Below are positions 1-64,000 of a stretch of DNA of 64,000 nt, one piece after another; the first letter of the stretch is position 1; the number at the start of each line of letters is the position of its first letter. Below the pieces are notes generated by a model, which saw only the letters and a program-made list of their open reading frames with translations, did no database searches and had not been told where the DNA came from. The stretch covers positions 1-64,000 of the IMG/VR virus record IMGVR_UViG_3300035670_000020; one strand, 5' to 3'. The translations under genes and the position numbers were made by a program. The DNA is from a virus.

Positions 1-120
1 CACAAGCGGAAGCAGCAGTAGCAGCACAAGCGGAAGCAGCAGTAGCAGCACAAGCGGAAGCAGCAGTAGCAGCACAAGCGGAAGCAGCAGTAGCAGCACA
101 AGCGGAAGCAGCAGTAGCAG
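1..120 (+). repeat. five perfect 24-bp tandem repeats (coding)
   Basis: Five identical 24-bp units run from the window edge to base 120 and probably continue upstream. Two degenerate 15-bp units follow to about 150. Each unit encodes Thr-Ser-Gly followed by five Ser, in frame with the coding region that continues to 1993. It is a coding microsatellite forming a low-complexity linker, and copy number can be expected to vary by slippage. Confidence 0.95.
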
Positions 121-1993
121 CACAAGCAGTAGCAGCACAAGCAGTAGTTCAAGTAGCACAATCATAACAGAAGCAGAATATGCCAACTTTATGAATGTAG
201 CCTCTTGGAACGGATTAGATGGAAATGTTACAACAGTTGGAACTAACGGAATTTCTAGTTACTACGGAACATACGATCAATCCGGAAATCTTTTTGAAAG
301 AATGGAAAATTCATTTGTTAGAGGGGGAGCGTTTAACACAACAACCACACTAGGAATATCTAAAGCATATAGAACAAATTGGAGCAGAGGAAACGCTAAT
401 CTAGCTGTTGGCTTTAGAGTAGCCACACAAACAAATCCTAATTCTTTTGATAACTTTGTTGCTGTCGGAAATCCAGGAAATAGTAACGATACCTCTGGTT
501 GGGGACAAGTAAATTATTCATATGAGATTAATCAATTTTTAGCTACTAATGAAGAATACACAGAATTTTTAAATAGTATCGCCGAAACAGATACCAATGG
601 CGCATATAATATCAACATGGCTATATCCCCAGCGGGAGGTATAGTTAGATCAGGCTCTAGCGGATCTTATACATATGCAACAAAAAGTTGTATGGCAGAT
701 AAGCCGGTAAATTTCGTTACATGGTACAACGCAGCAAGATACTGTAATTGGTTACACAACAATAAACCAACAGGTGACCAGACAGGTTTTACTACAGAAA
801 ATGGAGCGTATACATTAACTGGAAATACTGGATCGCCAACCAGAAATCCATCTGCTAAATACTATCTACCTAACGAAAATGAATGGTATAAGGCCGCATA
901 CTATAATAGCGCTTTAGCTTATTACTTTACCTATGCTACACAAAGTGACGTAGCTCCTTTATCTGTATGTGCAACTTGTTGTGGAGATGCTACTTTGGAT
1001 TGTGATCAAGATTGTGGTAGTGATAGTGGTAGCGGAAGTGGTAGTGAAGAAAGTGGTAGTGAGAGCGGCAGCGAAGAAAGTGGCAGTGGTAGCGAAGAAA
1101 GTGGTAGTGGTAGTGGTAGCGAAGGAAGTGAAAGTGGTAGTGGTAGTGGTAGCGAAGGAAGTGAAAGTGGTAGTGGTAGTGAAGAAAGTGGTAGCGGATG
1201 TTTAGATTGTATATCAGAATATATTACAATATCTTGGTGTGAAGTAGGTAGTGGTAGCGAAGAAAGCGGAAGTGAAGGCAGTGAAGAAAGCGGTAGTGAA
1301 GAATCAGGTAGTGAAAGCGGAAGTGAAGAATCAGGTAGCGGAATTGGGAGTGAAGATAATAGTGGCGGCAATGACGGAAGCGGTAGCGGAAGCGGTAGCG
1401 GTAGTGGTGAAATACCCCCAATACCATTACCTCCATCAGAGCCAGATCAACATTTTAGATGGCCGCCATATAGATTTAGCCCAGAAGATGGGTCGTTTGA
1501 AGAAGTTCGTGGATTATTCGATGAAAATCTAGCTATTGGAGACCCAGATGGATTATGGACATTAGCTTATATTGAAAAACTTTATGAGGATACTATGCTA
1601 GAAGGTCAAACACAAATATCTGCAATTTGGGTTAAACGCGTAAGTCCAAGATTATGGCCCACAGCTAATTTATTTGCTGGAGAATATCATATTGTAGGTA
1701 GTCCTATTGGTATAGAGGCTGATTTTGCTAGCTGGACTACAAGAGCGTTTTCAGGAGCAACATTCTCTATGCAAATAGAACCAAAATTTATATCAAATGA
1801 ATTACCCAATATAGAAGCGATTGGTGGTTATTTTATAGATATAATGAAATGGATTGGTGATAACAAAGACACCATTGACAATTCTTATAGAAACATGGGA
1901 GCGGGTGTAACTACATTCGGCAGTGACTTCTATACTGTTAGTGGAAGCTATACTACAGAACAACTAGATGATCTCACAGAGGGATTAATATAA
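2..1993 (+). CDS. virion adhesin with split SUMF1/FGE-like domains and Ser/Gly/Glu linkers (5' partial)
   Basis: The frame is open from base 2, so the gene starts upstream; the first ATG (191) is internal. After the Ser-rich repeat comes the C-terminal half of an FGE/SUMF1 (C-type-lectin-like) fold, ending in the family's RGG...GFRVA signature. A second N-terminal half follows ('FVAVGNPGNSNDTSGWG', 'VNFVTWYNAARYCNWLH', 'PNENEWYKAAYY'). A Cys-rich patch and long Gly-Ser-Glu tracts come next instead of the matching C-terminal half. The last ~190 residues are unrecognised. SUMF1-fold domains occur in phage receptor-binding and variable proteins and in planctomycete surface proteins. A tail-fibre or adhesin role is inferred from the neighbouring tail genes, not from enzymatic motifs. 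The stop overlaps the next ATG (TAATG), indicating translational coupling. Confidence 0.7.
   Translation, partial: TSGSSSSSTSGSSSSSTSGSSSSSTSGSSSSSTSGSSSSSTSSSSTSSSSSSTIITEAEYANFMNVASWNGLDGNVTTVGTNGISSYYGTYDQSGNLFERMENSFVRGGAFNTTTTLGISKAYRTNWSRGNANLAVGFRVATQTNPNSFDNFVAVGNPGNSNDTSGWGQVNYSYEINQFLATNEEYTEFLNSIAETDTNGAYNINMAISPAGGIVRSGSSGSYTYATKSCMADKPVNFVTWYNAARYCNWLHNNKPTGDQTGFTTENGAYTLTGNTGSPTRNPSAKYYLPNENEWYKAAYYNSALAYYFTYATQSDVAPLSVCATCCGDATLDCDQDCGSDSGSGSGSEESGSESGSEESGSGSEESGSGSGSEGSESGSGSGSEGSESGSGSEESGSGCLDCISEYITISWCEVGSGSEESGSEGSEESGSEESGSESGSEESGSGIGSEDNSGGNDGSGSGSGSGSGEIPPIPLPPSEPDQHFRWPPYRFSPEDGSFEEVRGLFDENLAIGDPDGLWTLAYIEKLYEDTMLEGQTQISAIWVKRVSPRLWPTANLFAGEYHIVGSPIGIEADFASWTTRAFSGATFSMQIEPKFISNELPNIEAIGGYFIDIMKWIGDNKDTIDNSYRNMGAGVTTFGSDFYTVSGSYTTEQLDDLTEGLI
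1016..1413 (+). repeat. Gly-Ser-Glu low-complexity coding tracts
   Basis: Two imperfect tracts (about 1016-1198 and 1246-1413) encode GSGS, EESGS and SGSEE motifs from AGT/AGC/GGT/GAA codons. They are separated by a short Cys-containing segment (CLDC...WCEV). They look like flexible acidic spacers between globular modules. Confidence 0.9.
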
Positions 1994-3705
1994 TGCCATT
2001 TACAACATATACTAATGAACAAATGATAGTTATAGCTTGTAATTATGCACAAGCAGTATATAAAAACACTGCATCAGAAACAAGCGATGCTGGAATTCTA
2101 GACGTATGTTATCTTTGTGCAAAAAACACTAATGATCCAGTTTATACAGACCCAATAGATGCTGAACCACTACTATCTTTACCTTCTCCAGATCCATTTA
2201 CTTTAGCTCAAATTTTAAGTATCTTAGCAGATATTTTCTTTTCTTGGGATGGTTGTGAGCCACGCGCAGATATTTTGGAAGGTATTTTTCCTGGTGGTAT
2301 AGGTAGACCAGCTAGTGAATTATGTCCTGTTTTCCCAGAAGCAACAGGAACAGCAGATCAAATTTCTCTTAAACAAAATATTGGATATTATCATCATTTA
2401 TTATGGGCTAGAACATATTATTTTGATTTATGTAAAATGTCCCAATTATATATTTCATATAAAAAATATTTAGATTCCGATTTAATGGATTTAACTGCAT
2501 TGATTGAAGATTATGTAATGGATGATGGAACAAATATAGTCAATGGTGTAAACCCAACTAATTTATTAAACGAATGGAAAAATACTACTGCTCCTGAAGG
2601 TAAAATAACTTTTAGCCAATGGCTTTATACTCCACAAGAAAGAGATTGTACGGCTTTAACTTTAGATGATGTTCTAATTTGTATGAAGGGCGTTGCGGAT
2701 TGCAATAATTTTACAGAAGATGATTCTTGGTGGAAATTAAATGAGTATGGATCAGCAGTACCTATATCTGCTAATTTAGGAATAGACACTAATTATATAG
2801 GAATAAACGAAACTAGACATATAACATATAATGACGCAGCTACGGCGGTATTAAGAGTGTCATGGGAAGACCTATGGACTCCATTTGCTGGTGGATCAGA
2901 TTTGGTTACATTTTCTCAATATGTTAGTGGATTAACTGTACACGGCCCAACAGTTGTATCTAGTCCAGGAGGATCACAAATATGTTTGGCAGTCGGAGCT
3001 TGTTGTACAATTGATGATTGCACGGAAAACACTCTTGCTTGTCATTGTAGTGGTGTTGCTAATAGTTGGTGGAAAGAAGCGGAGCCTTGTGGTAATTGCA
3101 TAATTCCATATTCTATTAATGCAGTATCTGATATTTATTTAAGTGGAACAGATCTAGAACAAGAACGAATTAGTATAGACGTATTAGAAGAAGTTGGATC
3201 ATACACAACAACACTAGCTCTATTAGCCTCATGTAGCGGGGCTGCGCCAGACTTATTGACTGACGCTTCTGGTGTAACGAACGTTAACGACAATATCGCC
3301 GCCCTGCCTTTCTTGTGTAATGACACAATATCTATTGTAACAGACGTAACTTTAGACCAAGATAATCTTAGAGTTGAAAAAACAACCGTTAAAGTATTAG
3401 CTATTAAGGCACCTATTAGTGATTCCAATATAGATTCTTTTGTTGCTTGTGCAGGAACAAACATTGCAAACAATATTACTCCAGTAGATTTAACTACTAC
3501 TATTTGTGGTGGAGATGTTTATACAGATCCCAATGTTACAGACGTTGTTGTTGTTACAGACGTTTATATAGAAAGCGAAATACTAAAACAAAGAAAGGCC
3601 ACTATTACAGTGTTAGCTCACAGCCCTCCACCTGTAACAAATTCAATTATTTCAACCGATGATTGTGCCAGTTCAAGCTCTTCTTCGAGTTCAAGTTCTT
3701 CATAA
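1993..3705 (+). CDS. virion structural protein with three-fold repeated C-terminal domain and terminal poly-Ser
   Basis: A 570-aa protein with no enzyme motif that I recognise. The N-terminal ~330 residues look globular. A Cys-rich module beginning VGACC (about residue 335) follows, related to the GACC module of the protein encoded at 32596-35253. Then come three diverged repeats with the pattern VTD-V-x-L...L...+xTxxVL (roughly residues 375-425, 440-480 and 515-550). The protein ends in CAS followed by uninterrupted Ser to the stop codon. The same repeat type plus CASSS occurs in 32596-35253, so both probably belong to the same tail tip or fibre apparatus. It is translationally coupled to the adhesin upstream (1-base overlap). 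Confidence 0.6.
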   Translation: MPFTTYTNEQMIVIACNYAQAVYKNTASETSDAGILDVCYLCAKNTNDPVYTDPIDAEPLLSLPSPDPFTLAQILSILADIFFSWDGCEPRADILEGIFPGGIGRPASELCPVFPEATGTADQISLKQNIGYYHHLLWARTYYFDLCKMSQLYISYKKYLDSDLMDLTALIEDYVMDDGTNIVNGVNPTNLLNEWKNTTAPEGKITFSQWLYTPQERDCTALTLDDVLICMKGVADCNNFTEDDSWWKLNEYGSAVPISANLGIDTNYIGINETRHITYNDAATAVLRVSWEDLWTPFAGGSDLVTFSQYVSGLTVHGPTVVSSPGGSQICLAVGACCTIDDCTENTLACHCSGVANSWWKEAEPCGNCIIPYSINAVSDIYLSGTDLEQERISIDVLEEVGSYTTTLALLASCSGAAPDLLTDASGVTNVNDNIAALPFLCNDTISIVTDVTLDQDNLRVEKTTVKVLAIKAPISDSNIDSFVACAGTNIANNITPVDLTTTICGGDVYTDPNVTDVVVVTDVYIESEILKQRKATITVLAHSPPPVTNSIISTDDCASSSSSSSSSSS

Positions 3706-3715
3706 GGAATAAGTT

Positions 3716-5173
3716 ATGACACAGTTTTATGTTTGCTCCATATACGATGTTTTTAATGAAGAGACTGGATATTTTACGCAACAAGCAGAGTGTAGACTTT
3801 GGGATGAAGAAATAGACGGAATTTATGATGGACCAAAGTATGATACTTTAGAGCAATGCAAAGCTAATACAATTTGTAATCAATTAGCTGCACAAAATAT
3901 CCTTCCAGTAGTTTTAAACGAAGAAAGCAATAATTATTGCAATATCAATTTTGAATCTGTAGAGCTTTTAAGTATTGATGGATCTAGTATAGAATTAGGA
4001 CTAATTTTATCAGATGAGTATTATGACACATACTTAGAATATGTATTATTAGATAGTGAAGATAATTTGTTAACACCAGAACCAATACGTATAACAGACA
4101 CCCCAAATCCATTGCCAGCATTATTTAATAGAACAATACCGTTAATTGATGGAGCATGTCAAATAAAAATACGATTAGTTAAACCTTGTGATATAGGATC
4201 TGGTGAATCATCTGGTTCTGGTAGCGAAGAAACTGGGTCTGATAGTGGAGACAGTGGCAGCGGAGGAATATTATCTGAACAACTATTTGATGAATCTTCA
4301 TGGGCAGGATTGGTTGGATCAATACCAATAGAAGAATATTTGAATGAAGCCGCTGCTAGCTGGAACAGCATGGTAAGATATAGTGATGTAGTATTTAATG
4401 CCTATAAAGAAGCAAATCCTACATGGAATGGTTTAGCTCTAACAAATTATACTGAAATTTATGATCCAGACGGATGGATTGCTGCTTGTGGTCCGTTGTT
4501 GGGGGTTAATATTATAGATAATGATCCCAACAATATTAAACAGAATGCTACAACATTTCAACTATTTATTAATACATATTTTGATGGTCCGCCTTGGAAT
4601 TTTACTGCTAGCGATTGGATAAATACTATAGCTCATGAACTTGGTCATGCTTTAGGTATAGGCATTTATTGGGATGTAAATCCAGACTACTGGCTTGATG
4701 GAACAAAGTATCAAAATTCAAGTCTCGCTTATAATGAAATTATTGGTGATTTATCTAATACTAGAGGATTATTACCAGTTGAAGATAGCGGCGGTATTGG
4801 TACAGAGTCTGCTCACTGGGAAGATAATGGTCGATTAATAGCTTATCCAAATTCGGATGGATATAATTATCCTGGTTGTGATTTTGATATTATGGTTGGA
4901 TTTTATGAAGTTGGTAATCCATTGCCTATATCAAATTTATCTAAGCAGTTGTTAATAGATATGGGATATGAAGATGTAGGTAATAACACTTTTCCTACAC
5001 CACAACTTAAAATTAAGAGTTTGACAATTTCTAGTCCTGAATCACATAATATGAATATGTATATAGATAAAAGCAAAAAATGTGGAACGGCACATCAATG
5101 TGGGTGTGATACACATCATATTGAAGGAACTATAGATCTTAAAAATAATACATTTATCAAAAAGGAAGAATAA
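3716..5173 (+). CDS. virion protein with leishmanolysin-like (M8) zinc metalloprotease domain
   Basis: 485 aa. Residues 1-155 form an uncharacterised Cys-containing N-terminal domain, followed by a Gly-Ser-Glu linker (about 160-185). The catalytic domain carries HELGHALG (H307, E308, H311) and the distal 'ESAHW' (H367 as plausible third zinc ligand). The end 'LSKQLLIDMGYEDV' matches the 'LS..T...L.DLGY.V' tail of peptidase M8-like domains. A small Cys/His-rich C-terminus (CGTAHQCGCDTHH) may bind metal. Clear AAGGA ribosome site before the ATG. The position among tail genes suggests a virion-borne protease that degrades host surface protein or matures tail proteins; this role is inference. Planctomycete cells have a protein-rich envelope, which would suit such an enzyme. 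Confidence 0.75.
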   Translation: MTQFYVCSIYDVFNEETGYFTQQAECRLWDEEIDGIYDGPKYDTLEQCKANTICNQLAAQNILPVVLNEESNNYCNINFESVELLSIDGSSIELGLILSDEYYDTYLEYVLLDSEDNLLTPEPIRITDTPNPLPALFNRTIPLIDGACQIKIRLVKPCDIGSGESSGSGSEETGSDSGDSGSGGILSEQLFDESSWAGLVGSIPIEEYLNEAAASWNSMVRYSDVVFNAYKEANPTWNGLALTNYTEIYDPDGWIAACGPLLGVNIIDNDPNNIKQNATTFQLFINTYFDGPPWNFTASDWINTIAHELGHALGIGIYWDVNPDYWLDGTKYQNSSLAYNEIIGDLSNTRGLLPVEDSGGIGTESAHWEDNGRLIAYPNSDGYNYPGCDFDIMVGFYEVGNPLPISNLSKQLLIDMGYEDVGNNTFPTPQLKIKSLTISSPESHNMNMYIDKSKKCGTAHQCGCDTHHIEGTIDLKNNTFIKKEE

Positions 5174-6486
5174 TGTCCACAAATCAATATTTTTTAGAAC
5201 TAATGAAAAAAACAAATATGTGGATAGATAAATTATCTTTTCCTCCGTCTAATTATCCAGATAATTGGGCTGGATTAAAAGAGGTCCAGCTAGCACATAT
5301 TTATATGATGGATACTCTACTAGAAAAAGAGTTTATAGCTCCAAAGTATAAATATGAAAGAGGAATTGTTGTTGGTGCGGGAGGAGCGAAGTATTTTGGG
5401 TGTGGTTTTGCTTGTTTTTATATCTTAAGAAAACTTGGATGTACTCTTCCAATAGAATTTTGGTATTTAGATGAGTATGAAATGGACAATAAAATGAAAG
5501 AATTGTGTGATGTTTATGGAATCAGATATATAAATGCGACAAAATATTGTGAAGAAAACAACATAAAACCCAGAATACTTAATGGATGGGAATTAAAATC
5601 TTTTTCTACTTTACACTCTAATTTTAAAGAAGCTTTATATTTAGACGCAGATAATATACCTGTAAAAGATCCTACGTATCTATTTGATGATCAAAGATAC
5701 AAAGAATTAGGAGCTATTTTTTGGCCTGATTTACCTCCACACAAAAGAAAAGAGTGGCTACCAGAAATTTGTTGGAATAATGTTGGATTAGAATATAGGG
5801 ATGAAGTGGATTTTGAAACAGGGCAATACTTGATTAATAAAGAAAAATGCTATAAAGAACTTAGTCTAACAATGTGGATGAATGAACACTCTGATTGGTT
5901 CTATAAATTTGTTTATGGAGATAAATCTACTTTTCATTTAGCATGGAGAAAATGTGGATCTGATTATTGTATTCCATCAAAACCAGCGGGATGGAAACGT
6001 CCATGTATTCTTCAATATGATCTAGATGGTAAACTAGCTTTTCAGCACGCTTGTCAAGGTAAAGAAGTTATGTTTAGTGGAGAAGGCCCAACTAATCAAT
6101 TTAATCATAGTTTGATTAAAGAGGCTTATGAAAAAAGAACAAAATATTGGTCTGGTGTAATATATTCTTGGCAAGAAATGAATGAAGAAGAACAGAAATA
6201 CGCCAAACAATATATTGGAACATTCAAATATACCAGAATAGGTTTAGATAATAGAAATATAGAGCTATTAGATAATGGAGAAATCGGCGAAGGCAAAGCT
6301 AAATGTGAAAGAAGATGGAGCGTGAGAGTAATAGATGGAATTCCGACAATTATAGTTATTGGAGCCGCACATAAAGATTCAGAAATAGCCATGTTTTTTG
6401 CCAAAGATAATGGTGACGGAAAAACATTTACTGGTCAGTGGACAGCTTTTGAAAGATGTATGGTAACACTAGAAAGACTAGGGTGA
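5173..6486 (+). CDS. GT71/MNN1-like glycosyltransferase
   Basis: 437 aa. A GT-A type fold is indicated by the Rossmann-like start 'ERGIVVGAGGAKY' and the metal-binding LDADN motif (D158, D160) in the context 'ALYLDADNIPVKDPTYLF', characteristic of mannosyltransferase family GT71. The sugar donor cannot be deduced. The C-terminal ~100 residues ('RRWSVRVIDGIPTIIVIG') form an extra domain of unknown role. Start overlaps the upstream stop (TAATG). Sitting inside the virion gene cluster next to an FkbM methyltransferase, it probably glycosylates a virion protein or a host surface glycan. Confidence 0.75.
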   Translation: MSTNQYFLELMKKTNMWIDKLSFPPSNYPDNWAGLKEVQLAHIYMMDTLLEKEFIAPKYKYERGIVVGAGGAKYFGCGFACFYILRKLGCTLPIEFWYLDEYEMDNKMKELCDVYGIRYINATKYCEENNIKPRILNGWELKSFSTLHSNFKEALYLDADNIPVKDPTYLFDDQRYKELGAIFWPDLPPHKRKEWLPEICWNNVGLEYRDEVDFETGQYLINKEKCYKELSLTMWMNEHSDWFYKFVYGDKSTFHLAWRKCGSDYCIPSKPAGWKRPCILQYDLDGKLAFQHACQGKEVMFSGEGPTNQFNHSLIKEAYEKRTKYWSGVIYSWQEMNEEEQKYAKQYIGTFKYTRIGLDNRNIELLDNGEIGEGKAKCERRWSVRVIDGIPTIIVIGAAHKDSEIAMFFAKDNGDGKTFTGQWTAFERCMVTLERLG

Positions 6487-6489
6487 TAT

Positions 6490-7107
6490 ATGCCACATTT
6501 TAGACCAAATACATGGGATGAAAATATTTGGAATGATATAGTAAACAAAAATGAATACGGTGTTCATGATCAATGGCCTCACAATCTAATAGATATTGGT
6601 GGACACATAGGTTCTTTTAGTTATAAAATGTTATCAAAACATAATACAAAAAAGGTTGTTATTGTTGAACCCAATACTGAAAACTACAATCTATTAAAAA
6701 TTAATCTTGCAGAATTTATAAGAGAAAATAAAGTAATAACCCTAAATAGGGGGATCGGTCGCCCAGAAACAAAACTAGATATGAGTGATGAAACACTAGG
6801 AACTAATACTGGTGGGTGTCCTTATTTTGAGTCAAAGTCTGGCAGAATAGATTCTATCTCTCTAGACTCGATTATTGATATGATCGACGACGGAGATTCG
6901 ATATTACTAAAAATAGACTGTGAAGGATGTGAGTACGAGGCTTTGTCTTCTTGTACAAAATTATCCAAAATTAATTGTATAGTAGGAGAATTTCATGATA
7001 TAGATGAAGTTAGAAATATTGGACTTATAAGAGATATTTTAAAAGAATACAATTTTAGTTATCACTATAAATCGCATCATTTAGGTTTGTTTGGGGCGCA
7101 CAAATAA
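6490..7107 (+). CDS. FkbM-family SAM-dependent methyltransferase
   Basis: 205 aa. SAM-binding motif I 'LIDIGGHIGSFSYKM' (about residues 35-50), acidic 'IVEPNTENY' loop, and the FkbM hallmark 'LLKIDCEGCEYEAL' near residue 138. FkbM enzymes O-methylate sugars or small molecules. Placed directly after a glycosyltransferase, it likely methylates the sugar that enzyme transfers (inference). The downstream gene starts on its last base, so it is translationally coupled. Confidence 0.85.
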   Translation: MPHFRPNTWDENIWNDIVNKNEYGVHDQWPHNLIDIGGHIGSFSYKMLSKHNTKKVVIVEPNTENYNLLKINLAEFIRENKVITLNRGIGRPETKLDMSDETLGTNTGGCPYFESKSGRIDSISLDSIIDMIDDGDSILLKIDCEGCEYEALSSCTKLSKINCIVGEFHDIDEVRNIGLIRDILKEYNFSYHYKSHHLGLFGAHK

Positions 7108-7742
7108 TGAAACTTTCACTCAAAATATTAGAATCTAATGCGCAAATAAATAAACTGGTACTAGAAGCACTAGTTCCAGAAATAGCTAATTATATGAGCG
7201 CAAGCATAAAAAAACTAAGAACTAATATACCAAAAATTATTTCAGAAACTATAAAAAATAGTCCAGAATATGACTCAATAATGTCAGGTCAACTAAAATA
7301 TGAATTAGGTATACCAGATCCACAGACTAAATTAGCAGGAATAATAGAAATCTGGACTAATAATATTTATACAGAATATCATAAACCAACTATTTCAGCT
7401 GGAAAAATTAAAACATCATTTAGTATGAGTTTGATAAGATCAGATTTTGCTGACGTATTATCATCAGATTTTAGTATAGTAGTAGACGCAGCCAGAGGAT
7501 ATAATCTACAGTGGTTAGAATGGTTACTTCTTGACGGAAATAAAGTTATTGTTCCAAAACACGAGGTTATATTTCGCAATAGTAGATTTTCTCGTACTGG
7601 CGCAGCATTAATGAAAGAATCAACACAATCATGGAGAGTTCCATCACAATTTAGTGGAACAATCACAGATAATTGGATTACTAGAGCAATAGATTCCGCC
7701 CAAACAAAAATATCAGACACAATAGAAAAGGCATTTAACTAA
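7107..7742 (+). CDS. putative neck/tail-completion protein
   Basis: 211 aa, no catalytic motif. The C-terminal half ('LQWLEWLLLDGNKVIV', 'SRTGAALM...SWRVPSQFSGT', 'DNWITRAI') resembles the small head-tail joining proteins encoded just ahead of tail tube genes. The helical N-terminus contains 'LVLEALVPEIANYMSASIKKL'. Function is inferred mainly from gene order, two genes before the tail tube candidate. Confidence 0.45.
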   Translation: MKLSLKILESNAQINKLVLEALVPEIANYMSASIKKLRTNIPKIISETIKNSPEYDSIMSGQLKYELGIPDPQTKLAGIIEIWTNNIYTEYHKPTISAGKIKTSFSMSLIRSDFADVLSSDFSIVVDAARGYNLQWLEWLLLDGNKVIVPKHEVIFRNSRFSRTGAALMKESTQSWRVPSQFSGTITDNWITRAIDSAQTKISDTIEKAFN

Positions 7743-7743
7743 A

Positions 7744-8694
7744 ATGAGTTGTCCAGTAAACAAAACATTCAAAGGCGTAACAAATATCGGCCACGATTTC
7801 CTTCTAAATATACTAGAAAGTAATTTCAAAATGTATTTAGATTGGAGTTTTTTGAGTATTGGGGCGTGGTTTGATGTTAGACTCAATAACGAAACAATTT
7901 ACGGAGTTAATGTACCAAGTAAGCTTATTCCTGTATTAGATCCATCTTATGAAGAAGGACAAGTTTGGCAAAGCATTCGTAAAGATTGGGTTTGGGAAAG
8001 AAATGTAACACATGAAGATATATCACCACTAGCAATATCTTCTGCAACAATTAATGGGGTTACTACCGCTAAAAGCGGTAATTTTTCTGTCAATTATGCT
8101 CTTGGTAGAATTATACTAAATACGTCAATAAATATAACATCAGAAGTTTTATTAGAATATAGTTATAGATTTGTTCAAGTGTACAGAAGCTGTGATGTTC
8201 CGTGGTTTAATCTTTTGCAGTATGGTTCTTTTGATACAAGCAATCCAGATATCCAAAGAAGCGAAGACGGAGACTATACTATTGGGCCACATCAAAGAAT
8301 ACAAATGCCCTGTATAATAATTGATGCTGTTCCACGAGCTAGATCTTTTCCGTATGAGTTAGGTAACGATAATTTAAGAATAGAACAAGATATAGTTTTT
8401 TATGTTTTGGCGGAGACAAAAAATGACAGAAATAAGCTATTAGATATACTTAGACTTCAACAAGACGGTTTTTTGTATCTATTTAATACAAACGAGTTAG
8501 TCCAAAACCAAGAATTTCCATTAAATTATTTGGGCGATTTAATACCATATAATTTAGAATATCCTGAAATAATAGATAATTATAAGTGGAGAAAATGTTG
8601 GATAAAAACGGCAAATCTAATAGAAATGGGTTCCGTACACCCAAATTTATACCAGGGCGCAGTTAGATTTACAACAGAAATAATTTCGCACTAA
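7744..8694 (+). CDS. putative neck/tail-terminator-region structural protein
   Basis: 316 aa, beta-rich, no recognised motif. The segment 'LLEYSYRFVQVYRS' and the following region suggest a ring-forming structural protein. The strongest argument is location: it is the last gene before the 87-bp leader of the tail tube gene. Other possibilities are a tail terminator or a connector component. Confidence 0.4.
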   Translation: MSCPVNKTFKGVTNIGHDFLLNILESNFKMYLDWSFLSIGAWFDVRLNNETIYGVNVPSKLIPVLDPSYEEGQVWQSIRKDWVWERNVTHEDISPLAISSATINGVTTAKSGNFSVNYALGRIILNTSINITSEVLLEYSYRFVQVYRSCDVPWFNLLQYGSFDTSNPDIQRSEDGDYTIGPHQRIQMPCIIIDAVPRARSFPYELGNDNLRIEQDIVFYVLAETKNDRNKLLDILRLQQDGFLYLFNTNELVQNQEFPLNYLGDLIPYNLEYPEIIDNYKWRKCWIKTANLIEMGSVHPNLYQGAVRFTTEIISH

Positions 8695-8781
8695 AAAGTC
8701 GATTTTTGTAATATTGGGTGTATAAGATATATGTCGTACAACTCTATAGCCAACCAAGTCTAAAACCGGAGATTAATTAAA

Positions 8782-9885
8782 ATGGCAAACAATCGTATTT
8801 ACTACGCTATTCAGCAAGTAACCCTAGGAAGCCCTCGTGTTCCAGTTCACGGCCTACAAAGCGCAGGACTAACAACTAATTTCAATCTAGAACAAGTATT
8901 CGAAATTGGTCAGCTTGCTATTTACCAAAACATCGAAAATATCCCAGAAATTGAACTTTCTCTTAATAAGGTTCTTGACGGATATCCTCTTATTTATACT
9001 CTTGCTACTGAAGCTGGTACAGCGATTTCCGCAAGTTTAGTCGCTAGTGGACCAGACATTTCGGGTCGTCAAAACGCTCGTTGCGATATGGAGTTGAGCA
9101 TTTATCCAGACACACAAAGCTCTGCTGCTGGTAATACTGGATTTAGCAAGGTTTCATGTCAGGGTATGTATGTAAATTCGGTTTCTTATACATTCCCAGT
9201 AGACGGATCAGCTACAGAAGATGTTACGCTTGTTGGCAACGACAAGATTTGGGGAACTACAGCATCTGGTTTCTTTAATGATAACAACGACTCTCCTGCT
9301 GCTCTTGCTGGTGTTGTTCGTCGTCAGCATTTTGATATGTCAGAATCGTTATTCCCAACCCAAATCCCTGGTATTGATAGCAATGGTTTGAATCAACCTA
9401 TTGGTGAAGGTTCTGGTAACGCTGTCCACTTCCAAAACGTAACTGTTAGTTGTGATCTTGGTCGTGAAGCTCTGTTCGAGCTTGGAACAATGGTTCCTTA
9501 TCATCGTTATGTTACATTCCCAGTCGAAGTAACAAGTGAATTTGAAGTTATCGCTGTTAGTGGCGACGGAATTAATGCTACTGAAAGTGGTTACTATACT
9601 GGTGACTATACTTATGGTGGTACTGTAACGGTTGCTACTGGTACTGATCCTTGCTTACCTCGCTTTAACTTGCTTGATCAAAGAATTTATATCAAGACTT
9701 GCGAAGGAACAAAGATTCATCTTGGCGACAAGAATAAGCTAAGTTCAGTTAATTACGGTGGTGGTGATACTGGTGGTGGTAACGTAACAGTTACATACAG
9801 CTATACCAACTTCAATGATTTTGTTGTTGCTCATAGCGGTGGAGATTTCTATGCTAACGTTGACGAAAACGGTTACACTCCTTAA
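8782..9885 (+). CDS. probable major tail (tube) protein
   Basis: 367 aa. The N-terminus 'MANNRIYYAIQQVTLGS...GLQSAGLTTNFNLEQVFEIGQL' followed by a beta-rich body fits a tail tube protein. The gene stands alone between an 87-bp leader with GGAG ribosome site (8695-8781) and a strong terminator. Codon choice differs visibly from its neighbours: many CGT, CTT, AAC, GTT and GGT codons, a pattern typical of very highly expressed phage structural genes. A TATAAGATAT sequence at 8721-8730 could be a phage late-promoter core, but no -35 is visible. Identification rests on order (before chaperone candidates and tape measure), expression signature and size. Confidence 0.65.
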   Translation: MANNRIYYAIQQVTLGSPRVPVHGLQSAGLTTNFNLEQVFEIGQLAIYQNIENIPEIELSLNKVLDGYPLIYTLATEAGTAISASLVASGPDISGRQNARCDMELSIYPDTQSSAAGNTGFSKVSCQGMYVNSVSYTFPVDGSATEDVTLVGNDKIWGTTASGFFNDNNDSPAALAGVVRRQHFDMSESLFPTQIPGIDSNGLNQPIGEGSGNAVHFQNVTVSCDLGREALFELGTMVPYHRYVTFPVEVTSEFEVIAVSGDGINATESGYYTGDYTYGGTVTVATGTDPCLPRFNLLDQRIYIKTCEGTKIHLGDKNKLSSVNYGGGDTGGGNVTVTYSYTNFNDFVVAHSGGDFYANVDENGYTP

Positions 9886-9917
9886 TTTTAGTTGATATAG
9901 ATAATGGATTAACAACT

Positions 9918-9944
9918 TAGCTCCTTCGGGAGCTATTTTGTTTT
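9918..9944 (+). terminator. intrinsic terminator after tail tube gene
   Basis: Perfect 7-bp stem (9918-9924 with 9929-9935) closed by a TTCG tetraloop and followed by TTTTGTTTT. UUCG loops are unusually stable, so this should end or attenuate transcription between the highly expressed tube gene and the downstream assembly genes. Confidence 0.9.
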
Positions 9945-9962
9945 GTGGATAGTGGAAATAAT

Positions 9963-11021
9963 ATGAATGATAAAAAAGAACAATCATTATACTTGAATAG
10001 AATATTAAGTGGGCGATTCTCGTTTATATATGGAGATAAGCAATATTGCTTGCTATATCCAGATATAGACACTAAATATCGCGCAGAACTTTATGCTCAA
10101 AATGAGTATGAAAAGAATAAGTTTAATGAATGGATTCAGGATGAAGATATTCTTTATTGGTTAATTGATGCTGGATTATGGAATCCACATATGGATAAGC
10201 AGTTGGAAGCCCTAGAAAAACAAATAGAAAATCTAAAAATTGATCTATACAATAGTTTTTTGAATCCAGATAAACAAAAAAAGATTAGAAGAACCCTGGA
10301 AAGCATAAGAAAACAATATAATAAATTTTACGGAATCAGACATAGTTTTGATCACTTGACAGTTAGCGGATATTGTGACGGATTAAAAACACAAATTATT
10401 CTTATTGAAGGATTAAGGGACAGTAATAATAATAAGATTTTTAGCTTAGATGATCTTAATGATGGAAATAGTGGATTATTTTACAATTTAGCGCAATATA
10501 TTAATGAACACACAATTGATATTTCTATGTTCAAAGCTTTGGCCCGTGGAGATATGTGGAGAAGTTATTGGAGCGCTAATAAAGATTATGTTTTTGATAA
10601 ACCTGTTACAGAATGGACAGATGAACAAAAAACACTTGTTGTATTAACTAAAATGTATGATAGTGCATATGAACACCCTGAATGTCCAGACGATAAAGTT
10701 ATTGAAGATGATGATATGTTTGATGGATGGATGCTTGTACAAAGAAAAGAAAATGAAGAAAACAAAAAGAAACGTCGTAGCGAAAAATTATTAGAGGGCA
10801 AAAATCTTGGTAATGCTAAAGAGGTATTTTTAGTAGCAAGTAGTAAAGAAGAAGCGGAAAATATTTATAACTTGAATGATGGTGGCTCTAGAAATACTAT
10901 AAAAGAAAGACAGGCGCTAATTAATCGCGCAGGTAAGGATATTAAGGAAGCAGATTTACCAGACGTTCAAAGAGATTTGGTAATGCAACAGACTCAAATG
11001 ATGAAACAAAACAAGAGATAA
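9963..11021 (+). CDS. pre-tape-measure protein of unknown function
   Basis: 352 aa from the ATG at 9963. An in-frame GTG at 9945 abuts the terminator U-tract and is unlikely as start. Charged, mostly helical, with a coiled-coil-like stretch 'LEALEKQIENLKIDLYNSFL' near residue 75 and a basic helical segment about residues 260-275. The C-terminus is Gln/Met-rich. Position between tail tube and tape measure suggests a tail-assembly factor. No enzymatic motif and no confident family. Confidence 0.5.
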   Translation: MNDKKEQSLYLNRILSGRFSFIYGDKQYCLLYPDIDTKYRAELYAQNEYEKNKFNEWIQDEDILYWLIDAGLWNPHMDKQLEALEKQIENLKIDLYNSFLNPDKQKKIRRTLESIRKQYNKFYGIRHSFDHLTVSGYCDGLKTQIILIEGLRDSNNNKIFSLDDLNDGNSGLFYNLAQYINEHTIDISMFKALARGDMWRSYWSANKDYVFDKPVTEWTDEQKTLVVLTKMYDSAYEHPECPDDKVIEDDDMFDGWMLVQRKENEENKKKRRSEKLLEGKNLGNAKEVFLVASSKEEAENIYNLNDGGSRNTIKERQALINRAGKDIKEADLPDVQRDLVMQQTQMMKQNKR

Positions 11022-11033
11022 CTAGGAAACAAT

Positions 11034-11324
11034 ATGAACCAACAAGATAAACAAATTATCAAAAAAAGAATTCAGACAACTATGATTGGCGCACTTTATG
11101 AGTTTGAGGAAAATTTTGGTTATTTATGGGGTTTAGACAAGGAAGAATCTCAATTGACAGAAAAAGAATTAAGATTTCGTGATCAATGGGAAGACGCCCG
11201 AAACAACATATTAAACAAAGGAAATAATCAGTTGCGACAATGTTTGAGTGAATTAGAAAAATCACACGGACAAGTTAGATATAATTACAGATTTAAGAAA
11301 GGAAACCAAGATAATGAAAACTAG
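11034..11324 (+). CDS. small tail-assembly-region protein
   Basis: 96 aa, charged and helical ('MNQQDKQIIKKRIQTTMIGA'). It overlaps the next gene by 11 bp. Its location directly before the chaperone-like protein and tape measure suggests a tail assembly chaperone role. I see no convincing -1 slippery site joining it to the next frame. Confidence 0.5.
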   Translation: MNQQDKQIIKKRIQTTMIGALYEFEENFGYLWGLDKEESQLTEKELRFRDQWEDARNNILNKGNNQLRQCLSELEKSHGQVRYNYRFKKGNQDNEN

Positions 11325-12183
11325 AAATTTTACTGTTAAGATCGACGATAAGGACGTAGAGTTTGTTGTTAAAAGCCCAAGTTTACAAGATCAGAGGGAA
11401 GCTACCAAGGTTTATAATCAGGCCTTTACAGAGGCTCTAAAGAGCAAAGCTGTGGTTCGAGCAAAATTAGACGATTTGCTTGTTGAGCAAGGTTTGTGGG
11501 ACGAAGCAAAACAACAAAAATTTGCTGCCCTACAGGACGAAATTCTTGATGGCGAAAAGAAGTTAAGTAAGGGTGGTATTTCTCTAAAAGCAGCTAAAGA
11601 TGTTGCTCTAAATATGCGAGTAAAAAGAGCAGAATTGCGTGATTTAATTAGTGTCAAAACAAATCTTGATACTCATACAGCAGAAGGCCAAGCTGATAAT
11701 AGCAAATTTAATTATCTAGTTTCTGCTTGTGTGGTGTATAAAGATAGTAATAAGCCTTATTTTAAGGACTACGAAGACTATAACAACAGAGCATCTGATG
11801 TTGTAGCTCTTTTAGGCGCCCAAAATTTGGCTAATATGCTTTATGGTCTAGATAATGACTATGAAGATAAGCTACCAGAAAATAAGTTTTTGAAACAGTA
11901 TAAATTTGTTGATGATAAATTGCGTCTTGTTAATAAAGATGGTCATTTAGTTGATAGCGAAGGAAGGCTAATTGACGAAAATGGTCGTTATATTAACGAG
12001 AAGGGTGAGTTCGTTGATAAAAACGGAAATCTTGTAGACAAAGAAGGAGACTATATAGTAGAATTCCAGCCATTCTTAGATGATGATGGAAAACCTGTAG
12101 TTTTAGAGGACACAACCAAAAATGAAGAATCAACACCGCCAGAAGAAAGTAAATCAGAAGAACCTGTTGCAGCCACAGTGTGA
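11314..12183 (+). CDS. probable tail assembly chaperone with heptad-like GxxVD repeats
   Basis: 289 aa. The N-terminal ~190 residues are helical ('MKTRNFTVKIDDKDVEFVVK' start). Residues about 215-262 form six near-perfect 7-residue repeats of the form [KE][DENK]G-x-[LYF]-[VI]-[DN], a regular beta-type repeat. An acidic Pro/Glu-rich tail follows. It lies immediately before the tape measure gene and is followed by a terminator. A chaperone role is inferred from synteny; the repeat might bind the tape measure or calcium, which is speculative. Confidence 0.5.
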   Translation: MKTRNFTVKIDDKDVEFVVKSPSLQDQREATKVYNQAFTEALKSKAVVRAKLDDLLVEQGLWDEAKQQKFAALQDEILDGEKKLSKGGISLKAAKDVALNMRVKRAELRDLISVKTNLDTHTAEGQADNSKFNYLVSACVVYKDSNKPYFKDYEDYNNRASDVVALLGAQNLANMLYGLDNDYEDKLPENKFLKQYKFVDDKLRLVNKDGHLVDSEGRLIDENGRYINEKGEFVDKNGNLVDKEGDYIVEFQPFLDDDGKPVVLEDTTKNEESTPPEESKSEEPVAATV

Positions 12184-12214
12184 TAAATTTTTTCACGGCG
12201 TTTCGTCATACAAT

Positions 12215-12254
12215 ATCCCTTATATTCCATGTGAGTATATGGGATTTTGTTTTT
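12215..12254 (+). terminator. intrinsic terminator/attenuator before tape measure gene
   Basis: Ten-base arms 12215-12224 and 12236-12245 pair with one mismatch around an 11-nt loop. The T-rich run TTTTGTTTTT follows. It ends four bases before the AAGGA ribosome site (12258-12262) of the tape measure gene. It may act as partial terminator setting tape measure expression below that of the assembly factors. Confidence 0.75.
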
Positions 12255-12268
12255 AATAAGGATCAACT

Positions 12269-15200
12269 ATGGCTAGTAAATTCAATCTAACAGCAGAACT
12301 TAATCTACGTGGACCAGCAAATCTACGTACTGTTGTAGCTGATATACGCCGTCAATTAAGTGGCGTAAAGGTTGATGTTGGCGTTAATGTTGCAAAAAAT
12401 GCTGGTCGTAATATTGACAATATAACAAATCGTCTAAATCAACTTAATGCCTCATTAGTACAAGCTCGCACTAGTACCGATCAACTAAACGCTTCTTTTG
12501 GTCAATTAGCGGCTATTGCTAGATCAATAGATACGGTCAATGTTAAAGCGTCTCAATCGACTAAACAACATGCTGACTCGATAAATCAAACAGCAAAAGC
12601 TGCTGCTGTAGCTTCTAGTAGAGTAGAAGAGTTTGGTAAGCAAAGCGCCCTTGCTATTAAGAGATTTGCGGCTTTTAGTTTACCTACTGTAACATTTTTT
12701 GCTTTAGGAAGAGCTGTTCAGTCTGGTATCGAGTCATTTATTGATTTTGATAAACAGATGGTAAAGTTGGAGCAGATCACTGGAAACACAAGAACTCAGC
12801 TAAAAAGTTTGAGCGGTGAAATAACTCGTCTTTCTACAACTATGGGTGTTAGTAGTTCAGAATTAGCTAAAGTCGCCGAAACCCTAGCTCAAGCTGGTTT
12901 GAGCGCAAAAGATACTACTACTGCTCTTCAAGCTCTAGCTAAAACAGATTTAGCTCCATCATTTGATAATTTGACCCAAACAACAGAAGGCGCTATTGCT
13001 GCTATGCGTCAGTTTGGTTTAGAAGCCAAAGATTTAGAGCGAGCACTAGGATCTATTAATGCTGTTTCTGCTGCGTTTGCTGTTGAATCAGGAGACATTA
13101 TCGCTGCTATTCAGCGTACCGGTGGTGTATTTGCAAGCACAAGTAAGGGCGTAAGTGAAGGCACCGATGCTCTTAATGAGTTTGTTGCTGTGTTCACCAG
13201 CGTTCGTGCTACAACGCGTGAAAGCGCCGAGACAATTGCGACTGGTTTACGTACTATTTTTACGCGTATTCAAAGAGCTGGAACAATCAATCAATTAAAA
13301 GACTACGGCATTCAATTACAAGACTTAGAAGGTAAATTCGTTGGACCTTATGAAGCAGTAAAGAGATTAAGCGAAGGACTCAAATCTCTCGATCCAAGAG
13401 ATATTCGTTTCTCTAGCATTATCGAAGAGCTTGGTGGATTTCGTCAAATTGGTAAAGTGTTGCCATTAATTCAACAATTTGCTACTGCTCAAGAAGCTCT
13501 TAAAGTAGCTCAAAGAGGACAAGGAAGTTTAACAGACGCCCAAATCAAGGCTCAACAAAGTCTTTCAAACCAATTTTCTAAAGTTCGCGAAAATTTCTTG
13601 GCTCTTATGAGAGATATTGGTAATAGCACAGCTTTTCAAGGTTTAGCGAAAATTGTTTTGGTTCTATCAAATAGTTTAATTGGTTTAGTTGGGGCCTTTA
13701 AACCAGTACTACCTATTTTGGCTGTTATTGGAGCTATTAAGGGAATTAGCGCTATTGGCAGTTTTTCAAAAGGATTTTTTGGAAGTAAAAAACAAGCAAA
13801 GCCATCATTATTTGCTGGTGCAGCTGGCGAAGACCCAAAAGAAAAAGCTACGCGAGAAAGAAACGAAGCTACTGCTAGAGCAGCAGAAGCTTTAAGGATT
13901 AATACAGACGCCCTTAATAAATTAACTGGCGCAATTACGGCCCTTGATGCTACTATTCAAAGTAGACCCACCTCAACTTTTAGTAAGGGTGGCAAGGTTC
14001 TTGGATTTAACACTGGTGGTATTGTTCCTGGTAATGGTGGTGGCGATAGAGTTCCAGCTCTTTTAGAGGGTGGTGAAGTAGTCATCAACAGAAGGGCTGC
14101 TCAAAGACATGGTAAGCATAACATAAATAAATTAAATAGATATGCTTATGGAGGCTTAGTAGACGCCAATATTGTTAATAGTAATGATCAATATATTGGA
14201 TTAAAAAAAAATGATGGGACAGCAAAAGAGGATACATTTGATATTAAAACTAAAAGACAATATATTACATTAAAAAATGTTGATAGATATGCTGGAAAAG
14301 CAATAGCAGATGGTGAAGTTGTTAACTTTGATGCTCAAGGATACAAACAAAGAGCCAAAACACCAGGATGGAAACAATTTGAACAAATAATTGAACAATT
14401 AGGATATAAAGACTTAAACAAATCCACAAAGAGAAACAATTACCCCATTGACTTTACTAAAGGTGGTGAATGGTACGATGCAAAAAACGTATCCTCACCA
14501 GTTCCAGATAGGGAATTAGCAAGAAAGGCTTTACATCATATCTTAACGGAAACATATAAGAACTATGATTATCTCACACCACACAAAAAAATAAAAACTA
14601 GAGACGAAAACAGTCTACTAAAATATACAAATAAACCTATTACTGTAGGTGGAGATGAGATTGAAGCCACTAGAACTATTACTCAACTTATTCCTAGATA
14701 TGAAGTAGATAATAATCAAAAAAATATAGATAAAATACAGGGTGCTATAACTGGTACAAGTAAACAAAAAGGAACACTAAGTCGTAATGCCAATAAGGCT
14801 TTACAGCAAGATCTACAAGACTTACAAACAGATAATACAGTAGGAACATTAGGGGCGCGCAAAATATTATCAGCTAGTAATAGACTTAGTAGTAATTTTA
14901 CATTAGGTGGATTAGTTCAAAGCTTTGCGGAAGGTGGTCGTATTGGATATATTGATTCAGACGTTATTAAAGAACAACTCGCTGGACCAAAAGAAAAATC
15001 TATAGTCGACGCTATGGCTAGTTTGGGATTAGGAAAAAATAAGAAAAAAGTAAATACTTATGTTGCAAAACTTATTGATTTAGCTAAATCTTCTCGTGGA
15101 GCAGAAGAAGCTTCTGTTAAGAAGTTGAGTGTGCTTTTTGGTTCTGCTGGTAGTGGCAAGTCTTCTATCCTAACAGGAGCAGCGGGTATTCCAGGAAGAT

Positions 15201-18200
15201 CCCCTTTTACTGGAAGTAAACCAATTTTAACGCCTAAAGATATAGATGACGTAGAAGAAGTTGTAATAGCTACAAGTACAGTAACTCCAGATAAAATCAA
15301 GAGATTTATTTCTGATGCAGATGAAGTGTACGCTATTAGTGCTACGACACAAGCAGAACAAGAAAGAATTAAACAAAATAGAAAATCCAGAGATGAAACG
15401 GGATTAGGATCTTATGGGCGTAAAGCTGGGGCCACAAAAACCGCAAAAATTGATACTGTATTTGAAGAAGCTTTATTACTAGAACTACAACAACAAAATC
15501 AAGCGCGAGGCAAATCACAAAAACTATCTATTTTTGGAAGAAGCGATAGCGATGAATTTAGAGAAAAAACTGGAACAGAACTACCTAGTTTTAGAAGAGA
15601 AAAAATTAGCATTGCGAGAGGTAGCTTTGGACCATTTACCGCTGGTCACGAATATCTACAACAATTTGCCCAAGAAGAATACGGAATCCCACCACAAGCT
15701 TTTGCTTATTTGGTTGCTCCAGACGAAGGAATAGATATTGGGCGAGAAATAACTAATCACGATATTAGAACAGCTATCTTAGATCAATCTATTCGTGAAG
15801 CTGTAGTTCAATTAACTTCTAGAAAAGGCAAGAGCTATAATGTTGGAGCTACTGGTCGTGGAGATAGAAGTATACCACAAGGAATAGAAATAACCAAATC
15901 TGGAGCAGCGCAAAGATCGGTTCTATTACCTGGTGCCGGTAGCATCAATATTGTTTCTAAGGCTGATGCATCGGCTAAAAAATTAGCTAAACTAGAAAAA
16001 GCTTCCCAAGAAGCCGGATATAAACTGGTGGATATTCCTCGATTTGAAGGTATTTCTGGATCGCAAGTTAGAGAAGCTATCGAAACTGGAGATCTAACCA
16101 CTCTACAATATGCTCTTAATCCCACTTCATATGCTATAATGAAGAAAAATTTACAAAATATTCAAAATAGAATTAGGGCCGTTCCAGAATTAATTACCAA
16201 AAATAGAGCAACATTAACATCAGAATTAGATCCAATAGACGAGAAGATTCGTGAACTAGGACCAGATCCAGCCAACTTCAAAGAAGTAAATGAGCTTAAA
16301 AACCAAAGATATGATATCATATCATCATACTCATACTCTTTACATAAATCGTTACAAGAATTAGCTTCACAAGATCCAGTTAATTTTGCTATTGACACAA
16401 ATATTTCCGACGAAGAACTATCCTCTGCTCGACTAGATATAGCCAATAGAGCGCCCTTAAAACAAAGATCAATTGAAGAAGCGGTTTTAGCAACACAACC
16501 TAGAGTTTTAGCTGAATCTGTTCCAGCTTTCGCAAACAAGAAGAAAAAAACTAGTACTGGTAGAGGTAGACAATATAATATAGAAAGAGAACCTACTTTA
16601 AATGAACTTCAAGATTCTTCTGGACCTTTTTCAGAACTAGCTCAGTTAACAGTTAAAGATCCACAAGAAGTTCAGGCTAAAATTAAAGACTGGCAAGAAT
16701 TTGTAAAAAAAACTATTAGAGATGCTGGATTAGATGAATATGGTGGCTTTAAAGCTTTAGATGGAAATTCTGGTCCAGCAACTATTGCTAGTATTTTTGA
16801 CCAAAAAGCAGGTAAAGCAAAACCAATAACAAAAAAAGTACCAATATTAGATCCAAACGGTAATCCTACCGGTAAATATCGAGATACAGGAGAAATAATT
16901 GGATATCAAAAATCTAAATCAAAAAAGGGTCGCACAAAAGAAGATCAAGCAGTTATAGACGCTGTTATTAAAACAGCAAGAGAAGCTAGAGAAAAACTTG
17001 TTGACAAATACAAAGAAGGAAAAAGAGAGTCTTATAGCTTTATAAAGCCAGTAGATGCTACTGAAACATTAGATTTCAAAAAACAAGGACTATTATTTGC
17101 GGGAGTTGGTATTAATGGAGAGCCATATAGCCCAAAAAGATTATCTTTAGGCTCTGGTTTAGATGTTTTAGTTGGAGGATATATATTAAACGATAAAGAT
17201 ACTCGTAAAGAAATTGAACAATATTCTGAAAACACAATAAGAGCAGAAAAAACAGCCGCAGAGAAAGGACAAGCTGGTGTGGCTGCGTCTTATCTAAAAC
17301 GTGGTAAAAAATTAGCACTAGATTTTGATAAAACATTAGTTACTGGAGCGGATCTTCATGGCGACGATTTAGATGCGTTTGCTGATATAGATAAAGTAAA
17401 GGCTAGTTTAGAAAATCCTCAAACTAAATTAACAATATTAGGAGAGAAATTAAGAAGAGTATTGGCTAGTCAAAAAGCTCAAGCTACAAAAACTGATTTA
17501 TTATCTAGAATGAGAGTTGTAACAGCAAGACCTCATCATACTGTTGGAATTTTAGGAAATTGGTTAGCTCAACAAGGTATACCTATAACAGATATTAAGG
17601 GTGTTGGAGGAAAAGGATTATCTGATCAACAAGTTGCAGAAGCTAAAGCCGCTTTATTAGATTTAGAGTCATTATTTATTGATGATAATGAAACTAATGT
17701 GAGAGTTGCCAAAGAACAAGGCTTTAATGCAATTAGATATGGTGCTGCTGAATTCGACGAATCTGGAGAAAGATTACATAGAGGACAAGACGTTATTGAA
17801 GGACTATTTCTTCAAAATATAATCAAAAGATTTAGCGGTAGACAAGCTGTTGGCGGAATCAATAATACTAGTATGGATTTTCCAACAGGGCTTGGATTAG
17901 CAGCAGAATTATTTCCTGGTTTAGATCCAGATATTCCCACAGACGCAAAAAGAACCTTACGTGGAGCCTCCGACTTAAAGAGTAATATTACAAATTATCT
18001 TAAGAAAGAAGGAAGATTTAATACAAAATCAGTAGGAGCAGCGCAAGGTCAATTAGAGCCAGTTGGATTTGCTGGCGGAGGTATTGTTCAGCGATTTTCA
18101 AAAGCTGGACAAGTAGATTACGATCCCAAAACTAAAAGAGTAATGAATATTCTTGGGAAAATTAAAAGTCCAACTGGAACAATAGATCCTAGCAAATTAA

Positions 18201-21200
18201 GTGAAGCTGAATTAGGTATATTATCTAGTCTTGGCGGAACATCGCAAATAGGTTCTCGTTTATTCGAGGCTCCTGGTGTTGGAGAGATGAATAAATTTGT
18301 GAGAGAAAATGAAGCAGACAGAGGAAGATACGCAGCTGAAATTAAGACCAAAAATGCTCCAGTAAGAGAATCTCGTGCAGCAGAACAAAGAGCCAGACGA
18401 GCAAGAAAAAGTGAAATAAGGGAGATGAGTGAAACAAGACTCGCCCAAATGAATCTATTTGGTGGTATGACGGAACTAGATCCAGAAATTATCGAAGGTA
18501 TTGATAAACCAAATCCAGAAGATATTTTTGGGGCTTTAAGAGAAGCTTTTGCTGAAACAACAGATAGAGGAAAAGCTTTAGCAGAAGAGGGTGGGGGATT
18601 TTTAAGTAAGTTCCGCGAAGGAATCAAAAAGAAAAAATTTATTTCTGCGACAGAATTCGTAGGAAGTTTACCTAATGCCGAAGAACAAATCAAGTCTGCT
18701 CGTAGAGAATTACAATCACAGTCAGCCAGCACAAAAGATTCAAAAATACAAAAAAGTCTAGCGGATCAATTAGGAAAATCTTCTATAGGACTAGAAGAAT
18801 TGGCTGCTTATCGTGGGGGTGCATTGCCAGCTAATGCTAGCAGAGCGACAAAATTTGCGTGGACAATGAGCCAAATGGTTGAAGGAGCTAATGAGTTAGC
18901 TAAAGGTGGAATAGTTGGATTTGCTAATGGAGGAAACGCAGATTATTATTCTTTAGAGAAGAATAGTGGGTTTAAATCTGGAGAGTTTGATGAATTAGTG
19001 CGATTTGCTAAAACTAATGGATTCACATTGCCAGAATTTCAAAAATATTTAACAAAAAGACTAGCCGAGAAAAAAACTAATAGTCAGTTAATGATGGACC
19101 CATTACAATTGGCTCAAGCATTGATATCTCATACTCCAACGCCAACAGATGCCCAACGTAAATTAGCTGATTCATTAAAAGGAGGGCCAATAGACGCCCA
19201 ATATAATCCTAAATATGATAGGGTTGTTAAAGGTTTTGCTAGTGGTGGATTGGCCGAACACACAGACTCTATGGCTGGATTGATGCGCGACCTATATGGC
19301 AATAGATCAAGCGAAACACCAACCAAAAAACAAAAGAATTTTGGACAAATTGCCTTAAGAACAGGAAATAGAATACAAGCAAATTATTTTGACGGCCCCG
19401 ATAGAACAGGTTATGTTATAGCAGATAAAATGGGAGATATATTCGCTGTTCAATCCTCTTCAGCTACAAGTGGTTATGGTCCAAAGCTATACGATATTGT
19501 AATGGAAGCAGCTACAGAACAAGGTTCGATGCTTACATCTGACAGAAAAAGTGTAAGTAAAGAGGCTAAGGCTGTTTGGGACTATTATTTTAATAAAAGA
19601 TCAGATGTTAAGAAAATACCATTAGATCCGATTGATTGGGTCTCTAATAACAGACTACTAGATGAAAAACTATATGGACCTCCAGATACATGGCCTCCAT
19701 ATAATGATCCTGCTTGGGTACTGCAAACAGGGTATCAAAAGAATCCGTCAGATATTAATAATCCAGACTTAGTCCAAAGATTAGCTATTGGTGGATCTGC
19801 CTCGTTTGCTAGTGGAGGAATAGTACCAGCCCGAGTATCAAACGGAGAAGGATTTGTTCCTCCTGCTCAAGCTAAGAGTATTGGATATGGCACCTTATCT
19901 AAAATGAATCAAGCAGATCGTATTGGTGGATTTGCTAGTGGTGGAAGTATTAGCAGATTTAGTGGGCCAGGTAGCGGAACCAGTGACTCTATTGGGCCTG
20001 TTGGTCTACCAGTAGGAAGTTTTGTAATTCGTAAGAAGGCTATGGATGCTATGGGGTATGCTAAGGGAGGAGTTGTTGGATTAGCTGCTGGTGGTGTTTT
20101 AGATAAAGAAAGACTTGATTATCTTGACTATTTAGCCAAAGAAAGAGGACAAACAGTAGCCCAATATCAAAGAGCAGAAGCTGGAAATGTAGTTAAAAGA
20201 GCTAATGAAATTCAATCAGAAAGCAAACAAGCTAAAAGAAATCTAACTCTGTTAGGAACATCACAAAGGAAAAATTTGGGCGGAGTTAATGTAGCGGCCA
20301 CAATAAAAGCAGGCACAACAGACGCTAATTTTGCAAAAGTAAATGCTGCTGTAGAAGCTTTTACTAATCAGATACAAAAAGCTGATCCAACACTATCTTA
20401 CGATAAAGCTAGAGCTGCTGCTATAGGTATGGCAGATGCCTTGGCTAGAGGTGAGACCTCTGCTGATTCTGTAGCTGTAGCAAATAAGACTCTTAAAGGA
20501 AAATTAGATATAACTGTCACTAGCACTGAAGCCCTTATAAAAGCTGCCGATGATGCTGGTGTCGCTTTAGAAGACTTAGGGGCCGAAGTAACTACAGATG
20601 CTACTGGTAAGATAGTAGGTATTAAAAATAAAGGTTCGGCCTTAACAGATCAAGAATTTCTACAATCTCGTGCTGGGCAAAGATTTGGGGCGCTTGGAAA
20701 TATACTACCAGCAAGAGCATTACAAGGATTTGCTGAATCTGGATTTGGTAAGGTGTTAGGTTCTGGTGCCGATTTTATTGAAGGTAAGAGCGGCGGAAGA
20801 TTTGGTAACCTAAGTAGAGGTTTTGCTGCTCTTGGTGGATTTCAAGGAATAGGAACTGGATTAGCTGGAGCAAGTGAAGGAATTAAAAGCTTGTTGCCTG
20901 TTGGAGTTACTGATGATCCCGGTATTGCTGGTACTTTTGGCGGATTAACTGGAGCTGGTACTGGAGCTGCTGTTGGAGCACAATTAGGTTCTTTTGCTGG
21001 TCCAATAGGAACATTAATCGGAGGTATTGGTGGGGCTATCGTTGGTGGAATTAAAGGATATTTTGAAGCTAGTAATCAAGCAGTACTAAAAGGCGCTTTT
21101 GATAAACTTTCAAGCTCAACATCAAAACTAGACGACGCCTTTAAGCGTCTAGATAACGAATTTACTAAAGATAATTTTAGCGAAACAACAAAAACTTTAC

Positions 21201-24200
21201 GACAAGTTGCCCAAGACAATGTAGCTATCGGTAAAATAGCTACTGAGGAAAAAACTTTTAGTAATTATTTTACAAGACCAAGCGATGCTGTAAGACAAGA
21301 AGCTCTAACAGGCTTTATATCTCAATCAAGAAATATAGCTACATCAAACGTTAAACTTGGACAAATACAAGCATCCAAATTAGCAACAACAGGCCAATTG
21401 GATAATGCAAGCTTTAGTCCTATTTTAGAGCAGTTTGCTACGCAAGATCAGAAAAACGAAGCGGCAGTTTCTGCATATGTAGCTAAGATGTCAGAAGCTG
21501 GAGCAAGCGAAGAACAAATAGGGAAAATACTAACAACAAATAGAACACTAGCTATTAAAAAAGGTCTAGAGTTTATCGCAGCAGAAGACGCCCTTATCAA
21601 AAAGAATGAACTTACAGTAAGGGGAATAAAAGAAGTAGAAAGAGCCACATTTAGATTATTAGATGTTTATAGAAAAGCAGGAGCCAACGCCCAAAGATAC
21701 GGAGACGAACTAGAAAATGTTACAAATCGTATTGCTGGATATATAGGAGATTTAACTGGTGCCGCGCAGCTACAAAACGTCAATAGAGAAAATGAACAGG
21801 TATTTGCTAATATATCAGCATATTCAAAAGATGAAATTCGCGCCGCAGCCGAGCAAGTTTCTGGGTTTTCTGGAAATACGCCAGAAACAAAAGAATTAGC
21901 TGGGCAAGCAATAGTTGCCAAAGTATTAACAGATGAATTACCTGGATTGATTTCTAGATCTGGTGGAGATAAAGGAGAAATAATTAAAGGACTAACAGCC
22001 GCTTTTGAGGCACAAGGAATTAAGGGTAGAGGAGTTAATGAAATATTAAGTCAAATTGAAAAAGTCATTGATGACAATAACGATAAAGGAACAGGCTCTG
22101 GATCTCTACTAGAAGATTTAGATAAGAGTGGGGTTTACACAAAAGCGTCCAAAACTGCCGAAGAAGCAGTTAAGACACTAGGAACCCTGCAAAAACAATA
22201 CAATGATACCTTGCAAAAACTTATTGATTTTTCAAACCAAAGAAACCAAATCATACTTAAACAGAACGGCCTATTACGCAAAGCAGAACAAACTAGACTT
22301 AAAGCAGAATTAGAACTAGCTGATGTTTTAGGTAAGAGTATATCATTAGATAAACTTAATAAGCCGTTCGAGACCGAAATAAAATCTCTAACTTCTAGTA
22401 TTGCTGGCGCTGGATTTTTAGATGGGGAAACATTAGATCCAACAAAAATTGGACAAGCTATACAAGGAGCTGCTTCTAGAAATAAGGATTTAGAGCAAGC
22501 TATTCTTAATGAAAAAGCACAGTTCAATAATGCTACTACAGAAGAACAAAAAAATCAAATTAATCAAAATATTAGAGGATTCCAAGAAGAACTAGCTAAG
22601 AATAAATTAGGGATTACAGAAGCAACAGAAGCTCTAGAAAAATTGGCTGACGACGGAACTCGTGCCGCTAATGCTTTAACTAAAATTCAAGAAAAGCAAC
22701 AAAGAGGTAAAGCTACTACAGATAAGATTTTTGAAGCTTTTACATTAGATCCACAACAAGTAATAGAGCGTAATTTTCAAGCCGGTATTTTAGGAAACAT
22801 ACTAAGTGGAGACAGAACAGCCCTAGCTACTTCACAAGGTCGTGGTGCTGCTGTTGCTGGATTAGAACAATTTAATGGAATATTACCAAAACAACTATAT
22901 AATGAATTAAGATCGCAGTTATTAGAAGCATTTTTAAGATCCACTGGGGGATTAACAGAAGCACAAATTCAACAACAGGTTGAGTCTGTGAAAAATGAGG
23001 GCATCGACCCAAATGATCCTTTAATTCAAGCTTATAAAGAAGCTTCTAGCAATTCTATTGATGCTATGAATGCTTTAAGGCTATCACAAGATGCAGCAAG
23101 AGAAGAACTTACTAAAGAAATGAGAAATTTGAGCATTAGCTTAAATGGAGTTGGAAATATATTTCAAGGAGCCTTAGGTAGTTCACGCGGACCTGCTCCA
23201 GACGAAAAGGCTAGTGGTGGTAGAATTAGATTATCTAAAGGAGGTAAAGCTGTTCCTGTTAGAGTTTCTAATGGAGAAGGTGTTTTTAACCGAGCAGAAG
23301 CTGCAAAAATAGGATATAGTAGACTTCAAAAAATGAACCATGCTGATAAAAATGGGCACCAGTATGATGGAGATATTAATCGGTTCAATGGTCCTGGTAC
23401 TGGAACTAGTGATAGCATATTTACACAATTAGAGGAAGGCAGTTATGTTATTAGAGCTAAGGCAATGGAGGCTATGCAGACAGCAGCTAATGGTGGTAAA
23501 ATTCAAAGATTAGGTGTCGGCGGAATTACAATTAATGGAAATTATTATCCGGCTAGCGATAAAGAAAACGAATGGAATCCAGAAAAAGAATTAGCAGAAA
23601 TAAATAGAAGAGCAGAAGAGCGACAAAAAGAAGCAACTAATAGAAAAGCCGATTACGATAAACAGATGGTTGAAAGATTTGGAACAAAAGAAGATCGTGA
23701 GGCCTCTAGAGTAGAAGCACAAAGAAAGAAAGCCGATGCACAAGCTAGATTAGATGAGGCAACAGCAAAAAGAGAGGCTTCTATTCAGGCTCTTTTAAAT
23801 CCTGTTCAGGTTTCTGAAACAAGAACACCAGAAGAAATACAAACAGTAATCAACAATAGAGCTAAACAAATTGAAGATAGATTAACACAAGAAAGAAAAG
23901 GTAGAAGCTTGGCCTTAAAGGGCTTAGATCCTAATTATGAACAGCTAAAAGCAGATAATGCGCCAGCAACAGCAATAGGTAAGCTTAGAATATCGGACAA
24001 TTTAAAAACTTTTGAATCACTAGTGAATGAAGGAGATGAATTAGCGATATACGCTAAGAAATTTGGTCTAGAATCAGCTTTTAGAAAAGAAATAGAAAAT
24101 AGATATAAATATTCTAATAATTTGCCTAGTCGTAGAACTAGATCTATAATACGAGATAAAGACGGAAAAAATCCAGAGTATGTGACCTCTGATAAAACTG

Positions 24201-27200
24201 AGATACGAAATATTTTAAGAAAATTATTTAATGAAAGAATGCGAGCAGAACGAGAAGCTGATCGTAAAGTTCAAGAAGCTAATCCTAATTTAAACAAAAA
24301 TAATTTCTTAGTTGGTCTTAAAGCTGCTGGCGAAAATTTAGCTAACAATCCAGTAGCAGGAGCACTAAATAGAGGATATAGAGGAACTATTGGGGCGGGC
24401 TTAAATGCTATAGGGGGCGGACTTGGAACTCTTGTTGGTTTAGGAGCCAAAGGATTAGGATTTAATGATTTTGGAAACGATCTAGTTGAAAGAAGTGGCA
24501 ACTTAATAGGTGCAGCGGGAAGAGATGTTATAGACATTTTTAATGCAGATAGACATCAAGCCCAAGGAAGAAATCTTTTAAATCTTTTACAGGGTAATTT
24601 TAATTTTGAAGAACAAACCAAAACATTTACTGATCAACAACTAGAAAAAAATGTACAAGATTCTGGAAGTTTGGCCCCATTTACCCAGGCCGCACAATTA
24701 ACATCTGATATTGCCGGAGGATCATTGTTTGATTCTGGTAATGTGGTTAAAAAATTGGCAACTAGATCCGTATCTAATCTTGGTGAGATTGCTACTAATG
24801 TTGGTAAAAGAATAGCAAGAAATCCATATGTATCTAGAGGAGTACAAAACGCATATAATATATCTGCTAAATATACAGATTTTGTCTCTGGTTTGGGGCC
24901 AAATTTAATTAATAGCGGGAAAAGAAGTATAGCTAATTTTCCTAATGTAATAGGTAAAATAGGTACTTTTACTAAAGATATTGTTGGAGATATCCAACCA
25001 TTAGATTATTTAAGATATATACAAAATAGTATTTCTAATAAAAGTAAAAATATAACAGACACAATCTATAATAAAGTTCCACAATTTGTTAAACAGTTTA
25101 TAGAAGACCAAAAAAATAAAATAAATTTTACTAGACAAAATTTTAAACTACCAAAATTACCACAAAAAAATACGGTATCAAAATCTTTAACTTTTAAAGA
25201 AGTTACTGCTAGTGGATTTGCTAACTCTGGTGATGCGTTTGAAGCTAGTAATAGATTAAGAGAAGCTCAGTTAAAAGCCAGAGATATTATAGCCGAATAT
25301 GCAAGTTCTCCAGAAAAAGCTAGAGAGCTTTTATCTAAAAATAATTTATTTGACGTTGACGTTTTAGAACTAGATCCATCTTTAAGTCAGAAAGTTAATG
25401 CTCTTTCAGGAAAAACTGGTGGGATTGGAGCACAATATTCTCCAATCAATAAAGCTGTTACTATACCTAAAAAAGATTCAGGAATGGGATTACTGATTCA
25501 TGAAATATTACACGCTTTTCAACATAATGTCGGAATAGCGTCTAACGCAAAAGATCCTTTTAGATTTTTACAAGCTAAATCTTTAAGCGGAACAAAAGCG
25601 TTAAGAAAACAAATGGAAGATTTTTTGCAACCAGGAGGAGCATATGAAAAATTAGTTTCTGATTTACGCGGAAATGCTAATGGTGCTGGGTTTTATGATA
25701 GTAAGAAAATTTTAGATCAAGGAAATTTTGAGTTACTTACTAATTTGGGTCAAGCTGCTGATACTGACGCTTTTAAGAATAATCAAGCAGCACAAGACAT
25801 GTTAAAAGCTATTATAAAACATATGGGATTCAAGAATGGAGGTCCAGTATACGCTAACTCAGGCGGATTAATGAGCAAATTCTTTAAGCCAAAGGGGGCA
25901 GACAAGATTCCAGCTATGCTTTCTGAGGGAGAGTATGTTATTAATCCAAAAGCTACTAAAGAAAATTTTAGGTTATTAGAGGCTATAAATAATAATAAAG
26001 TAGGTTCCTATAATAAGGGAGGATTAATTGAAGAGCTTGAAAATCAAGGAAGAGAATACGTAGACAGAGAAATTGATGCTGACGATAGATATCAAATCGC
26101 ATCTAATTTTCATATATTTCAAAGAGAAGGAACAACAAAAGATAATTTACTACAGCTCGCCGCACGCGCTGCTTCAAATAGAAGAGACAAAACCAACGAA
26201 GCGCTTAATAATCCACGAGGTATTCCTTGGGAAGAGTTATCAGACAAAGAAAGAGACGAATTAATAAAACCAGAATTAGATCGTCTTAATTCAATTGCAA
26301 ACGAATATCAACAAAATCCAGAAGAATTCAAAAAGAATAATACGTTTCAAAATTTTTCAGACGCTCTAGATACAAGAATTAATCATGGTGAGTTAGTCAG
26401 ACTCGCCAAAGAAAAAGGAACAGATAATTTAGAAGAGACTGCTGGTCAAGCTGGCAAAATGGGTGTTGCTGGATTTGGGCTGGAAAAGGGCTATAAAAAA
26501 ACAAAAGAGCGTGGAACATTTGATAGACCAAGATTACCTACTAGACAAAAACAAGAAGAGTCGGCACCACAGACTACTTTACAATCCTCATCCGTACAAA
26601 ATAGTCAACCTTTACCAAAAGTTAAGCCTAAGTCTATGTCTGAATTTTTTGGAGTAAAAAATATTACTCCAGAAAAAATGCCGTCATACAAAGAAAGAAA
26701 AGCACAACAAGCAACTAATACTAAACAAAATATTCATAGTCAAGCAGCGAAAAATCCAAAAAGTTTAGCTGGATCTAGATCAAATCTAATTAAAAAAGCC
26801 GAAGCAGAAAAACAAGCACGAAAAGATAGGGCGGCAGAAAGAATTCGAGAAAAAGTAAAATTAGGTACAGCAACAGCAAATCAACAAGAAATATTAAGTA
26901 CGTATGATAATCAACAAAAATATGGATCTCCTGAAGCTCAAGCTCAATTAGCTCAAGGAATACAATCAATTCAAAATACAGGATCTTTTATTGGCGGCAT
27001 GGCCTCTAATTTATATTCTGGAGCAAGTAATGCTGTTGCGTCTGCTGGATCTATGTTTGGACAAAATAAACCAGCGACACAAAGAGGTCTTCAGACTCCT
27101 ACATCTCCAATACCAATAGCTTCAGCTACTAAATCCTCTACATCAACAACATTAGCTAATTCTACTCCGATTCCTGCTTCTGGTACTGTATCTCCAGACG

Positions 27201-27577
27201 CATCAACCGCTAGTGCCAGTGCTTCCTCAATAGATATTTCTGGTTTAACTAGTGCTTTTGATATATTTGGTAAACATGTTGCTACTTTTGGAGAACATGT
27301 TAATACTTTTGGAACACATACTACTGCGTTTGGTGGATATGTTGATAAACTTCAGACAGCTATTACCGATGCTAAAATTGAGCTTGTAGGAAATTATAAG
27401 GTTGACGTTAATATAACTGGAGCAGAAAGTATTGGAAAACTAGAAGAAAAAATGAAGGAGTGGGCTACAGAAATTGTAACTTCAAAAGTCAATGAGTTAC
27501 AATCAAAAGTATCTGATGCAACACGCGGAGCGGTAAAGCCTCCAGCCACACAAGGAAAAACTAATAAAGAAAGATAA
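12269..27577 (+). CDS. giant tail tape measure protein with embedded enzyme-like domains
   Basis: 5102 aa. Residues ~120-450 match the TP901-type tape measure core ('FIDFDKQMVKLEQITGNT'). Hydrophobic segments lie near 465-505 and, Gly-rich, near 2885-2935. Embedded modules: possible PD-DxK-like segment (~727-745); P-loop GSAGSGKSS (958-966); HIGH-type nucleotidyltransferase (GSFGPFTAGH 1118-1127; GISGSQVR 1261-1268); HAD phosphatase (DFDKT 1685-1689, TARPH, DD 1805-1806); GNAT-like GYGP (2402-2405); zincin HEILH (4411-4415). Modules of the type 'RVSNGEG', 'GTGTSDSI' and '[SG]xVIRxKAMxAM' recur near 2520 and 3665, with related 'EGEYVIN' motifs near 600 and 4550. The C-terminus has four FG-x-H/Y heptads. 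At ~0.15 nm per helical residue the tail could approach 700 nm if all were extended. Ribosome site AAGGA. The enzymatic roles are inferred from motifs only. Confidence 0.88.
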   Translation: MASKFNLTAELNLRGPANLRTVVADIRRQLSGVKVDVGVNVAKNAGRNIDNITNRLNQLNASLVQARTSTDQLNASFGQLAAIARSIDTVNVKASQSTKQHADSINQTAKAAAVASSRVEEFGKQSALAIKRFAAFSLPTVTFFALGRAVQSGIESFIDFDKQMVKLEQITGNTRTQLKSLSGEITRLSTTMGVSSSELAKVAETLAQAGLSAKDTTTALQALAKTDLAPSFDNLTQTTEGAIAAMRQFGLEAKDLERALGSINAVSAAFAVESGDIIAAIQRTGGVFASTSKGVSEGTDALNEFVAVFTSVRATTRESAETIATGLRTIFTRIQRAGTINQLKDYGIQLQDLEGKFVGPYEAVKRLSEGLKSLDPRDIRFSSIIEELGGFRQIGKVLPLIQQFATAQEALKVAQRGQGSLTDAQIKAQQSLSNQFSKVRENFLALMRDIGNSTAFQGLAKIVLVLSNSLIGLVGAFKPVLPILAVIGAIKGISAIGSFSKGFFGSKKQAKPSLFAGAAGEDPKEKATRERNEATARAAEALRINTDALNKLTGAITALDATIQSRPTSTFSKGGKVLGFNTGGIVPGNGGGDRVPALLEGGEVVINRRAAQRHGKHNINKLNRYAYGGLVDANIVNSNDQYIGLKKNDGTAKEDTFDIKTKRQYITLKNVDRYAGKAIADGEVVNFDAQGYKQRAKTPGWKQFEQIIEQLGYKDLNKSTKRNNYPIDFTKGGEWYDAKNVSSPVPDRELARKALHHILTETYKNYDYLTPHKKIKTRDENSLLKYTNKPITVGGDEIEATRTITQLIPRYEVDNNQKNIDKIQGAITGTSKQKGTLSRNANKALQQDLQDLQTDNTVGTLGARKILSASNRLSSNFTLGGLVQSFAEGGRIGYIDSDVIKEQLAGPKEKSIVDAMASLGLGKNKKKVNTYVAKLIDLAKSSRGAEEASVKKLSVLFGSAGSGKSSILTGAAGIPGRSPFTGSKPILTPKDIDDVEEVVIATSTVTPDKIKRFISDADEVYAISATTQAEQERIKQNRKSRDETGLGSYGRKAGATKTAKIDTVFEEALLLELQQQNQARGKSQKLSIFGRSDSDEFREKTGTELPSFRREKISIARGSFGPFTAGHEYLQQFAQEEYGIPPQAFAYLVAPDEGIDIGREITNHDIRTAILDQSIREAVVQLTSRKGKSYNVGATGRGDRSIPQGIEITKSGAAQRSVLLPGAGSINIVSKADASAKKLAKLEKASQEAGYKLVDIPRFEGISGSQVREAIETGDLTTLQYALNPTSYAIMKKNLQNIQNRIRAVPELITKNRATLTSELDPIDEKIRELGPDPANFKEVNELKNQRYDIISSYSYSLHKSLQELASQDPVNFAIDTNISDEELSSARLDIANRAPLKQRSIEEAVLATQPRVLAESVPAFANKKKKTSTGRGRQYNIEREPTLNELQDSSGPFSELAQLTVKDPQEVQAKIKDWQEFVKKTIRDAGLDEYGGFKALDGNSGPATIASIFDQKAGKAKPITKKVPILDPNGNPTGKYRDTGEIIGYQKSKSKKGRTKEDQAVIDAVIKTAREAREKLVDKYKEGKRESYSFIKPVDATETLDFKKQGLLFAGVGINGEPYSPKRLSLGSGLDVLVGGYILNDKDTRKEIEQYSENTIRAEKTAAEKGQAGVAASYLKRGKKLALDFDKTLVTGADLHGDDLDAFADIDKVKASLENPQTKLTILGEKLRRVLASQKAQATKTDLLSRMRVVTARPHHTVGILGNWLAQQGIPITDIKGVGGKGLSDQQVAEAKAALLDLESLFIDDNETNVRVAKEQGFNAIRYGAAEFDESGERLHRGQDVIEGLFLQNIIKRFSGRQAVGGINNTSMDFPTGLGLAAELFPGLDPDIPTDAKRTLRGASDLKSNITNYLKKEGRFNTKSVGAAQGQLEPVGFAGGGIVQRFSKAGQVDYDPKTKRVMNILGKIKSPTGTIDPSKLSEAELGILSSLGGTSQIGSRLFEAPGVGEMNKFVRENEADRGRYAAEIKTKNAPVRESRAAEQRARRARKSEIREMSETRLAQMNLFGGMTELDPEIIEGIDKPNPEDIFGALREAFAETTDRGKALAEEGGGFLSKFREGIKKKKFISATEFVGSLPNAEEQIKSARRELQSQSASTKDSKIQKSLADQLGKSSIGLEELAAYRGGALPANASRATKFAWTMSQMVEGANELAKGGIVGFANGGNADYYSLEKNSGFKSGEFDELVRFAKTNGFTLPEFQKYLTKRLAEKKTNSQLMMDPLQLAQALISHTPTPTDAQRKLADSLKGGPIDAQYNPKYDRVVKGFASGGLAEHTDSMAGLMRDLYGNRSSETPTKKQKNFGQIALRTGNRIQANYFDGPDRTGYVIADKMGDIFAVQSSSATSGYGPKLYDIVMEAATEQGSMLTSDRKSVSKEAKAVWDYYFNKRSDVKKIPLDPIDWVSNNRLLDEKLYGPPDTWPPYNDPAWVLQTGYQKNPSDINNPDLVQRLAIGGSASFASGGIVPARVSNGEGFVPPAQAKSIGYGTLSKMNQADRIGGFASGGSISRFSGPGSGTSDSIGPVGLPVGSFVIRKKAMDAMGYAKGGVVGLAAGGVLDKERLDYLDYLAKERGQTVAQYQRAEAGNVVKRANEIQSESKQAKRNLTLLGTSQRKNLGGVNVAATIKAGTTDANFAKVNAAVEAFTNQIQKADPTLSYDKARAAAIGMADALARGETSADSVAVANKTLKGKLDITVTSTEALIKAADDAGVALEDLGAEVTTDATGKIVGIKNKGSALTDQEFLQSRAGQRFGALGNILPARALQGFAESGFGKVLGSGADFIEGKSGGRFGNLSRGFAALGGFQGIGTGLAGASEGIKSLLPVGVTDDPGIAGTFGGLTGAGTGAAVGAQLGSFAGPIGTLIGGIGGAIVGGIKGYFEASNQAVLKGAFDKLSSSTSKLDDAFKRLDNEFTKDNFSETTKTLRQVAQDNVAIGKIATEEKTFSNYFTRPSDAVRQEALTGFISQSRNIATSNVKLGQIQASKLATTGQLDNASFSPILEQFATQDQKNEAAVSAYVAKMSEAGASEEQIGKILTTNRTLAIKKGLEFIAAEDALIKKNELTVRGIKEVERATFRLLDVYRKAGANAQRYGDELENVTNRIAGYIGDLTGAAQLQNVNRENEQVFANISAYSKDEIRAAAEQVSGFSGNTPETKELAGQAIVAKVLTDELPGLISRSGGDKGEIIKGLTAAFEAQGIKGRGVNEILSQIEKVIDDNNDKGTGSGSLLEDLDKSGVYTKASKTAEEAVKTLGTLQKQYNDTLQKLIDFSNQRNQIILKQNGLLRKAEQTRLKAELELADVLGKSISLDKLNKPFETEIKSLTSSIAGAGFLDGETLDPTKIGQAIQGAASRNKDLEQAILNEKAQFNNATTEEQKNQINQNIRGFQEELAKNKLGITEATEALEKLADDGTRAANALTKIQEKQQRGKATTDKIFEAFTLDPQQVIERNFQAGILGNILSGDRTALATSQGRGAAVAGLEQFNGILPKQLYNELRSQLLEAFLRSTGGLTEAQIQQQVESVKNEGIDPNDPLIQAYKEASSNSIDAMNALRLSQDAAREELTKEMRNLSISLNGVGNIFQGALGSSRGPAPDEKASGGRIRLSKGGKAVPVRVSNGEGVFNRAEAAKIGYSRLQKMNHADKNGHQYDGDINRFNGPGTGTSDSIFTQLEEGSYVIRAKAMEAMQTAANGGKIQRLGVGGITINGNYYPASDKENEWNPEKELAEINRRAEERQKEATNRKADYDKQMVERFGTKEDREASRVEAQRKKADAQARLDEATAKREASIQALLNPVQVSETRTPEEIQTVINNRAKQIEDRLTQERKGRSLALKGLDPNYEQLKADNAPATAIGKLRISDNLKTFESLVNEGDELAIYAKKFGLESAFRKEIENRYKYSNNLPSRRTRSIIRDKDGKNPEYVTSDKTEIRNILRKLFNERMRAEREADRKVQEANPNLNKNNFLVGLKAAGENLANNPVAGALNRGYRGTIGAGLNAIGGGLGTLVGLGAKGLGFNDFGNDLVERSGNLIGAAGRDVIDIFNADRHQAQGRNLLNLLQGNFNFEEQTKTFTDQQLEKNVQDSGSLAPFTQAAQLTSDIAGGSLFDSGNVVKKLATRSVSNLGEIATNVGKRIARNPYVSRGVQNAYNISAKYTDFVSGLGPNLINSGKRSIANFPNVIGKIGTFTKDIVGDIQPLDYLRYIQNSISNKSKNITDTIYNKVPQFVKQFIEDQKNKINFTRQNFKLPKLPQKNTVSKSLTFKEVTASGFANSGDAFEASNRLREAQLKARDIIAEYASSPEKARELLSKNNLFDVDVLELDPSLSQKVNALSGKTGGIGAQYSPINKAVTIPKKDSGMGLLIHEILHAFQHNVGIASNAKDPFRFLQAKSLSGTKALRKQMEDFLQPGGAYEKLVSDLRGNANGAGFYDSKKILDQGNFELLTNLGQAADTDAFKNNQAAQDMLKAIIKHMGFKNGGPVYANSGGLMSKFFKPKGADKIPAMLSEGEYVINPKATKENFRLLEAINNNKVGSYNKGGLIEELENQGREYVDREIDADDRYQIASNFHIFQREGTTKDNLLQLAARAASNRRDKTNEALNNPRGIPWEELSDKERDELIKPELDRLNSIANEYQQNPEEFKKNNTFQNFSDALDTRINHGELVRLAKEKGTDNLEETAGQAGKMGVAGFGLEKGYKKTKERGTFDRPRLPTRQKQEESAPQTTLQSSSVQNSQPLPKVKPKSMSEFFGVKNITPEKMPSYKERKAQQATNTKQNIHSQAAKNPKSLAGSRSNLIKKAEAEKQARKDRAAERIREKVKLGTATANQQEILSTYDNQQKYGSPEAQAQLAQGIQSIQNTGSFIGGMASNLYSGASNAVASAGSMFGQNKPATQRGLQTPTSPIPIASATKSSTSTTLANSTPIPASGTVSPDASTASASASSIDISGLTSAFDIFGKHVATFGEHVNTFGTHTTAFGGYVDKLQTAITDAKIELVGNYKVDVNITGAESIGKLEEKMKEWATEIVTSKVNELQSKVSDATRGAVKPPATQGKTNKER

Positions 27578-27579
27578 TT

Positions 27580-29277
27580 ATGACCTATAATCCAAAAGTC
27601 AAGTTATATTATTACAATGGAACTGATACAGCAGACGAAACAAATCGTCTTGTGCCAGCGCCCTTAATATCTATTGCTCCAGAATATTATTATGCTAACG
27701 ATACTGTAATTGGTTATACTAATCAAATTACCCTAAAGGGATATGTTACATCACTAGATTTGCGAGATACACCAACTTCTAATCCTGGTTTTAGTGGTGT
27801 TTTAGAATCTATTAAAACAACAAAGAATATCTTGAATAGAAATGGTGGAACTCTTGAGGTCGTTGATGCGGAAGGAACCCTATTAAAAGCCACGGGCGGA
27901 ATCATTCGTGAACTAAACTTTGATCAAGGAAGCAATAACTGGAATAATTACGGCGAATATTCTGCATCGATAGAATTTAATGAAGTGCAATATGGAGATT
28001 GTTTGGGCGAGGGTTCGATAATTTCTTGTTCGGGAATTCCAGAAGGATATACCGATTCTCCACTTCTTCTAGATATGAAACAATATCGCGTTAAATCGAT
28101 GAATGATAACTGGACTTTTAATGTTAATGAGGATGCCTATAATACTTATGATGGAATTAAAAATGAATTTATACAGATAACATATACAGTTTCAGCACAA
28201 GGAAAACACTATTGGAATGGTGAAAATCTGATTCCAGCATGGGAACAAGCTAAAAACTTTTGTCAGTACAGAGTACATCAACAAGTAACTAGATTAATAG
28301 GAGGTATACTAAAAAGAACAGCGGATACTGCTTGTGGTACTGGTGGTACTTTATCTACAATTTTTGGAGCTGGTCCAGATGGTTTATTAGATGGGCTAGA
28401 TAACGCAGACTATAACATATATAATGAGACTATAACGTGTAATACATCTGAAAAAGAAGGAAATTTTGAAGCAACATATAGCGCAATTTTAAAAAGGGAT
28501 TATTCTTTTTCTTTTAATAATCCGGATACTATTCACACTTTTACTGTTAATAAAACTGTAGTTAATGACGGAAAACAAAAAAACACACAAATTGGAGTAG
28601 AGGGTAATATTAGAGGTTTAATACCAGGAGGATTAATACAACAATCAGGAATAGTAAGTTTTCCTAATACTGGTACTATCTTAGTAACTGGTTCACCCTC
28701 CACAAATCGCTATGACAATGCTTCTACAGGATATGATTTAATAGGAACAAGACGTTCCTTAAATGATGATTTTTTGGCTTATTTGGGCGTTAATAATGCT
28801 TCTTTGGGGGTTTCTGGTGTGTGTATTGATCCTAGTGGAATACCAGAACCTATTAGTCATAATTTAGTTCATAATTATGTAGAAGGTAGTATTAATTATA
28901 GTAGTTCATATGACACAATTAGCGCTGGTAGAAAAGCTAAGCCTTATCAAAATCTAACAATTAATGTACAAGAAAAAACACCAATTATAGCAGAATTTAT
29001 TGTTCCTGGCAAAAGTGGTGGACCAGTTATTCAAAATTTGAATTGTTATAATCCAAAACGTGTAACGATAAATATGGATGGATTATTACCGGCTTCAGGA
29101 TGTTGTGATTCTCCTGCGGATTTAGTGAATGCTGCTTGTGCTCAATTAATTGCTTTTAGTGGTATACCAGATATTACTTTACCTAATTCAAAATTAACAG
29201 AAAATAAATACACAAAAGGAACGGATGGATCATTCAGTATTACAAAATCCTTTGTAATATATGATACTGGTCCTTAA
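27580..29277 (+). CDS. tail protein, paralogue A (distal tail-like)
   Basis: 565 aa. Clearly paralogous to the next gene. Both share 'NDTVIGY', an arrangement like 'ILNRNGG-L-V-D-...-L-AKGG-', the 'SNNW....Y...IEFNE' segment, 'WTFNVNEDAYN', 'YNIYNETITCN', 'PAWEQAKNF' and 'IIAEFIVPG'. Beta-rich and likely ring-forming. Position right after the tape measure suggests a distal tail or baseplate ring protein. Only 2 bp separate it from the tape measure stop. Confidence 0.6.
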   Translation: MTYNPKVKLYYYNGTDTADETNRLVPAPLISIAPEYYYANDTVIGYTNQITLKGYVTSLDLRDTPTSNPGFSGVLESIKTTKNILNRNGGTLEVVDAEGTLLKATGGIIRELNFDQGSNNWNNYGEYSASIEFNEVQYGDCLGEGSIISCSGIPEGYTDSPLLLDMKQYRVKSMNDNWTFNVNEDAYNTYDGIKNEFIQITYTVSAQGKHYWNGENLIPAWEQAKNFCQYRVHQQVTRLIGGILKRTADTACGTGGTLSTIFGAGPDGLLDGLDNADYNIYNETITCNTSEKEGNFEATYSAILKRDYSFSFNNPDTIHTFTVNKTVVNDGKQKNTQIGVEGNIRGLIPGGLIQQSGIVSFPNTGTILVTGSPSTNRYDNASTGYDLIGTRRSLNDDFLAYLGVNNASLGVSGVCIDPSGIPEPISHNLVHNYVEGSINYSSSYDTISAGRKAKPYQNLTINVQEKTPIIAEFIVPGKSGGPVIQNLNCYNPKRVTINMDGLLPASGCCDSPADLVNAACAQLIAFSGIPDITLPNSKLTENKYTKGTDGSFSITKSFVIYDTGP

Positions 29278-29291
29278 ATTAGGAGCTTAAA

Positions 29292-30956
29292 ATGCCAGAC
29301 TTTTATTATGGGCCAAATAATACTTTTACTTCTCCTTATAAGGTGGAACCCGCGCCCAATATCTCTATACAAACACAATTAGTTTATGGTAACGATACAG
29401 TTATTGGATATTCTTATATCATATCTATTAATGGAACCGCCCTACAACAAGACCAAATTGGAGATATGCGTTTTGTTACAGAAGCTATAGATAATATTAG
29501 AAAGATCTTTGCGCGAAATGGTAGTGATTTAACTATAAGAGACGGTTCCACAAATATGTTAAGGGCAAAAGGCGGAACCCTAAAGTCTATAACATTCGAT
29601 AATAGCTCTAATAACTGGACAAGCACAGCGCCCTATCAAATTCAGATAGAATTCAACGAACTTGAAGTATTAGGAGAAACGTTCGGATGTGCCGCTGGTG
29701 GATTTTTAGATATATCAACAAACACGATTGATCTTATTGATATTGACGACTATAAAATTAAAGACTTTCAAGACGGATGGACTTTTGAAGTTAACGAAGC
29801 CACCCACAACCATCTTTTTGGACACACTCTAGGAATAAACAATTCAGAAATCGCCCTAACATATTCTATATCTGCAACAGGGAAAAACTATTTTACTAAC
29901 GGCAATTTAGCTCCTGCTTGGATGCAAGCTAAGAGGTTTGTACAGGATAGACTATATGATCAGACACGCGATTTATCTAAAGTATTATCACTAGAAGGAA
30001 ATTCTTGTGAATCTACCAAAACTCTTGCAAATTTACACGAAAATACTGCTGGTGAAGGCATACTAACTGGTATAGCATATAACATATACAACGAAACCCT
30101 AACGTGTTCTGCATCAGAAAGTGACGGAACATTTAGTGCCGAATATTCTTGTATCTTAAAAAATGGTACGAGTGGAGATTATCATGCTTCAAATGTTAAG
30201 CATACTGTAAATAAATCTACAGGAACAACATTAACTGGCGCAAAATATACGAATAATATCAGTATTGCTGGAGAAATTACCGGATATTGTGAAGGAGGAA
30301 TTTTGCAAAACGCTGGAGCTTTTCAGTTTCCTAGTACTGGAACTATATTACAAGCAAATTCTACGTCCACTAAATATAGTAATGCTGCGTCATTTTTATC
30401 TCAAATTATTGACGGCGATGATTTAACTAGTGCTTTTAAGACAGATTTAGGTATTACTTATGACGAATTAGAAATTCCTGGTGGAGATTGTGGAGATTCT
30501 ACTCTTAAACCAGTGACATTTAATATAACTCATAATTACATGAATGGTGTAATAACTTATAACGCGGAATATAATACAGATAGAAGTTGTGTTCAGGAAT
30601 TTGCGGACGGAACAGTATTTTCTACATCAATAGACGTAGAGGAACCAGTACCAGTATTAGCTGAATTTATTGTTCCTAATGGAAATTTTATTATACAAGA
30701 CATAGGGACTGTTACTGCCAGAAAAGTAAGCGTAACTTCTCAAGGAAGAAAAAATATGACATATTGTTATGATACAGATTTAGGTGCTTTTATAGAAGAG
30801 ATAGCAACTAGTAGTATTTCTGGCTTATTTCCGTTTTTAGTATTACCAGATGAGGAAATATATACTTTGACAACTAAGAATTTTAATTATAATATCTTAG
30901 ATGGATCGTATACAGTGAATTTGTCATATATTTGTCAGTCAGGATGTCCATTATAA
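29292..30956 (+). CDS. tail protein, paralogue B (distal tail-like)
   Basis: 554 aa, tandem duplicate of the preceding gene with the same ordered motifs ('NDTVIGYSY', 'SNNWTSTAPYQIQIEFNE', 'WTFEVNEATHN', 'YNIYNETLTCS', 'PAWMQAKRFV', 'VLAEFIVPNG'). Start is preceded by AGGAG. The duplication suggests two stacked rings or a heteromeric ring at the tail end. Stop overlaps the next start (TAATG). Confidence 0.6.
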   Translation: MPDFYYGPNNTFTSPYKVEPAPNISIQTQLVYGNDTVIGYSYIISINGTALQQDQIGDMRFVTEAIDNIRKIFARNGSDLTIRDGSTNMLRAKGGTLKSITFDNSSNNWTSTAPYQIQIEFNELEVLGETFGCAAGGFLDISTNTIDLIDIDDYKIKDFQDGWTFEVNEATHNHLFGHTLGINNSEIALTYSISATGKNYFTNGNLAPAWMQAKRFVQDRLYDQTRDLSKVLSLEGNSCESTKTLANLHENTAGEGILTGIAYNIYNETLTCSASESDGTFSAEYSCILKNGTSGDYHASNVKHTVNKSTGTTLTGAKYTNNISIAGEITGYCEGGILQNAGAFQFPSTGTILQANSTSTKYSNAASFLSQIIDGDDLTSAFKTDLGITYDELEIPGGDCGDSTLKPVTFNITHNYMNGVITYNAEYNTDRSCVQEFADGTVFSTSIDVEEPVPVLAEFIVPNGNFIIQDIGTVTARKVSVTSQGRKNMTYCYDTDLGAFIEEIATSSISGLFPFLVLPDEEIYTLTTKNFNYNILDGSYTVNLSYICQSGCPL

Positions 30957-32596
30957 TGGGAACAACAACAGAACTACAGAATGTTTTTGATTCGCCAGGA
31001 GCTTTGAAGTTTTTGGGCGCTTCTGTACTTTCTTTCAATAGCAATCTAGGAATTGGTTCTGGAAGCGAAAGTACTTTAACAGTTGAGTTAGTAGAAGACT
31101 GTGACGAAGGAGACATATTTCAACCTAATATTGGAACTGTGGAGGTTGGATACCCAGTATATTTTGACACAACAACTGTTGGTGCAACTTTTATGTTTGG
31201 GGGTGTTTTAACAAACTGGACAAAAAATCGCTCATCAGGTGGAGATACATTCAGTGCAACAGTAACCGATCCAAGACAGTTATTACAAAATGTAAGTGTT
31301 GTTGTTGATAGTTATCTTGGTAGTCCAGTTAACGGAAATAATAACTATGTTAATGCTTATGCGTATTTTGAGGGCGATGTATTAAATGGTAATTGTGCTG
31401 TTTTTGGTGACTCATTTAGTAATGAAAGAGGAATGCCGTATGGTAAAGTTATAGAAGCATTAACAGCTATTAATCCAACAGTTTATGCTCCTACTGGTTA
31501 TGGATATACAGTTAATTGGGCTTCTTTACCTGGAGGATTACCAGAATACTATAGGGTTGCTGGTCCACAAACTTTACTACAATTAATTCAAGATGTTTGT
31601 GATGCAACAGGTAATATGTTTTATTGTTATCTTATGCCTGGAGATATTATCAACATAGGATTAATTGATCTAAAAGTCGCCCCGACATCTTTTTCTGCTA
31701 TTATTGACGAATTTGATGGATACGCTACTGAACTATCTTATGGACAAGAATTACGCAATGATGTTACTAAAGCAGTTATTTTTGGTGAATATCAACATTA
31801 TTTAACATATATCAATGACTTCAAATTTTATTTTGGTGAAGACCTGGATACTAACACCGGAGAATATTATCCAGTTGTTGGAGAAAATGGAACAAATAAT
31901 CTTTTTTGGATTAATAAGAAAATCACTGATCTAAACAGTCAACTTATAGTTCCTTTTGCAAATGATGGGCCTTATGAGTTCTGTGAGCTAGAGCTTTTAG
32001 CTGCACAAGCTGGTAGAGAAATGTGGATGATGTATACTTTTTGTAATAATGCTGTTAACGGAGCTAATGAGTTTAGCGATTTAGTTAAAACTAGATATAC
32101 TGATAATTCAGAAAACATTAAGACTTTATTAAATAATCTTGTTGCTGCATATGATGCCACTCCAGATCCAGAGAAAAAAACATCGCTTGCTAAAAATTTT
32201 ATTACTAGAATAAGGTCAGCTAGAGAAGCAAATGTATTACAACTAACTCAGGAAGATCAACATGATTTAGATACTATATATAATTTTGTATTAAATCTAG
32301 CAAATACATATTACGGAAAACAGTTTTTATGTCCCTTAAATGAAAAAATTTGTGGTTATTTTGGTGACGATTTTCAAGAAAAAATATTCTCTAGTGTTCC
32401 TACGAGTGCTGGTGGTTGGGTTGAGCAGAATGAGCCGTTGATAGGTTTAAGTGATCCAGATTTAGGTTTATTTAGATCAGACGATAATAGAGTTACGTCT
32501 TTTGCTTTATTTACTTTGGATGGAACAACTGAAGGAGATTCTGGCACTGATGATACTAGCGATGCTAGTCCTGGAGAAATGGGAGAGGGAGAATAA
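30956..32596 (+). CDS. baseplate hub-like tail protein
   Basis: 546 aa from the ATG at 30956, which overlaps the previous stop. An upstream in-frame ATG at 30932 would lie inside the previous gene. Features include 'FGGVLTNWTKNRSSGG', 'VTDPRQLLQNVSVVVDSYLG' and 'QLIQDVCDATGNMFYCYLMP', resembling hub proteins (gp27/gp44-like) that form the tail tip. The acidic C-terminus may be flexible. No lysozyme domain is visible. Assignment from motif style and gene order. Confidence 0.55.
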   Translation: MGTTTELQNVFDSPGALKFLGASVLSFNSNLGIGSGSESTLTVELVEDCDEGDIFQPNIGTVEVGYPVYFDTTTVGATFMFGGVLTNWTKNRSSGGDTFSATVTDPRQLLQNVSVVVDSYLGSPVNGNNNYVNAYAYFEGDVLNGNCAVFGDSFSNERGMPYGKVIEALTAINPTVYAPTGYGYTVNWASLPGGLPEYYRVAGPQTLLQLIQDVCDATGNMFYCYLMPGDIINIGLIDLKVAPTSFSAIIDEFDGYATELSYGQELRNDVTKAVIFGEYQHYLTYINDFKFYFGEDLDTNTGEYYPVVGENGTNNLFWINKKITDLNSQLIVPFANDGPYEFCELELLAAQAGREMWMMYTFCNNAVNGANEFSDLVKTRYTDNSENIKTLLNNLVAAYDATPDPEKKTSLAKNFITRIRSAREANVLQLTQEDQHDLDTIYNFVLNLANTYYGKQFLCPLNEKICGYFGDDFQEKIFSSVPTSAGGWVEQNEPLIGLSDPDLGLFRSDDNRVTSFALFTLDGTTEGDSGTDDTSDASPGEMGEGE

Positions 32597-35253
32597 TGCC
32601 AGATATTCAAGTACAATGCGGTAAATTTGATCTGAATAGTGTGTCCATGGATGATGTTATCTCAACACAATCTAAAACATGGATTAAAGCAGATGTTGAA
32701 GAAAAGATTATATTTTATGATGGTGGTGATGGAATTAGACCACATGTAGTTATTAAATTGGGTGGTCCTATTGGTGTTGGTTTTTGTGAAGATACCAAAG
32801 AACTAAATAGATCATTAGCTATGCTTTTTGCTGCTTTTTATGGTAATGATCCCGTTAGCTCTCCTGGGGGCGGAGGAGGAAGATCTCCATCAGTTTTTGT
32901 TAATCAATCAATACCAGCAGGTCTTACAACAGCTTTACGCCAGGCCGGATCAGCGATAGATAAAAATAACATCAACGTTTTGGGATTTAAAACGCCTCCA
33001 TTAGTGCCCACAGAAGCTGTAGTTGCTATGAAAAGCAATGTTAGGGTTTATGGGCCTTATGCTTCTTCTAATTTTAATGTACAGGGTGGTGGTGTTAGTA
33101 TAGAAACTAATCCTGATCTTTGTCCTTGGGTATTGGGTTCCTATGCAAATATGCATGCTATGGGTAATACATTAGTTAATAGTAAGGCTGCTGGGTTATT
33201 AAAGGCAGAAAATGGTAGTGCTACAGTTCCTGGCTTACCTATGTTATTTACTCGTTTAGGAGATCAGCTTGGAGGTACTGGACCTAATGTTAGTAATGTA
33301 AGTTTTAGTTTTGGTAGTAATGGTATTTCTACTACTTATCAATTTAGTACATTTACTCCAAAATTTGGGTCATTAGCCAATAGTCAAATGGATAAACTCA
33401 AGAGTGTTGCCAAAAATCGCCAAGAACAACTTAAGTTTTTAAGAACACAAGCAATACATCAAAATAGAATAGAAAGACAGATACGCCGAAGAAACGAATT
33501 AAACGGAGGAAATAATGGAAATGGAGCTAGGGGAGAGAACCCACACAATAAACCTACTCCACACGGCATAATAATTGGAGAAATGCTTAAATTTTCTGAT
33601 ACTAGTGATCCAGATTTAACTAAAGTTATTACAGACACAGTAGATGAAACTAAGACTATGATGATAGATGACTACGAAACAAGAGCATTTATGAGCTTTG
33701 ACGGTCTTTTTGGTCCTGTGTCTATTAACGGGGACGGCGAGTTACCAAAATTTATCATAGCCTATACAGCAAATCATCAAAGCTCCCCAATTCAAGCACA
33801 GCCACCATTTGATTTAGGATACTGCAATACTACCGCTGCTCCAACTACACACCCACAAAATAATGTAATAGTGAATAATTCAGGACTAAATCCATTACAA
33901 GATGGTCACGTTATAGATGTTGTGGGGCGCGAAACATCTGTGCCAGGTTCCGGTATTAACACAAGTTGTTATGATCCAGGAGATCCGTCGAGATACAGCG
34001 CAGACTATAGATTCCTTGGATTAAGAGGACCACTTGTTCTTCATGCTTGGGGATATGATGTTGACGGAAAGCCTGTTCCTAACTATATCGATACTGAGGA
34101 AGATGCAACAGATGGAGTTTTTAAAGGACAAGGCAATTATGCCGAATCAGAGGGACTCAAGGATCAATTTTTAGACAACTGGTTACAAAAACCAAAAACA
34201 TGGCCTGTTGGTCCTGTTGATTTGAGATGGGATAGAGAGCGAGGAGTATGGGTTGCTCCTCAACCATTTAAAATTGTTACTGCTAGAGTGATATCAGAAG
34301 TAGCGGCTTATGGTGCTGGTGTCGGGGCTATTATTAATGATGGCATAAAACGATACGGAAGAAAACTATACAATAACGATGGCGAACCAGTAGAAGAACA
34401 AGATGTTTGTTATACTGATACCAACGATGCTCCTGGAACAGTATGGATTTTAGTAAATGTAGGAGGATGTCCTCCAGATAGCAGTAGCAGTAGCAGTAGT
34501 AGCAGTAGTGGGGATTCTGATACTATAAGTGTTGTTACTAGTCTTGACTCATTAACTGTATCTGGTACAACCATAACACTGGGATATACAAAGAGATCAA
34601 TTACAGTCCTATCTTTAGGAGCAACAACTACTGATTCTTTAGTTATTGAAGGAGATAGTTGTGCTAGTAGTAGTTCAAGTTCAAGTGGTGGAAGTTCTAG
34701 TAGTAGCGATAGTAGCAGTAGCAGTAGTAGTAGTAGTAGTGCGCCGGTTGGAGCATGTTGTATAGGCGGAGTATGTTATGATCCATATACAGAAGCAGAT
34801 TGTATTGCGAACGAGGGAGTTTGGATGGGGGCTGACACAACATGTGACCCAGATCCTTGTGCTAGTAGTTCGAGCAGTAGTTCAAGTTCTAGCTCCAGTG
34901 AAGAGCCATCTAGCTCAAGTAGTGCTTCTCCTTCTGAGACTCCTATTATACGTTTAGTTGATAGAATAGGTAATAGATATCATAAGAATGCTATGGTATA
35001 TGCTTATTATGATACATATACGCACGAATACGTAGTTTTAGAAGCAACTCATAATAATACGATGGCTTATGGATATCTATATACAAATAGCTCTGCATAT
35101 ATTGAAGGATGTAGTAGTGATGTTGAAAATATTATAGGCGACACTATTGAGTTTTCTAATCCTCTTGGACTAGATGTACCAACTACAGAACAAATAGAAA
35201 ATGGATGTTATGCTTATGTTATTTTGTCTAAGATGAATATTGCTGTTGTTTAA
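32596..35253 (+). CDS. tail tip/fibre protein with poly-Ser linkers and GACC Cys-rich module
   Basis: 885 aa. Residues 1-~620 are a large structural region that includes a Gly-rich loop, a basic helix 'NRIERQIRRRNELNGG' and 'RGPLVLHAWGYDVDGKPVPN'. Then come poly-Ser, a repeat domain of the type 'VVTSLDSLTV...KRSITVL' homologous to repeats in 1993-3705, a second poly-Ser block, the planctomycete-style Cys module (GACC...DC...G.W.G....C.P.PC), more poly-Ser, and a C-terminal ~100-aa globular domain. Last gene of the rightward virion block; it ends 2 bp from the convergent leftward gene. Probably the central tip or receptor-contacting fibre (inference). Confidence 0.6.
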   Translation: MPDIQVQCGKFDLNSVSMDDVISTQSKTWIKADVEEKIIFYDGGDGIRPHVVIKLGGPIGVGFCEDTKELNRSLAMLFAAFYGNDPVSSPGGGGGRSPSVFVNQSIPAGLTTALRQAGSAIDKNNINVLGFKTPPLVPTEAVVAMKSNVRVYGPYASSNFNVQGGGVSIETNPDLCPWVLGSYANMHAMGNTLVNSKAAGLLKAENGSATVPGLPMLFTRLGDQLGGTGPNVSNVSFSFGSNGISTTYQFSTFTPKFGSLANSQMDKLKSVAKNRQEQLKFLRTQAIHQNRIERQIRRRNELNGGNNGNGARGENPHNKPTPHGIIIGEMLKFSDTSDPDLTKVITDTVDETKTMMIDDYETRAFMSFDGLFGPVSINGDGELPKFIIAYTANHQSSPIQAQPPFDLGYCNTTAAPTTHPQNNVIVNNSGLNPLQDGHVIDVVGRETSVPGSGINTSCYDPGDPSRYSADYRFLGLRGPLVLHAWGYDVDGKPVPNYIDTEEDATDGVFKGQGNYAESEGLKDQFLDNWLQKPKTWPVGPVDLRWDRERGVWVAPQPFKIVTARVISEVAAYGAGVGAIINDGIKRYGRKLYNNDGEPVEEQDVCYTDTNDAPGTVWILVNVGGCPPDSSSSSSSSSSGDSDTISVVTSLDSLTVSGTTITLGYTKRSITVLSLGATTTDSLVIEGDSCASSSSSSSGGSSSSSDSSSSSSSSSSAPVGACCIGGVCYDPYTEADCIANEGVWMGADTTCDPDPCASSSSSSSSSSSSEEPSSSSSASPSETPIIRLVDRIGNRYHKNAMVYAYYDTYTHEYVVLEATHNNTMAYGYLYTNSSAYIEGCSSDVENIIGDTIEFSNPLGLDVPTTEQIENGCYAYVILSKMNIAVV
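34480..34930 (+). repeat. three poly-Ser coding tracts
   Basis: AGT/AGC/TCA-rich runs at about 34480-34511, 34664-34740 and 34862-34931 encode poly-Ser linkers flanking a beta-type repeat domain and a Cys-rich module. The mixed Ser codons argue that the amino-acid composition, not merely a DNA repeat, is maintained. Confidence 0.9.
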
Positions 35254-35255
35254 GA

Positions 35256-36032
35256 TTATTTGCCTTCTTCAATCATAGCTTTTTTGCTTCTCATCGCGTG
35301 TACTATATCAGGATTAATCGATTTTCTTTTTCCTGTCATATATTCTTCAAATATCCAAGGTTTACCATCTGGTAATTTGTCTTTAAAAGATCCAATCCAT
35401 TCACTGGCCCAATAATCTAAATATTGGGTATGAAAACGGCTTGTATAGTTTTTGCTAAATAAATGAGCAAATACAGATACAGCAACCTCTTCTGGTAAAT
35501 TTAATCCTTTATTTTTTTGAAAATCTTTGAATAATAATGCTGTATTTTTTGCATGATCTATAAAATCTCTTTTACACATCCAAAAACCACCATTACTATT
35601 ATATATAGTTTTTTGATTAACTCCAAATTCTCTATAAAGGTTAACCATATCACTATTTTTAATTCCCCACCAATCACCCCTCTTAGTTTCTAAAGAATTT
35701 ATTGGGGATTCTAGAAAAGAATGCCAAGGATCGTCACCAATAATATCTTTAAATTCGATACTAGGTTTTCTTACAAAATAATGATCACTATCAATAAAAA
35801 CAAATAAATCATAATTATATTTAGCTAATTTTTCTAAATAATAAAACTTCCAATATTGTTTAAAGTCTAGCTCTATAGATTTATCTAAATTATACGATAT
35901 GCAGTTTTTTAGTTGCTTATCTGAAAAAATCATTATATCTATATCTATATCATTATTTCTTATAGAGTTAATTAAAGATTGTAGCATATAGGAGTAATCA
36001 CCCCAGGCCACAGACCATATTAAAGTTTTCAT
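35256..36032 (-). CDS. GT8-like glycosyltransferase
   Basis: 258 aa. GT-A motifs: N-terminal 'MKTLIWSVAWGDYSYMLQSL', DSD metal motif (D81, D83) in 'FIDSDHYFV', acceptor-region 'NSNGGFWMCKRDFIDHA'. Last gene of the leftward glycosylation operon; its start overlaps the upstream stop by 4 bp. Donor and acceptor unknown. Confidence 0.7.
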   Translation of the reverse strand: MKTLIWSVAWGDYSYMLQSLINSIRNNDIDIDIMIFSDKQLKNCISYNLDKSIELDFKQYWKFYYLEKLAKYNYDLFVFIDSDHYFVRKPSIEFKDIIGDDPWHSFLESPINSLETKRGDWWGIKNSDMVNLYREFGVNQKTIYNSNGGFWMCKRDFIDHAKNTALLFKDFQKNKGLNLPEEVAVSVFAHLFSKNYTSRFHTQYLDYWASEWIGSFKDKLPDGKPWIFEEYMTGKRKSINPDIVHAMRSKKAMIEEGK

Positions 36033-37063
36033 TGAGTCTCCACAAAATTTAGTAGTGAGTTAAATTTATTAATAGCAGTTTCCTTATCGCACCATACTTC
36101 TTTCGTGCAATAACTAGCACATCGCCCCATTTTATTTCTAAATCTATAATCTGATAAATCCGACATTATATCTTGTAGCTCTTCTAGATTATTCCACAAA
36201 AATCCAGTTCTTTTATCCCATATCATATTTGGGAAATTCCATATATTTGGTGCCACAACAGGACATCCTGTTAACTGGGCCTCAATAATAGCTCTACTTT
36301 GATTCTCTATAAACTTATGATTACAGTTATATAGAAATATGTCTATTGATTGTAGAAATTCTCTGGTGTCTTTTGCATTAGGTTTTAAAAATTCCCATCT
36401 ATCATCAAATTTATACCATGAATATTTATTAGTAAGCTTTTCATCCCAACCCATTATTTTAAATTCTGAGTTTGTTTTGGCGCAAGATGATTCGTAGAAT
36501 ATTGGAAAATTTTCCGAGAACTTCATAGTGTCGTTTCTACTAACTTTTCCACAAACCATAGTTCTTTCTGGTCTATTCATATGTGGCCAAGAATCAGCGT
36601 CAAAATAGTTTTCTAATATAAATGTTTTTTGTTCTGGGTTAATTTGTTGTATTTTAGGATTTAAAATGCTTTTATGGAACTCAGAAGTAAACAAACAGCA
36701 ATCCACTTTGTTTTCTGCTATAGAACTTAACTCCTCTCCACTAGTCCACATCATATCATTGGACCATAAAAATTTAAGCCCAGAGTCTTTTATAAAGTTT
36801 ATTCTATTTTTTTCTTTAAATAGTCGAAAATTACAGTTTGCATAAGCATAACCCTCCAAGTTTTTAGGTAAATCTTCTAAAGAACAGTACTTTATTCCAT
36901 GTAAGTCTAAAAATTCAGTATTACGCTTTTCTTTTAGCCTAAAATCATCGTTTGGAATACAGGTTATACTAAAATTATTTTTCAGTAATATCAGAAGCTC
37001 TTTGAGCCTGGTATCTGCTCCGCCTAAATCAGAAATCCATTGAAAAATGTATATATTATTCAT
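36029..37063 (-). CDS. GT4-family (GT-B fold) glycosyltransferase
   Basis: 344 aa. The C-terminal Rossmann domain carries the E-x7-E type signature around residues 253-261 in 'FIENQSRAIIEAQLTGCPVV', typical of GT4 retaining transferases. The N-terminal 'WISDLGGADTRLKELLILL' is the usual Gly-rich acceptor/donor loop. It overlaps neighbours on both sides by a few bases, so it is part of one operon. Confidence 0.75.
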   Translation of the reverse strand: MNNIYIFQWISDLGGADTRLKELLILLKNNFSITCIPNDDFRLKEKRNTEFLDLHGIKYCSLEDLPKNLEGYAYANCNFRLFKEKNRINFIKDSGLKFLWSNDMMWTSGEELSSIAENKVDCCLFTSEFHKSILNPKIQQINPEQKTFILENYFDADSWPHMNRPERTMVCGKVSRNDTMKFSENFPIFYESSCAKTNSEFKIMGWDEKLTNKYSWYKFDDRWEFLKPNAKDTREFLQSIDIFLYNCNHKFIENQSRAIIEAQLTGCPVVAPNIWNFPNMIWDKRTGFLWNNLEELQDIMSDLSDYRFRNKMGRCASYCTKEVWCDKETAINKFNSLLNFVETQ

Positions 37064-37703
37064 ATAGATTATTTTTAAATAAGATATCTATTTGAGAAAG
37101 ATCGTCATAATGATTACCAGGAACTATATTTGCGTAATGACAGTTCCAAATATCTATCATCTGAAAATCAATACTATCTAAAAAAACTAAAAGATCTTTA
37201 ATTAATGGAGCATTTAGATTATAATTAGTAATGGATGATTCAACCAGTAAATATTTAGCATTTTTAACTATATCAATACCCCCTTTTATAATATCTATTT
37301 CAGATCCTTGAGTATCTAATTTTATAAAATCAAAATTTTTATATCCTAATAAATTTGTTAAAGTATTTGTTTGTATATGATTTATAATAACATTTTCTGG
37401 ACTATAAAAACTAGTATTCTCTAAATACAAACTTGCTCCACTTGGAATTTTTTCTATTTTATTAGTATAATAAATAGTATTTTTTATACTATCTGATAAT
37501 GTACTAATATAGTAATTATTGCTTCTTTTTTTTAGTTCTGGTTCACACACACTATTAGCTTCTATCATTGTTATTTCAGATTTCGGCCAAATTTGTTTAA
37601 CTATATCAAAAAAATGGCCGACACAAGCCCCTATATCTAGTATATTTTTAGGATAAAAGTTATGATTTTTTTTTAGATGCTGAATTCTTTGTAGCCAAAG
37701 CAT
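37056..37703 (-). CDS. FkbM-family methyltransferase
   Basis: 215 aa. SAM motif 'NILDIGACVGHFFDIV' (residues 20-35), 'MIEANSVC' and the FkbM core 'FDFIKLDTQGSEIDIIKGG' (about 123-141). Second FkbM enzyme in the window, sharing only family motifs with the one at 6490. Embedded between glycosyltransferases, so sugar O-methylation is the likely role. Confidence 0.85.
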   Translation of the reverse strand: MLWLQRIQHLKKNHNFYPKNILDIGACVGHFFDIVKQIWPKSEITMIEANSVCEPELKKRSNNYYISTLSDSIKNTIYYTNKIEKIPSGASLYLENTSFYSPENVIINHIQTNTLTNLLGYKNFDFIKLDTQGSEIDIIKGGIDIVKNAKYLLVESSITNYNLNAPLIKDLLVFLDSIDFQMIDIWNCHYANIVPGNHYDDLSQIDILFKNNLYE

Positions 37704-37705
37704 AG

Positions 37706-39103
37706 TTAACCCCTTACTGGTATATTTAGTTTTCTCATAAAGTCTCGTTTTCTTTGATGTTTGTCATTTCCTTGACAGTGTAATATGTATGGTTGACTAG
37801 ACTTATTATTAAAAAATAATCTATTGTCAATAATATCAAAATATTTATCAGGAATATTATGAGTAGAAACAGATAATAGTCCTTTTTCATCAATAACTAT
37901 ATATTGATTTAATTCTGTAGAAAATAAACATAACTGATAATAGGTTTGATCATTAGGAGAACCCCACCCAATCGTCTTATATTCTTCAAAATTATTATAC
38001 AAAAATAATACGTGATCAAATAATCTGTTAACAAAATCTTTTCTAATAGCTATTACTCCAGAGTTTAAATATCTATTTATAGATTTTGAAGTATATAATC
38101 CATTTAATTGTTTAATAGGATAACATTCTGACTCACCAGAAAAAATAATAGGCCTATTAAATGAGTTAAGAATATCTAAAATTTCTACTTCATTAAAGTT
38201 TCTTAATATTAAAGAGTCATTAGAGTCTAAAACTATAACCCAATCATAATTATTTTCATTAATTTTTAAAAATTCATAAACTTTTTCTATTTTAGCATGG
38301 ATATAGTGCTTCATACATTCTCCTCTACCCAAATAATTGATATTCCAATTAGTGTTTATTTCCATTGAAGCCTCTAAATCTCTTATTATTTCATTACTGT
38401 TAGAAAATGCTGGCGATACTACTATTATTTTTTTGAATTCTTTTTGACGTATCATATATTCCTCTTTTACTAGTTTAATTGGATGTTTTATGTTGCCGTT
38501 TGAGTTACAGTTTTGAAATGGCTGAATGCTATTTTTGTCAACTGATTTAATGTTGGCCCCAATTATATTGGCGCATGTAGATAGTCTTAATTCATTCATT
38601 TGATTACGCCATAAATTATTTTCTTTTTTCATATATTCTAAACTACTTAATAAAACATCACCTTGTATCAAAATACCACAAAACGGAGTAATTCCAAGTA
38701 ATTTAGTTTTATATTTGCGATACAGTTCTGTATTTTTTTTAGCGTGATTAAACCATTGCCATGATTGGTTAGATTGCTCTGTATGTATTTGTGTTCCAGA
38801 AATATCATCATTCCACACTTTTTCAAAATATTTATCAACAGATTCTAAACACAGAGTATCCCAATCAAACCAACAATATCTTTTAGCTTTGATAAAATTA
38901 TTACTTTCTATCCAATTATATATCATAGTATCATTATACATCCACATATTATCATAGTTCCAAAGATTAGATTTTGGCGAAGATTCTGGTGTTAATGGAA
39001 CTATTTTATAGTGAGGATTATGTTTTTCAAACATCTTCAAATGATAATTAGTGACTGTATCATCTTTATGATGCAGAAATAAAATAACACATTCTTCAAT
39101 CAT
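37706..39103 (-). CDS. two-domain glycosyltransferase (GT-A plus PLOD/GT25-like)
   Basis: 465 aa. The N-terminal domain (1-215) carries 'CWFDWDTL' (D80, D82) and 'NELRLSTCANIIGANI', which relates it to the proteins encoded at 39100 and 40955. The C-terminal domain (225-465) resembles procollagen galactosyl/glucosyltransferase-type GT domains: 'VIVLDSNDSLIL' (D293, D296), 'IIFSGESECYP', 'RYLNSGVIAIR', 'NDQTYYQL' and 'ILHCQGNDKHQ'. A fusion of two GTs could add two sugars in sequence. PLOD/GT25 enzymes glycosylate hydroxylysine or act in LPS synthesis; the acceptor here is unknown. Confidence 0.75.
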   Translation of the reverse strand: MIEECVILFLHHKDDTVTNYHLKMFEKHNPHYKIVPLTPESSPKSNLWNYDNMWMYNDTMIYNWIESNNFIKAKRYCWFDWDTLCLESVDKYFEKVWNDDISGTQIHTEQSNQSWQWFNHAKKNTELYRKYKTKLLGITPFCGILIQGDVLLSSLEYMKKENNLWRNQMNELRLSTCANIIGANIKSVDKNSIQPFQNCNSNGNIKHPIKLVKEEYMIRQKEFKKIIVVSPAFSNSNEIIRDLEASMEINTNWNINYLGRGECMKHYIHAKIEKVYEFLKINENNYDWVIVLDSNDSLILRNFNEVEILDILNSFNRPIIFSGESECYPIKQLNGLYTSKSINRYLNSGVIAIRKDFVNRLFDHVLFLYNNFEEYKTIGWGSPNDQTYYQLCLFSTELNQYIVIDEKGLLSVSTHNIPDKYFDIIDNRLFFNNKSSQPYILHCQGNDKHQRKRDFMRKLNIPVRG

Positions 39104-39771
39104 AGTATCTTATTTTCAACTCCATGATATATTCCTGGTTCCGCTAAAGGTATTATATTATCAAATCTAACATAGGGCAAGTTAATCTCTCCCACTCTAG
39201 CTCCCTCTAAATGGGCTATGGTAGGAAGCCTTAATTCGTTCTGAATAGATCGCTCATAAACCTCATCCCATCGCTCATTTAAAATACTACCCAGTACATG
39301 CCGCCTACATAAATAAAACCCCATAGAAACCAACCCAACGCCTTCCTGGGCCGCATTAAGCCCCATAAGTTGTGTTTCGGGCCACCACCACCAATTATCT
39401 GGTGTCCAAGTAGGATCAGCCATACGTTTGCGTTGCCATTTTCCCCTAATCTTAATATTCTCCCTATAACAGAATCTTGAAGCTAGATCCAAATGATCGG
39501 GTAATTGGGGTAAGGGTTGGGTGATAAGAGTATCCCATTCGATAATAGCTACAATATCGTTATCAATTTTGCTAAAATTTTCTTTTAGCCATAATCTTAG
39601 TTGTTGATCGCTATTTTTCCAATCATAATATTTACCTCTACCAGAATCTTTACCGACAATGATATGAATTTGGGTGTTGGGATTAGATTTTTGAAGATGG
39701 TGCAGATGAGGGAGTTTGGGGGCATTTTGGATGGGATCGATATAAGTCATTAACAAGACAGTTTGGGACAT
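39100..39771 (-). CDS. glycosyltransferase-like protein of a paralogous phage family
   Basis: 223 aa. 'VAIIEWDTLITQPLPQLPDHLDLA' has a single acidic pair in the usual DxD place. 'IQNELRLPTIAHLEGARVGE' is shared with the N-terminal domain at 37706 and with the protein at 40955. The Trp-rich 'TPDNWWWWPE' loop may contact sugar. Base composition is slightly richer in G+C than neighbouring GT genes, suggesting separate acquisition. Confidence 0.55.
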   Translation of the reverse strand: MSQTVLLMTYIDPIQNAPKLPHLHHLQKSNPNTQIHIIVGKDSGRGKYYDWKNSDQQLRLWLKENFSKIDNDIVAIIEWDTLITQPLPQLPDHLDLASRFCYRENIKIRGKWQRKRMADPTWTPDNWWWWPETQLMGLNAAQEGVGLVSMGFYLCRRHVLGSILNERWDEVYERSIQNELRLPTIAHLEGARVGEINLPYVRFDNIIPLAEPGIYHGVENKIL

Positions 39772-39772
39772 T

Positions 39773-40333
39773 TTATTTCATTTCATAGTTAAGTAATTCA
39801 AAATCTTTTTGATAAAAATTATTAATCAGTTCTATTGTAACATTATCTAAATCCACTATATTTAGAATTTTGGTATTACTAATTTTTTGTTTAATGTTGA
39901 GTTTAATGTTCAGTCCGTATTGACTCATAAGATTATTGAAGTCTATATCAATATTTTCATAGCGTAATATGTGTGTTGTGCTTATATTGCTTATATATTT
40001 ATATTGTTCATAGTAATGGTATTCTTTTTTATGTTGTGAGAGTATATTTTGTCTAATTATTTTATTAAAATCTTTTTTAGAGACAGTTTTATTGTATGGA
40101 GGTATACCAAAAAAATAAAATTCAGATATTATTCTATCATAAGGATTTCTAACAACCGTAAACCAATCATACTTAGATTGCACCAATTGTTCTATTTCTA
40201 TTAATGGTTGATGCCAATGTATCCCATATTCTTTATGAAATCTGCCCCAGGCTAAATTCATTTGTTTTTTTGCACAGGTTTCTATAGAAGTGCCGCTTGT
40301 TCTGGTTATGTGGGCGAATTTCAGTTCTTTCAT
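39773..40333 (-). CDS. sulfotransferase family protein (PAPS-dependent)
   Basis: 186 aa. The 5'-phosphosulfate-binding loop 'HITRTSGTSIE' (residues 8-18) and the 3'-phosphate motif 'VVRNPYDRIISEFYF' (R62-S70) are diagnostic of the sulfotransferase-2 type family. Inside a glycosyltransferase operon it probably sulfates a glycan. Target unknown. It starts four bases within the upstream gene's end. Confidence 0.85.
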   Translation of the reverse strand: MKELKFAHITRTSGTSIETCAKKQMNLAWGRFHKEYGIHWHQPLIEIEQLVQSKYDWFTVVRNPYDRIISEFYFFGIPPYNKTVSKKDFNKIIRQNILSQHKKEYHYYEQYKYISNISTTHILRYENIDIDFNNLMSQYGLNIKLNIKQKISNTKILNIVDLDNVTIELINNFYQKDFELLNYEMK

Positions 40334-40977
40334 TTTTTGAAATATTTTTGGATTGCTTGTTGTCTAGATATTTTATGGTCTTTTTCTCTCATTAATGCGT
40401 ATGGTTGCGGCAATTCCATAAAAGCCCCATAATATGATGCAGGAATAATCTTGCTTGTTAGTTTACTAGATAGGATAATATCATCTTCTATTCTATAGTT
40501 GTTAGCTTTTTGTTCATTAATCCAGTCAACACGGCCCACATTTTCTTTTGTTGTTATAATAAACCTACCTTTAATAATATCAACTTCTTGATCTTTCATT
40601 GGGTGCGGAGCGATATGTTTAGATCTCCAATAGTCTAAATTACTATTTAGCTGAACGCCCGTATATCCAAGAGCTTCATACTTACAATTCTCTATAAAAT
40701 TAATAGATCTCTCTAATAAATCTGGCCTAGTAATCATAAGGTCGTCATCTAGACTAAAAACATATTTGGTATCCGCAAAAGCCCCCATTAACCATCTAGG
40801 CGAACACATTAAATTCCGCCCACTATTTATCTGCATATCTGCATCAAATTTAGTAATGTCTTGTATATTATTGTTCCATACAAAAATTGTGACTGGTATA
40901 CTTTGTTGGCGTAAACCAGTAATGATTCTGATTAGATTATACGGGCGTTTCCAGTTAAGTAGAAGGGCTGTTATCAC
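40330..40977 (-). CDS. GT2-family glycosyltransferase
   Basis: 215 aa. 'MITALLLNWKRPYNLIRIIT' start, 'VFSLDDDLMI' with D77-D79 as metal motif, and 'IEDDIILSSKL' as the ED catalytic-base type motif. Single-domain GT-A fold with no membrane segment. Operonic; its start lies within the end of the upstream gene. Confidence 0.8.
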   Translation of the reverse strand: MITALLLNWKRPYNLIRIITGLRQQSIPVTIFVWNNNIQDITKFDADMQINSGRNLMCSPRWLMGAFADTKYVFSLDDDLMITRPDLLERSINFIENCKYEALGYTGVQLNSNLDYWRSKHIAPHPMKDQEVDIIKGRFIITTKENVGRVDWINEQKANNYRIEDDIILSSKLTSKIIPASYYGAFMELPQPYALMREKDHKISRQQAIQKYFKK

Positions 40978-41827
40978 TGTCTTTATCTCGATTTTTCTTA
41001 GCTGATTTAATCGCTCTATTTAATATTATTTTAGCTATAGTTTTAGAGAAGATTAATTTACGTTTTGTGGCTTCTTCTTCTAGCCATCCTATGATAGTGT
41101 CTTTGTTTGACTCACACCACTCTATTCCATTTTTATCCATTATTTTTGCTTTTTTTTTGCATGAGCAATTTGGCGTGGATTTAATTCCAAAAGCTTCTAG
41201 TGTTTTAGAAAGTTCTGTTCCCACTCCACCAACTAATTTACTTAGATCTTGTTTTTGTGAAGATATTTTTTGTGAATTATTTATAAGAGTAGGTAATTTT
41301 ATCTCACCAATTTTTGCTCCACATAATAAAGCAACTGTAGCAAATCTCAGTTCGTTTTGTATTGTTTTTTTATAAACGTTATCATATTTAGGATCACATA
41401 TAGCATCTAACACCCACCTTCTTACTATATAAAATCCAAAACTACTTATACCAATAGGTTCTTTATCTCCTAATATTGAAGATAATTGATTTGCTTCTCT
41501 CCACCATACCCACTTTGGATTAGCTTCTATAGTTTGAACAACTTTTCCTGCTAAATCTAGATTGCCTGGCAGTTTAGGTAAGTCACCATTGACAATTTTT
41601 TTGTATTCTGTAATATAGATAATTTCATCTTTAATATGTTGTTTATTTTCTAGCCACCAATCTCTTAGTTCTCTATCGCTATTTTTCCAATTTCCTGATA
41701 AACTTCTTTTTTCGCATTCAACGACAACAATTTCTTGAGTTTTGTAATATTTGTCTCGCATACCATAATGGAGAGATATAATTTCTGTATCTATTAAATT
41801 TTTAGGAACTTGTATTAATAGGCTCAT
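40955..41827 (-). CDS. degenerate glycosyltransferase paralogue with C-terminal Cys motif domain
   Basis: 290 aa from the ATG at 41827; an upstream in-frame TTG at 41848 is less likely. Paralogous to 39100-39771: shares 'WKNSDRELRDWW', 'LPKLPGNLDLAGK' and 'IQNELRFATVALLCGAKIGEI'. The acidic pair of the paralogue is replaced by 'ITEYKKIV', so classic metal-dependent catalysis looks lost. The C-terminal segment 'CSCKKKAKIMDKNGIEWC' followed by 'ESNKDTIIGWLEEEATKR' is a compact Cys3 module that I associate with glycan-related genes in phages and bacteria. It may be a binding or scaffold protein. Confidence 0.5.
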   Translation of the reverse strand: MSLLIQVPKNLIDTEIISLHYGMRDKYYKTQEIVVVECEKRSLSGNWKNSDRELRDWWLENKQHIKDEIIYITEYKKIVNGDLPKLPGNLDLAGKVVQTIEANPKWVWWREANQLSSILGDKEPIGISSFGFYIVRRWVLDAICDPKYDNVYKKTIQNELRFATVALLCGAKIGEIKLPTLINNSQKISSQKQDLSKLVGGVGTELSKTLEAFGIKSTPNCSCKKKAKIMDKNGIEWCESNKDTIIGWLEEEATKRKLIFSKTIAKIILNRAIKSAKKNRDKDSDNSPST

Positions 41828-42137
41828 ATTTTGAATACCATGAATCAACTAAATTTTGAAAAGAATCCTGTATATTTATTCCTAAGATCTCAAGGATTTT
41901 ATTTTGAACATCATCCTGCGAATAATTCCCAATTTCATCATACTCATAATCTCTCCATAATACTATATGATCAGATAACATATTTGTAAAACGAACAATA
42001 ACTATTTTTTTGCCTGGATCGTCTATAGTAATATATGGTATATTGATGAATTTTTTTGTTTTGGAGGGTATAGGTGTTCCATTTGGAGCAATCACTGCTG
42101 GAAAATTAATTGTTATAGGTTCGCTGAATTGCAACAT
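41802..42137 (-). CDS. small phage protein, probable structural
   Basis: 111 aa. Starts 'MLQFSEPITINFPAVIAPNG', with 'IPYITIDDPGKKIVIVRF' and 'IVLWRDYEYDEIGNYSQDD'; beta-rich N-terminus and a helical C-terminus. First gene of the leftward operon, 31 bp downstream of the predicted transcription start. No catalytic motif; could be a virion decoration protein or substrate of the adjacent modification enzymes. Confidence 0.55.
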   Translation of the reverse strand: MLQFSEPITINFPAVIAPNGTPIPSKTKKFINIPYITIDDPGKKIVIVRFTNMLSDHIVLWRDYEYDEIGNYSQDDVQNKILEILGINIQDSFQNLVDSWYSKYEPINTSS

Positions 42138-42151
42138 AAAATTCCTTTCAT

Positions 42152-42179
42152 TTGTGCTGGTGTTCCGTTGTCTTATTAT
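42152..42179 (+). promoter_or_regulatory. weak rightward promoter sharing the -10 with the leftward one
   Basis: Read on the + strand: TTGTGC (42152-42157), 16-bp spacer, TATTAT (42174-42179). The -10 elements of both strands overlap in the near-symmetric TATTATA, an arrangement known to support bidirectional initiation in bacteria. It would serve the gene starting at 42208. Confidence 0.4.
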
Positions 42180-42203
42180 AGGTTATCTCACAGAGAGGTG
42201 CAA
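42175..42203 (-). promoter_or_regulatory. near-consensus sigma70 promoter for leftward glycosylation operon
   Basis: Read on the - strand: TTGCAC (42203-42198), exact 17-bp spacer, perfect TATAAT (42180-42175). Predicted start near 42168 gives a ~30-nt leader to the ATG at 42137. Only this intergenic gap lies upstream of the tightly packed 42137-to-35256 gene chain. Confidence 0.75.
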
Positions 42204-42207
42204 GAAA

Positions 42208-42873
42208 ATGAAAGAGTGTGCTCTTATTTTAACGCGATCTAATAATAGTTATGTTGATTATTTGTCTAAAAATCTAGAATTAGATTCATATATAATATCT
42301 GATACAGATATAAGTGATGAGAGTGCCATTAGTCGAAACTTTATTAATGCGACATCTAAAAAATTAAAGAACCCTAATAGTTGGGATAAAAGTTTTTTGT
42401 TTATCCAAGATAATAGTCTACTTAATAAGTACGACAATATTTGGTTTTTGGAAGATGATGTATATTCAAGAAATATAAAAATCATTAATTCCTTTATATC
42501 TAAAGTTTCTAAAGAAAATTATGATTTATGTTACTATAAACATTGGTATTTTAATACAGCTCCAATTTGGGTTAAGGATACTATATTTCTGAAAGATTTT
42601 GTACAAAATGGATTCTATCAATCATATAATCAATTTTCTAGACTATCCAATAGACTAGTAAATCAAATATTCAACATACATCAATCCTATAATTCTTTAT
42701 TTTTTCACGAATATATGTTTCCTAATTTAGCTAGATATCAGGGATACAAAATATTACAATTTGTTGATCAAATCCAATATAGAAATTTTTTTGGAAAATT
42801 TTATTGTGGTAGATCAATACCTAAACAAAATATCCAAACAGATAAAATATATCATCCTGTTAAGGACAGGTAG
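42208..42873 (+). CDS. GT-A-like glycosyltransferase, divergently transcribed
   Basis: 221 aa from the ATG at 42208, with GAGAGG ribosome site just upstream. Longer in-frame starts from 42010 would run antisense through the neighbouring gene and its promoter. 'IWFLEDDVY' (E82-D84) is a DxD-type metal motif. The remainder is Asn/Tyr-rich. The only + strand gene in the 35-64 kb region; it overlaps the convergent gene end by 14 bp. Confidence 0.6.
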   Translation: MKECALILTRSNNSYVDYLSKNLELDSYIISDTDISDESAISRNFINATSKKLKNPNSWDKSFLFIQDNSLLNKYDNIWFLEDDVYSRNIKIINSFISKVSKENYDLCYYKHWYFNTAPIWVKDTIFLKDFVQNGFYQSYNQFSRLSNRLVNQIFNIHQSYNSLFFHEYMFPNLARYQGYKILQFVDQIQYRNFFGKFYCGRSIPKQNIQTDKIYHPVKDR

Positions 42874-43687
42874 TTGGAGTGGCACTAAAAGAGATATTCC
42901 AGGTAGCTGTTGAATCAGAGCTATAGGCCAGAAGACACGATTCTCTATTGTCGCAGTCGCATTGTATAAGCGGGTCTATAGGTTCATCACAGTATGGGTA
43001 AGTAGCCTCCTGCCACTCATTATCAATAGAACTATCTCCAGACGAAGAATAAGAATTAGTATGATTACCATAAGTTATATTTGTAGATATCCCACAAGAA
43101 GTACTATACCCCGTCCCACCAGGATAAGTTAAACCATCAGCACTACACGTAACACACAAACTACCAGTAAAATAAATGCCAATAGTCATGCAATATCCCA
43201 TTCCGCCGTATTCTGTGCCACACTGAAAATCTCCATCACAAGTAGTTGGGGGGTTGCCAGCACCTATTGCTTCAACATTATTAGGATCCCAAAATATATT
43301 AGTAGAGCTAACAGGAGTACCGTCAATATCGTCAATGTTCCATGTTACAAATGTTTGATTGCCAGAAACCTCAAAGGTTCCAGAAAACGAACCCGCAGCC
43401 GCAAAAGTCTGAGTATCTGTCCCATCAGCATCAATACATTGATTTGGACAACCAGTAAGATAATCATTTACTGTCCAAGGAAATCCGTCGCACACAGTCC
43501 CAGTATATCCAGTCGCACAACAAGGATCTGATCTATTAAATTCGTAATCTAGGCTCCATGTACAAGTAAAATCATAACATCCATCACTATAATTAGTGCA
43601 TGGGTGATCGCAACAACAATCTGTGCTAGTTGCTATCTTACCATCCCTGATAAGAATTTTTCCATTATGAATAATTATTGGAGACAT
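42860..43687 (-). CDS. Cys-rich virion/surface protein
   Basis: 275 aa. Starts 'MSPIIIHNGKILIRDGKI' followed by a CCC cluster, then many Cys and Gly/Thr/Ser-rich beta segments. No enzyme motif, no signal peptide. Style matches the Cys-rich modules of the tail proteins at 1993 and 32596, suggesting a disulfide-stabilised virion appendage outside the main structural cluster. Located beside glycosyltransferase genes, it may be one of their protein substrates (inference). Confidence 0.5.
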   Translation of the reverse strand: MSPIIIHNGKILIRDGKIATSTDCCCDHPCTNYSDGCYDFTCTWSLDYEFNRSDPCCATGYTGTVCDGFPWTVNDYLTGCPNQCIDADGTDTQTFAAAGSFSGTFEVSGNQTFVTWNIDDIDGTPVSSTNIFWDPNNVEAIGAGNPPTTCDGDFQCGTEYGGMGYCMTIGIYFTGSLCVTCSADGLTYPGGTGYSTSCGISTNITYGNHTNSYSSSGDSSIDNEWQEATYPYCDEPIDPLIQCDCDNRESCLLAYSSDSTATWNISFSATPTTCP

Positions 43688-44026
43688 TTAATCTTTCTCT
43701 TCTGTTCCAGGAATATATTTATGCCATCCCTTATTTTTGAGATAGTTCCCTTCTTTGTCTTTACGTTTAGGAAATAGGGTTCCATTCTTCTTATGTTGAC
43801 CAAAAGCTAGAATAGCCCCACAACCAGGACTTTGACAACGTAATTCGTAGTAATCATTATCATCAACATTTCTTACTACAAATCTTATATGATCCTTATT
43901 ACACATTCCACAATGTGTTTCACCAAATATTTCCTGGATAACAGCTAATTCCTTAAAAACCTCTTTTTGTCCGCTTCCTTCGAGTTCAAACTCCAATTTG
44001 TCAGCAATTTTATACTTCAATTTCAT
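43688..44026 (-). CDS. zinc-binding phage protein of unknown function
   Basis: 112 aa from the ATG at 44026 with GAGGTG ribosome site; an in-frame TTG at 44038 is less likely. Four Cys in 'HCGMCNKDHIRFVVR' and 'LRCQSPGCGAILAFGQHKK' form a zinc-ribbon-like module, followed by a basic 'LFPKRKDKEGNYLKNKGW' tail. Lies next to the possible ssDNA-annealing protein, so a nucleic-acid role is plausible. Confidence 0.55.
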   Translation of the reverse strand: MKLKYKIADKLEFELEGSGQKEVFKELAVIQEIFGETHCGMCNKDHIRFVVRNVDDNDYYELRCQSPGCGAILAFGQHKKNGTLFPKRKDKEGNYLKNKGWHKYIPGTEEKD

Positions 44027-44081
44027 CGTACACCTCAACTTCTTGTGTTATTGCCAACCTTTGCGAAGCTTTACAAAAGCA

Positions 44082-44819
44082 TCACTTCCAATTGGCGTCA
44101 TATCCAATTAGTTCGGCAGGAACATTATTGCTGGCTTGATACTCCGTCAAAACCTGTAATACTGAAACTGCGTCACTATGTTCAATATTATAAGCATTTG
44201 CCCTCTTAATTGCAAGTTGATCTAATAGCTTATTTATGTTGATGTCTAGTCTCTTAGCTAATACATCAATAAAATTCAATTGTGTATTATTTATCTTAGT
44301 TGCATTTGTGCCATCAACATTATCTTCGATATGTTCCACAACTTCTTCTGCGGCAATAACCTTACGAAGACGCAAAGCTCTACGCAAAGCTCGACCCTCG
44401 GCACGAGTTTCAGCAACGGCGACGGGATGATTTCGGTAAATCTTGTCACAATTGCCCCAATAAACGTCCGCAGAGCCTGTTACAGACCTAAATGCTGTGT
44501 CGGGGTCTGTGCAGTCCTTGAGTTTAAATGAGAGCGTATGAGTGACTGTCGCCCTCTTCTCGTTTTGCGGACAAGGACTTTGATCGACCTCAGAATCAGA
44601 AGCGACCAAATCACAATTCATGACTACTTCAAAAATTCGACGCAATCCATCAGTTGTGGGATTTCCCTTGATTTTTTCATCATCCTCTAAGTGCGAAAGA
44701 ACAAAATCTGTCCAACCAGTATCATGAATAGTTGGAGTTTTTTCTTCCACAAGAGTTCCTTCCGCCGTTACTTCAATAGCTTGACTTGTTTCAACATCTA
44801 CCTTTTTTGGTCGTCCCAT
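44082..44819 (-). CDS. possible ssDNA-annealing (Rad52/Erf-like) protein
   Basis: 245 aa. Starts with an AT-hook-like 'MGRPKK'. The core 'TVTHTLSFKL...' strand region followed by 'HPVAVAETRAEGRALRRALRLRKV' recalls the strand-plus-helix pattern 'ETRAxGRALRxAL' of phage annealing and Rad52-like proteins. The C-terminal ~70 residues are a separate helical domain. Preceded by a large inverted repeat that may regulate it. Function is a hypothesis. Confidence 0.35.
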   Translation of the reverse strand: MGRPKKVDVETSQAIEVTAEGTLVEEKTPTIHDTGWTDFVLSHLEDDEKIKGNPTTDGLRRIFEVVMNCDLVASDSEVDQSPCPQNEKRATVTHTLSFKLKDCTDPDTAFRSVTGSADVYWGNCDKIYRNHPVAVAETRAEGRALRRALRLRKVIAAEEVVEHIEDNVDGTNATKINNTQLNFIDVLAKRLDININKLLDQLAIKRANAYNIEHSDAVSVLQVLTEYQASNNVPAELIGYDANWK

Positions 44820-44845
44820 TTAATATCTCCTATTTCTTAGTTTGC

Positions 44846-44895
44846 GATACTTTGTTAAAGACTTATTATCGAACAAGAATCTTCAATAAAGTATC
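44846..44895. promoter_or_regulatory. 16-bp-arm inverted repeat ahead of the 44819 gene
   Basis: Arms 44846-44861 and 44880-44895 match at 14 of 16 positions (GATACTTT..TT.AAGA) around an 18-nt centre. The right arm overlaps the stop codon of the upstream gene by 2 nt. The - strand centre contains GATAAT, a possible -10. It could be an operator straddling a promoter or an RNA hairpin acting as terminator or leader structure; no U-tract supports a standard terminator. Confidence 0.55.
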
Positions 44896-45682
44896 ACTCT
44901 CCTATTTTGATTAACTTACCAGAATTTACAGTTCCTGCTTCTATTTCTACTAATTTAGCTTTAAGTTCCTGATACAATAACCATCCACGAGCCACACTAA
45001 AGTCCTTGCTCTGTACTAATCTAATAAGATACAAACCCTTTCCTAGCAAGAGGCCCGTTTTCTTATTATCATACTTTTGGTTCTTTTTTAACGCATCTTC
45101 TCCCCAAACAGGTTCAAAATGAGAAGGTCCGTCAACTTCTATTGCAACATTAAGTTTGGGTATAAAAATATCAATTTGAAGCTTAGTATTTAAGATACTT
45201 TGCTCTTTATGAAACTCCACTTTATATCCATCGCTAAGTAGTTTTGATAGAAGAAATTTTTCTAATTTACTACCTGTCTTACTAGCTTCTCGCACAGCTT
45301 GATGGGCGCTATTAAGAATATTCTGTTTTTCGTCGTCACTCTTATTTTCCCAATTCTTACGAGCTTTATCTTGTCTTTGTTTTAGTTCTTTAGCAGAAAG
45401 ATTGTCCCAATTTTCCAAAACTTTAGACCCAATCTTCTGCTTAACTTCTTCTGGTCTTTTAGTTCCTTTTGTTGGATGTTTGGCTTTTCCATTAGCTAGA
45501 GCGTTTTTTTGGGCCTGACTTTTATCTCGTATTTTTACTCCTAGTCTTATTGCGTCCCTACGGATTTTGTTACCATAGCTACCATATTTTTCACCAATCG
45601 CAGCAAAACTAATCCCCTTGCCGTGATATTCTTTTTCGATAAGGTCTCTTTTTGCTTTGTCGTTTAGTTTGTCGTATTGCAT
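44894..45682 (-). CDS. free-standing homing endonuclease-like protein (NUMOD3 + Vsr-like nuclease)
   Basis: 262 aa. N-terminal helix-turn-helix-like segment (residues 25-48). A basic linker with a NUMOD3-like motif 'HPTKGTKRPEEVKQKIG' follows. The C-terminal PD-(D/E)XK/Vsr-type domain includes 'LQIDIFIPKLNVAIEVDGPSH' (acidic pair plus H) and 'YLIRL'. This arrangement matches Vsr-like homing endonucleases of phages (for example cyanophage F-CphI type). No intron is visible around it, so it is probably a selfish intergenic gene. Confidence 0.65.
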   Translation of the reverse strand: MQYDKLNDKAKRDLIEKEYHGKGISFAAIGEKYGSYGNKIRRDAIRLGVKIRDKSQAQKNALANGKAKHPTKGTKRPEEVKQKIGSKVLENWDNLSAKELKQRQDKARKNWENKSDDEKQNILNSAHQAVREASKTGSKLEKFLLSKLLSDGYKVEFHKEQSILNTKLQIDIFIPKLNVAIEVDGPSHFEPVWGEDALKKNQKYDNKKTGLLLGKGLYLIRLVQSKDFSVARGWLLYQELKAKLVEIEAGTVNSGKLIKIGE

Positions 45683-46008
45683 AATTCTATAATCCTTATG
45701 TGTTTTAGGTCGTTTAGTTCAAGTTGTTGTGATAAAACTTCTTGTGCTGTTGTAGCTACATATACTGTATTTGATGGAGCTATATCTTTATTTAAGAGAA
45801 AATCTTCTAGGTTCATAAAAACCAAATCTGTTTTAGTAAATCCCATATAAAAAGAGCTAATCTTAGCAAAGTCTTTAACCCATATATCTTTGTCTGATAC
45901 AACAAAAATGTCGTTATAGTTTTGTTGTTTTATTTGTGGGCAGTTTCTAATTTGTTCGACAAACGATAGTTGTTCTTGACTATCGACAAAAATAGCTAGT
46001 GAATTCAT
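45664..46008 (-). CDS. unknown protein in glycan block
   Basis: 114 aa. Starts 'MNSLAIFVDSQEQLSFVEQI' and ends 'LNDLKHIRIIELCNTTN'; alpha/beta pattern. Overlaps the endonuclease start by 19 bp and follows the nucleotidyltransferase-like gene by 2 bp. No known family; possibly an accessory of the upstream glycan enzymes. Confidence 0.5.
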   Translation of the reverse strand: MNSLAIFVDSQEQLSFVEQIRNCPQIKQQNYNDIFVVSDKDIWVKDFAKISSFYMGFTKTDLVFMNLEDFLLNKDIAPSNTVYVATTAQEVLSQQLELNDLKHIRIIELCNTTN

Positions 46009-46010
46009 TA

Positions 46011-46622
46011 TTATTCTTTAATGTTGTGTGTTTTTATTATAGAATCTTGTTCTATGATCTTATTTAAGATTTCAAACAAAAAACAGTTTTTGTTACTGTC
46101 AACCCCTATTAACTTTTGCAGCTTTAGTGAGTCGTCCTTATTAATATAGTAAATATCCGATATATAGTTCTGCAAGCCAAAGCTTATATTAGAAACAATT
46201 TTATTATTCACCACACAACCAATACTTGTTTCTTTATTTGTAACAAAGACCTGTGAATAGATTTTGTCTAAACTATCGAAAGTCACCATAGATGGTGTTA
46301 TATATCCAGATACTATAATACATGAATCATTTAGATATTCTTTAGCTATATTTAAGCTTTGTACATCATTGAATCGTTCATAATCTGTATTTTTTAGTAC
46401 GACTATTTTTTTGTCTTGATAGTTTTTTTTAATGAAATGTCGCAATCTCTTACAATCATATCCAGCAACATATATGATTTCGCAATTTGGAAACTTCTGA
46501 TTGAAAACATGGTACTGTTTATCAAATATTGTAGATCTGTCTCCATTAGCTCTGATTAAACCAGGACAACCCTTAGACTTTAATCCTTTTTTAAATCTAT
46601 CTCCAAGTATTATGATGCGCAT
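46011..46622 (-). CDS. sugar-nucleotidyltransferase-like protein
   Basis: 203 aa from the ATG at 46622, which starts 3 bp after the upstream stop; a longer frame to 46688 would overlap that gene. 'MRIIILGDRFKKGLKSKGCP' and 'FDKQYHVFNQKFPNCEIIYVAGYD' resemble the NTP-transferase start (Gly-rich loop with K-S/R-G-C-P) of sugar-1-phosphate nucleotidyltransferases. A 'VSGYITPSM' strand could carry the second substrate loop. Probably supplies or senses activated sugar; confidence limited by its short length. Confidence 0.45.
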   Translation of the reverse strand: MRIIILGDRFKKGLKSKGCPGLIRANGDRSTIFDKQYHVFNQKFPNCEIIYVAGYDCKRLRHFIKKNYQDKKIVVLKNTDYERFNDVQSLNIAKEYLNDSCIIVSGYITPSMVTFDSLDKIYSQVFVTNKETSIGCVVNNKIVSNISFGLQNYISDIYYINKDDSLKLQKLIGVDSNKNCFLFEILNKIIEQDSIIKTHNIKE

Positions 46623-46624
46623 AT

Positions 46625-47401
46625 TTATTCGACTATTGTTTGCAGTTGTTCGTCTGTAAAAACGTCTCTTTTGTCGATCATTAAACAATATCTATAGTTT
46701 GGAGCACTAAATAATAAGCTTGATTTGTCTTTATTGATATATGAAACAAAACTTGCTAGATCCTCGTATACAGTTTTATTTGCTGTGTGAACTAAGTTCT
46801 CAAAGTCTCCAAACCTATTAACAGATAAAACAAATCTATATTTTTTATTGACATTAATGACTTCATGTAAAACATTATAGTATGGTGAGTCAACAACCAT
46901 TGTTTTTACTTCCCATAAATTTTTATAGTTACTATCTTTGATTATTTTTTCGATATTGAAATAGCTATGACGTTGATCTTTATCTTGATATCTTACAAAG
47001 ATAAGTTTTTGCGGTTGAATTGATAGATTCTTTATCTTATCTCCAATTTGTGTTAATTCATCAGAAGACATATCTTTTAGATTAATAACCATAAGATATT
47101 GAATAAAATTTGTTTGGTGGAATGTATTAATTTTTTCTTCTATTGTAGAATCTTCTGGAAAAAATGAATTTTCACGATATCCCAAACATTTCTTTTTATT
47201 AATAATGAAGAATTCTAGTTCATCGTCATAAGCTTCTAATATATCAACATTATGATTTTTATATTTATCGATATAGTTTAAATGGCATCCTTTTTGTGTG
47301 CGATCTTCATATATAGCAAATGCGCACTTTTTACATGGAGTATGTATTTTATCTATTGTTGGTAAAATAGGTTCTTCTATTTTTTGTTCGGTGTTTGACA
47401 T
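46625..47401 (-). CDS. glycan-block protein with N-terminal Cys cluster
   Basis: 258 aa. Cys motif 'PCKKCAFAIYEDRTQKGCHL' plus 'KKCLGYR' near the N-terminus may bind zinc or an Fe-S cluster. The remainder ('LIFVRYQDKDQR', 'NVLHEVINV', 'ENLVHTANKTVYEDLASF') resembles glycosyltransferase-2-like folds without a clear DxD. Its start overlaps the end of the intein-containing glycosyltransferase by 25 bp. Confidence 0.4.
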   Translation of the reverse strand: MSNTEQKIEEPILPTIDKIHTPCKKCAFAIYEDRTQKGCHLNYIDKYKNHNVDILEAYDDELEFFIINKKKCLGYRENSFFPEDSTIEEKINTFHQTNFIQYLMVINLKDMSSDELTQIGDKIKNLSIQPQKLIFVRYQDKDQRHSYFNIEKIIKDSNYKNLWEVKTMVVDSPYYNVLHEVINVNKKYRFVLSVNRFGDFENLVHTANKTVYEDLASFVSYINKDKSSLLFSAPNYRYCLMIDKRDVFTDEQLQTIVE

Positions 47402-50244
47402 GTTAAATAATTCTCCGGTAATAAACGTTCTGGATGATGTCTAATTTCTTCGTGTAGAATTTTTTCATTCATTATTTGTTCTAGTATTTCAACCGCTTCT
47501 TTATAAGAAAAACCAGAAATCTTACCTCGTCTAGCAACAATTCTTTGTGACATATCTTTAATCAAACATTGTATATTTGAGGTTTTTAATAGAAAGGGGT
47601 CATTAATAACATTAACCACTATATATTCTACAAATTCTCGCGGAGATAAGTTAGATGGTACTGAAATATTTTCGTGGTTTGTCTTAAATATAGTTGGATC
47701 ATTCCATGCTACTTTTTTAGTAATATCTATTGTATCAAATACTTCATCCCAAACTTTGAATGTATGATCCCATGTATACATATCAATACATTTTTTTCTG
47801 GTTTCTTCCCCCAGTCTCCTACGTTCATTATGGTCTTTCTTGAAGAAATCATACAAAAACTGAGATGTAAAATCATTATCTGGATAAACTCTATCTGCGT
47901 TTGTTTCTAGTTCTCTAAATTTTTTCTGTATTGGAATAAGTGTTCCTCCAACATTCTCGCAAATTTCTGTCATGGCACTATAATCAACACTTGCTATAGG
48001 AACACCAGCACTAGCAGCTTCTAGTTGTGGCATACCGAACCCCTCGCACTGAAATGTTGCTCCTATTTTAGTAGTCATAGTATGGTCGTCTTCTACGGTA
48101 ACGCACCAAACATCATCTTTATAGTTAGATTCTTGAATTCTTTTAATTTTTATTAAATGGTAATTCTGATAATAAACATTGTTAGTTCCGTTGCGTTTGG
48201 TTGAGAAATCACCTTTTTTAATATTACATCCATAAATTTCAAAACTATAACAATCTAATCTGTTTTTCTGGTCTGTTGTATTGTGTTCTACTCTATTGAT
48301 TTTTGATACCGAAAATGGTATTCTTAGTCTTCTTAAGATGTGTTTTATTTGTTCTGCAAGTGTGATAGAGATTGTACTAATTTGAGAATAATTTTTTTCT
48401 TCACAATAGTGTCCATCACCCATAAACATCCCTACTAAAATTTCTTTTTGTTTTTCTATAGGTAGATACAAACACCAATTTGGCAAACATTTATCTTCTT
48501 TGCTTCCAAACCAAGTAAAAAAAAGATTTCCATGTAGAGATGACCATAGAGAATTATCTTGAGCTAATCTATCTCTGTATGGTCTGATTGATTCTACGTT
48601 TGATATACTTAATTGTTTAAAGGCGTTCGATGCAACATAGTGGTTTTCTGTTTCTTTTATATGTGAAGTTATTTTTAGTCCTTTAGCTGTCGAATTTGCC
48701 GCATGTCCATCGGCAACAAAAAGACCCATAAATCTACAAAAATCTTTATCTATATTAATATATCGTGGATAGGAATAACCACCAATAACCTCTATATAGT
48801 CTTCTTTAGTTATATATGTATCATTGATTTCTTTGGCAATATCTATTTGTTCTATATCTTTAATCGTATCGTCTATTGGAAAACATAACATATCTCCTGA
48901 TTTTAATTCATTTAACTCATATTTTCCTGGTTCCGGCAGTTTTTTTTCTTCTCTTAATTTGTCTCCAATTTTTTCTCTAACTGTTCTCGATTTGTCGTTT
49001 TTAATTTCTGTTTGCGTATAAGCCGGAAATTCATGATTTTCTGTAGCTATTAATGTTTCGTAGTCTCCATGAATAGACAGTTCTAATATTTTTTTATTGT
49101 GACTTTTTGTTAGATTTTTCCATATGTTAGTAATTGGCTTCCATCTATTTTTATGGGTCCATGCTTCATCTCCAATTTTTGTTTTAGAAATAGGTATCCA
49201 TAATATCTCGTTATTTCTTTTAATTCTAATTTCTTCATTTTTACCAAGACATATTGAATATTGTATATATACGTCAAATAGATTATAGACCTCATTCAGT
49301 TGTTCATTATTTAAGCCATTAGATGTAGTTATAAAAGCTGCACTGTTACGAATACTACAATGAGGGCAATCAACTATTCCGCTACTATATTTATTTGCGC
49401 ACCATTTAAGACACTTGTTACACTTATATGTAAAATATACTTTGTCTAATAACTGAAACTCTAGTAATAAAGCAGGAATATCCCAACCAGCTTCTTCTGG
49501 ATATGATGTGTGAAAGTAAAGAACGGTATTATCTGCCATTGGATCATTTTCTGTTTTGAGTCTATCAAGATATTTACGAAATACCCGTAGAAGATCTGGC
49601 ATAAGTTTTCGTTTTTGGTTTCTCATTACGAAACCCACAACATTAACATCACGACCAAAAGTTTTTATTTGATGTTCTTTTTTGTCGTTTATTGGATAAA
49701 ATTCATTAGCGTTGATGCCAGCATTAACAATCTTAGGAAAAATATTTAACTTATCAGCTCCCTCGTTAGTTAAAGTATTTTTGGCCCATTGAGTATAGGG
49801 AACAACAATATCAGCATTAGCATAAGTATAATACCATTCTGTTTTTTGTGGAGAGGAATCTACTGTCGGCATTATTACCCAATGAAAATGTCTACGATAT
49901 GGACTCATTTCTTGATAAGAACTCATCCAATAATCTCTGACATCAAAAACTATATGGGGCTTAAAATCAAGAATAGCTCGATTAAATCTCCAGTTTCCAA
50001 ATTCATTAATTTTTTGTGTCTGGTATAGTTTTATTTTTTGTTCATCTTTAAGAGACGGATTATTTGGATATATCTTCCAAACACACTCTTGTACCCTAGC
50101 ATTATCTTCTGCACAATAACATGCTAGTTCTGCAATCTCATACTTACCAGAATTGTGTAGTCTAGTTAGTAGTTCTTTGCCGTAAACCCCATAACCACTT
50201 GAAATATAGTGCGCATCGTTAACGATAAATAATTTTTTTTTCAT
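47377..50244 (-). CDS. GT4-family glycosyltransferase interrupted by an intein
   Basis: 955 aa precursor, 554 aa after splicing. N-extein (1-331): 'FIVNDAHYISSGYGVYGKEL' GT-B start, 'VMPTVDSSPQKTEWYYTYAN', and a Cys4 segment 'CNKCLKWCANKYSSGIVDCP' inserted in the Rossmann linker. Intein at residues 332-732. C-extein starts at C733 and gives 'CEGFGMPQLEAASAGVPIAS', the conserved GT4 donor-binding E-G-F-G...E motif. Joining yields 'FDVYIQYSI' + 'CEGFGMP', a perfect family match, so the boundaries are secure. Without splicing the active site is broken. Confidence 0.85.
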   Translation of the reverse strand: MKKKLFIVNDAHYISSGYGVYGKELLTRLHNSGKYEIAELACYCAEDNARVQECVWKIYPNNPSLKDEQKIKLYQTQKINEFGNWRFNRAILDFKPHIVFDVRDYWMSSYQEMSPYRRHFHWVIMPTVDSSPQKTEWYYTYANADIVVPYTQWAKNTLTNEGADKLNIFPKIVNAGINANEFYPINDKKEHQIKTFGRDVNVVGFVMRNQKRKLMPDLLRVFRKYLDRLKTENDPMADNTVLYFHTSYPEEAGWDIPALLLEFQLLDKVYFTYKCNKCLKWCANKYSSGIVDCPHCSIRNSAAFITTSNGLNNEQLNEVYNLFDVYIQYSICLGKNEEIRIKRNNEILWIPISKTKIGDEAWTHKNRWKPITNIWKNLTKSHNKKILELSIHGDYETLIATENHEFPAYTQTEIKNDKSRTVREKIGDKLREEKKLPEPGKYELNELKSGDMLCFPIDDTIKDIEQIDIAKEINDTYITKEDYIEVIGGYSYPRYINIDKDFCRFMGLFVADGHAANSTAKGLKITSHIKETENHYVASNAFKQLSISNVESIRPYRDRLAQDNSLWSSLHGNLFFTWFGSKEDKCLPNWCLYLPIEKQKEILVGMFMGDGHYCEEKNYSQISTISITLAEQIKHILRRLRIPFSVSKINRVEHNTTDQKNRLDCYSFEIYGCNIKKGDFSTKRNGTNNVYYQNYHLIKIKRIQESNYKDDVWCVTVEDDHTMTTKIGATFQCEGFGMPQLEAASAGVPIASVDYSAMTEICENVGGTLIPIQKKFRELETNADRVYPDNDFTSQFLYDFFKKDHNERRRLGEETRKKCIDMYTWDHTFKVWDEVFDTIDITKKVAWNDPTIFKTNHENISVPSNLSPREFVEYIVVNVINDPFLLKTSNIQCLIKDMSQRIVARRGKISGFSYKEAVEILEQIMNEKILHEEIRHHPERLLPENYLTCQTPNKK
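48049..49251 (-). other. 401-aa class-1 intein with LAGLIDADG endonuclease in glycosyltransferase
   Basis: Starts at Cys1 (after ...YSI), with block B 'TENH' (T70, H73), two LAGLIDADG-type motifs 'FMGLFVADG' (174-182) and 'LVGMFMGDG' (272-280), block F 'VWCVTVEDDHTM' and terminal Gln401, followed by +1 Cys of the extein. A terminal Gln instead of Asn is uncommon but tolerated in some inteins. The DGH sequences after both motifs keep the catalytic acidic residues, so the endonuclease may be active. Confidence 0.88.
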
Positions 50245-50274
50245 TATCTTCAGAGTCTTTCTAGTTATTTAAGT

Positions 50275-50298
50275 AAAAGAAAAGCCCCTTTCGGGGCT
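50275..50298 (-). terminator. intrinsic terminator after ssb
   Basis: On the - strand AGCCCC-GAAA-GGGGCT (50298-50283) followed by TTTCTTTT (to 50275). A 6-bp GC stem with GNRA tetraloop. Together with the promoter at 50789-50817 it isolates ssb as a single-gene unit; read-through would feed the glycosyltransferase gene. Confidence 0.9.
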
Positions 50299-50327
50299 AT
50301 TCTCTTACTCACATTTGACGCCGTTTA

Positions 50328-50735
50328 TTAGAACGGCATTTGATTTCCACCATCTTCTACAGATGATGCAGCAACAGCTTCTGCTGGCTCTGTTTGCTTA
50401 CGCTTAGAGCGAATTAACTTAGCAAAGTTGTTAATACGAACCTTATAACTACTATGCTTTACTCCATCCTTTTCCCAGTTGTCGTTCTTTAATTGTCCTT
50501 CTACCAAAACAGCTTCGCCCTTTTTAAAGTTCTCTGCAATGTTTTGTGCAGCAGTATCCCAGGCTTCACAACGAACAAACGTAGTTTCTTCGTCTTGTGT
50601 TCCATCGGCGCGAGTAAAGCGACGAGAAGTTGCGACAGTAACGGTAACAACAGCGGTCTGACTACCATTATTTCCATTGATATAGCGAACTTCTGGATCA
50701 CGGACCAAATTACCACTCAACATAACTGTATTCAT
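50328..50735 (-). CDS. ssb: single-stranded DNA-binding protein
   Basis: 135 aa from the ATG at 50735 (GGAG site 7 nt upstream); an in-frame TTG at 50747 overlaps that site and is rejected. OB fold 'MNTVMLSGNLVRDPEVRY', 'TTFVRCEAWDTAAQNIAENF', 'KGEAVLVEGQL' matches bacterial SSB. The tail ends QMPF, a variant of the DDDIPF tip that recruits replication partners, preceded by an Ala/Glu linker. It binds ssDNA at the phage fork and recruits partners such as primase and exonuclease. It has its own consensus promoter and terminator. Confidence 0.95.
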   Translation of the reverse strand: MNTVMLSGNLVRDPEVRYINGNNGSQTAVVTVTVATSRRFTRADGTQDEETTFVRCEAWDTAAQNIAENFKKGEAVLVEGQLKNDNWEKDGVKHSSYKVRINNFAKLIRSKRKQTEPAEAVAASSVEDGGNQMPF

Positions 50736-50788
50736 ATCATTCTCCAATTCTCAAAAAAGTAAACTTACCTAAAACTGACCAACGTACT

Positions 50789-50817
50789 ATTATAACAGGT
50801 GGGGAGGTCTGTGTCAA
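50789..50817 (-). promoter_or_regulatory. perfect sigma70-consensus promoter for ssb
   Basis: On the - strand TTGACA (50817-50812), exactly 17 bp, TATAAT (50794-50789). The -35 overlaps the stop codon of the upstream polymerase C-terminal gene. Predicted start near 50782 leaves a ~47-nt leader to the ssb ATG. An all-consensus promoter implies very strong early transcription by host RNA polymerase. Confidence 0.93.
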
Positions 50818-52451
50818 GTCTTGGCAACGTAAACCTTATCAACTATGAGAGAATCTCCCTTTTGTGACCTATTTCCCATAATTACGACAATATTGCCCAA
50901 AAACAAGGCTTGTCGGTATTGTTTATAAGTCTCCGGAAAAACAATAACATTGTCGAGAACACCTGTATTGTCTGATATCTCCAAAAATGCCATTTCTTGC
51001 CCAGCGGTCTTACCCTTTTTGGTTTTTGTAACATTGACATTCTCGATTTCCCCGCCCAAAACAATATTTTTATTGGCAAAGAAGGAAGTAATAGGGTTTT
51101 GATTAGCTTTCTTGAGTTCTTTACATGTTACATTCGTCATGCTAATGTCATACGCGTCCACTTTCGAGCAACTAACACTAGTACCAAGAATATTGTACTC
51201 TGCATCACTTAACCAATCAATAGTATCACTCAAAGAATAAGGTGGATTCTTAAATAGCTTCAACTTATCTTGTACTGCCGCAACTCTTTTAGTTTGTACT
51301 TTTCCGCTTTCTAGTAGTGCCGTTAATAGTTCGCCCAAGGTTTTATAATGCAGATTTGCATTACAGAATTTGAGTTCACCACCAGATAAATCCGATATTA
51401 ACTGAAACTCATATAACATAGACGATCTAGACTTATTGATATAAGATATTGCTCCACACTCTATAATAGCTTTTGCTGCTGTGGAATTGATATCGTTTAG
51501 AACTAGAAATAAGGTTTCTAGCCAATTTAATTCACCAATAGGCTTTGGTAATTTTTCTTGGATTTTAATCAACTTCTTATATACAGAATCGCCCAAACTC
51601 TTAATGTCCCTCAATCCAAAATAGATATCTCCATCATGAATAAAGAAATACTCGTTCATCATTCTTAAATCTGGAAGACGAACAGTAATATCCATTTCTG
51701 TGGCATTTTGGAAAAGCCCCTTTATCTCTGCATGAGGATCAATCTTATCACGAGCAAATTTGAGATACGCCTTGAAAAACATCTTGGGAAAGTGAGCTTT
51801 AGCATATGCTGATAAGTATGAATTCATAGCATATGACACAGCATGTGAGTGATTGAATGAGTAGCGTTGACTTTTTTCGATCCATGCAAATATCGTTTCT
51901 GCTTCACTTTCGTTTACAATTCCTAGTTTTTTACATCCTTCCATAAAAGCAGTTTTTACCTTAGCCATTTCATCAGCTTTCTTTTTGCCGATAGCTTTTC
52001 GTAAATCGTCAGCTTGTTGAGGAGTAAATCCAGCAATACGAACACAAATATCCATCGCTTGTTCTTGATAGATCATTTCGCCGTAACTATCTTTTAGGGA
52101 AGGCTCTAGAGCAGGATGAAAATAGTCAATACTTTCTTCTCCATTTTTTCTATCGATATAGTGTTGAGTAACACTTTTATTATCACGGATACTTTCGAGG
52201 CACCCAGGTCTAACTATCGATAATAAAGCAGAAAGATGTTCTATGATTTCTGGTTTTAGTTTTTTAGCAATACTGCGACCTAATCTGGACTCTAGCTGAA
52301 AAACTCCCTTAGTATTTCCGCTGCCAATAAGTTTCCATGTTCTTGGACATTCCAGATTAATATTTTCGATATCTGGATCAAATATGACTCGTCTATTCTT
52401 ATCTAGATTAAACTGGCAGCCACATGGGAATTTTATAATCTGATTAGACAT
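50814..52451 (-). CDS. dnaE: DNA polymerase III alpha, C-terminal half (split DnaE)
   Basis: 545 aa. After a short leader with 'FPCGCQF', the fingers region matches DnaE: 'TKGVFQLESRLGRSIAKKLKP', 'LLSIVRPG', 'YGEMIYQEQAMDICVRIAGF', 'ADDLRKAIGKKKADEM', 'YSFNHSHAVSYAMNSYLSAY'. An HhH-like region and a C-terminal OB fold ('LGGEIENVNVTKTKKGKT', 'FLEISDNTGVLDNVIVFPE') follow. No palm aspartates are present; these lie in the N-terminal half encoded at 53314-55246. The two chains must assemble. The break falls in the poorly conserved stretch between 'LDILG' and 'TKGVFQ', with no intein sequence at either end. Confidence 0.92.
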   Translation of the reverse strand: MSNQIIKFPCGCQFNLDKNRRVIFDPDIENINLECPRTWKLIGSGNTKGVFQLESRLGRSIAKKLKPEIIEHLSALLSIVRPGCLESIRDNKSVTQHYIDRKNGEESIDYFHPALEPSLKDSYGEMIYQEQAMDICVRIAGFTPQQADDLRKAIGKKKADEMAKVKTAFMEGCKKLGIVNESEAETIFAWIEKSQRYSFNHSHAVSYAMNSYLSAYAKAHFPKMFFKAYLKFARDKIDPHAEIKGLFQNATEMDITVRLPDLRMMNEYFFIHDGDIYFGLRDIKSLGDSVYKKLIKIQEKLPKPIGELNWLETLFLVLNDINSTAAKAIIECGAISYINKSRSSMLYEFQLISDLSGGELKFCNANLHYKTLGELLTALLESGKVQTKRVAAVQDKLKLFKNPPYSLSDTIDWLSDAEYNILGTSVSCSKVDAYDISMTNVTCKELKKANQNPITSFFANKNIVLGGEIENVNVTKTKKGKTAGQEMAFLEISDNTGVLDNVIVFPETYKQYRQALFLGNIVVIMGNRSQKGDSLIVDKVYVAKT

Positions 52452-52458
52452 CTATATT

Positions 52459-53145
52459 TTATACCTTAAATGAATCTCTAAACTTAACTTTACTACCAAG
52501 ATTTCTGAATAACTTCATGAAACGAATCATTATTTCTGCTGTGTCTTTAACGTCTTTAATAGCATCATGCGCTCCGTCTTTACTAATTCCAAGATATTCG
52601 CGCAAATTATCCATAGAATAACTTTTGAGGTCGCTATTACTTTCAAACCAATAAAACACAATATTCATAACATCAACCACATCGCGTGGATAGAAAATAT
52701 TTGTTGTATTATCTTTATTGGTCTGTCCATATTTTTTACTCAAACGATCAACAATACGTAAATCAAAACGATTGATATTATATCCAGCAGCAATAGGAGC
52801 ACTAAATTGGCTTTTGCGACTTCCTCGGCTATGATATTTATCAAGATAATTTACAAACATATTCCAGCTTTGTTGCTGTATTGGATATTTTTTCCATTCT
52901 TCTAGAACAGCAGCTTCTGAACAGCCCTTAACTTTACCGTGGAAACTTAATATGTCTGTAGTATATGTATAGTTATCATCTGCTTCCAGAACTTCTGGTT
53001 TGAAATTTACATTAAATTCTGATCCTTTAACTATTTCTAATTTAACTGGGTCAACAATAACAGCAGCAATTTGTACAGGAGAACAAGTTTCTGGATTATT
53101 GCCGTCTGTCTCAAAGTCAAATACGCAAATTGGATTTTTGTTCAT
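52459..53145 (-). CDS. DnaQ-type 3'-5' proofreading exonuclease
   Basis: 228 aa. Exo I 'VFDFETDG' (D10, E12), Exo II 'AAGYNINRFDLRIVD', Exo III 'GAHDAIKDVKDTAEIM' (H and D present). DEDDh type. Encoded between the two halves of the polymerase subunit, consistent with an epsilon-like proofreading subunit that joins the split alpha. The longer spacing before Exo II is phage-like. Confidence 0.92.
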   Translation of the reverse strand: MNKNPICVFDFETDGNNPETCSPVQIAAVIVDPVKLEIVKGSEFNVNFKPEVLEADDNYTYTTDILSFHGKVKGCSEAAVLEEWKKYPIQQQSWNMFVNYLDKYHSRGSRKSQFSAPIAAGYNINRFDLRIVDRLSKKYGQTNKDNTTNIFYPRDVVDVMNIVFYWFESNSDLKSYSMDNLREYLGISKDGAHDAIKDVKDTAEIMIRFMKLFRNLGSKVKFRDSFKV

Positions 53146-53150
53146 CTAAA

Positions 53151-53333
53151 TTATTCCTCAATTTCTACACTTACCAATGGTTTAATCATAATCTTTGTAT
53201 CAGGATTATCGACTTCTGCTGCGTTCAATGTTTTACAGCAGCTTACTTTTTGATCTGTTACTCTTGTGTATTGTTTTCCGTTGTAAGTAAAAACTTGTCC
53301 AACACTCAATGTCTTAAATAATACAGCCTTCAT
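53151..53333 (-). CDS. 60-aa protein of unknown function
   Basis: 60 aa. 'VLFKTLSVGQVFTYNGKQYTR' followed by 'NAAEVDNPDTKIMIKP' resembles small beta-barrel phage proteins with a 'L.VG..F..NG..Y.+V' pattern. It overlaps the end of the polymerase N-terminal half by 20 bp and precedes the exonuclease by 5 bp, so it is in the replication operon. Confidence 0.6.
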   Translation of the reverse strand: MKAVLFKTLSVGQVFTYNGKQYTRVTDQKVSCCKTLNAAEVDNPDTKIMIKPLVSVEIEE

Positions 53334-55246
53334 TTGTTATCTCCGTTTCTAATAAGGTTTCTTGAATATCCATAATTTTATCTAGATATGCTATACCTAA
53401 GATATCAAGTTTAATTACCCCGATAGCTTCTAGATCTTGCATTTCCATACCAGCAATAAGTTGTTTGTTCTTACTATCATAAATCATTGGGCAGATTTCT
53501 GCAAGCGGATCAGAGCTAATAGCTATTCCAGCAGCGTGTTTTGATTGATTGCTTTTTGTTCCTTCAAGCCTAATAGCCTGTTCAAAGCGTTTTGCTAATG
53601 GACCCTCTAATTCGCCCGCTTCATTATAGAAACAATAATCTCTAAGATGATCAGCCATATTTTCTAGGCTCCATCCTAAAATAGACGCTTCTCCCGTTTC
53701 CTCTTTCATTGTCTGTAGTTCGTCGGAAATCTTAGATTCTTCTGGAATATTTTTGGTAATTTTATTCATTTCTTCAAATGATACATTACCATATACTCTT
53801 AGAACATCTTTGAGGGCGGCACGACCTTTGATTGTATTAAATGTAATCATTTGTGAAACATTTTTATGACCATATTTATCTTTGATATATTGTATAACGT
53901 GTTCACGCTTTTCAATAGGAACGTCAACATCAATATCTGGTAGACTTATATGATCAGCAGTATTTCTTCCTTCGTTATAAAATCTTGAAAATAATAGATT
54001 GTATTTGATCGGATCTATTTGTGTAATACCAATTAAATAAGATACTAAACAACCGGCACTCGACCCACGGCCAGGGCCGGGAAGCCAGCCGCTTCTTCTA
54101 ATAAAATCTAAAATATCCGACACAATTAAAAAATAACTACTAAGACCAGCTCCCTGTAGAATATCCAATTCACTTTTAATTCTGTCAATATATATTTGAT
54201 GTTGATCTTGTGGAATTTTGTCTTTGATTTTTTTAACCCAACCCTTACGACAAAGTTCGCGCAAATACTCGTCCTCATTAAATCCGTCAGGACAAGGAAA
54301 TTTGGGAAGTCTTGGTTTGCTTAGAATAGAATATTCCTCAACCATATCGTTAACAATATTTGTATTAGCTATCTCTTCTTCGGTATGGATTGCCGCCATT
54401 TCTTCTTGTGAAGGAATATGATAACAATCGCTCTTAAAGAAACACCCAAGTGGCACATCTTCTCCGCGAGATAATTTATCACTAATTTCGCTAAATGTTG
54501 TTTTCAGATTATTGCACAACAAAATACGCTGATCTTCACAATCAGATCGTTCACAATAATGCGCATCAGGAGTACATATTACTTTAACGCCCGTCTTCTT
54601 TCCAATTTCCCTAATAGCATTAGTAAGATCAACTTGAATAGGAAGATTGTCCTTATCAATTAGCTGGGCCTCAAGAAATAGCTGACTACCGAAAATCGTC
54701 TTGAGATATTCAACGTGTTTCACGCCTAGCTCTAACCAGTTTTCTCGCAATCGCCCATAGTCTTCAACAATTTCATCTGCTAAACTTGATCCTAAATGAC
54801 CAGTTATACCTATTAGATTTCCACTATTCAATTTCTTAATGGACTCAAAATCTAGTCTTGGTTTATAATAGAAATTTTCAGGTAAATTACTTGTGGAAAC
54901 AATTTTAATCAGATCTTTCCATCCTTGTAGGTTTTTGCATAAAACTAAGAAGTGAGACAAACTTTTATTTGATTCATCTTGAATTGTTGGATCATTTTTA
55001 CATATATATAACTCGCAACCCAAAATAGGTTTGATTTTTGCTGCTTTTAAGCTCTTATAGAATTTTACAACGCCCGCTATGGAGCCGTGGTCGGTAATAG
55101 CACAAGCTGTTGCTCCGATAGCTTTGCATCTTTGAGCAATTTTGTCTGTTTTGCTGAGTCCGTCAAGCAAAGAAAAATGCGATTTACGAATGGACGTGTA
55201 GCGGCACATACCTGGCCGACACGTCCAAAATTTTCTCCTCTGTCAT
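53314..55246 (-). CDS. dnaE: DNA polymerase III alpha, N-terminal half (PHP + palm), apparently requiring a 7-nt ribosomal hop
   Basis: The PHP and palm half of DnaE. Palm: 'GPGRGSSAGCLVSYLIGI', 'LPDIDVDV' and 'KLDILG' give catalytic D425, D427 and D602, numbered from an internal ATG at 55209. Downstream PHP motifs 'ITDHG' and 'PDAHY' are present. The true N-terminus 'YVPLHVHS' is encoded from the ATG at 55246 (2 bp after the upstream stop) in another frame and ends TCG-TAA at 55189-55184. 'HFSLLDG' continues from 55179 directly after a second TCG. The internal ATG at 55209 would give 'MCRYTSIRKS', replacing the metal-binding HxH. Either translational bypassing, +1 frameshifting, a mutation or an assembly error is involved. 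The protein ends before the fingers domain, encoded separately at 50814-52451. Confidence 0.88.
55177..55226 (-). promoter_or_regulatory. candidate recoding (translational bypass) site with hairpin
   Basis: Transcript order: 5' arm 55226-55215, 9-nt loop 55214-55206, 3' arm 55205-55192 with a 2-nt bulge (55201-55200). This is a 12-bp GC-rich stem in an AT-rich gene. Three nt later come take-off codon TCG (55189-55187), stop TAA (55186-55184), A, and an identical TCG (55182-55180), then CAT that resumes the conserved reading. The loop also contains an out-of-frame ATG (55209). Confidence 0.55.
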
Positions 55247-55248
55247 AA

Positions 55249-56295
55249 TTATTCTATTGTTCCTGGAGCCTTATAATGAGCAACACTATAGTCTTTTGGT
55301 TGATATTTCTTGATGGTATCATTCATACCCATTAGATTAATATCGTGTCTGATTTGTTCACACATAGTCATTGGTGATCCGTTCTCGCATACTTGACCGT
55401 CGCGGTACTCTATAATAGGCAGAATTGTGGGATGTCCAACAAACGTGTTTTTACCGAAATAGCAAAACTTCTTACATCTCCACGATTTAGAAAGTTTTGG
55501 TTTCTTGCATCTTTTAATTGCCTCAAATTTAACACGAAGCATTTCTTCGGTTTCGGCCAAATCATCCTTGCTAAAACACACAGAAAAAGGTCCGCCATCA
55601 TTAATAAAATTGATAGTCACAATAATATGTTCATATTGAGGATACATTTTACTAATAGCATAATGATATATTCTTAATTGAGGGTCTTTGTAGAGTTTGG
55701 CTAAGGTTTTTTCTTCTCCTGTCGCCCAATCTTTTCTTCTTCCTGTTTTTAAATCGATAATTTCTAATGTATCTTTATTTTCCTGTACTATAAGGTCTAT
55801 TGTTCCTTTGATTCCTAATTTTCCCCTAATTTTTCCTTCAGGTAAATCGTACTCATAATTCGCCCATTCTTTATCAATAATGATATCAAAATGTCCCTCA
55901 CTACTAAAGATGTTTCTGTTGCGTGGATCAAACATCCCATTGTGTGATGTGAGCATCGTATTGACCCATTTGAGGCATTCTTTTAAATCTTTGGGTGTCC
56001 AGACAAGGTTTTTAGATGCGGCCGTGTAATGATCGTATATGGATTTGGTCAATTTTTCGACATTATACTTTTTAATATCAATCTTGCCAATCATATCATC
56101 TGTATAAGATTTTGTACCATTTTGTTCACATAATTTAATTTCGGCCAAAATTTCCATAACCTTATGGCAAATACTACCTTTATCTGCTGCTTTTCCTGAT
56201 GGGCTTTTAATACCAATATTATATTCAAGAAAATAGGCGTGTTCACAGAGGCTATGTGTGTTATATGATGAACTTCTGAGATATGTTATTATCAT
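55249..56295 (-). CDS. Cas4/RecB-like PD-(D/E)XK exonuclease
   Basis: 348 aa. RecB motifs: H44 in 'KGSICHKVMEIL', D167 in 'GTIDLIV', D181 and K183 in 'LEIIDLKTGR', then a Q/Y-type helix 'DPQLRIYHYAISK'. C17 near the start and C263, C274, C278 near the end could ligate a 4Fe-4S cluster as in Cas4/AddB nucleases. A phage recombination or end-processing nuclease acting with RecA. Stop is 2 bp before the polymerase ATG at 55246, supporting coupling. Confidence 0.85.
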   Translation of the reverse strand: MIITYLRSSSYNTHSLCEHAYFLEYNIGIKSPSGKAADKGSICHKVMEILAEIKLCEQNGTKSYTDDMIGKIDIKKYNVEKLTKSIYDHYTAASKNLVWTPKDLKECLKWVNTMLTSHNGMFDPRNRNIFSSEGHFDIIIDKEWANYEYDLPEGKIRGKLGIKGTIDLIVQENKDTLEIIDLKTGRRKDWATGEEKTLAKLYKDPQLRIYHYAISKMYPQYEHIIVTINFINDGGPFSVCFSKDDLAETEEMLRVKFEAIKRCKKPKLSKSWRCKKFCYFGKNTFVGHPTILPIIEYRDGQVCENGSPMTMCEQIRHDINLMGMNDTIKKYQPKDYSVAHYKAPGTIE

Positions 56296-56933
56296 AATTT
56301 TCCTTGTAAAAATTTTCTTATCATATTATTCCGGTCTTCAATACTTAGCTCACCAGGAATAATACAATCAAATATAGATTGATCACATTGATCTGGATCT
56401 AAACCTCTTTCGCTCATAGCCTGGGAATTAAAAGGATTTCTTTCCAATTTTATAATGATTCCTCCGCGATTCTTGACGGCAGCGCCCTCATTAGCACCAA
56501 ACCTTAAATCGTTTATCAAGGCAATAGCTGGTCGGTCTTTATCTATAAGTTTTAGCGTAGCATCAACCCAAACATCTTCATACATACGCCTAAAAATGCC
56601 CGTACCAACAAATTCCATAACCTCACGAGCGGTCATAAATCTTTGAGCTTCGATATGATTTTTAACAGGCCATGGATATTGATCAGTCCCCCAGCCAGGC
56701 ATATCAACCCATTTTAATTTAGTGGGAGTATTTTTATCTTCATCAGAACCATAACATTGTTTATATGTTAATCCTAAGATATTGATACAGACATCTCGTT
56801 TTAGAGGATCAGCAAAGCTGTAAATTTTAACATTACCAAGAATGAATTTATCTAAATACAGTCTCTCAACAAACTCTGCACTAGTAGATTTCCCACTTTG
56901 TTTTTTGCCCGCAAAGGCTATGATTTTAGTCAT
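56292..56933 (-). CDS. deoxynucleoside monophosphate kinase
   Basis: 213 aa from the ATG at 56933 with GGAG site; an in-frame TTG one codon earlier is less likely. P-loop 'FAGKKQSGKST' and 'IYSFADPLKRD' (nucleotide-binding DPLK) match T4 gene 1-like dNMP kinases. 'MTAREVMEFVGTG' is the typical lid-proximal segment. Phosphorylates dNMPs to supply the replication fork. Its end overlaps the downstream nuclease start by 4 bp. Confidence 0.85.
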   Translation of the reverse strand: MTKIIAFAGKKQSGKSTSAEFVERLYLDKFILGNVKIYSFADPLKRDVCINILGLTYKQCYGSDEDKNTPTKLKWVDMPGWGTDQYPWPVKNHIEAQRFMTAREVMEFVGTGIFRRMYEDVWVDATLKLIDKDRPAIALINDLRFGANEGAAVKNRGGIIIKLERNPFNSQAMSERGLDPDQCDQSIFDCIIPGELSIEDRNNMIRKFLQGKL

Positions 56934-56955
56934 CAAACATATCTCCGTTTAGTTA

Positions 56956-57009
56956 TCAATCATCCATCATAAGTAAAAATAACACAAATAGTATTACAAA
57001 TATTGGCAT
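56956..57009 (-). CDS. 17-aa hydrophobic micro-ORF (tentative)
   Basis: ATG at 57009, GAGG-like site overlapping the end of the primase gene. It encodes a 17-residue peptide with ~14 consecutive hydrophobic residues ending Asp-Asp. It occupies the only sizeable gap between primase and dNMP kinase. Could be a membrane micropeptide, a translational leader or chance. Confidence 0.25.
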   Translation of the reverse strand: MPIFVILFVLFLLMMDD

Positions 57010-57013
57010 AGTT

Positions 57014-58171
57014 TTATAACCTCAGTTTTTGTATAGCTTCTTTAATTTCAATCTCAATTTCTTCCGAAGATAATTCGGCAACGTCATTTTTAGATATCTT
57101 TAATCTATATGTCTTATAGGTATTTTGGCACTTCTTTATAATTTTTTCCGCAGCTATATCTCCAGGTCCATCATTATCGGTAAGGATGATAAGATTCATA
57201 GCGCCGCTACCATCTAATAATATCTTTTGAAAGTCGCTCATGTTAGTTCCAAATATCGCTACTGCATTATGTATCCCGTTTTCTTCTAATTTCCATACAT
57301 TACCTGGGCTTTCAACAATGATTGCTGTAGCAGAATCTTGAATGTATTTTTTAGCGAACCACATATTATATAGGTGATTTTCTGTTTTAGATCCAAAGCT
57401 ATGTTTCCATTTACTATAAAGATATGCGTAAGCGGGATCGGGACACGCCCCTGTATGATATAATTCACACTTATCACAAACTGGTAATATAGAGCGGCCA
57501 GTACATCCAACCATATAAGAGTAACTATTATCATAAATAGGAACAACAACACGATTACTCATACTTTTGTGTTGTTCCTTACATAAACCAACATCATATT
57601 TACGCAATATTTCTGCGCTATATCCTCTATCAAGATAATATTGGGCGGGTATTTCAAGTTTCTTTATTATTTGATTTCTTGTTATTTTGCTGTCTGGTTC
57701 ATCTATTGATTTCTGCATATATCCAATCATACTAGAAAACTTTTGTTTTTCTTTGAATGTTTTGGATACCTTAATATCTTTAAGTGATTTATTTAGAAAT
57801 TTCTCTATAAAGGTAATAGTATCTTCAAAACTCACCATAGGATCGCCATTCTTGGTCCAATTTAATTGTTCGCGTGAAAGTATACCGCGAACAAAACCTA
57901 TTATGGAACCCTTGAAAATTTCGTGACAGTTATGTGTTCTACACTTCCAGTTTCCTCTATAAGTATCTCCTTCTGGATAAATGTTGATGGCGCTCTCATT
58001 GTCTCCACCATGAATGGGACACGACATAGTAATCATACGATTAGCGTATTTGTAATCGATGTGATATAAATCTAAAAACTCTTCTATTTGGTCACAAAGA
58101 CTGTCACACAAGATTTTTAGCTTATACTGATCAATCAAACGGGATTTCTGGTTCATTATTGTCGTTGTCAT
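57014..58171 (-). CDS. DnaG-type primase
   Basis: 385 aa. N-terminal CHC2-like zinc site C51, H54, C77, C82. TOPRIM core with E287 ('IIVESPGNVWK') and D332/D334 ('TDNDGPGD'). An extra Cys cluster between them (C223, C232, C235, C243) could bind a second zinc. Shorter than bacterial DnaG (~600 aa), lacking a clear helicase-binding C-terminal domain. Starts within the last 41 bp of the helicase gene (an alternative ATG lies 15 bp later), so helicase and primase are translationally coupled, fitting their joint action. Confidence 0.88.
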   Translation of the reverse strand: MTTTIMNQKSRLIDQYKLKILCDSLCDQIEEFLDLYHIDYKYANRMITMSCPIHGGDNESAINIYPEGDTYRGNWKCRTHNCHEIFKGSIIGFVRGILSREQLNWTKNGDPMVSFEDTITFIEKFLNKSLKDIKVSKTFKEKQKFSSMIGYMQKSIDEPDSKITRNQIIKKLEIPAQYYLDRGYSAEILRKYDVGLCKEQHKSMSNRVVVPIYDNSYSYMVGCTGRSILPVCDKCELYHTGACPDPAYAYLYSKWKHSFGSKTENHLYNMWFAKKYIQDSATAIIVESPGNVWKLEENGIHNAVAIFGTNMSDFQKILLDGSGAMNLIILTDNDGPGDIAAEKIIKKCQNTYKTYRLKISKNDVAELSSEEIEIEIKEAIQKLRL

Positions 58172-60029
58172 CTTTTAGTTCGAAACCATCCTCTTCTTTA
58201 TTATTGCCGTTCATAATTTCTAATTTGGTTTTGCCCTCTGTAATTTTGGCACACCATCCCTTCATATGACAATTGATATAGTCATTACTGTCTAATCCTC
58301 CTCCGTGCCTACTAACAATTGGAATTAGTTTACGATTACCATTATTAGGTCCGTCTTGTGCTAATTCTTCATCTGTTTTCTTTTTGAAGATAGAAAAATT
58401 AGAACACAACCATATGATTCGGTCTGATCCACTAGCTGCCGACGTATCTTCCGAATTAATTCCGTCACGGTTTAGCTGCATAAAAGCTAGAATTGGAACC
58501 TGATAACGAACTGCAAAATTATGTAAGCTGGTCATCATAAACCCAAGAACTTGATATTCTTTCATATCTTGAGAAATACCCTTACTATCCATTAATTTCA
58601 GATAGTCATAAATAATAACACATGGTTTAGCATGGCCGTTTGCGTCGAGTCCAACTTCTTTTAGTAACCATCTACGCATAATAGCTAATTGTTCTTCGAA
58701 CTCCATACCAGCTATTGTTTTGTAAAATAGTTTAGCTTGTTTCAATTCGTTAGCGGCTTCAAAAACCTTCTGTTTAATATTGGGCGATTGAGCAAATGTT
58801 CCTTTTTCGATAGAATTGATTTCTGTTTCCGTCATCATAGCCAATATTCTATATTTATGATCTTTGATGCTCATTTCAGTATCCATATTCAATACTGGTA
58901 GTTTATGGGTACAGGCTATATATCGACCCATATTATCAGCCATTTGAGTTTTTCCAGTATTTTTTGTAACAACATAATTATCTGTTACATAAAGCTCGGC
59001 TTTTGTATTAACACTAATACATTGTACTATTTTTTTGCCAATATTTTCTACTTTAGCTATCTGGTAATAAACTAGATCATTATTTATAAAGACAGGTATT
59101 TGCCAGTTTAATACATTACTACTATACATTAATTCTTTTAGAGTAGTTTTGATTGGATGTTGTGAATTTATTTGTTTAGCTAGCCAAAAATGGTCAGAAC
59201 AACATTCGGCATAGGCTCCATTAGACAATGTTATTCTATATACTTCTTTTTCGCCAAAAGGATAAACTCCTATAACTTCACACGTTGCGTTATTTTTTGA
59301 CGGATCTACCAAAATATCGCCAATCTTAACGTCACCCATTCTAATCCAACCATTTGGTGTTAAAATTTTAGCATCAAGAGGTTGCGCTTTTGGCCTCGCC
59401 CCAATAACATTGACTGTTCCTTTTCTTAATCCACCCCCAATAGATTGATCAAAAATAGGAAATCCTGTTGGAATGCCTACTTGGTCTACTGGATTATCTA
59501 TTAGGTCTTGTAGAAAACTATCTATATCTTTACTAATTTCTTCTGGATGATTTTCTGTGTCATTTAATAGAGAAGAGAAATCAAAAATTGCATCTTCTGC
59601 AATACCCAAAATATTCGTTACTGTTTCATTTCCCGTAATATCTAGCAGCTTATCTCCTGCTGTTTCAAGCTGTGTTCTAAGAAGACGCGCTATTTCTAGT
59701 TTACGTATTTTTGCAGCAAACCTTCTAACATTATCTATTGCTACTGGAAACTCCAAAATAGCTTTTAAATGCAGAGCTTCTTCTTTTTTTTCTATTTGTT
59801 GGGTTAGAGTTAAATCTTGGGCGGCGCTATAAATACTCGCCAAATCAATCTTAGAGAACTTATTGTTGTGTTCACAAATATGTTTAAGAATCTTGTATAT
59901 TACTACATTACTATCAACAGTAAAAGTAGAGGGTTGTATAATATCTGCGACATCTAAGTACGCATCTTCTCCATAACGACAAATTCCAGCCAATACCGCT
60001 CGTTCTGCCGCAGGATCGCATAATATCAT
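58131..60029 (-). CDS. dnaB: replicative DnaB helicase interrupted by a class-3 mini-intein
   Basis: 632 aa precursor, 489 aa spliced. N-terminal helical domain ('MILCDPAAERAVLAGICRYG'). Walker A is split: 'IGARPK' (209-214), intein 215-357, 'TGKTQMAD' (358 on). The RecA-fold then continues with 'LNMDTEMS', 'PCVIIYDYLKLMD' (Walker B) and 'VPILAFMQLNRDG' (sensor). Strong AAAGGAGG ribosome site. The helicase unwinds the fork for the split polymerase; activity depends on splicing because the P-loop is broken. Confidence 0.93.
   Translation of the reverse strand: MILCDPAAERAVLAGICRYGEDAYLDVADIIQPSTFTVDSNVVIYKILKHICEHNNKFSKIDLASIYSAAQDLTLTQQIEKKEEALHLKAILEFPVAIDNVRRFAAKIRKLEIARLLRTQLETAGDKLLDITGNETVTNILGIAEDAIFDFSSLLNDTENHPEEISKDIDSFLQDLIDNPVDQVGIPTGFPIFDQSIGGGLRKGTVNVIGARPKAQPLDAKILTPNGWIRMGDVKIGDILVDPSKNNATCEVIGVYPFGEKEVYRITLSNGAYAECCSDHFWLAKQINSQHPIKTTLKELMYSSNVLNWQIPVFINNDLVYYQIAKVENIGKKIVQCISVNTKAELYVTDNYVVTKNTGKTQMADNMGRYIACTHKLPVLNMDTEMSIKDHKYRILAMMTETEINSIEKGTFAQSPNIKQKVFEAANELKQAKLFYKTIAGMEFEEQLAIMRRWLLKEVGLDANGHAKPCVIIYDYLKLMDSKGISQDMKEYQVLGFMMTSLHNFAVRYQVPILAFMQLNRDGINSEDTSAASGSDRIIWLCSNFSIFKKKTDEELAQDGPNNGNRKLIPIVSRHGGGLDSNDYINCHMKGWCAKITEGKTKLEIMNGNNKEEDGFELKDDNDNNEPEIPFD
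58959..59387 (-). other. 143-aa class-3 mini-intein in DnaB Walker A
   Basis: Begins with Ala1 (no N-terminal Cys/Ser), ends Asn143, followed by extein Thr+1. The class-3 Trp-Cys-Thr signature is visible: W68 ('SDHFW'), C123 ('VQCISV'), T141 ('VVTKN'). No endonuclease domain. Closely resembles the flanks of the RecA intein in this window (TPNGW/TPKG, VKIGD/LKVGD, IYRVT/VYRIT). Splicing should therefore initiate at C123. Confidence 0.9.
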
Positions 60030-60049
60030 TAAACATCAACCTCCTTTTA

Positions 60050-60463
60050 TTAGCCCGGATTCATAGCACAACCATTACATTTATATCGAGCTTTATCGAA
60101 CACAAAATCAGAAGAAACTTTTTCTTTATCTCCGCATACCCTGCACCTCACCTCTATCATATTGGCTTTTCGGCTTCTTGGCGAAGGAGGAAGTTTGTTT
60201 AGTTTCTTATCAATAGCCACATCGCTCTTAAACATACTTTTTTCGCTCATTGTGTCGAACAAATTTGTCGATGTTTTTCTGGCGCGACTTGGCTCAGTTT
60301 TTGATTTTGGTGTCGATACTTTTTTAGTTTTGGTCTTTGGGCGACCCCGTTTTTGTGTTGATGATGTCGAAGTATCAACCTCTTCATCGTCTACTTCTTC
60401 TGTTGTTAATCCTTTTTGGAGAATAGCTATTAGCTGTTTAATATCATCATTATCAAGTGGCAT
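60050..60463 (-). CDS. small zinc-ribbon protein with AT-hook-like segment
   Basis: 137 aa. Acidic N-terminus, then basic 'QKRGRPKTKTKKVS' (AT-hook core GRP), then a C-terminal CRVC...CNGC zinc ribbon (CxxC-18-CxxC). Probably binds DNA or a replication protein. No specific family. Ends in a 21-bp gap before the helicase gene; overlaps its upstream neighbour by 11 bp. Confidence 0.55.
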   Translation of the reverse strand: MPLDNDDIKQLIAILQKGLTTEEVDDEEVDTSTSSTQKRGRPKTKTKKVSTPKSKTEPSRARKTSTNLFDTMSEKSMFKSDVAIDKKLNKLPPSPRSRKANMIEVRCRVCGDKEKVSSDFVFDKARYKCNGCAMNPG

Positions 60464-60944
60464 TTTTCACCTTATTTCTTTGTATAGCTAATAGTATATC
60501 AGATAGGCTCTTAGTACTATTTGCTAGGTAACTTAATCTGTCAGAACGTTGTTTTGCGAATAGTTTAATTTTTTGTAGGGCTTGAGCGCTATCGTTGTGT
60601 TTTATTGCTTGTATGCTTTTTTCTATATAGCCATAACCTTTGTAGTTATTAATATCGTCAGCAATCACTTCCTTAACTTTCTCTTCTGCCCAATTTAGTC
60701 TTGCTAATTCTCTATTGATTGTTCTTTGTAGATGAAAAGAGTATTGGGCTAGACGATAGCTTATTTGGGCACAATCTTCTGGCCCTAATTTTTCTAGGGC
60801 ATTTCTATCCATTGTTAAATATGTATTAAGTTCTTCTTCTGGAAGTATAGTGGGAGCATATTTTGGTAATCCTATACTTTGTTCGTATTCATCAAGGATT
60901 TTATCCCAACTTTGAATTTGATCTTTTGCAGTTTGATTACTCAT
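60453..60944 (-). CDS. helical protein, possible UvsY-like recombination mediator
   Basis: 163 aa, almost entirely helical. 'ISYRLAQYSFHLQRTINREL' and the C-terminal 'LAKQRSDRLSYLANSTKSLS'-like helix echo the size and helix layout of T4 UvsY, which loads recombinase onto ssDNA. Location in the recA operon supports this, but no diagnostic motif is seen. Confidence 0.35.
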   Translation of the reverse strand: MSNQTAKDQIQSWDKILDEYEQSIGLPKYAPTILPEEELNTYLTMDRNALEKLGPEDCAQISYRLAQYSFHLQRTINRELARLNWAEEKVKEVIADDINNYKGYGYIEKSIQAIKHNDSAQALQKIKLFAKQRSDRLSYLANSTKSLSDILLAIQRNKVKNAT

Positions 60945-61338
60945 TAAGTAACGCTCCCCAATTTTCTATTTGATTGTAAGGAAAGACTATATATTTAATT
61001 CCATTAATTTCACACCATTCTTTTTTCTCATTATCCCTTTTTTGTCCCAATAAAAATTGCAGCTTGTTGGTATGGAAAAATGGACAAAACTCATAATGTT
61101 GTTCTCCATGAACTTCTACACATAATTTTTTAAGAGGCAAATAAAAGTCCAGATAAAGAGTTTCATTGCGACGTAAGGGAATTGGTACTTCTTCTAATAG
61201 TTGTAGGGTTGGATACGTGTCAACTAGTAGTTTTCTTGCCGCTAAATGATATTGGGATTTGTTTATATCATTAGCTTTAGCAAAATTGCCAGTAAGATTC
61301 CAATTATGTAACTGGTTATCTAAATCTTTTATTCGCAT
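60937..61338 (-). CDS. PD-(D/E)XK endonuclease (Vsr/resolvase-like)
   Basis: 133 aa. Nuclease core 'YLDFYLPLKKLCVEVHGEQH' (D, E-x-H-G-x-Q-H) and 'GIKYIVFPYNQIENW', matching the Vsr/DUF559-type minimal endonuclease fold. It could act as a Holliday-junction resolvase or nicking enzyme for the RecA pathway. Overlaps recA end by 10 bp and the next gene by 8 bp. Confidence 0.65.
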   Translation of the reverse strand: MRIKDLDNQLHNWNLTGNFAKANDINKSQYHLAARKLLVDTYPTLQLLEEVPIPLRRNETLYLDFYLPLKKLCVEVHGEQHYEFCPFFHTNKLQFLLGQKRDNEKKEWCEINGIKYIVFPYNQIENWGALLNE

Positions 61339-63374
61339 TTAATACCCATAGTTTCCTTAACTGTTTTTAGTAAATCTAGATATACTTCTGGATGTTCTAC
61401 TAGATAGTTTCTTACTTTTTCTATTCCTTGGAATTTTGGGGTATCTTTGACCGTTTTGAGCGTATACCAAGCGCCAGCCTTTGTAATTAAGCCCATATCG
61501 GCAGCTAGGTTAGCTACGTCCGTTTGTTTATCTAGACCTTGACCGTATCTTAAATAGGCTGTAGCTGTACGATTAGGAGATCCTAGTGACGACCAAACAA
61601 CTTGCCATTCAACTTCTTGACCAATTTGTTCTCCGTCAGTAGTTAGTGTCCAACCAGTAGTTTTTTTTGCTCGTAGCTTAACATCGGTCTGATATGTTAT
61701 GGCCTGTCCACCCTTTTCTTTCCATTCTGATCCATAGCCAGTTGGATTACCCATTAAATGTGTAATGCCTATGACTATGTTTTTGTTGACCGGAATAACA
61801 TTTCCAACCTTTCTACAGAACTTAGCTAATAGCTTTGCTCCGTCTGCTCGTTGCATTTTATCCATGTCACTGGTAATTTCAGCTTCTGTACACAGAGCGG
61901 AATAGCTGTCTACTATCAATATACAGCCAGGAACTTCATTGATAATTTTTTCTCCTATCTGGAGATATTCTTCTGCGTGTAAAATTTTCCCTTCTTGCGA
62001 TCCTATGACATGGAAACGATTTAAGTCTAGTCCAGATATACCTTCTAAGTCTCGCTTTTTAAGTCTACCTTCAATGTTTAGATAATACACTTCACGCGGT
62101 TTCTTAAGTGTTCCTTGGTATTCTGATTTTTGTGCAGTAGCGGCGAAATCTAAAGATAAACTAGTATTGTGCGTTACAATAAAATCATTTGTTAAATATA
62201 GTCCGTCTGGATTTTCGATTTTAATACACATAGCTTCTTCGTTAGCGACCTTTTCAACTTTTGTAATTGTTCTAAATAAGTTAGGTTTGATTCTCACTTT
62301 TCCGGTCTTTTTTCTAGGAAGACTAAATAGTTTATCTAGAGTATTTCCACTAATAGTTAATCTATAGGATGGAAATTTTTTGCCATTTTTGCCAGAATAG
62401 CTAGTGAATCTTTTCTTGATTCTACACAAATAACCTAGGCTTTGTGCTAATTCTTGTACATCTTTAGCTAGCTGTTTCGATGTTGTAGAGTACTCTGTTC
62501 TATTTCTCTCCATATTAGATCCGTCTGTGTCCATTAATCCTTGCATTAATTTAAAGCGATTAGTCGTGCTAGCATATAAATATTCTTTAGGAATAAATTT
62601 GTTATGTGAATTTTTACCAAATAAGTTTAGTGTTTTTAATTTGGCTCTAAGAGTATTTTCAAGCAAGAGTCCTCCACCAAAATTACCACTAATTGAATAG
62701 TCATATTTATCTTTACGTTTAAAAGATAAGTTATTTTCGTCACAATATTTTTGGAATTTGTCTAAAATATATTCATCTCCACTAGATATTATTATCGATT
62801 TAGTAATGCCTCCATCACCAATCAAACATCCTAAAATATATGGATCTATTGGTAGCCTTTTTTCTTGTTTAAAATAAACAGGCTTAGTAACTGGAATCTT
62901 CCATTTCCATCTATCAGTATATTTTAATCCTTCGTCTAATATTTCTTTAAGAGTAATAGTTTTCCAATTTGTTTGTCTATTATTTTTTGATACAGTCCAG
63001 TTATGATCTAATCCACAATAGGTTTTGGACCCATCATTAAATGTTACTCGATATATATCTTTTTTCCCTTGTGGGAATAGGCCAACAACTTTAGTGGTTT
63101 TACCATTAGGGCTGCATACCAAATCTCCAACTTTTAGGTTTTTTAGTTGTGTTGGTCCTTTAGGTGTGTAGATTATATCTGTTAATCTTTGTAGTTTACC
63201 TACTTTGGGCTGACCAGTTAATATAAAAAAACTGCCTTCTGGAACCCCACCATTGAGAGCAATATCAAGTCCGGGGCTAATAGGAATAATAACCTGTTTT
63301 CTATCAATAATGCTATTAGCGCTCGAAATTATATTTTCGCCAAATTCTTTACTAATATCTTCTTTAACTGCCAT
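61329..63374 (-). CDS. recA: RecA/UvsX-type recombinase interrupted by a class-3 intein
   Basis: 681 aa precursor, 338 aa spliced. Starts 'MAVKEDISKEFGENIISSAN'. Walker A 'GQPKVGK' (54-60) is cut before 'TSLSLDF' (404 on). Walker B 'GCILIVDSYSAL'. L2/central region with 'VIGITHLMGNP' and 'GGQAITYQTDVKLRAKK'. Forms the strand-exchange filament of the phage. Splicing is required for ATP binding. It overlaps the upstream gene by 11 bp. Confidence 0.93.
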   Translation of the reverse strand: MAVKEDISKEFGENIISSANSIIDRKQVIIPISPGLDIALNGGVPEGSFFILTGQPKVGKLQRLTDIIYTPKGPTQLKNLKVGDLVCSPNGKTTKVVGLFPQGKKDIYRVTFNDGSKTYCGLDHNWTVSKNNRQTNWKTITLKEILDEGLKYTDRWKWKIPVTKPVYFKQEKRLPIDPYILGCLIGDGGITKSIIISSGDEYILDKFQKYCDENNLSFKRKDKYDYSISGNFGGGLLLENTLRAKLKTLNLFGKNSHNKFIPKEYLYASTTNRFKLMQGLMDTDGSNMERNRTEYSTTSKQLAKDVQELAQSLGYLCRIKKRFTSYSGKNGKKFPSYRLTISGNTLDKLFSLPRKKTGKVRIKPNLFRTITKVEKVANEEAMCIKIENPDGLYLTNDFIVTHNTSLSLDFAATAQKSEYQGTLKKPREVYYLNIEGRLKKRDLEGISGLDLNRFHVIGSQEGKILHAEEYLQIGEKIINEVPGCILIVDSYSALCTEAEITSDMDKMQRADGAKLLAKFCRKVGNVIPVNKNIVIGITHLMGNPTGYGSEWKEKGGQAITYQTDVKLRAKKTTGWTLTTDGEQIGQEVEWQVVWSSLGSPNRTATAYLRYGQGLDKQTDVANLAADMGLITKAGAWYTLKTVKDTPKFQGIEKVRNYLVEHPEVYLDLLKTVKETMGIKCE
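62166..63194 (-). other. 343-aa class-3 intein with LAGLIDADG endonuclease in RecA Walker A
   Basis: First residue Leu (non-nucleophilic), last Asn343, extein Thr+1. Class-3 signature W66 ('LDHNW'), C323 ('AMCIKI'), T341 with H342 ('VTHN'). Endonuclease motifs 'YILGCLIGDGG' (precursor 179-189) and 'LMQGLMDTDG' (276-285) keep acidic residues. It is a likely active homing element aimed at recA genes. Confidence 0.9.
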
Positions 63375-63810
63375 TATTTTGCTCCTCTGTATCTTCGTCT
63401 AGGGATTTCAATTTAGATAAGATATTATTAACTGTTGGAATTTTTCTATCAAACTTAATATCTTTTTTTCTTTCTAGATTCATTTTTAGTTCTTTGTTCT
63501 GTGAATCTAAAAGTTTCTGCTCTTTCTCTATAATAGCAATCAAACTGGGCGCTCGCAAAGAGTATAATCTCTGTGCTTTTGGATCTCGTAACGCTTTAAC
63601 TATTGCTGCTGGATCATACTTTTTAACAAGCTTATTTGCTGTAGCTATTTGGTTTCTATAAAAAGCCGCCCATTCTTTAGATACCCAAAATCGATAGTGT
63701 AGATCTTTTTTATCGTATCGAGCCTTATTTTCACAGATTATCTCTGTAATATATTGAGCAGCGGTAACGGTTTTGCCGTTACTATACTTGGAAGGATATC
63801 TATTAGACAT
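63364..63810 (-). CDS. unknown replication-module protein
   Basis: 148 aa, basic and helical. 'SKEWAAFYRNQIATANKLVKKYD', 'VKALRDPKAQRLYSLRAPSLIAIIEKEQ' resembles a winged or helical DNA-binding fold. Encoded immediately upstream of recA with 11-bp overlap. No family recognised. Confidence 0.55.
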   Translation of the reverse strand: MSNRYPSKYSNGKTVTAAQYITEIICENKARYDKKDLHYRFWVSKEWAAFYRNQIATANKLVKKYDPAAIVKALRDPKAQRLYSLRAPSLIAIIEKEQKLLDSQNKELKMNLERKKDIKFDRKIPTVNNILSKLKSLDEDTEEQNNGS

Positions 63811-63813
63811 TGA

Positions 63814-64000
63814 TTACTTTGGGCGAAAAATTGCGTCTTTGTTTCGAATACTGATAGGATTTGACTTATTCTTTTTTCTGTGTTCATCAGCTAGTTCTGT
63901 GAAACCCTTTGTTGTTATAGTAACAGTACTATTACCGTCAGCATCTTTCTTTTCGACCAACGGAAGATTTTTCTTTCGCTTTTTGGCAACGGCGGGTTCG
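63814..64000 (-). CDS. C-terminal end of an unknown basic protein (partial)
   Basis: Frame open from the window's right edge to a TAA at 63816-63814, 61 residues visible: basic start 'EPAVAKKRKKNLPLVEKKD', then 'VTITTKGFTELADEHRKK'. Ends 4 bp before the next start, so it is operonic. Too little to assign. Confidence 0.6.
   Translation of the reverse strand, partial: EPAVAKKRKKNLPLVEKKDADGNSTVTITTKGFTELADEHRKKNKSNPISIRNKDAIFRPK

Follow-up and report, generated by a model that had tools for sequence, protein, structure and literature searches.

A probable mobile translational-bypass cassette at the start of bacteriophage dnaE genes

Bacteriophage T4 gene 60 and mobA are the closest described counterparts of the arrangement considered here, a split reading frame at the start of a phage gene for DnaE, and the comparisons below refer to the available text of the papers cited. 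In the accounts of the T4 system (PMC3014915, PMC5009743, PMC11194080, PMC2988022) a stop lies directly after the take-off codon and a stem-loop is found 5' of it, as in the dnaE genes, and the KKYK nascent-peptide signal is a T4 stimulator and not a requirement of bypass as such. T4 also has a stem-loop that holds the stop, with a counterpart in most of the dnaE relatives, and an HNH-type endonuclease gene nearby, as is the case in some of them. Gene 60 is likewise an essential phage gene of the replication type whose insert is absent from most relatives. The dnaE gap is 3-9 nt, stop included, against 50 in T4; take-off is at a Ser UCN codon and not at GGA, and the landing codon is often non-identical. 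The dnaE leader has just 13-14 codons, with a hairpin that begins at the start codon, and the element is scattered over many phages rather than found in one, in DnaE rather than a topoisomerase. The KKYK signal, about 30 residues before the P site in T4, is absent from the dnaE leader; with a leader of 13-14 codons, and with codons 2-6 free, the T4 nascent-peptide device cannot operate.

Are there other relatives? Among the related phages treated in a 2010 review, bypassing is described as apparently confined to T4 gene 60 (PMC3014915), and according to a 2016 review the existence of counterparts, perhaps with shorter jumps, had long been assumed (PMC5009743). The byps of Magnusiomyces capitatus mitochondria are also short skipped inserts in coding genes, with take-off and landing codons that do not always match, but they are seemingly independent of mRNA context and involve an unused A-site codon, whereas the dnaE element occupies one site and has conserved hairpins and true stops (PMC5009743). 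Among phages, bypass is suspected in the terminase gene of Streptomyces phage Hau3, a gene other than dnaE (PMC5009743), and in the tape-measure gene of mycobacteriophage Corndog, with an HNH gene at the gene start, where the authors keep ACG initiation as an alternative (PMC4351075). The available text on these two phages describes no double hairpin like that of dnaE (PMC5009743, PMC4351075).

The split frame at the start of dnaE

The window is the whole stretch of DNA analysed, 64,000 nt (positions 1-64,000) of the IMG/VR record IMGVR_UViG_3300035670_000020, whose full length is 159,970 bases. The same DNA is present in two further IMG/VR contigs, 3300034073_003542 and 3300036770_003811. The features of the locus are as follows.

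55249-56295, minus strand: PD-(D/E)XK nuclease gene, upstream of the dnaE leader and ending at 55249
55235-55240, minus strand: GAGGAG, a Shine-Dalgarno-like site, 6 nt before TTG 55228
55187-55228, minus strand: leader of 14 codons, TTG...TCG (LDVSARYVPLHVHS), the start of the PHP domain, placed by alignment with relatives and by YxPLHVHS conservation
55191-55227, minus strand: hairpin 1, arm 55227-55213 with 55208-55191, predicted at -22.2 kcal/mol, with compensatory changes in relatives
55189-55187, minus strand: take-off codon TCG, the last leader codon
55183-55186, minus strand: gap, consisting of the stop TAA and one nt; the stop directly follows take-off in 52 of 52 genes
55180-55182, minus strand: putative landing codon TCG, the same as the take-off codon, from the sequence and its relatives
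53314-55179, minus strand: resumed dnaE frame, HFSLLDG..., with PHP and DNA_pol3_alpha, from the open reading frame and domain matches
50814-52451, minus strand: separate C-terminal dnaE piece with finger, HHH and weak OB matches, from the open reading frame and domain matches (context)

The leader frame, opened by an ATG at 55246, encodes the start of DnaE as far as YVPLHVHS. The junction on the minus strand reads CAC GTC CAT TCG (55189-55187) TAA (55186-55184) A TCG (55182-55180) CAT (55179-55177), and HFSLLDG picks up at 55179, right after the second TCG, in an open reading frame (53314-55209) other than that of the leader. The sequence-only reading had described YVPLHVHS followed by TAA and the continuation at 55179, and had proposed that a 7-nt skip from TCG to TCG restores HVHS-HFSLLDG. 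Both points are borne out: omission of the 7 nt at 55186-55180 fuses the two motifs. ATG 55246, which that reading took as the start codon, does open the leader frame, but the start of the relatives aligns with TTG 55228, which lies 6 nt past AGGAG and gives a leader of the same length as in most of them.

The main part of the window's gene runs for 631 codons without a stop, and the PHP and DNA_pol3_alpha domains detected in it identify a DnaE-type DNA polymerase III alpha. An intact relative (L003), YIPLHVHSHFSLLDG near its start, aligns to bacterial DnaE structures, with FAHLHQHTQFSLLDG in Taq DnaE; the leader thus supplies the HxH of the PHP domain. This motif has a role in metal binding.

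A family of split dnaE genes

An IMG/VR protein-led scan with the main dnaE part of the window as query gave 71 loci. Their 5' ends are mostly unbroken, e.g. MKNYIPLHVHSHYSLLDG, and a stop is found at or next to the same point in L010, L012, L027, L028, L036, L040, L049, L055, L060 and the distant L065; L001 and L002 are the window's own sequence. The element is present in 12 of the 71, L065 and the two copies of the window phage included. Two pattern scans yielded 72 stretches, 55 of them at dnaE, and 70 stretches, 61 at dnaE; the remaining 17 and 9 look like chance. With a pattern for gaps of 3-6 nt, 7 stretches were obtained, all on known contigs, and no further minimal forms. The main parts of eight element genes served as a further query, from which the best 80 of 406 relatives were kept, 10 of them with the element; a genome scan gave five loci, with the element in L225; and the best 80 of 417 matches were used from a scan with the endonuclease gene discussed below.

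The resulting table has 223 loci with a dnaE start, of which 143 are distinct. The frame is intact in 86 and the element is present in 53, namely 52 members of one family and L065, which is treated separately; the remaining 4 are of other kinds. The 52 are a non-random sample, as the element was the target of two scans and the endonuclease of one. Two loci at contig ends (L103, L126) are outside the table, L069-L071 resemble other proteins, and L226 is intact by eye, its anchor being misplaced. Omission of six distant intact rows (L056, L062, L063, L064, L066, L068) left 80 intact genes for codon comparisons. Is the split frame conserved, a question that the sequence-only reading raised? The stop recurs at the same point in 52 distinct genes, but 86 distinct relatives are continuous.

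The layout of the family is a Shine-Dalgarno-like site, a start codon, 13-14 codons ending in YxPLHVHS, a stop and 0-6 further nt; then comes a codon mostly for S, T or A, followed mostly by [H/M][Y/F]SLLDG. The start codon is ATG, with TTG in the window and GTG in L010, and an AGGAG, AGGA or AAGG word stands 6-12 nt before it in all 52. A stop directly 3' of the take-off codon is common to all 52 genes, the window's included, and is also the criterion by which elements were recognised. All three stops occur (TAA 27, TAG 23, TGA 2). Gaps, stop included, are of 3 nt in one gene, 4 in two, 6 in 10, 7 in 20, 8 in 18 and 9 in one, leaving a remainder on division by three of 0 in 12 genes, 1 in 22 and 2 in 18. 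Take-off codons are TCT (35), TCC (15), TCG (1) and TCA (1); landing codons are TCT (17), TCA (11), GCT (9), ACT (8), TCC (4), TCG (1), GCC (1) and TGA (1). Identity of the two codons, noted in the sequence-only reading, holds for the window (TCG/TCG) but for just 15 of the 52 genes, with 37 differing. Both codons are UCN in 33 genes, and the landing codon is not UCN in 19.

In L010 the junction is TCT TAA TCT, a stop flanked by matched codons, with nine nt for one residue. It resembles the synthetic 'stop-hops' of E. coli, except that this is a natural gene with a 5' hairpin; the available text of the review that treats them knew no natural in-frame stop-hop (PMC5009743). L241 has TCA, TGAG and then TGA at the expected landing codon, and fits poorly.

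For elements in genes other than dnaE, R1 was run over 30 whole records and gave a single strong match in each of 17 (E 2.4e-11 or better); the other matches had E of 2.9e-4 or more, several being on the opposite strand of the same site.

Hairpins, leader peptide and landing codon

In the family, hairpin 1 begins at the start codon and ends shortly before take-off. A hairpin ahead of take-off had been noted in the window, and it is there, but in the predicted fold it ends one nt, not three, before the take-off codon. None of 200 synonymous recodings of the window leader folds as stably as the leader itself (z -6.04). Over 38 leaders the median z is -4.65, against -0.29 for 80 intact starts, and 29 of the 38 are more stable than all 200 of their recodings. 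The outer stem pairs in 98.6% of cells in 41 distinct rows (98.8% in 36 rows), and one of its pairs is G-C in 26 of the 41, A-U in 13 and G-U in 2. In the leaders alone, the inner stem pairs in just 59% of cells in one fixed register, and further pair types are no more frequent than in shuffles (374 of 500 as high); on alignment A5 the same measure was equalled by 56 of 500 shuffles. Double changes are seen at 6 pairs over both stems of A5; the shuffled value is 2.1, and none of 500 shuffles reaches 6.

A second hairpin is found in most relatives, where the stop and gap pair with the codons of SLL, as in AAGTGAAT with ATTCACTT, TAGAGAAT with ATTCTCTA and TAGCGA with TCGCTA, the landing codon being in or beside the loop. 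Five or more contiguous pairs occur in 49 of the 52, the exceptions being the window sequence (L001), L010 and L091, and pairing holds in 91.4% of cells on A5. With the register free by up to 2 nt, complementarity over 28 distinct pairs sums to 172, above every one of 20,000 permutations (mean 140, maximum 162). In one fixed register the result, over 17 pairs, is only weakly significant, with 369 of 10,000 shuffles reaching the observed value; the cause is a one-nt offset in one sub-group. A covariance model from which the window, L010, L241 and L065 had been left out finds the window at 55157-55228 on the minus strand (44.2 bits, E 3.6e-8), as well as L010 (62.9 bits) and L241 (71.9 bits), and gives no match to L065. 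Could the two hairpins alternate? For a potential outer stem, GUCCAUUC/GGAUGGAC, GGATGGAC is found in 44 of the 52 elements and in 12 of the 80 intact genes, but the stem shows no covariation and shuffles pair equally well, so that a switch between the hairpins by way of this stem is a guess.

The leader peptide itself is constrained. Over codons 7 and 9-14 of 40 distinct leader rows there are 1860 synonymous and 0 nonsynonymous differing pairs; YxPLHVHS is kept in 40 of 40, and any change outside x is synonymous. Codon 8, position x, has 161 synonymous and 444 nonsynonymous pairs and is variable in intact genes too, and codons 2-6 have 246 and 1673 (33 leaders of 14 codons). Codons 9 and 10 vary at silent sites while P and L stay. 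Such a constraint is expected if the leader belongs to the finished polymerase. The hairpin, which limits silent change in parts, may account for part of the constraint on the leader.

At the landing codon AGY is found in 0 of 52 elements against 28 of 80 intact genes (Fisher 1e-7), the AGY share of other Ser codons being similar (25.0% and 27.7%). When relatedness is counted, with 11 independent pairs, the median p is 0.5, and AGY avoidance is therefore not established. Landing at the first triplet that the tRNA can hold by the middle pair plus one agrees with 36 of 52 genes if the overlapping +1 triplet is counted and with 51 of 52 if it is not; the rule is suggestive only, because hairpin 2 also keeps C from most gaps.

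Distribution, alternatives and a model

The presence of the element was mapped on a FastTree DnaE tree of 121 rows (76 intact, and the 45 of the 52 elements with at least 300 aa), from the S of SLLDG onward. Presence and absence need 17 changes, 11 of them forced by starred branches, against 36 with shuffled labels, on a tree for which FastTree gave a long-branch warning. Continuous relatives had been named as evidence that would count against bypass; 86 distinct ones exist, but the element recurs scattered among them, as expected of a mobile insert.

In some loci an HNH/endonuclease-VII-like gene (phrog_3322, 374, 1035; no Pfam match above the cut-off) adjoins the element. Of the 52 element genes, 12 have it no more than 300 nt upstream, and of the 86 intact genes 3 do (Fisher 5e-4, uncorrected for relatedness and with one scan aimed at this gene). 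No endonuclease gene is found within 300 nt upstream of the other 40 elements, and its presence beside unbroken dnaE in 3 of 86 indicates that the two need not occur together. In L012, L036, L252 and L253 the 3' end of the endonuclease gene runs into the leader. At 2 of the 12 loci (L036/L123 and L075) a truncated old dnaE start (MKNYIPLHVHAH and MKNYIPLHAHSH, each followed by a stop) lies upstream of the endonuclease gene, which points to a cassette that brought a replacement 5' end. By eye, the flanks of 23 loci with endonuclease relatives (L252-L274) show the element only at L252 and L253, both dnaE. There is no endonuclease gene beside dnaE at the window locus; a relative of it occurs elsewhere in the record, at 105856-106551.

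L065 may be a separate origin of the same device. Its DnaE, from a single contig, is about 30% identical to that of the window. The stop follows HRHG, take-off and landing codons are both GGT, 2 nt apart, and a different HNH gene lies directly upstream (phrog_826; Pfam HNH_3 below the cut-off). The hairpin from ATG to just before take-off has z -1.85 and is equalled in stability by 48 of 1000 recodings; the stop is part of a second hairpin. The nearest relatives, L337 (85%) and L338 (82%), are unbroken.

How, then, is the polymerase made? The leader could be a short regulatory or dead open reading frame, with DnaE starting downstream and lacking its first PHP strand. The window has an ATG at 55209 in the resumed frame, 28 of the 52 genes have an in-frame start before the landing codon or an ATG no more than four codons beyond it, and the second Leu of SLLDG is TTG in 48. 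A start at that TTG would lose the beginning of the PHP domain, however, and the resumed frame of the other 24 genes has no ATG, GTG or TTG before landing and no ATG in the four codons that follow. YxPLHVHS is kept by synonymous change only, and in the window it is TTG 55228 that has the good Shine-Dalgarno site, ATG 55209 being within the hairpin. Internal initiation is accordingly unlikely. Less likely still is a +1 frameshift at the stop (HVHSKSHF in the window) or stop readthrough, gene by gene. A +1 shift restores the frame in the window and would suffice for the 22 genes with remainder 1, as readthrough would for the 12 with remainder 0, and a slip onto CCT would preserve two of the three pairs where take-off is at TCC, as it is in 15 genes; but 18 genes leave remainder 2, all three stops are in use, and one architecture would need three mechanisms, with residues added inside a conserved motif. 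For the window alone an internal start at 55209 or a +1 shift is possible; it is the family data that make them improbable. With remainders of 0, 1 and 2 in 12, 22 and 18 genes and with TAA, TAG and TGA as stops, no single frameshift or readthrough fits the set, and one such event for the whole family was rejected.

Mutation or misassembly, an alternative kept by the sequence-only reading, fares worst, together with removal of the gap from RNA or DNA, and is very improbable. The frame is indeed continuous in 86 of the 143 distinct genes. Plain mutation and misassembly were rejected, as the same DNA is in two more records and the stop recurs in 52 distinct genes, with covarying hairpins; the main part in the window is also open for 631 codons. 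To our knowledge an insert of 3-9 nt is far shorter than any known self-splicing intron. A suppressor tRNA was rejected as well: no tRNA gene lies within the 64,000-nt window, and all three stops are in use.

A short programmed bypass is the most probable reading, and the proposal of a new, very short bypass gains support from the 52 genes, the compensatory hairpin, the synonymous leader and gaps in all frames. On the same evidence the window's dnaE start is quite likely a reduced version of a mobile translational-bypass cassette, one that lacks the endonuclease gene. Ribosomes would start at TTG 55228 (ATG in most relatives) and translate 14 codons, 42 nt that also fold into the hairpin and whose product begins the PHP domain with its HxH. 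Peptidyl-tRNA-Ser would then occupy the last leader codon and the stop would stand in the A site, but termination would not occur; the tRNA would release, and the hairpin, re-forming behind the ribosome, may draw the mRNA back, by analogy with the T4 model. The ribosome would shift 7 nt in the window, and 6-12 nt in the family, the same tRNA would re-pair with the next triplet to which it can bind, and translation would restart at H[FY]SLLDG to give an unbroken polymerase. Some relatives have the HNH-type endonuclease gene directly upstream, and homing would have spread the cassette between phages; the stop/gap insert may shield the carrier's own site from cutting, as suggested for T4 gene 60.

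A wider proposal, which we favour with less assurance, is a mobile 'jump cassette' family composed of an endonuclease gene, a replacement dnaE 5' end and two hairpins flanking take-off, on which ribosomes would move 6-12 nt into any frame and land with two of three pairs. It would include the natural in-frame stop-hop of L010 and the window with hairpin 1 only, and perhaps a separate origin in L065.

No paper on translational bypass in bacteriophage DnaE was found in the literature outside subscription journals and bioRxiv. Papers on bypassing with homing endonucleases, gene 60 or MobA are, in their available text, T4, mitochondrial, tool and review papers, with Hau3 and Corndog as phage suspects. 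As far as these literature searches show, this would be the first bypass element known to be shared, in conserved form, by many phages. The 52 variants in one gene constitute a natural series differing in gaps, stops, hairpins and landing codons. The rules of bypass, i.e. gap length, codon match, 5' hairpin and take-off hairpin, can be tested on a segment of about 80 nt, and with the family one can ask, on evolutionary grounds, whether the carrier of a homing endonuclease is protected by its bypass insert.

Split dnaE and a neighbouring gene with a possible intein

The phage of the window carries DnaE in separate pieces (50814-55209, minus strand), arranged in the order listed first below. Close by, a glycosyltransferase-like gene looks from its sequence as if it holds an intein; its matches to Intein_splicing, Hom_end and LAGLIDADG_3 are weak, and LAGLIDADG_3 alone is above its own cut-off.

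Features of the window (all minus strand)
Upstream part of 50814-55209: PHP/palm piece of DnaE (domain matches)
53151-53333: 60-aa ORF between DnaE pieces (ORF reading)
52459-53145: DnaQ-like exonuclease between DnaE pieces (domain matches)
50814-52451: finger/HHH piece of DnaE (domain matches)
47377-50244: glycosyltransferase-like gene with apparent intein

Variant loci and the HNH-type endonuclease

One relative (L241) carries an unusual form of the candidate bypass element at the dnaE start; in another (L055) the dnaE behind the element is cut short.

L241, 3721-3792, minus strand: take-off TCA, stop TGA, second TGA at the expected landing codon
L055:5034-7295: cassette-bearing dnaE ending early, at 461 aa

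The L241 element retains both hairpins despite its second TGA. In L055 a 283-aa ORF follows the short dnaE, perhaps a second insertion. The HNH-type endonuclease gene can adjoin dnaE without the bypass element, as its relatives in L051, L056/L057, L197 and L199 lie directly upstream of an unbroken dnaE. The window's record also has a relative of this endonuclease, in two matching stretches, beyond the window and not beside dnaE (G000:C1:105856-106551).

Possible hosts

Close relatives from the genome collection are limited to L225 and L226, whose short contigs had been binned into MAGs of Chitinophagia and Flavobacteriales, a weak hint of hosts in Bacteroidota.
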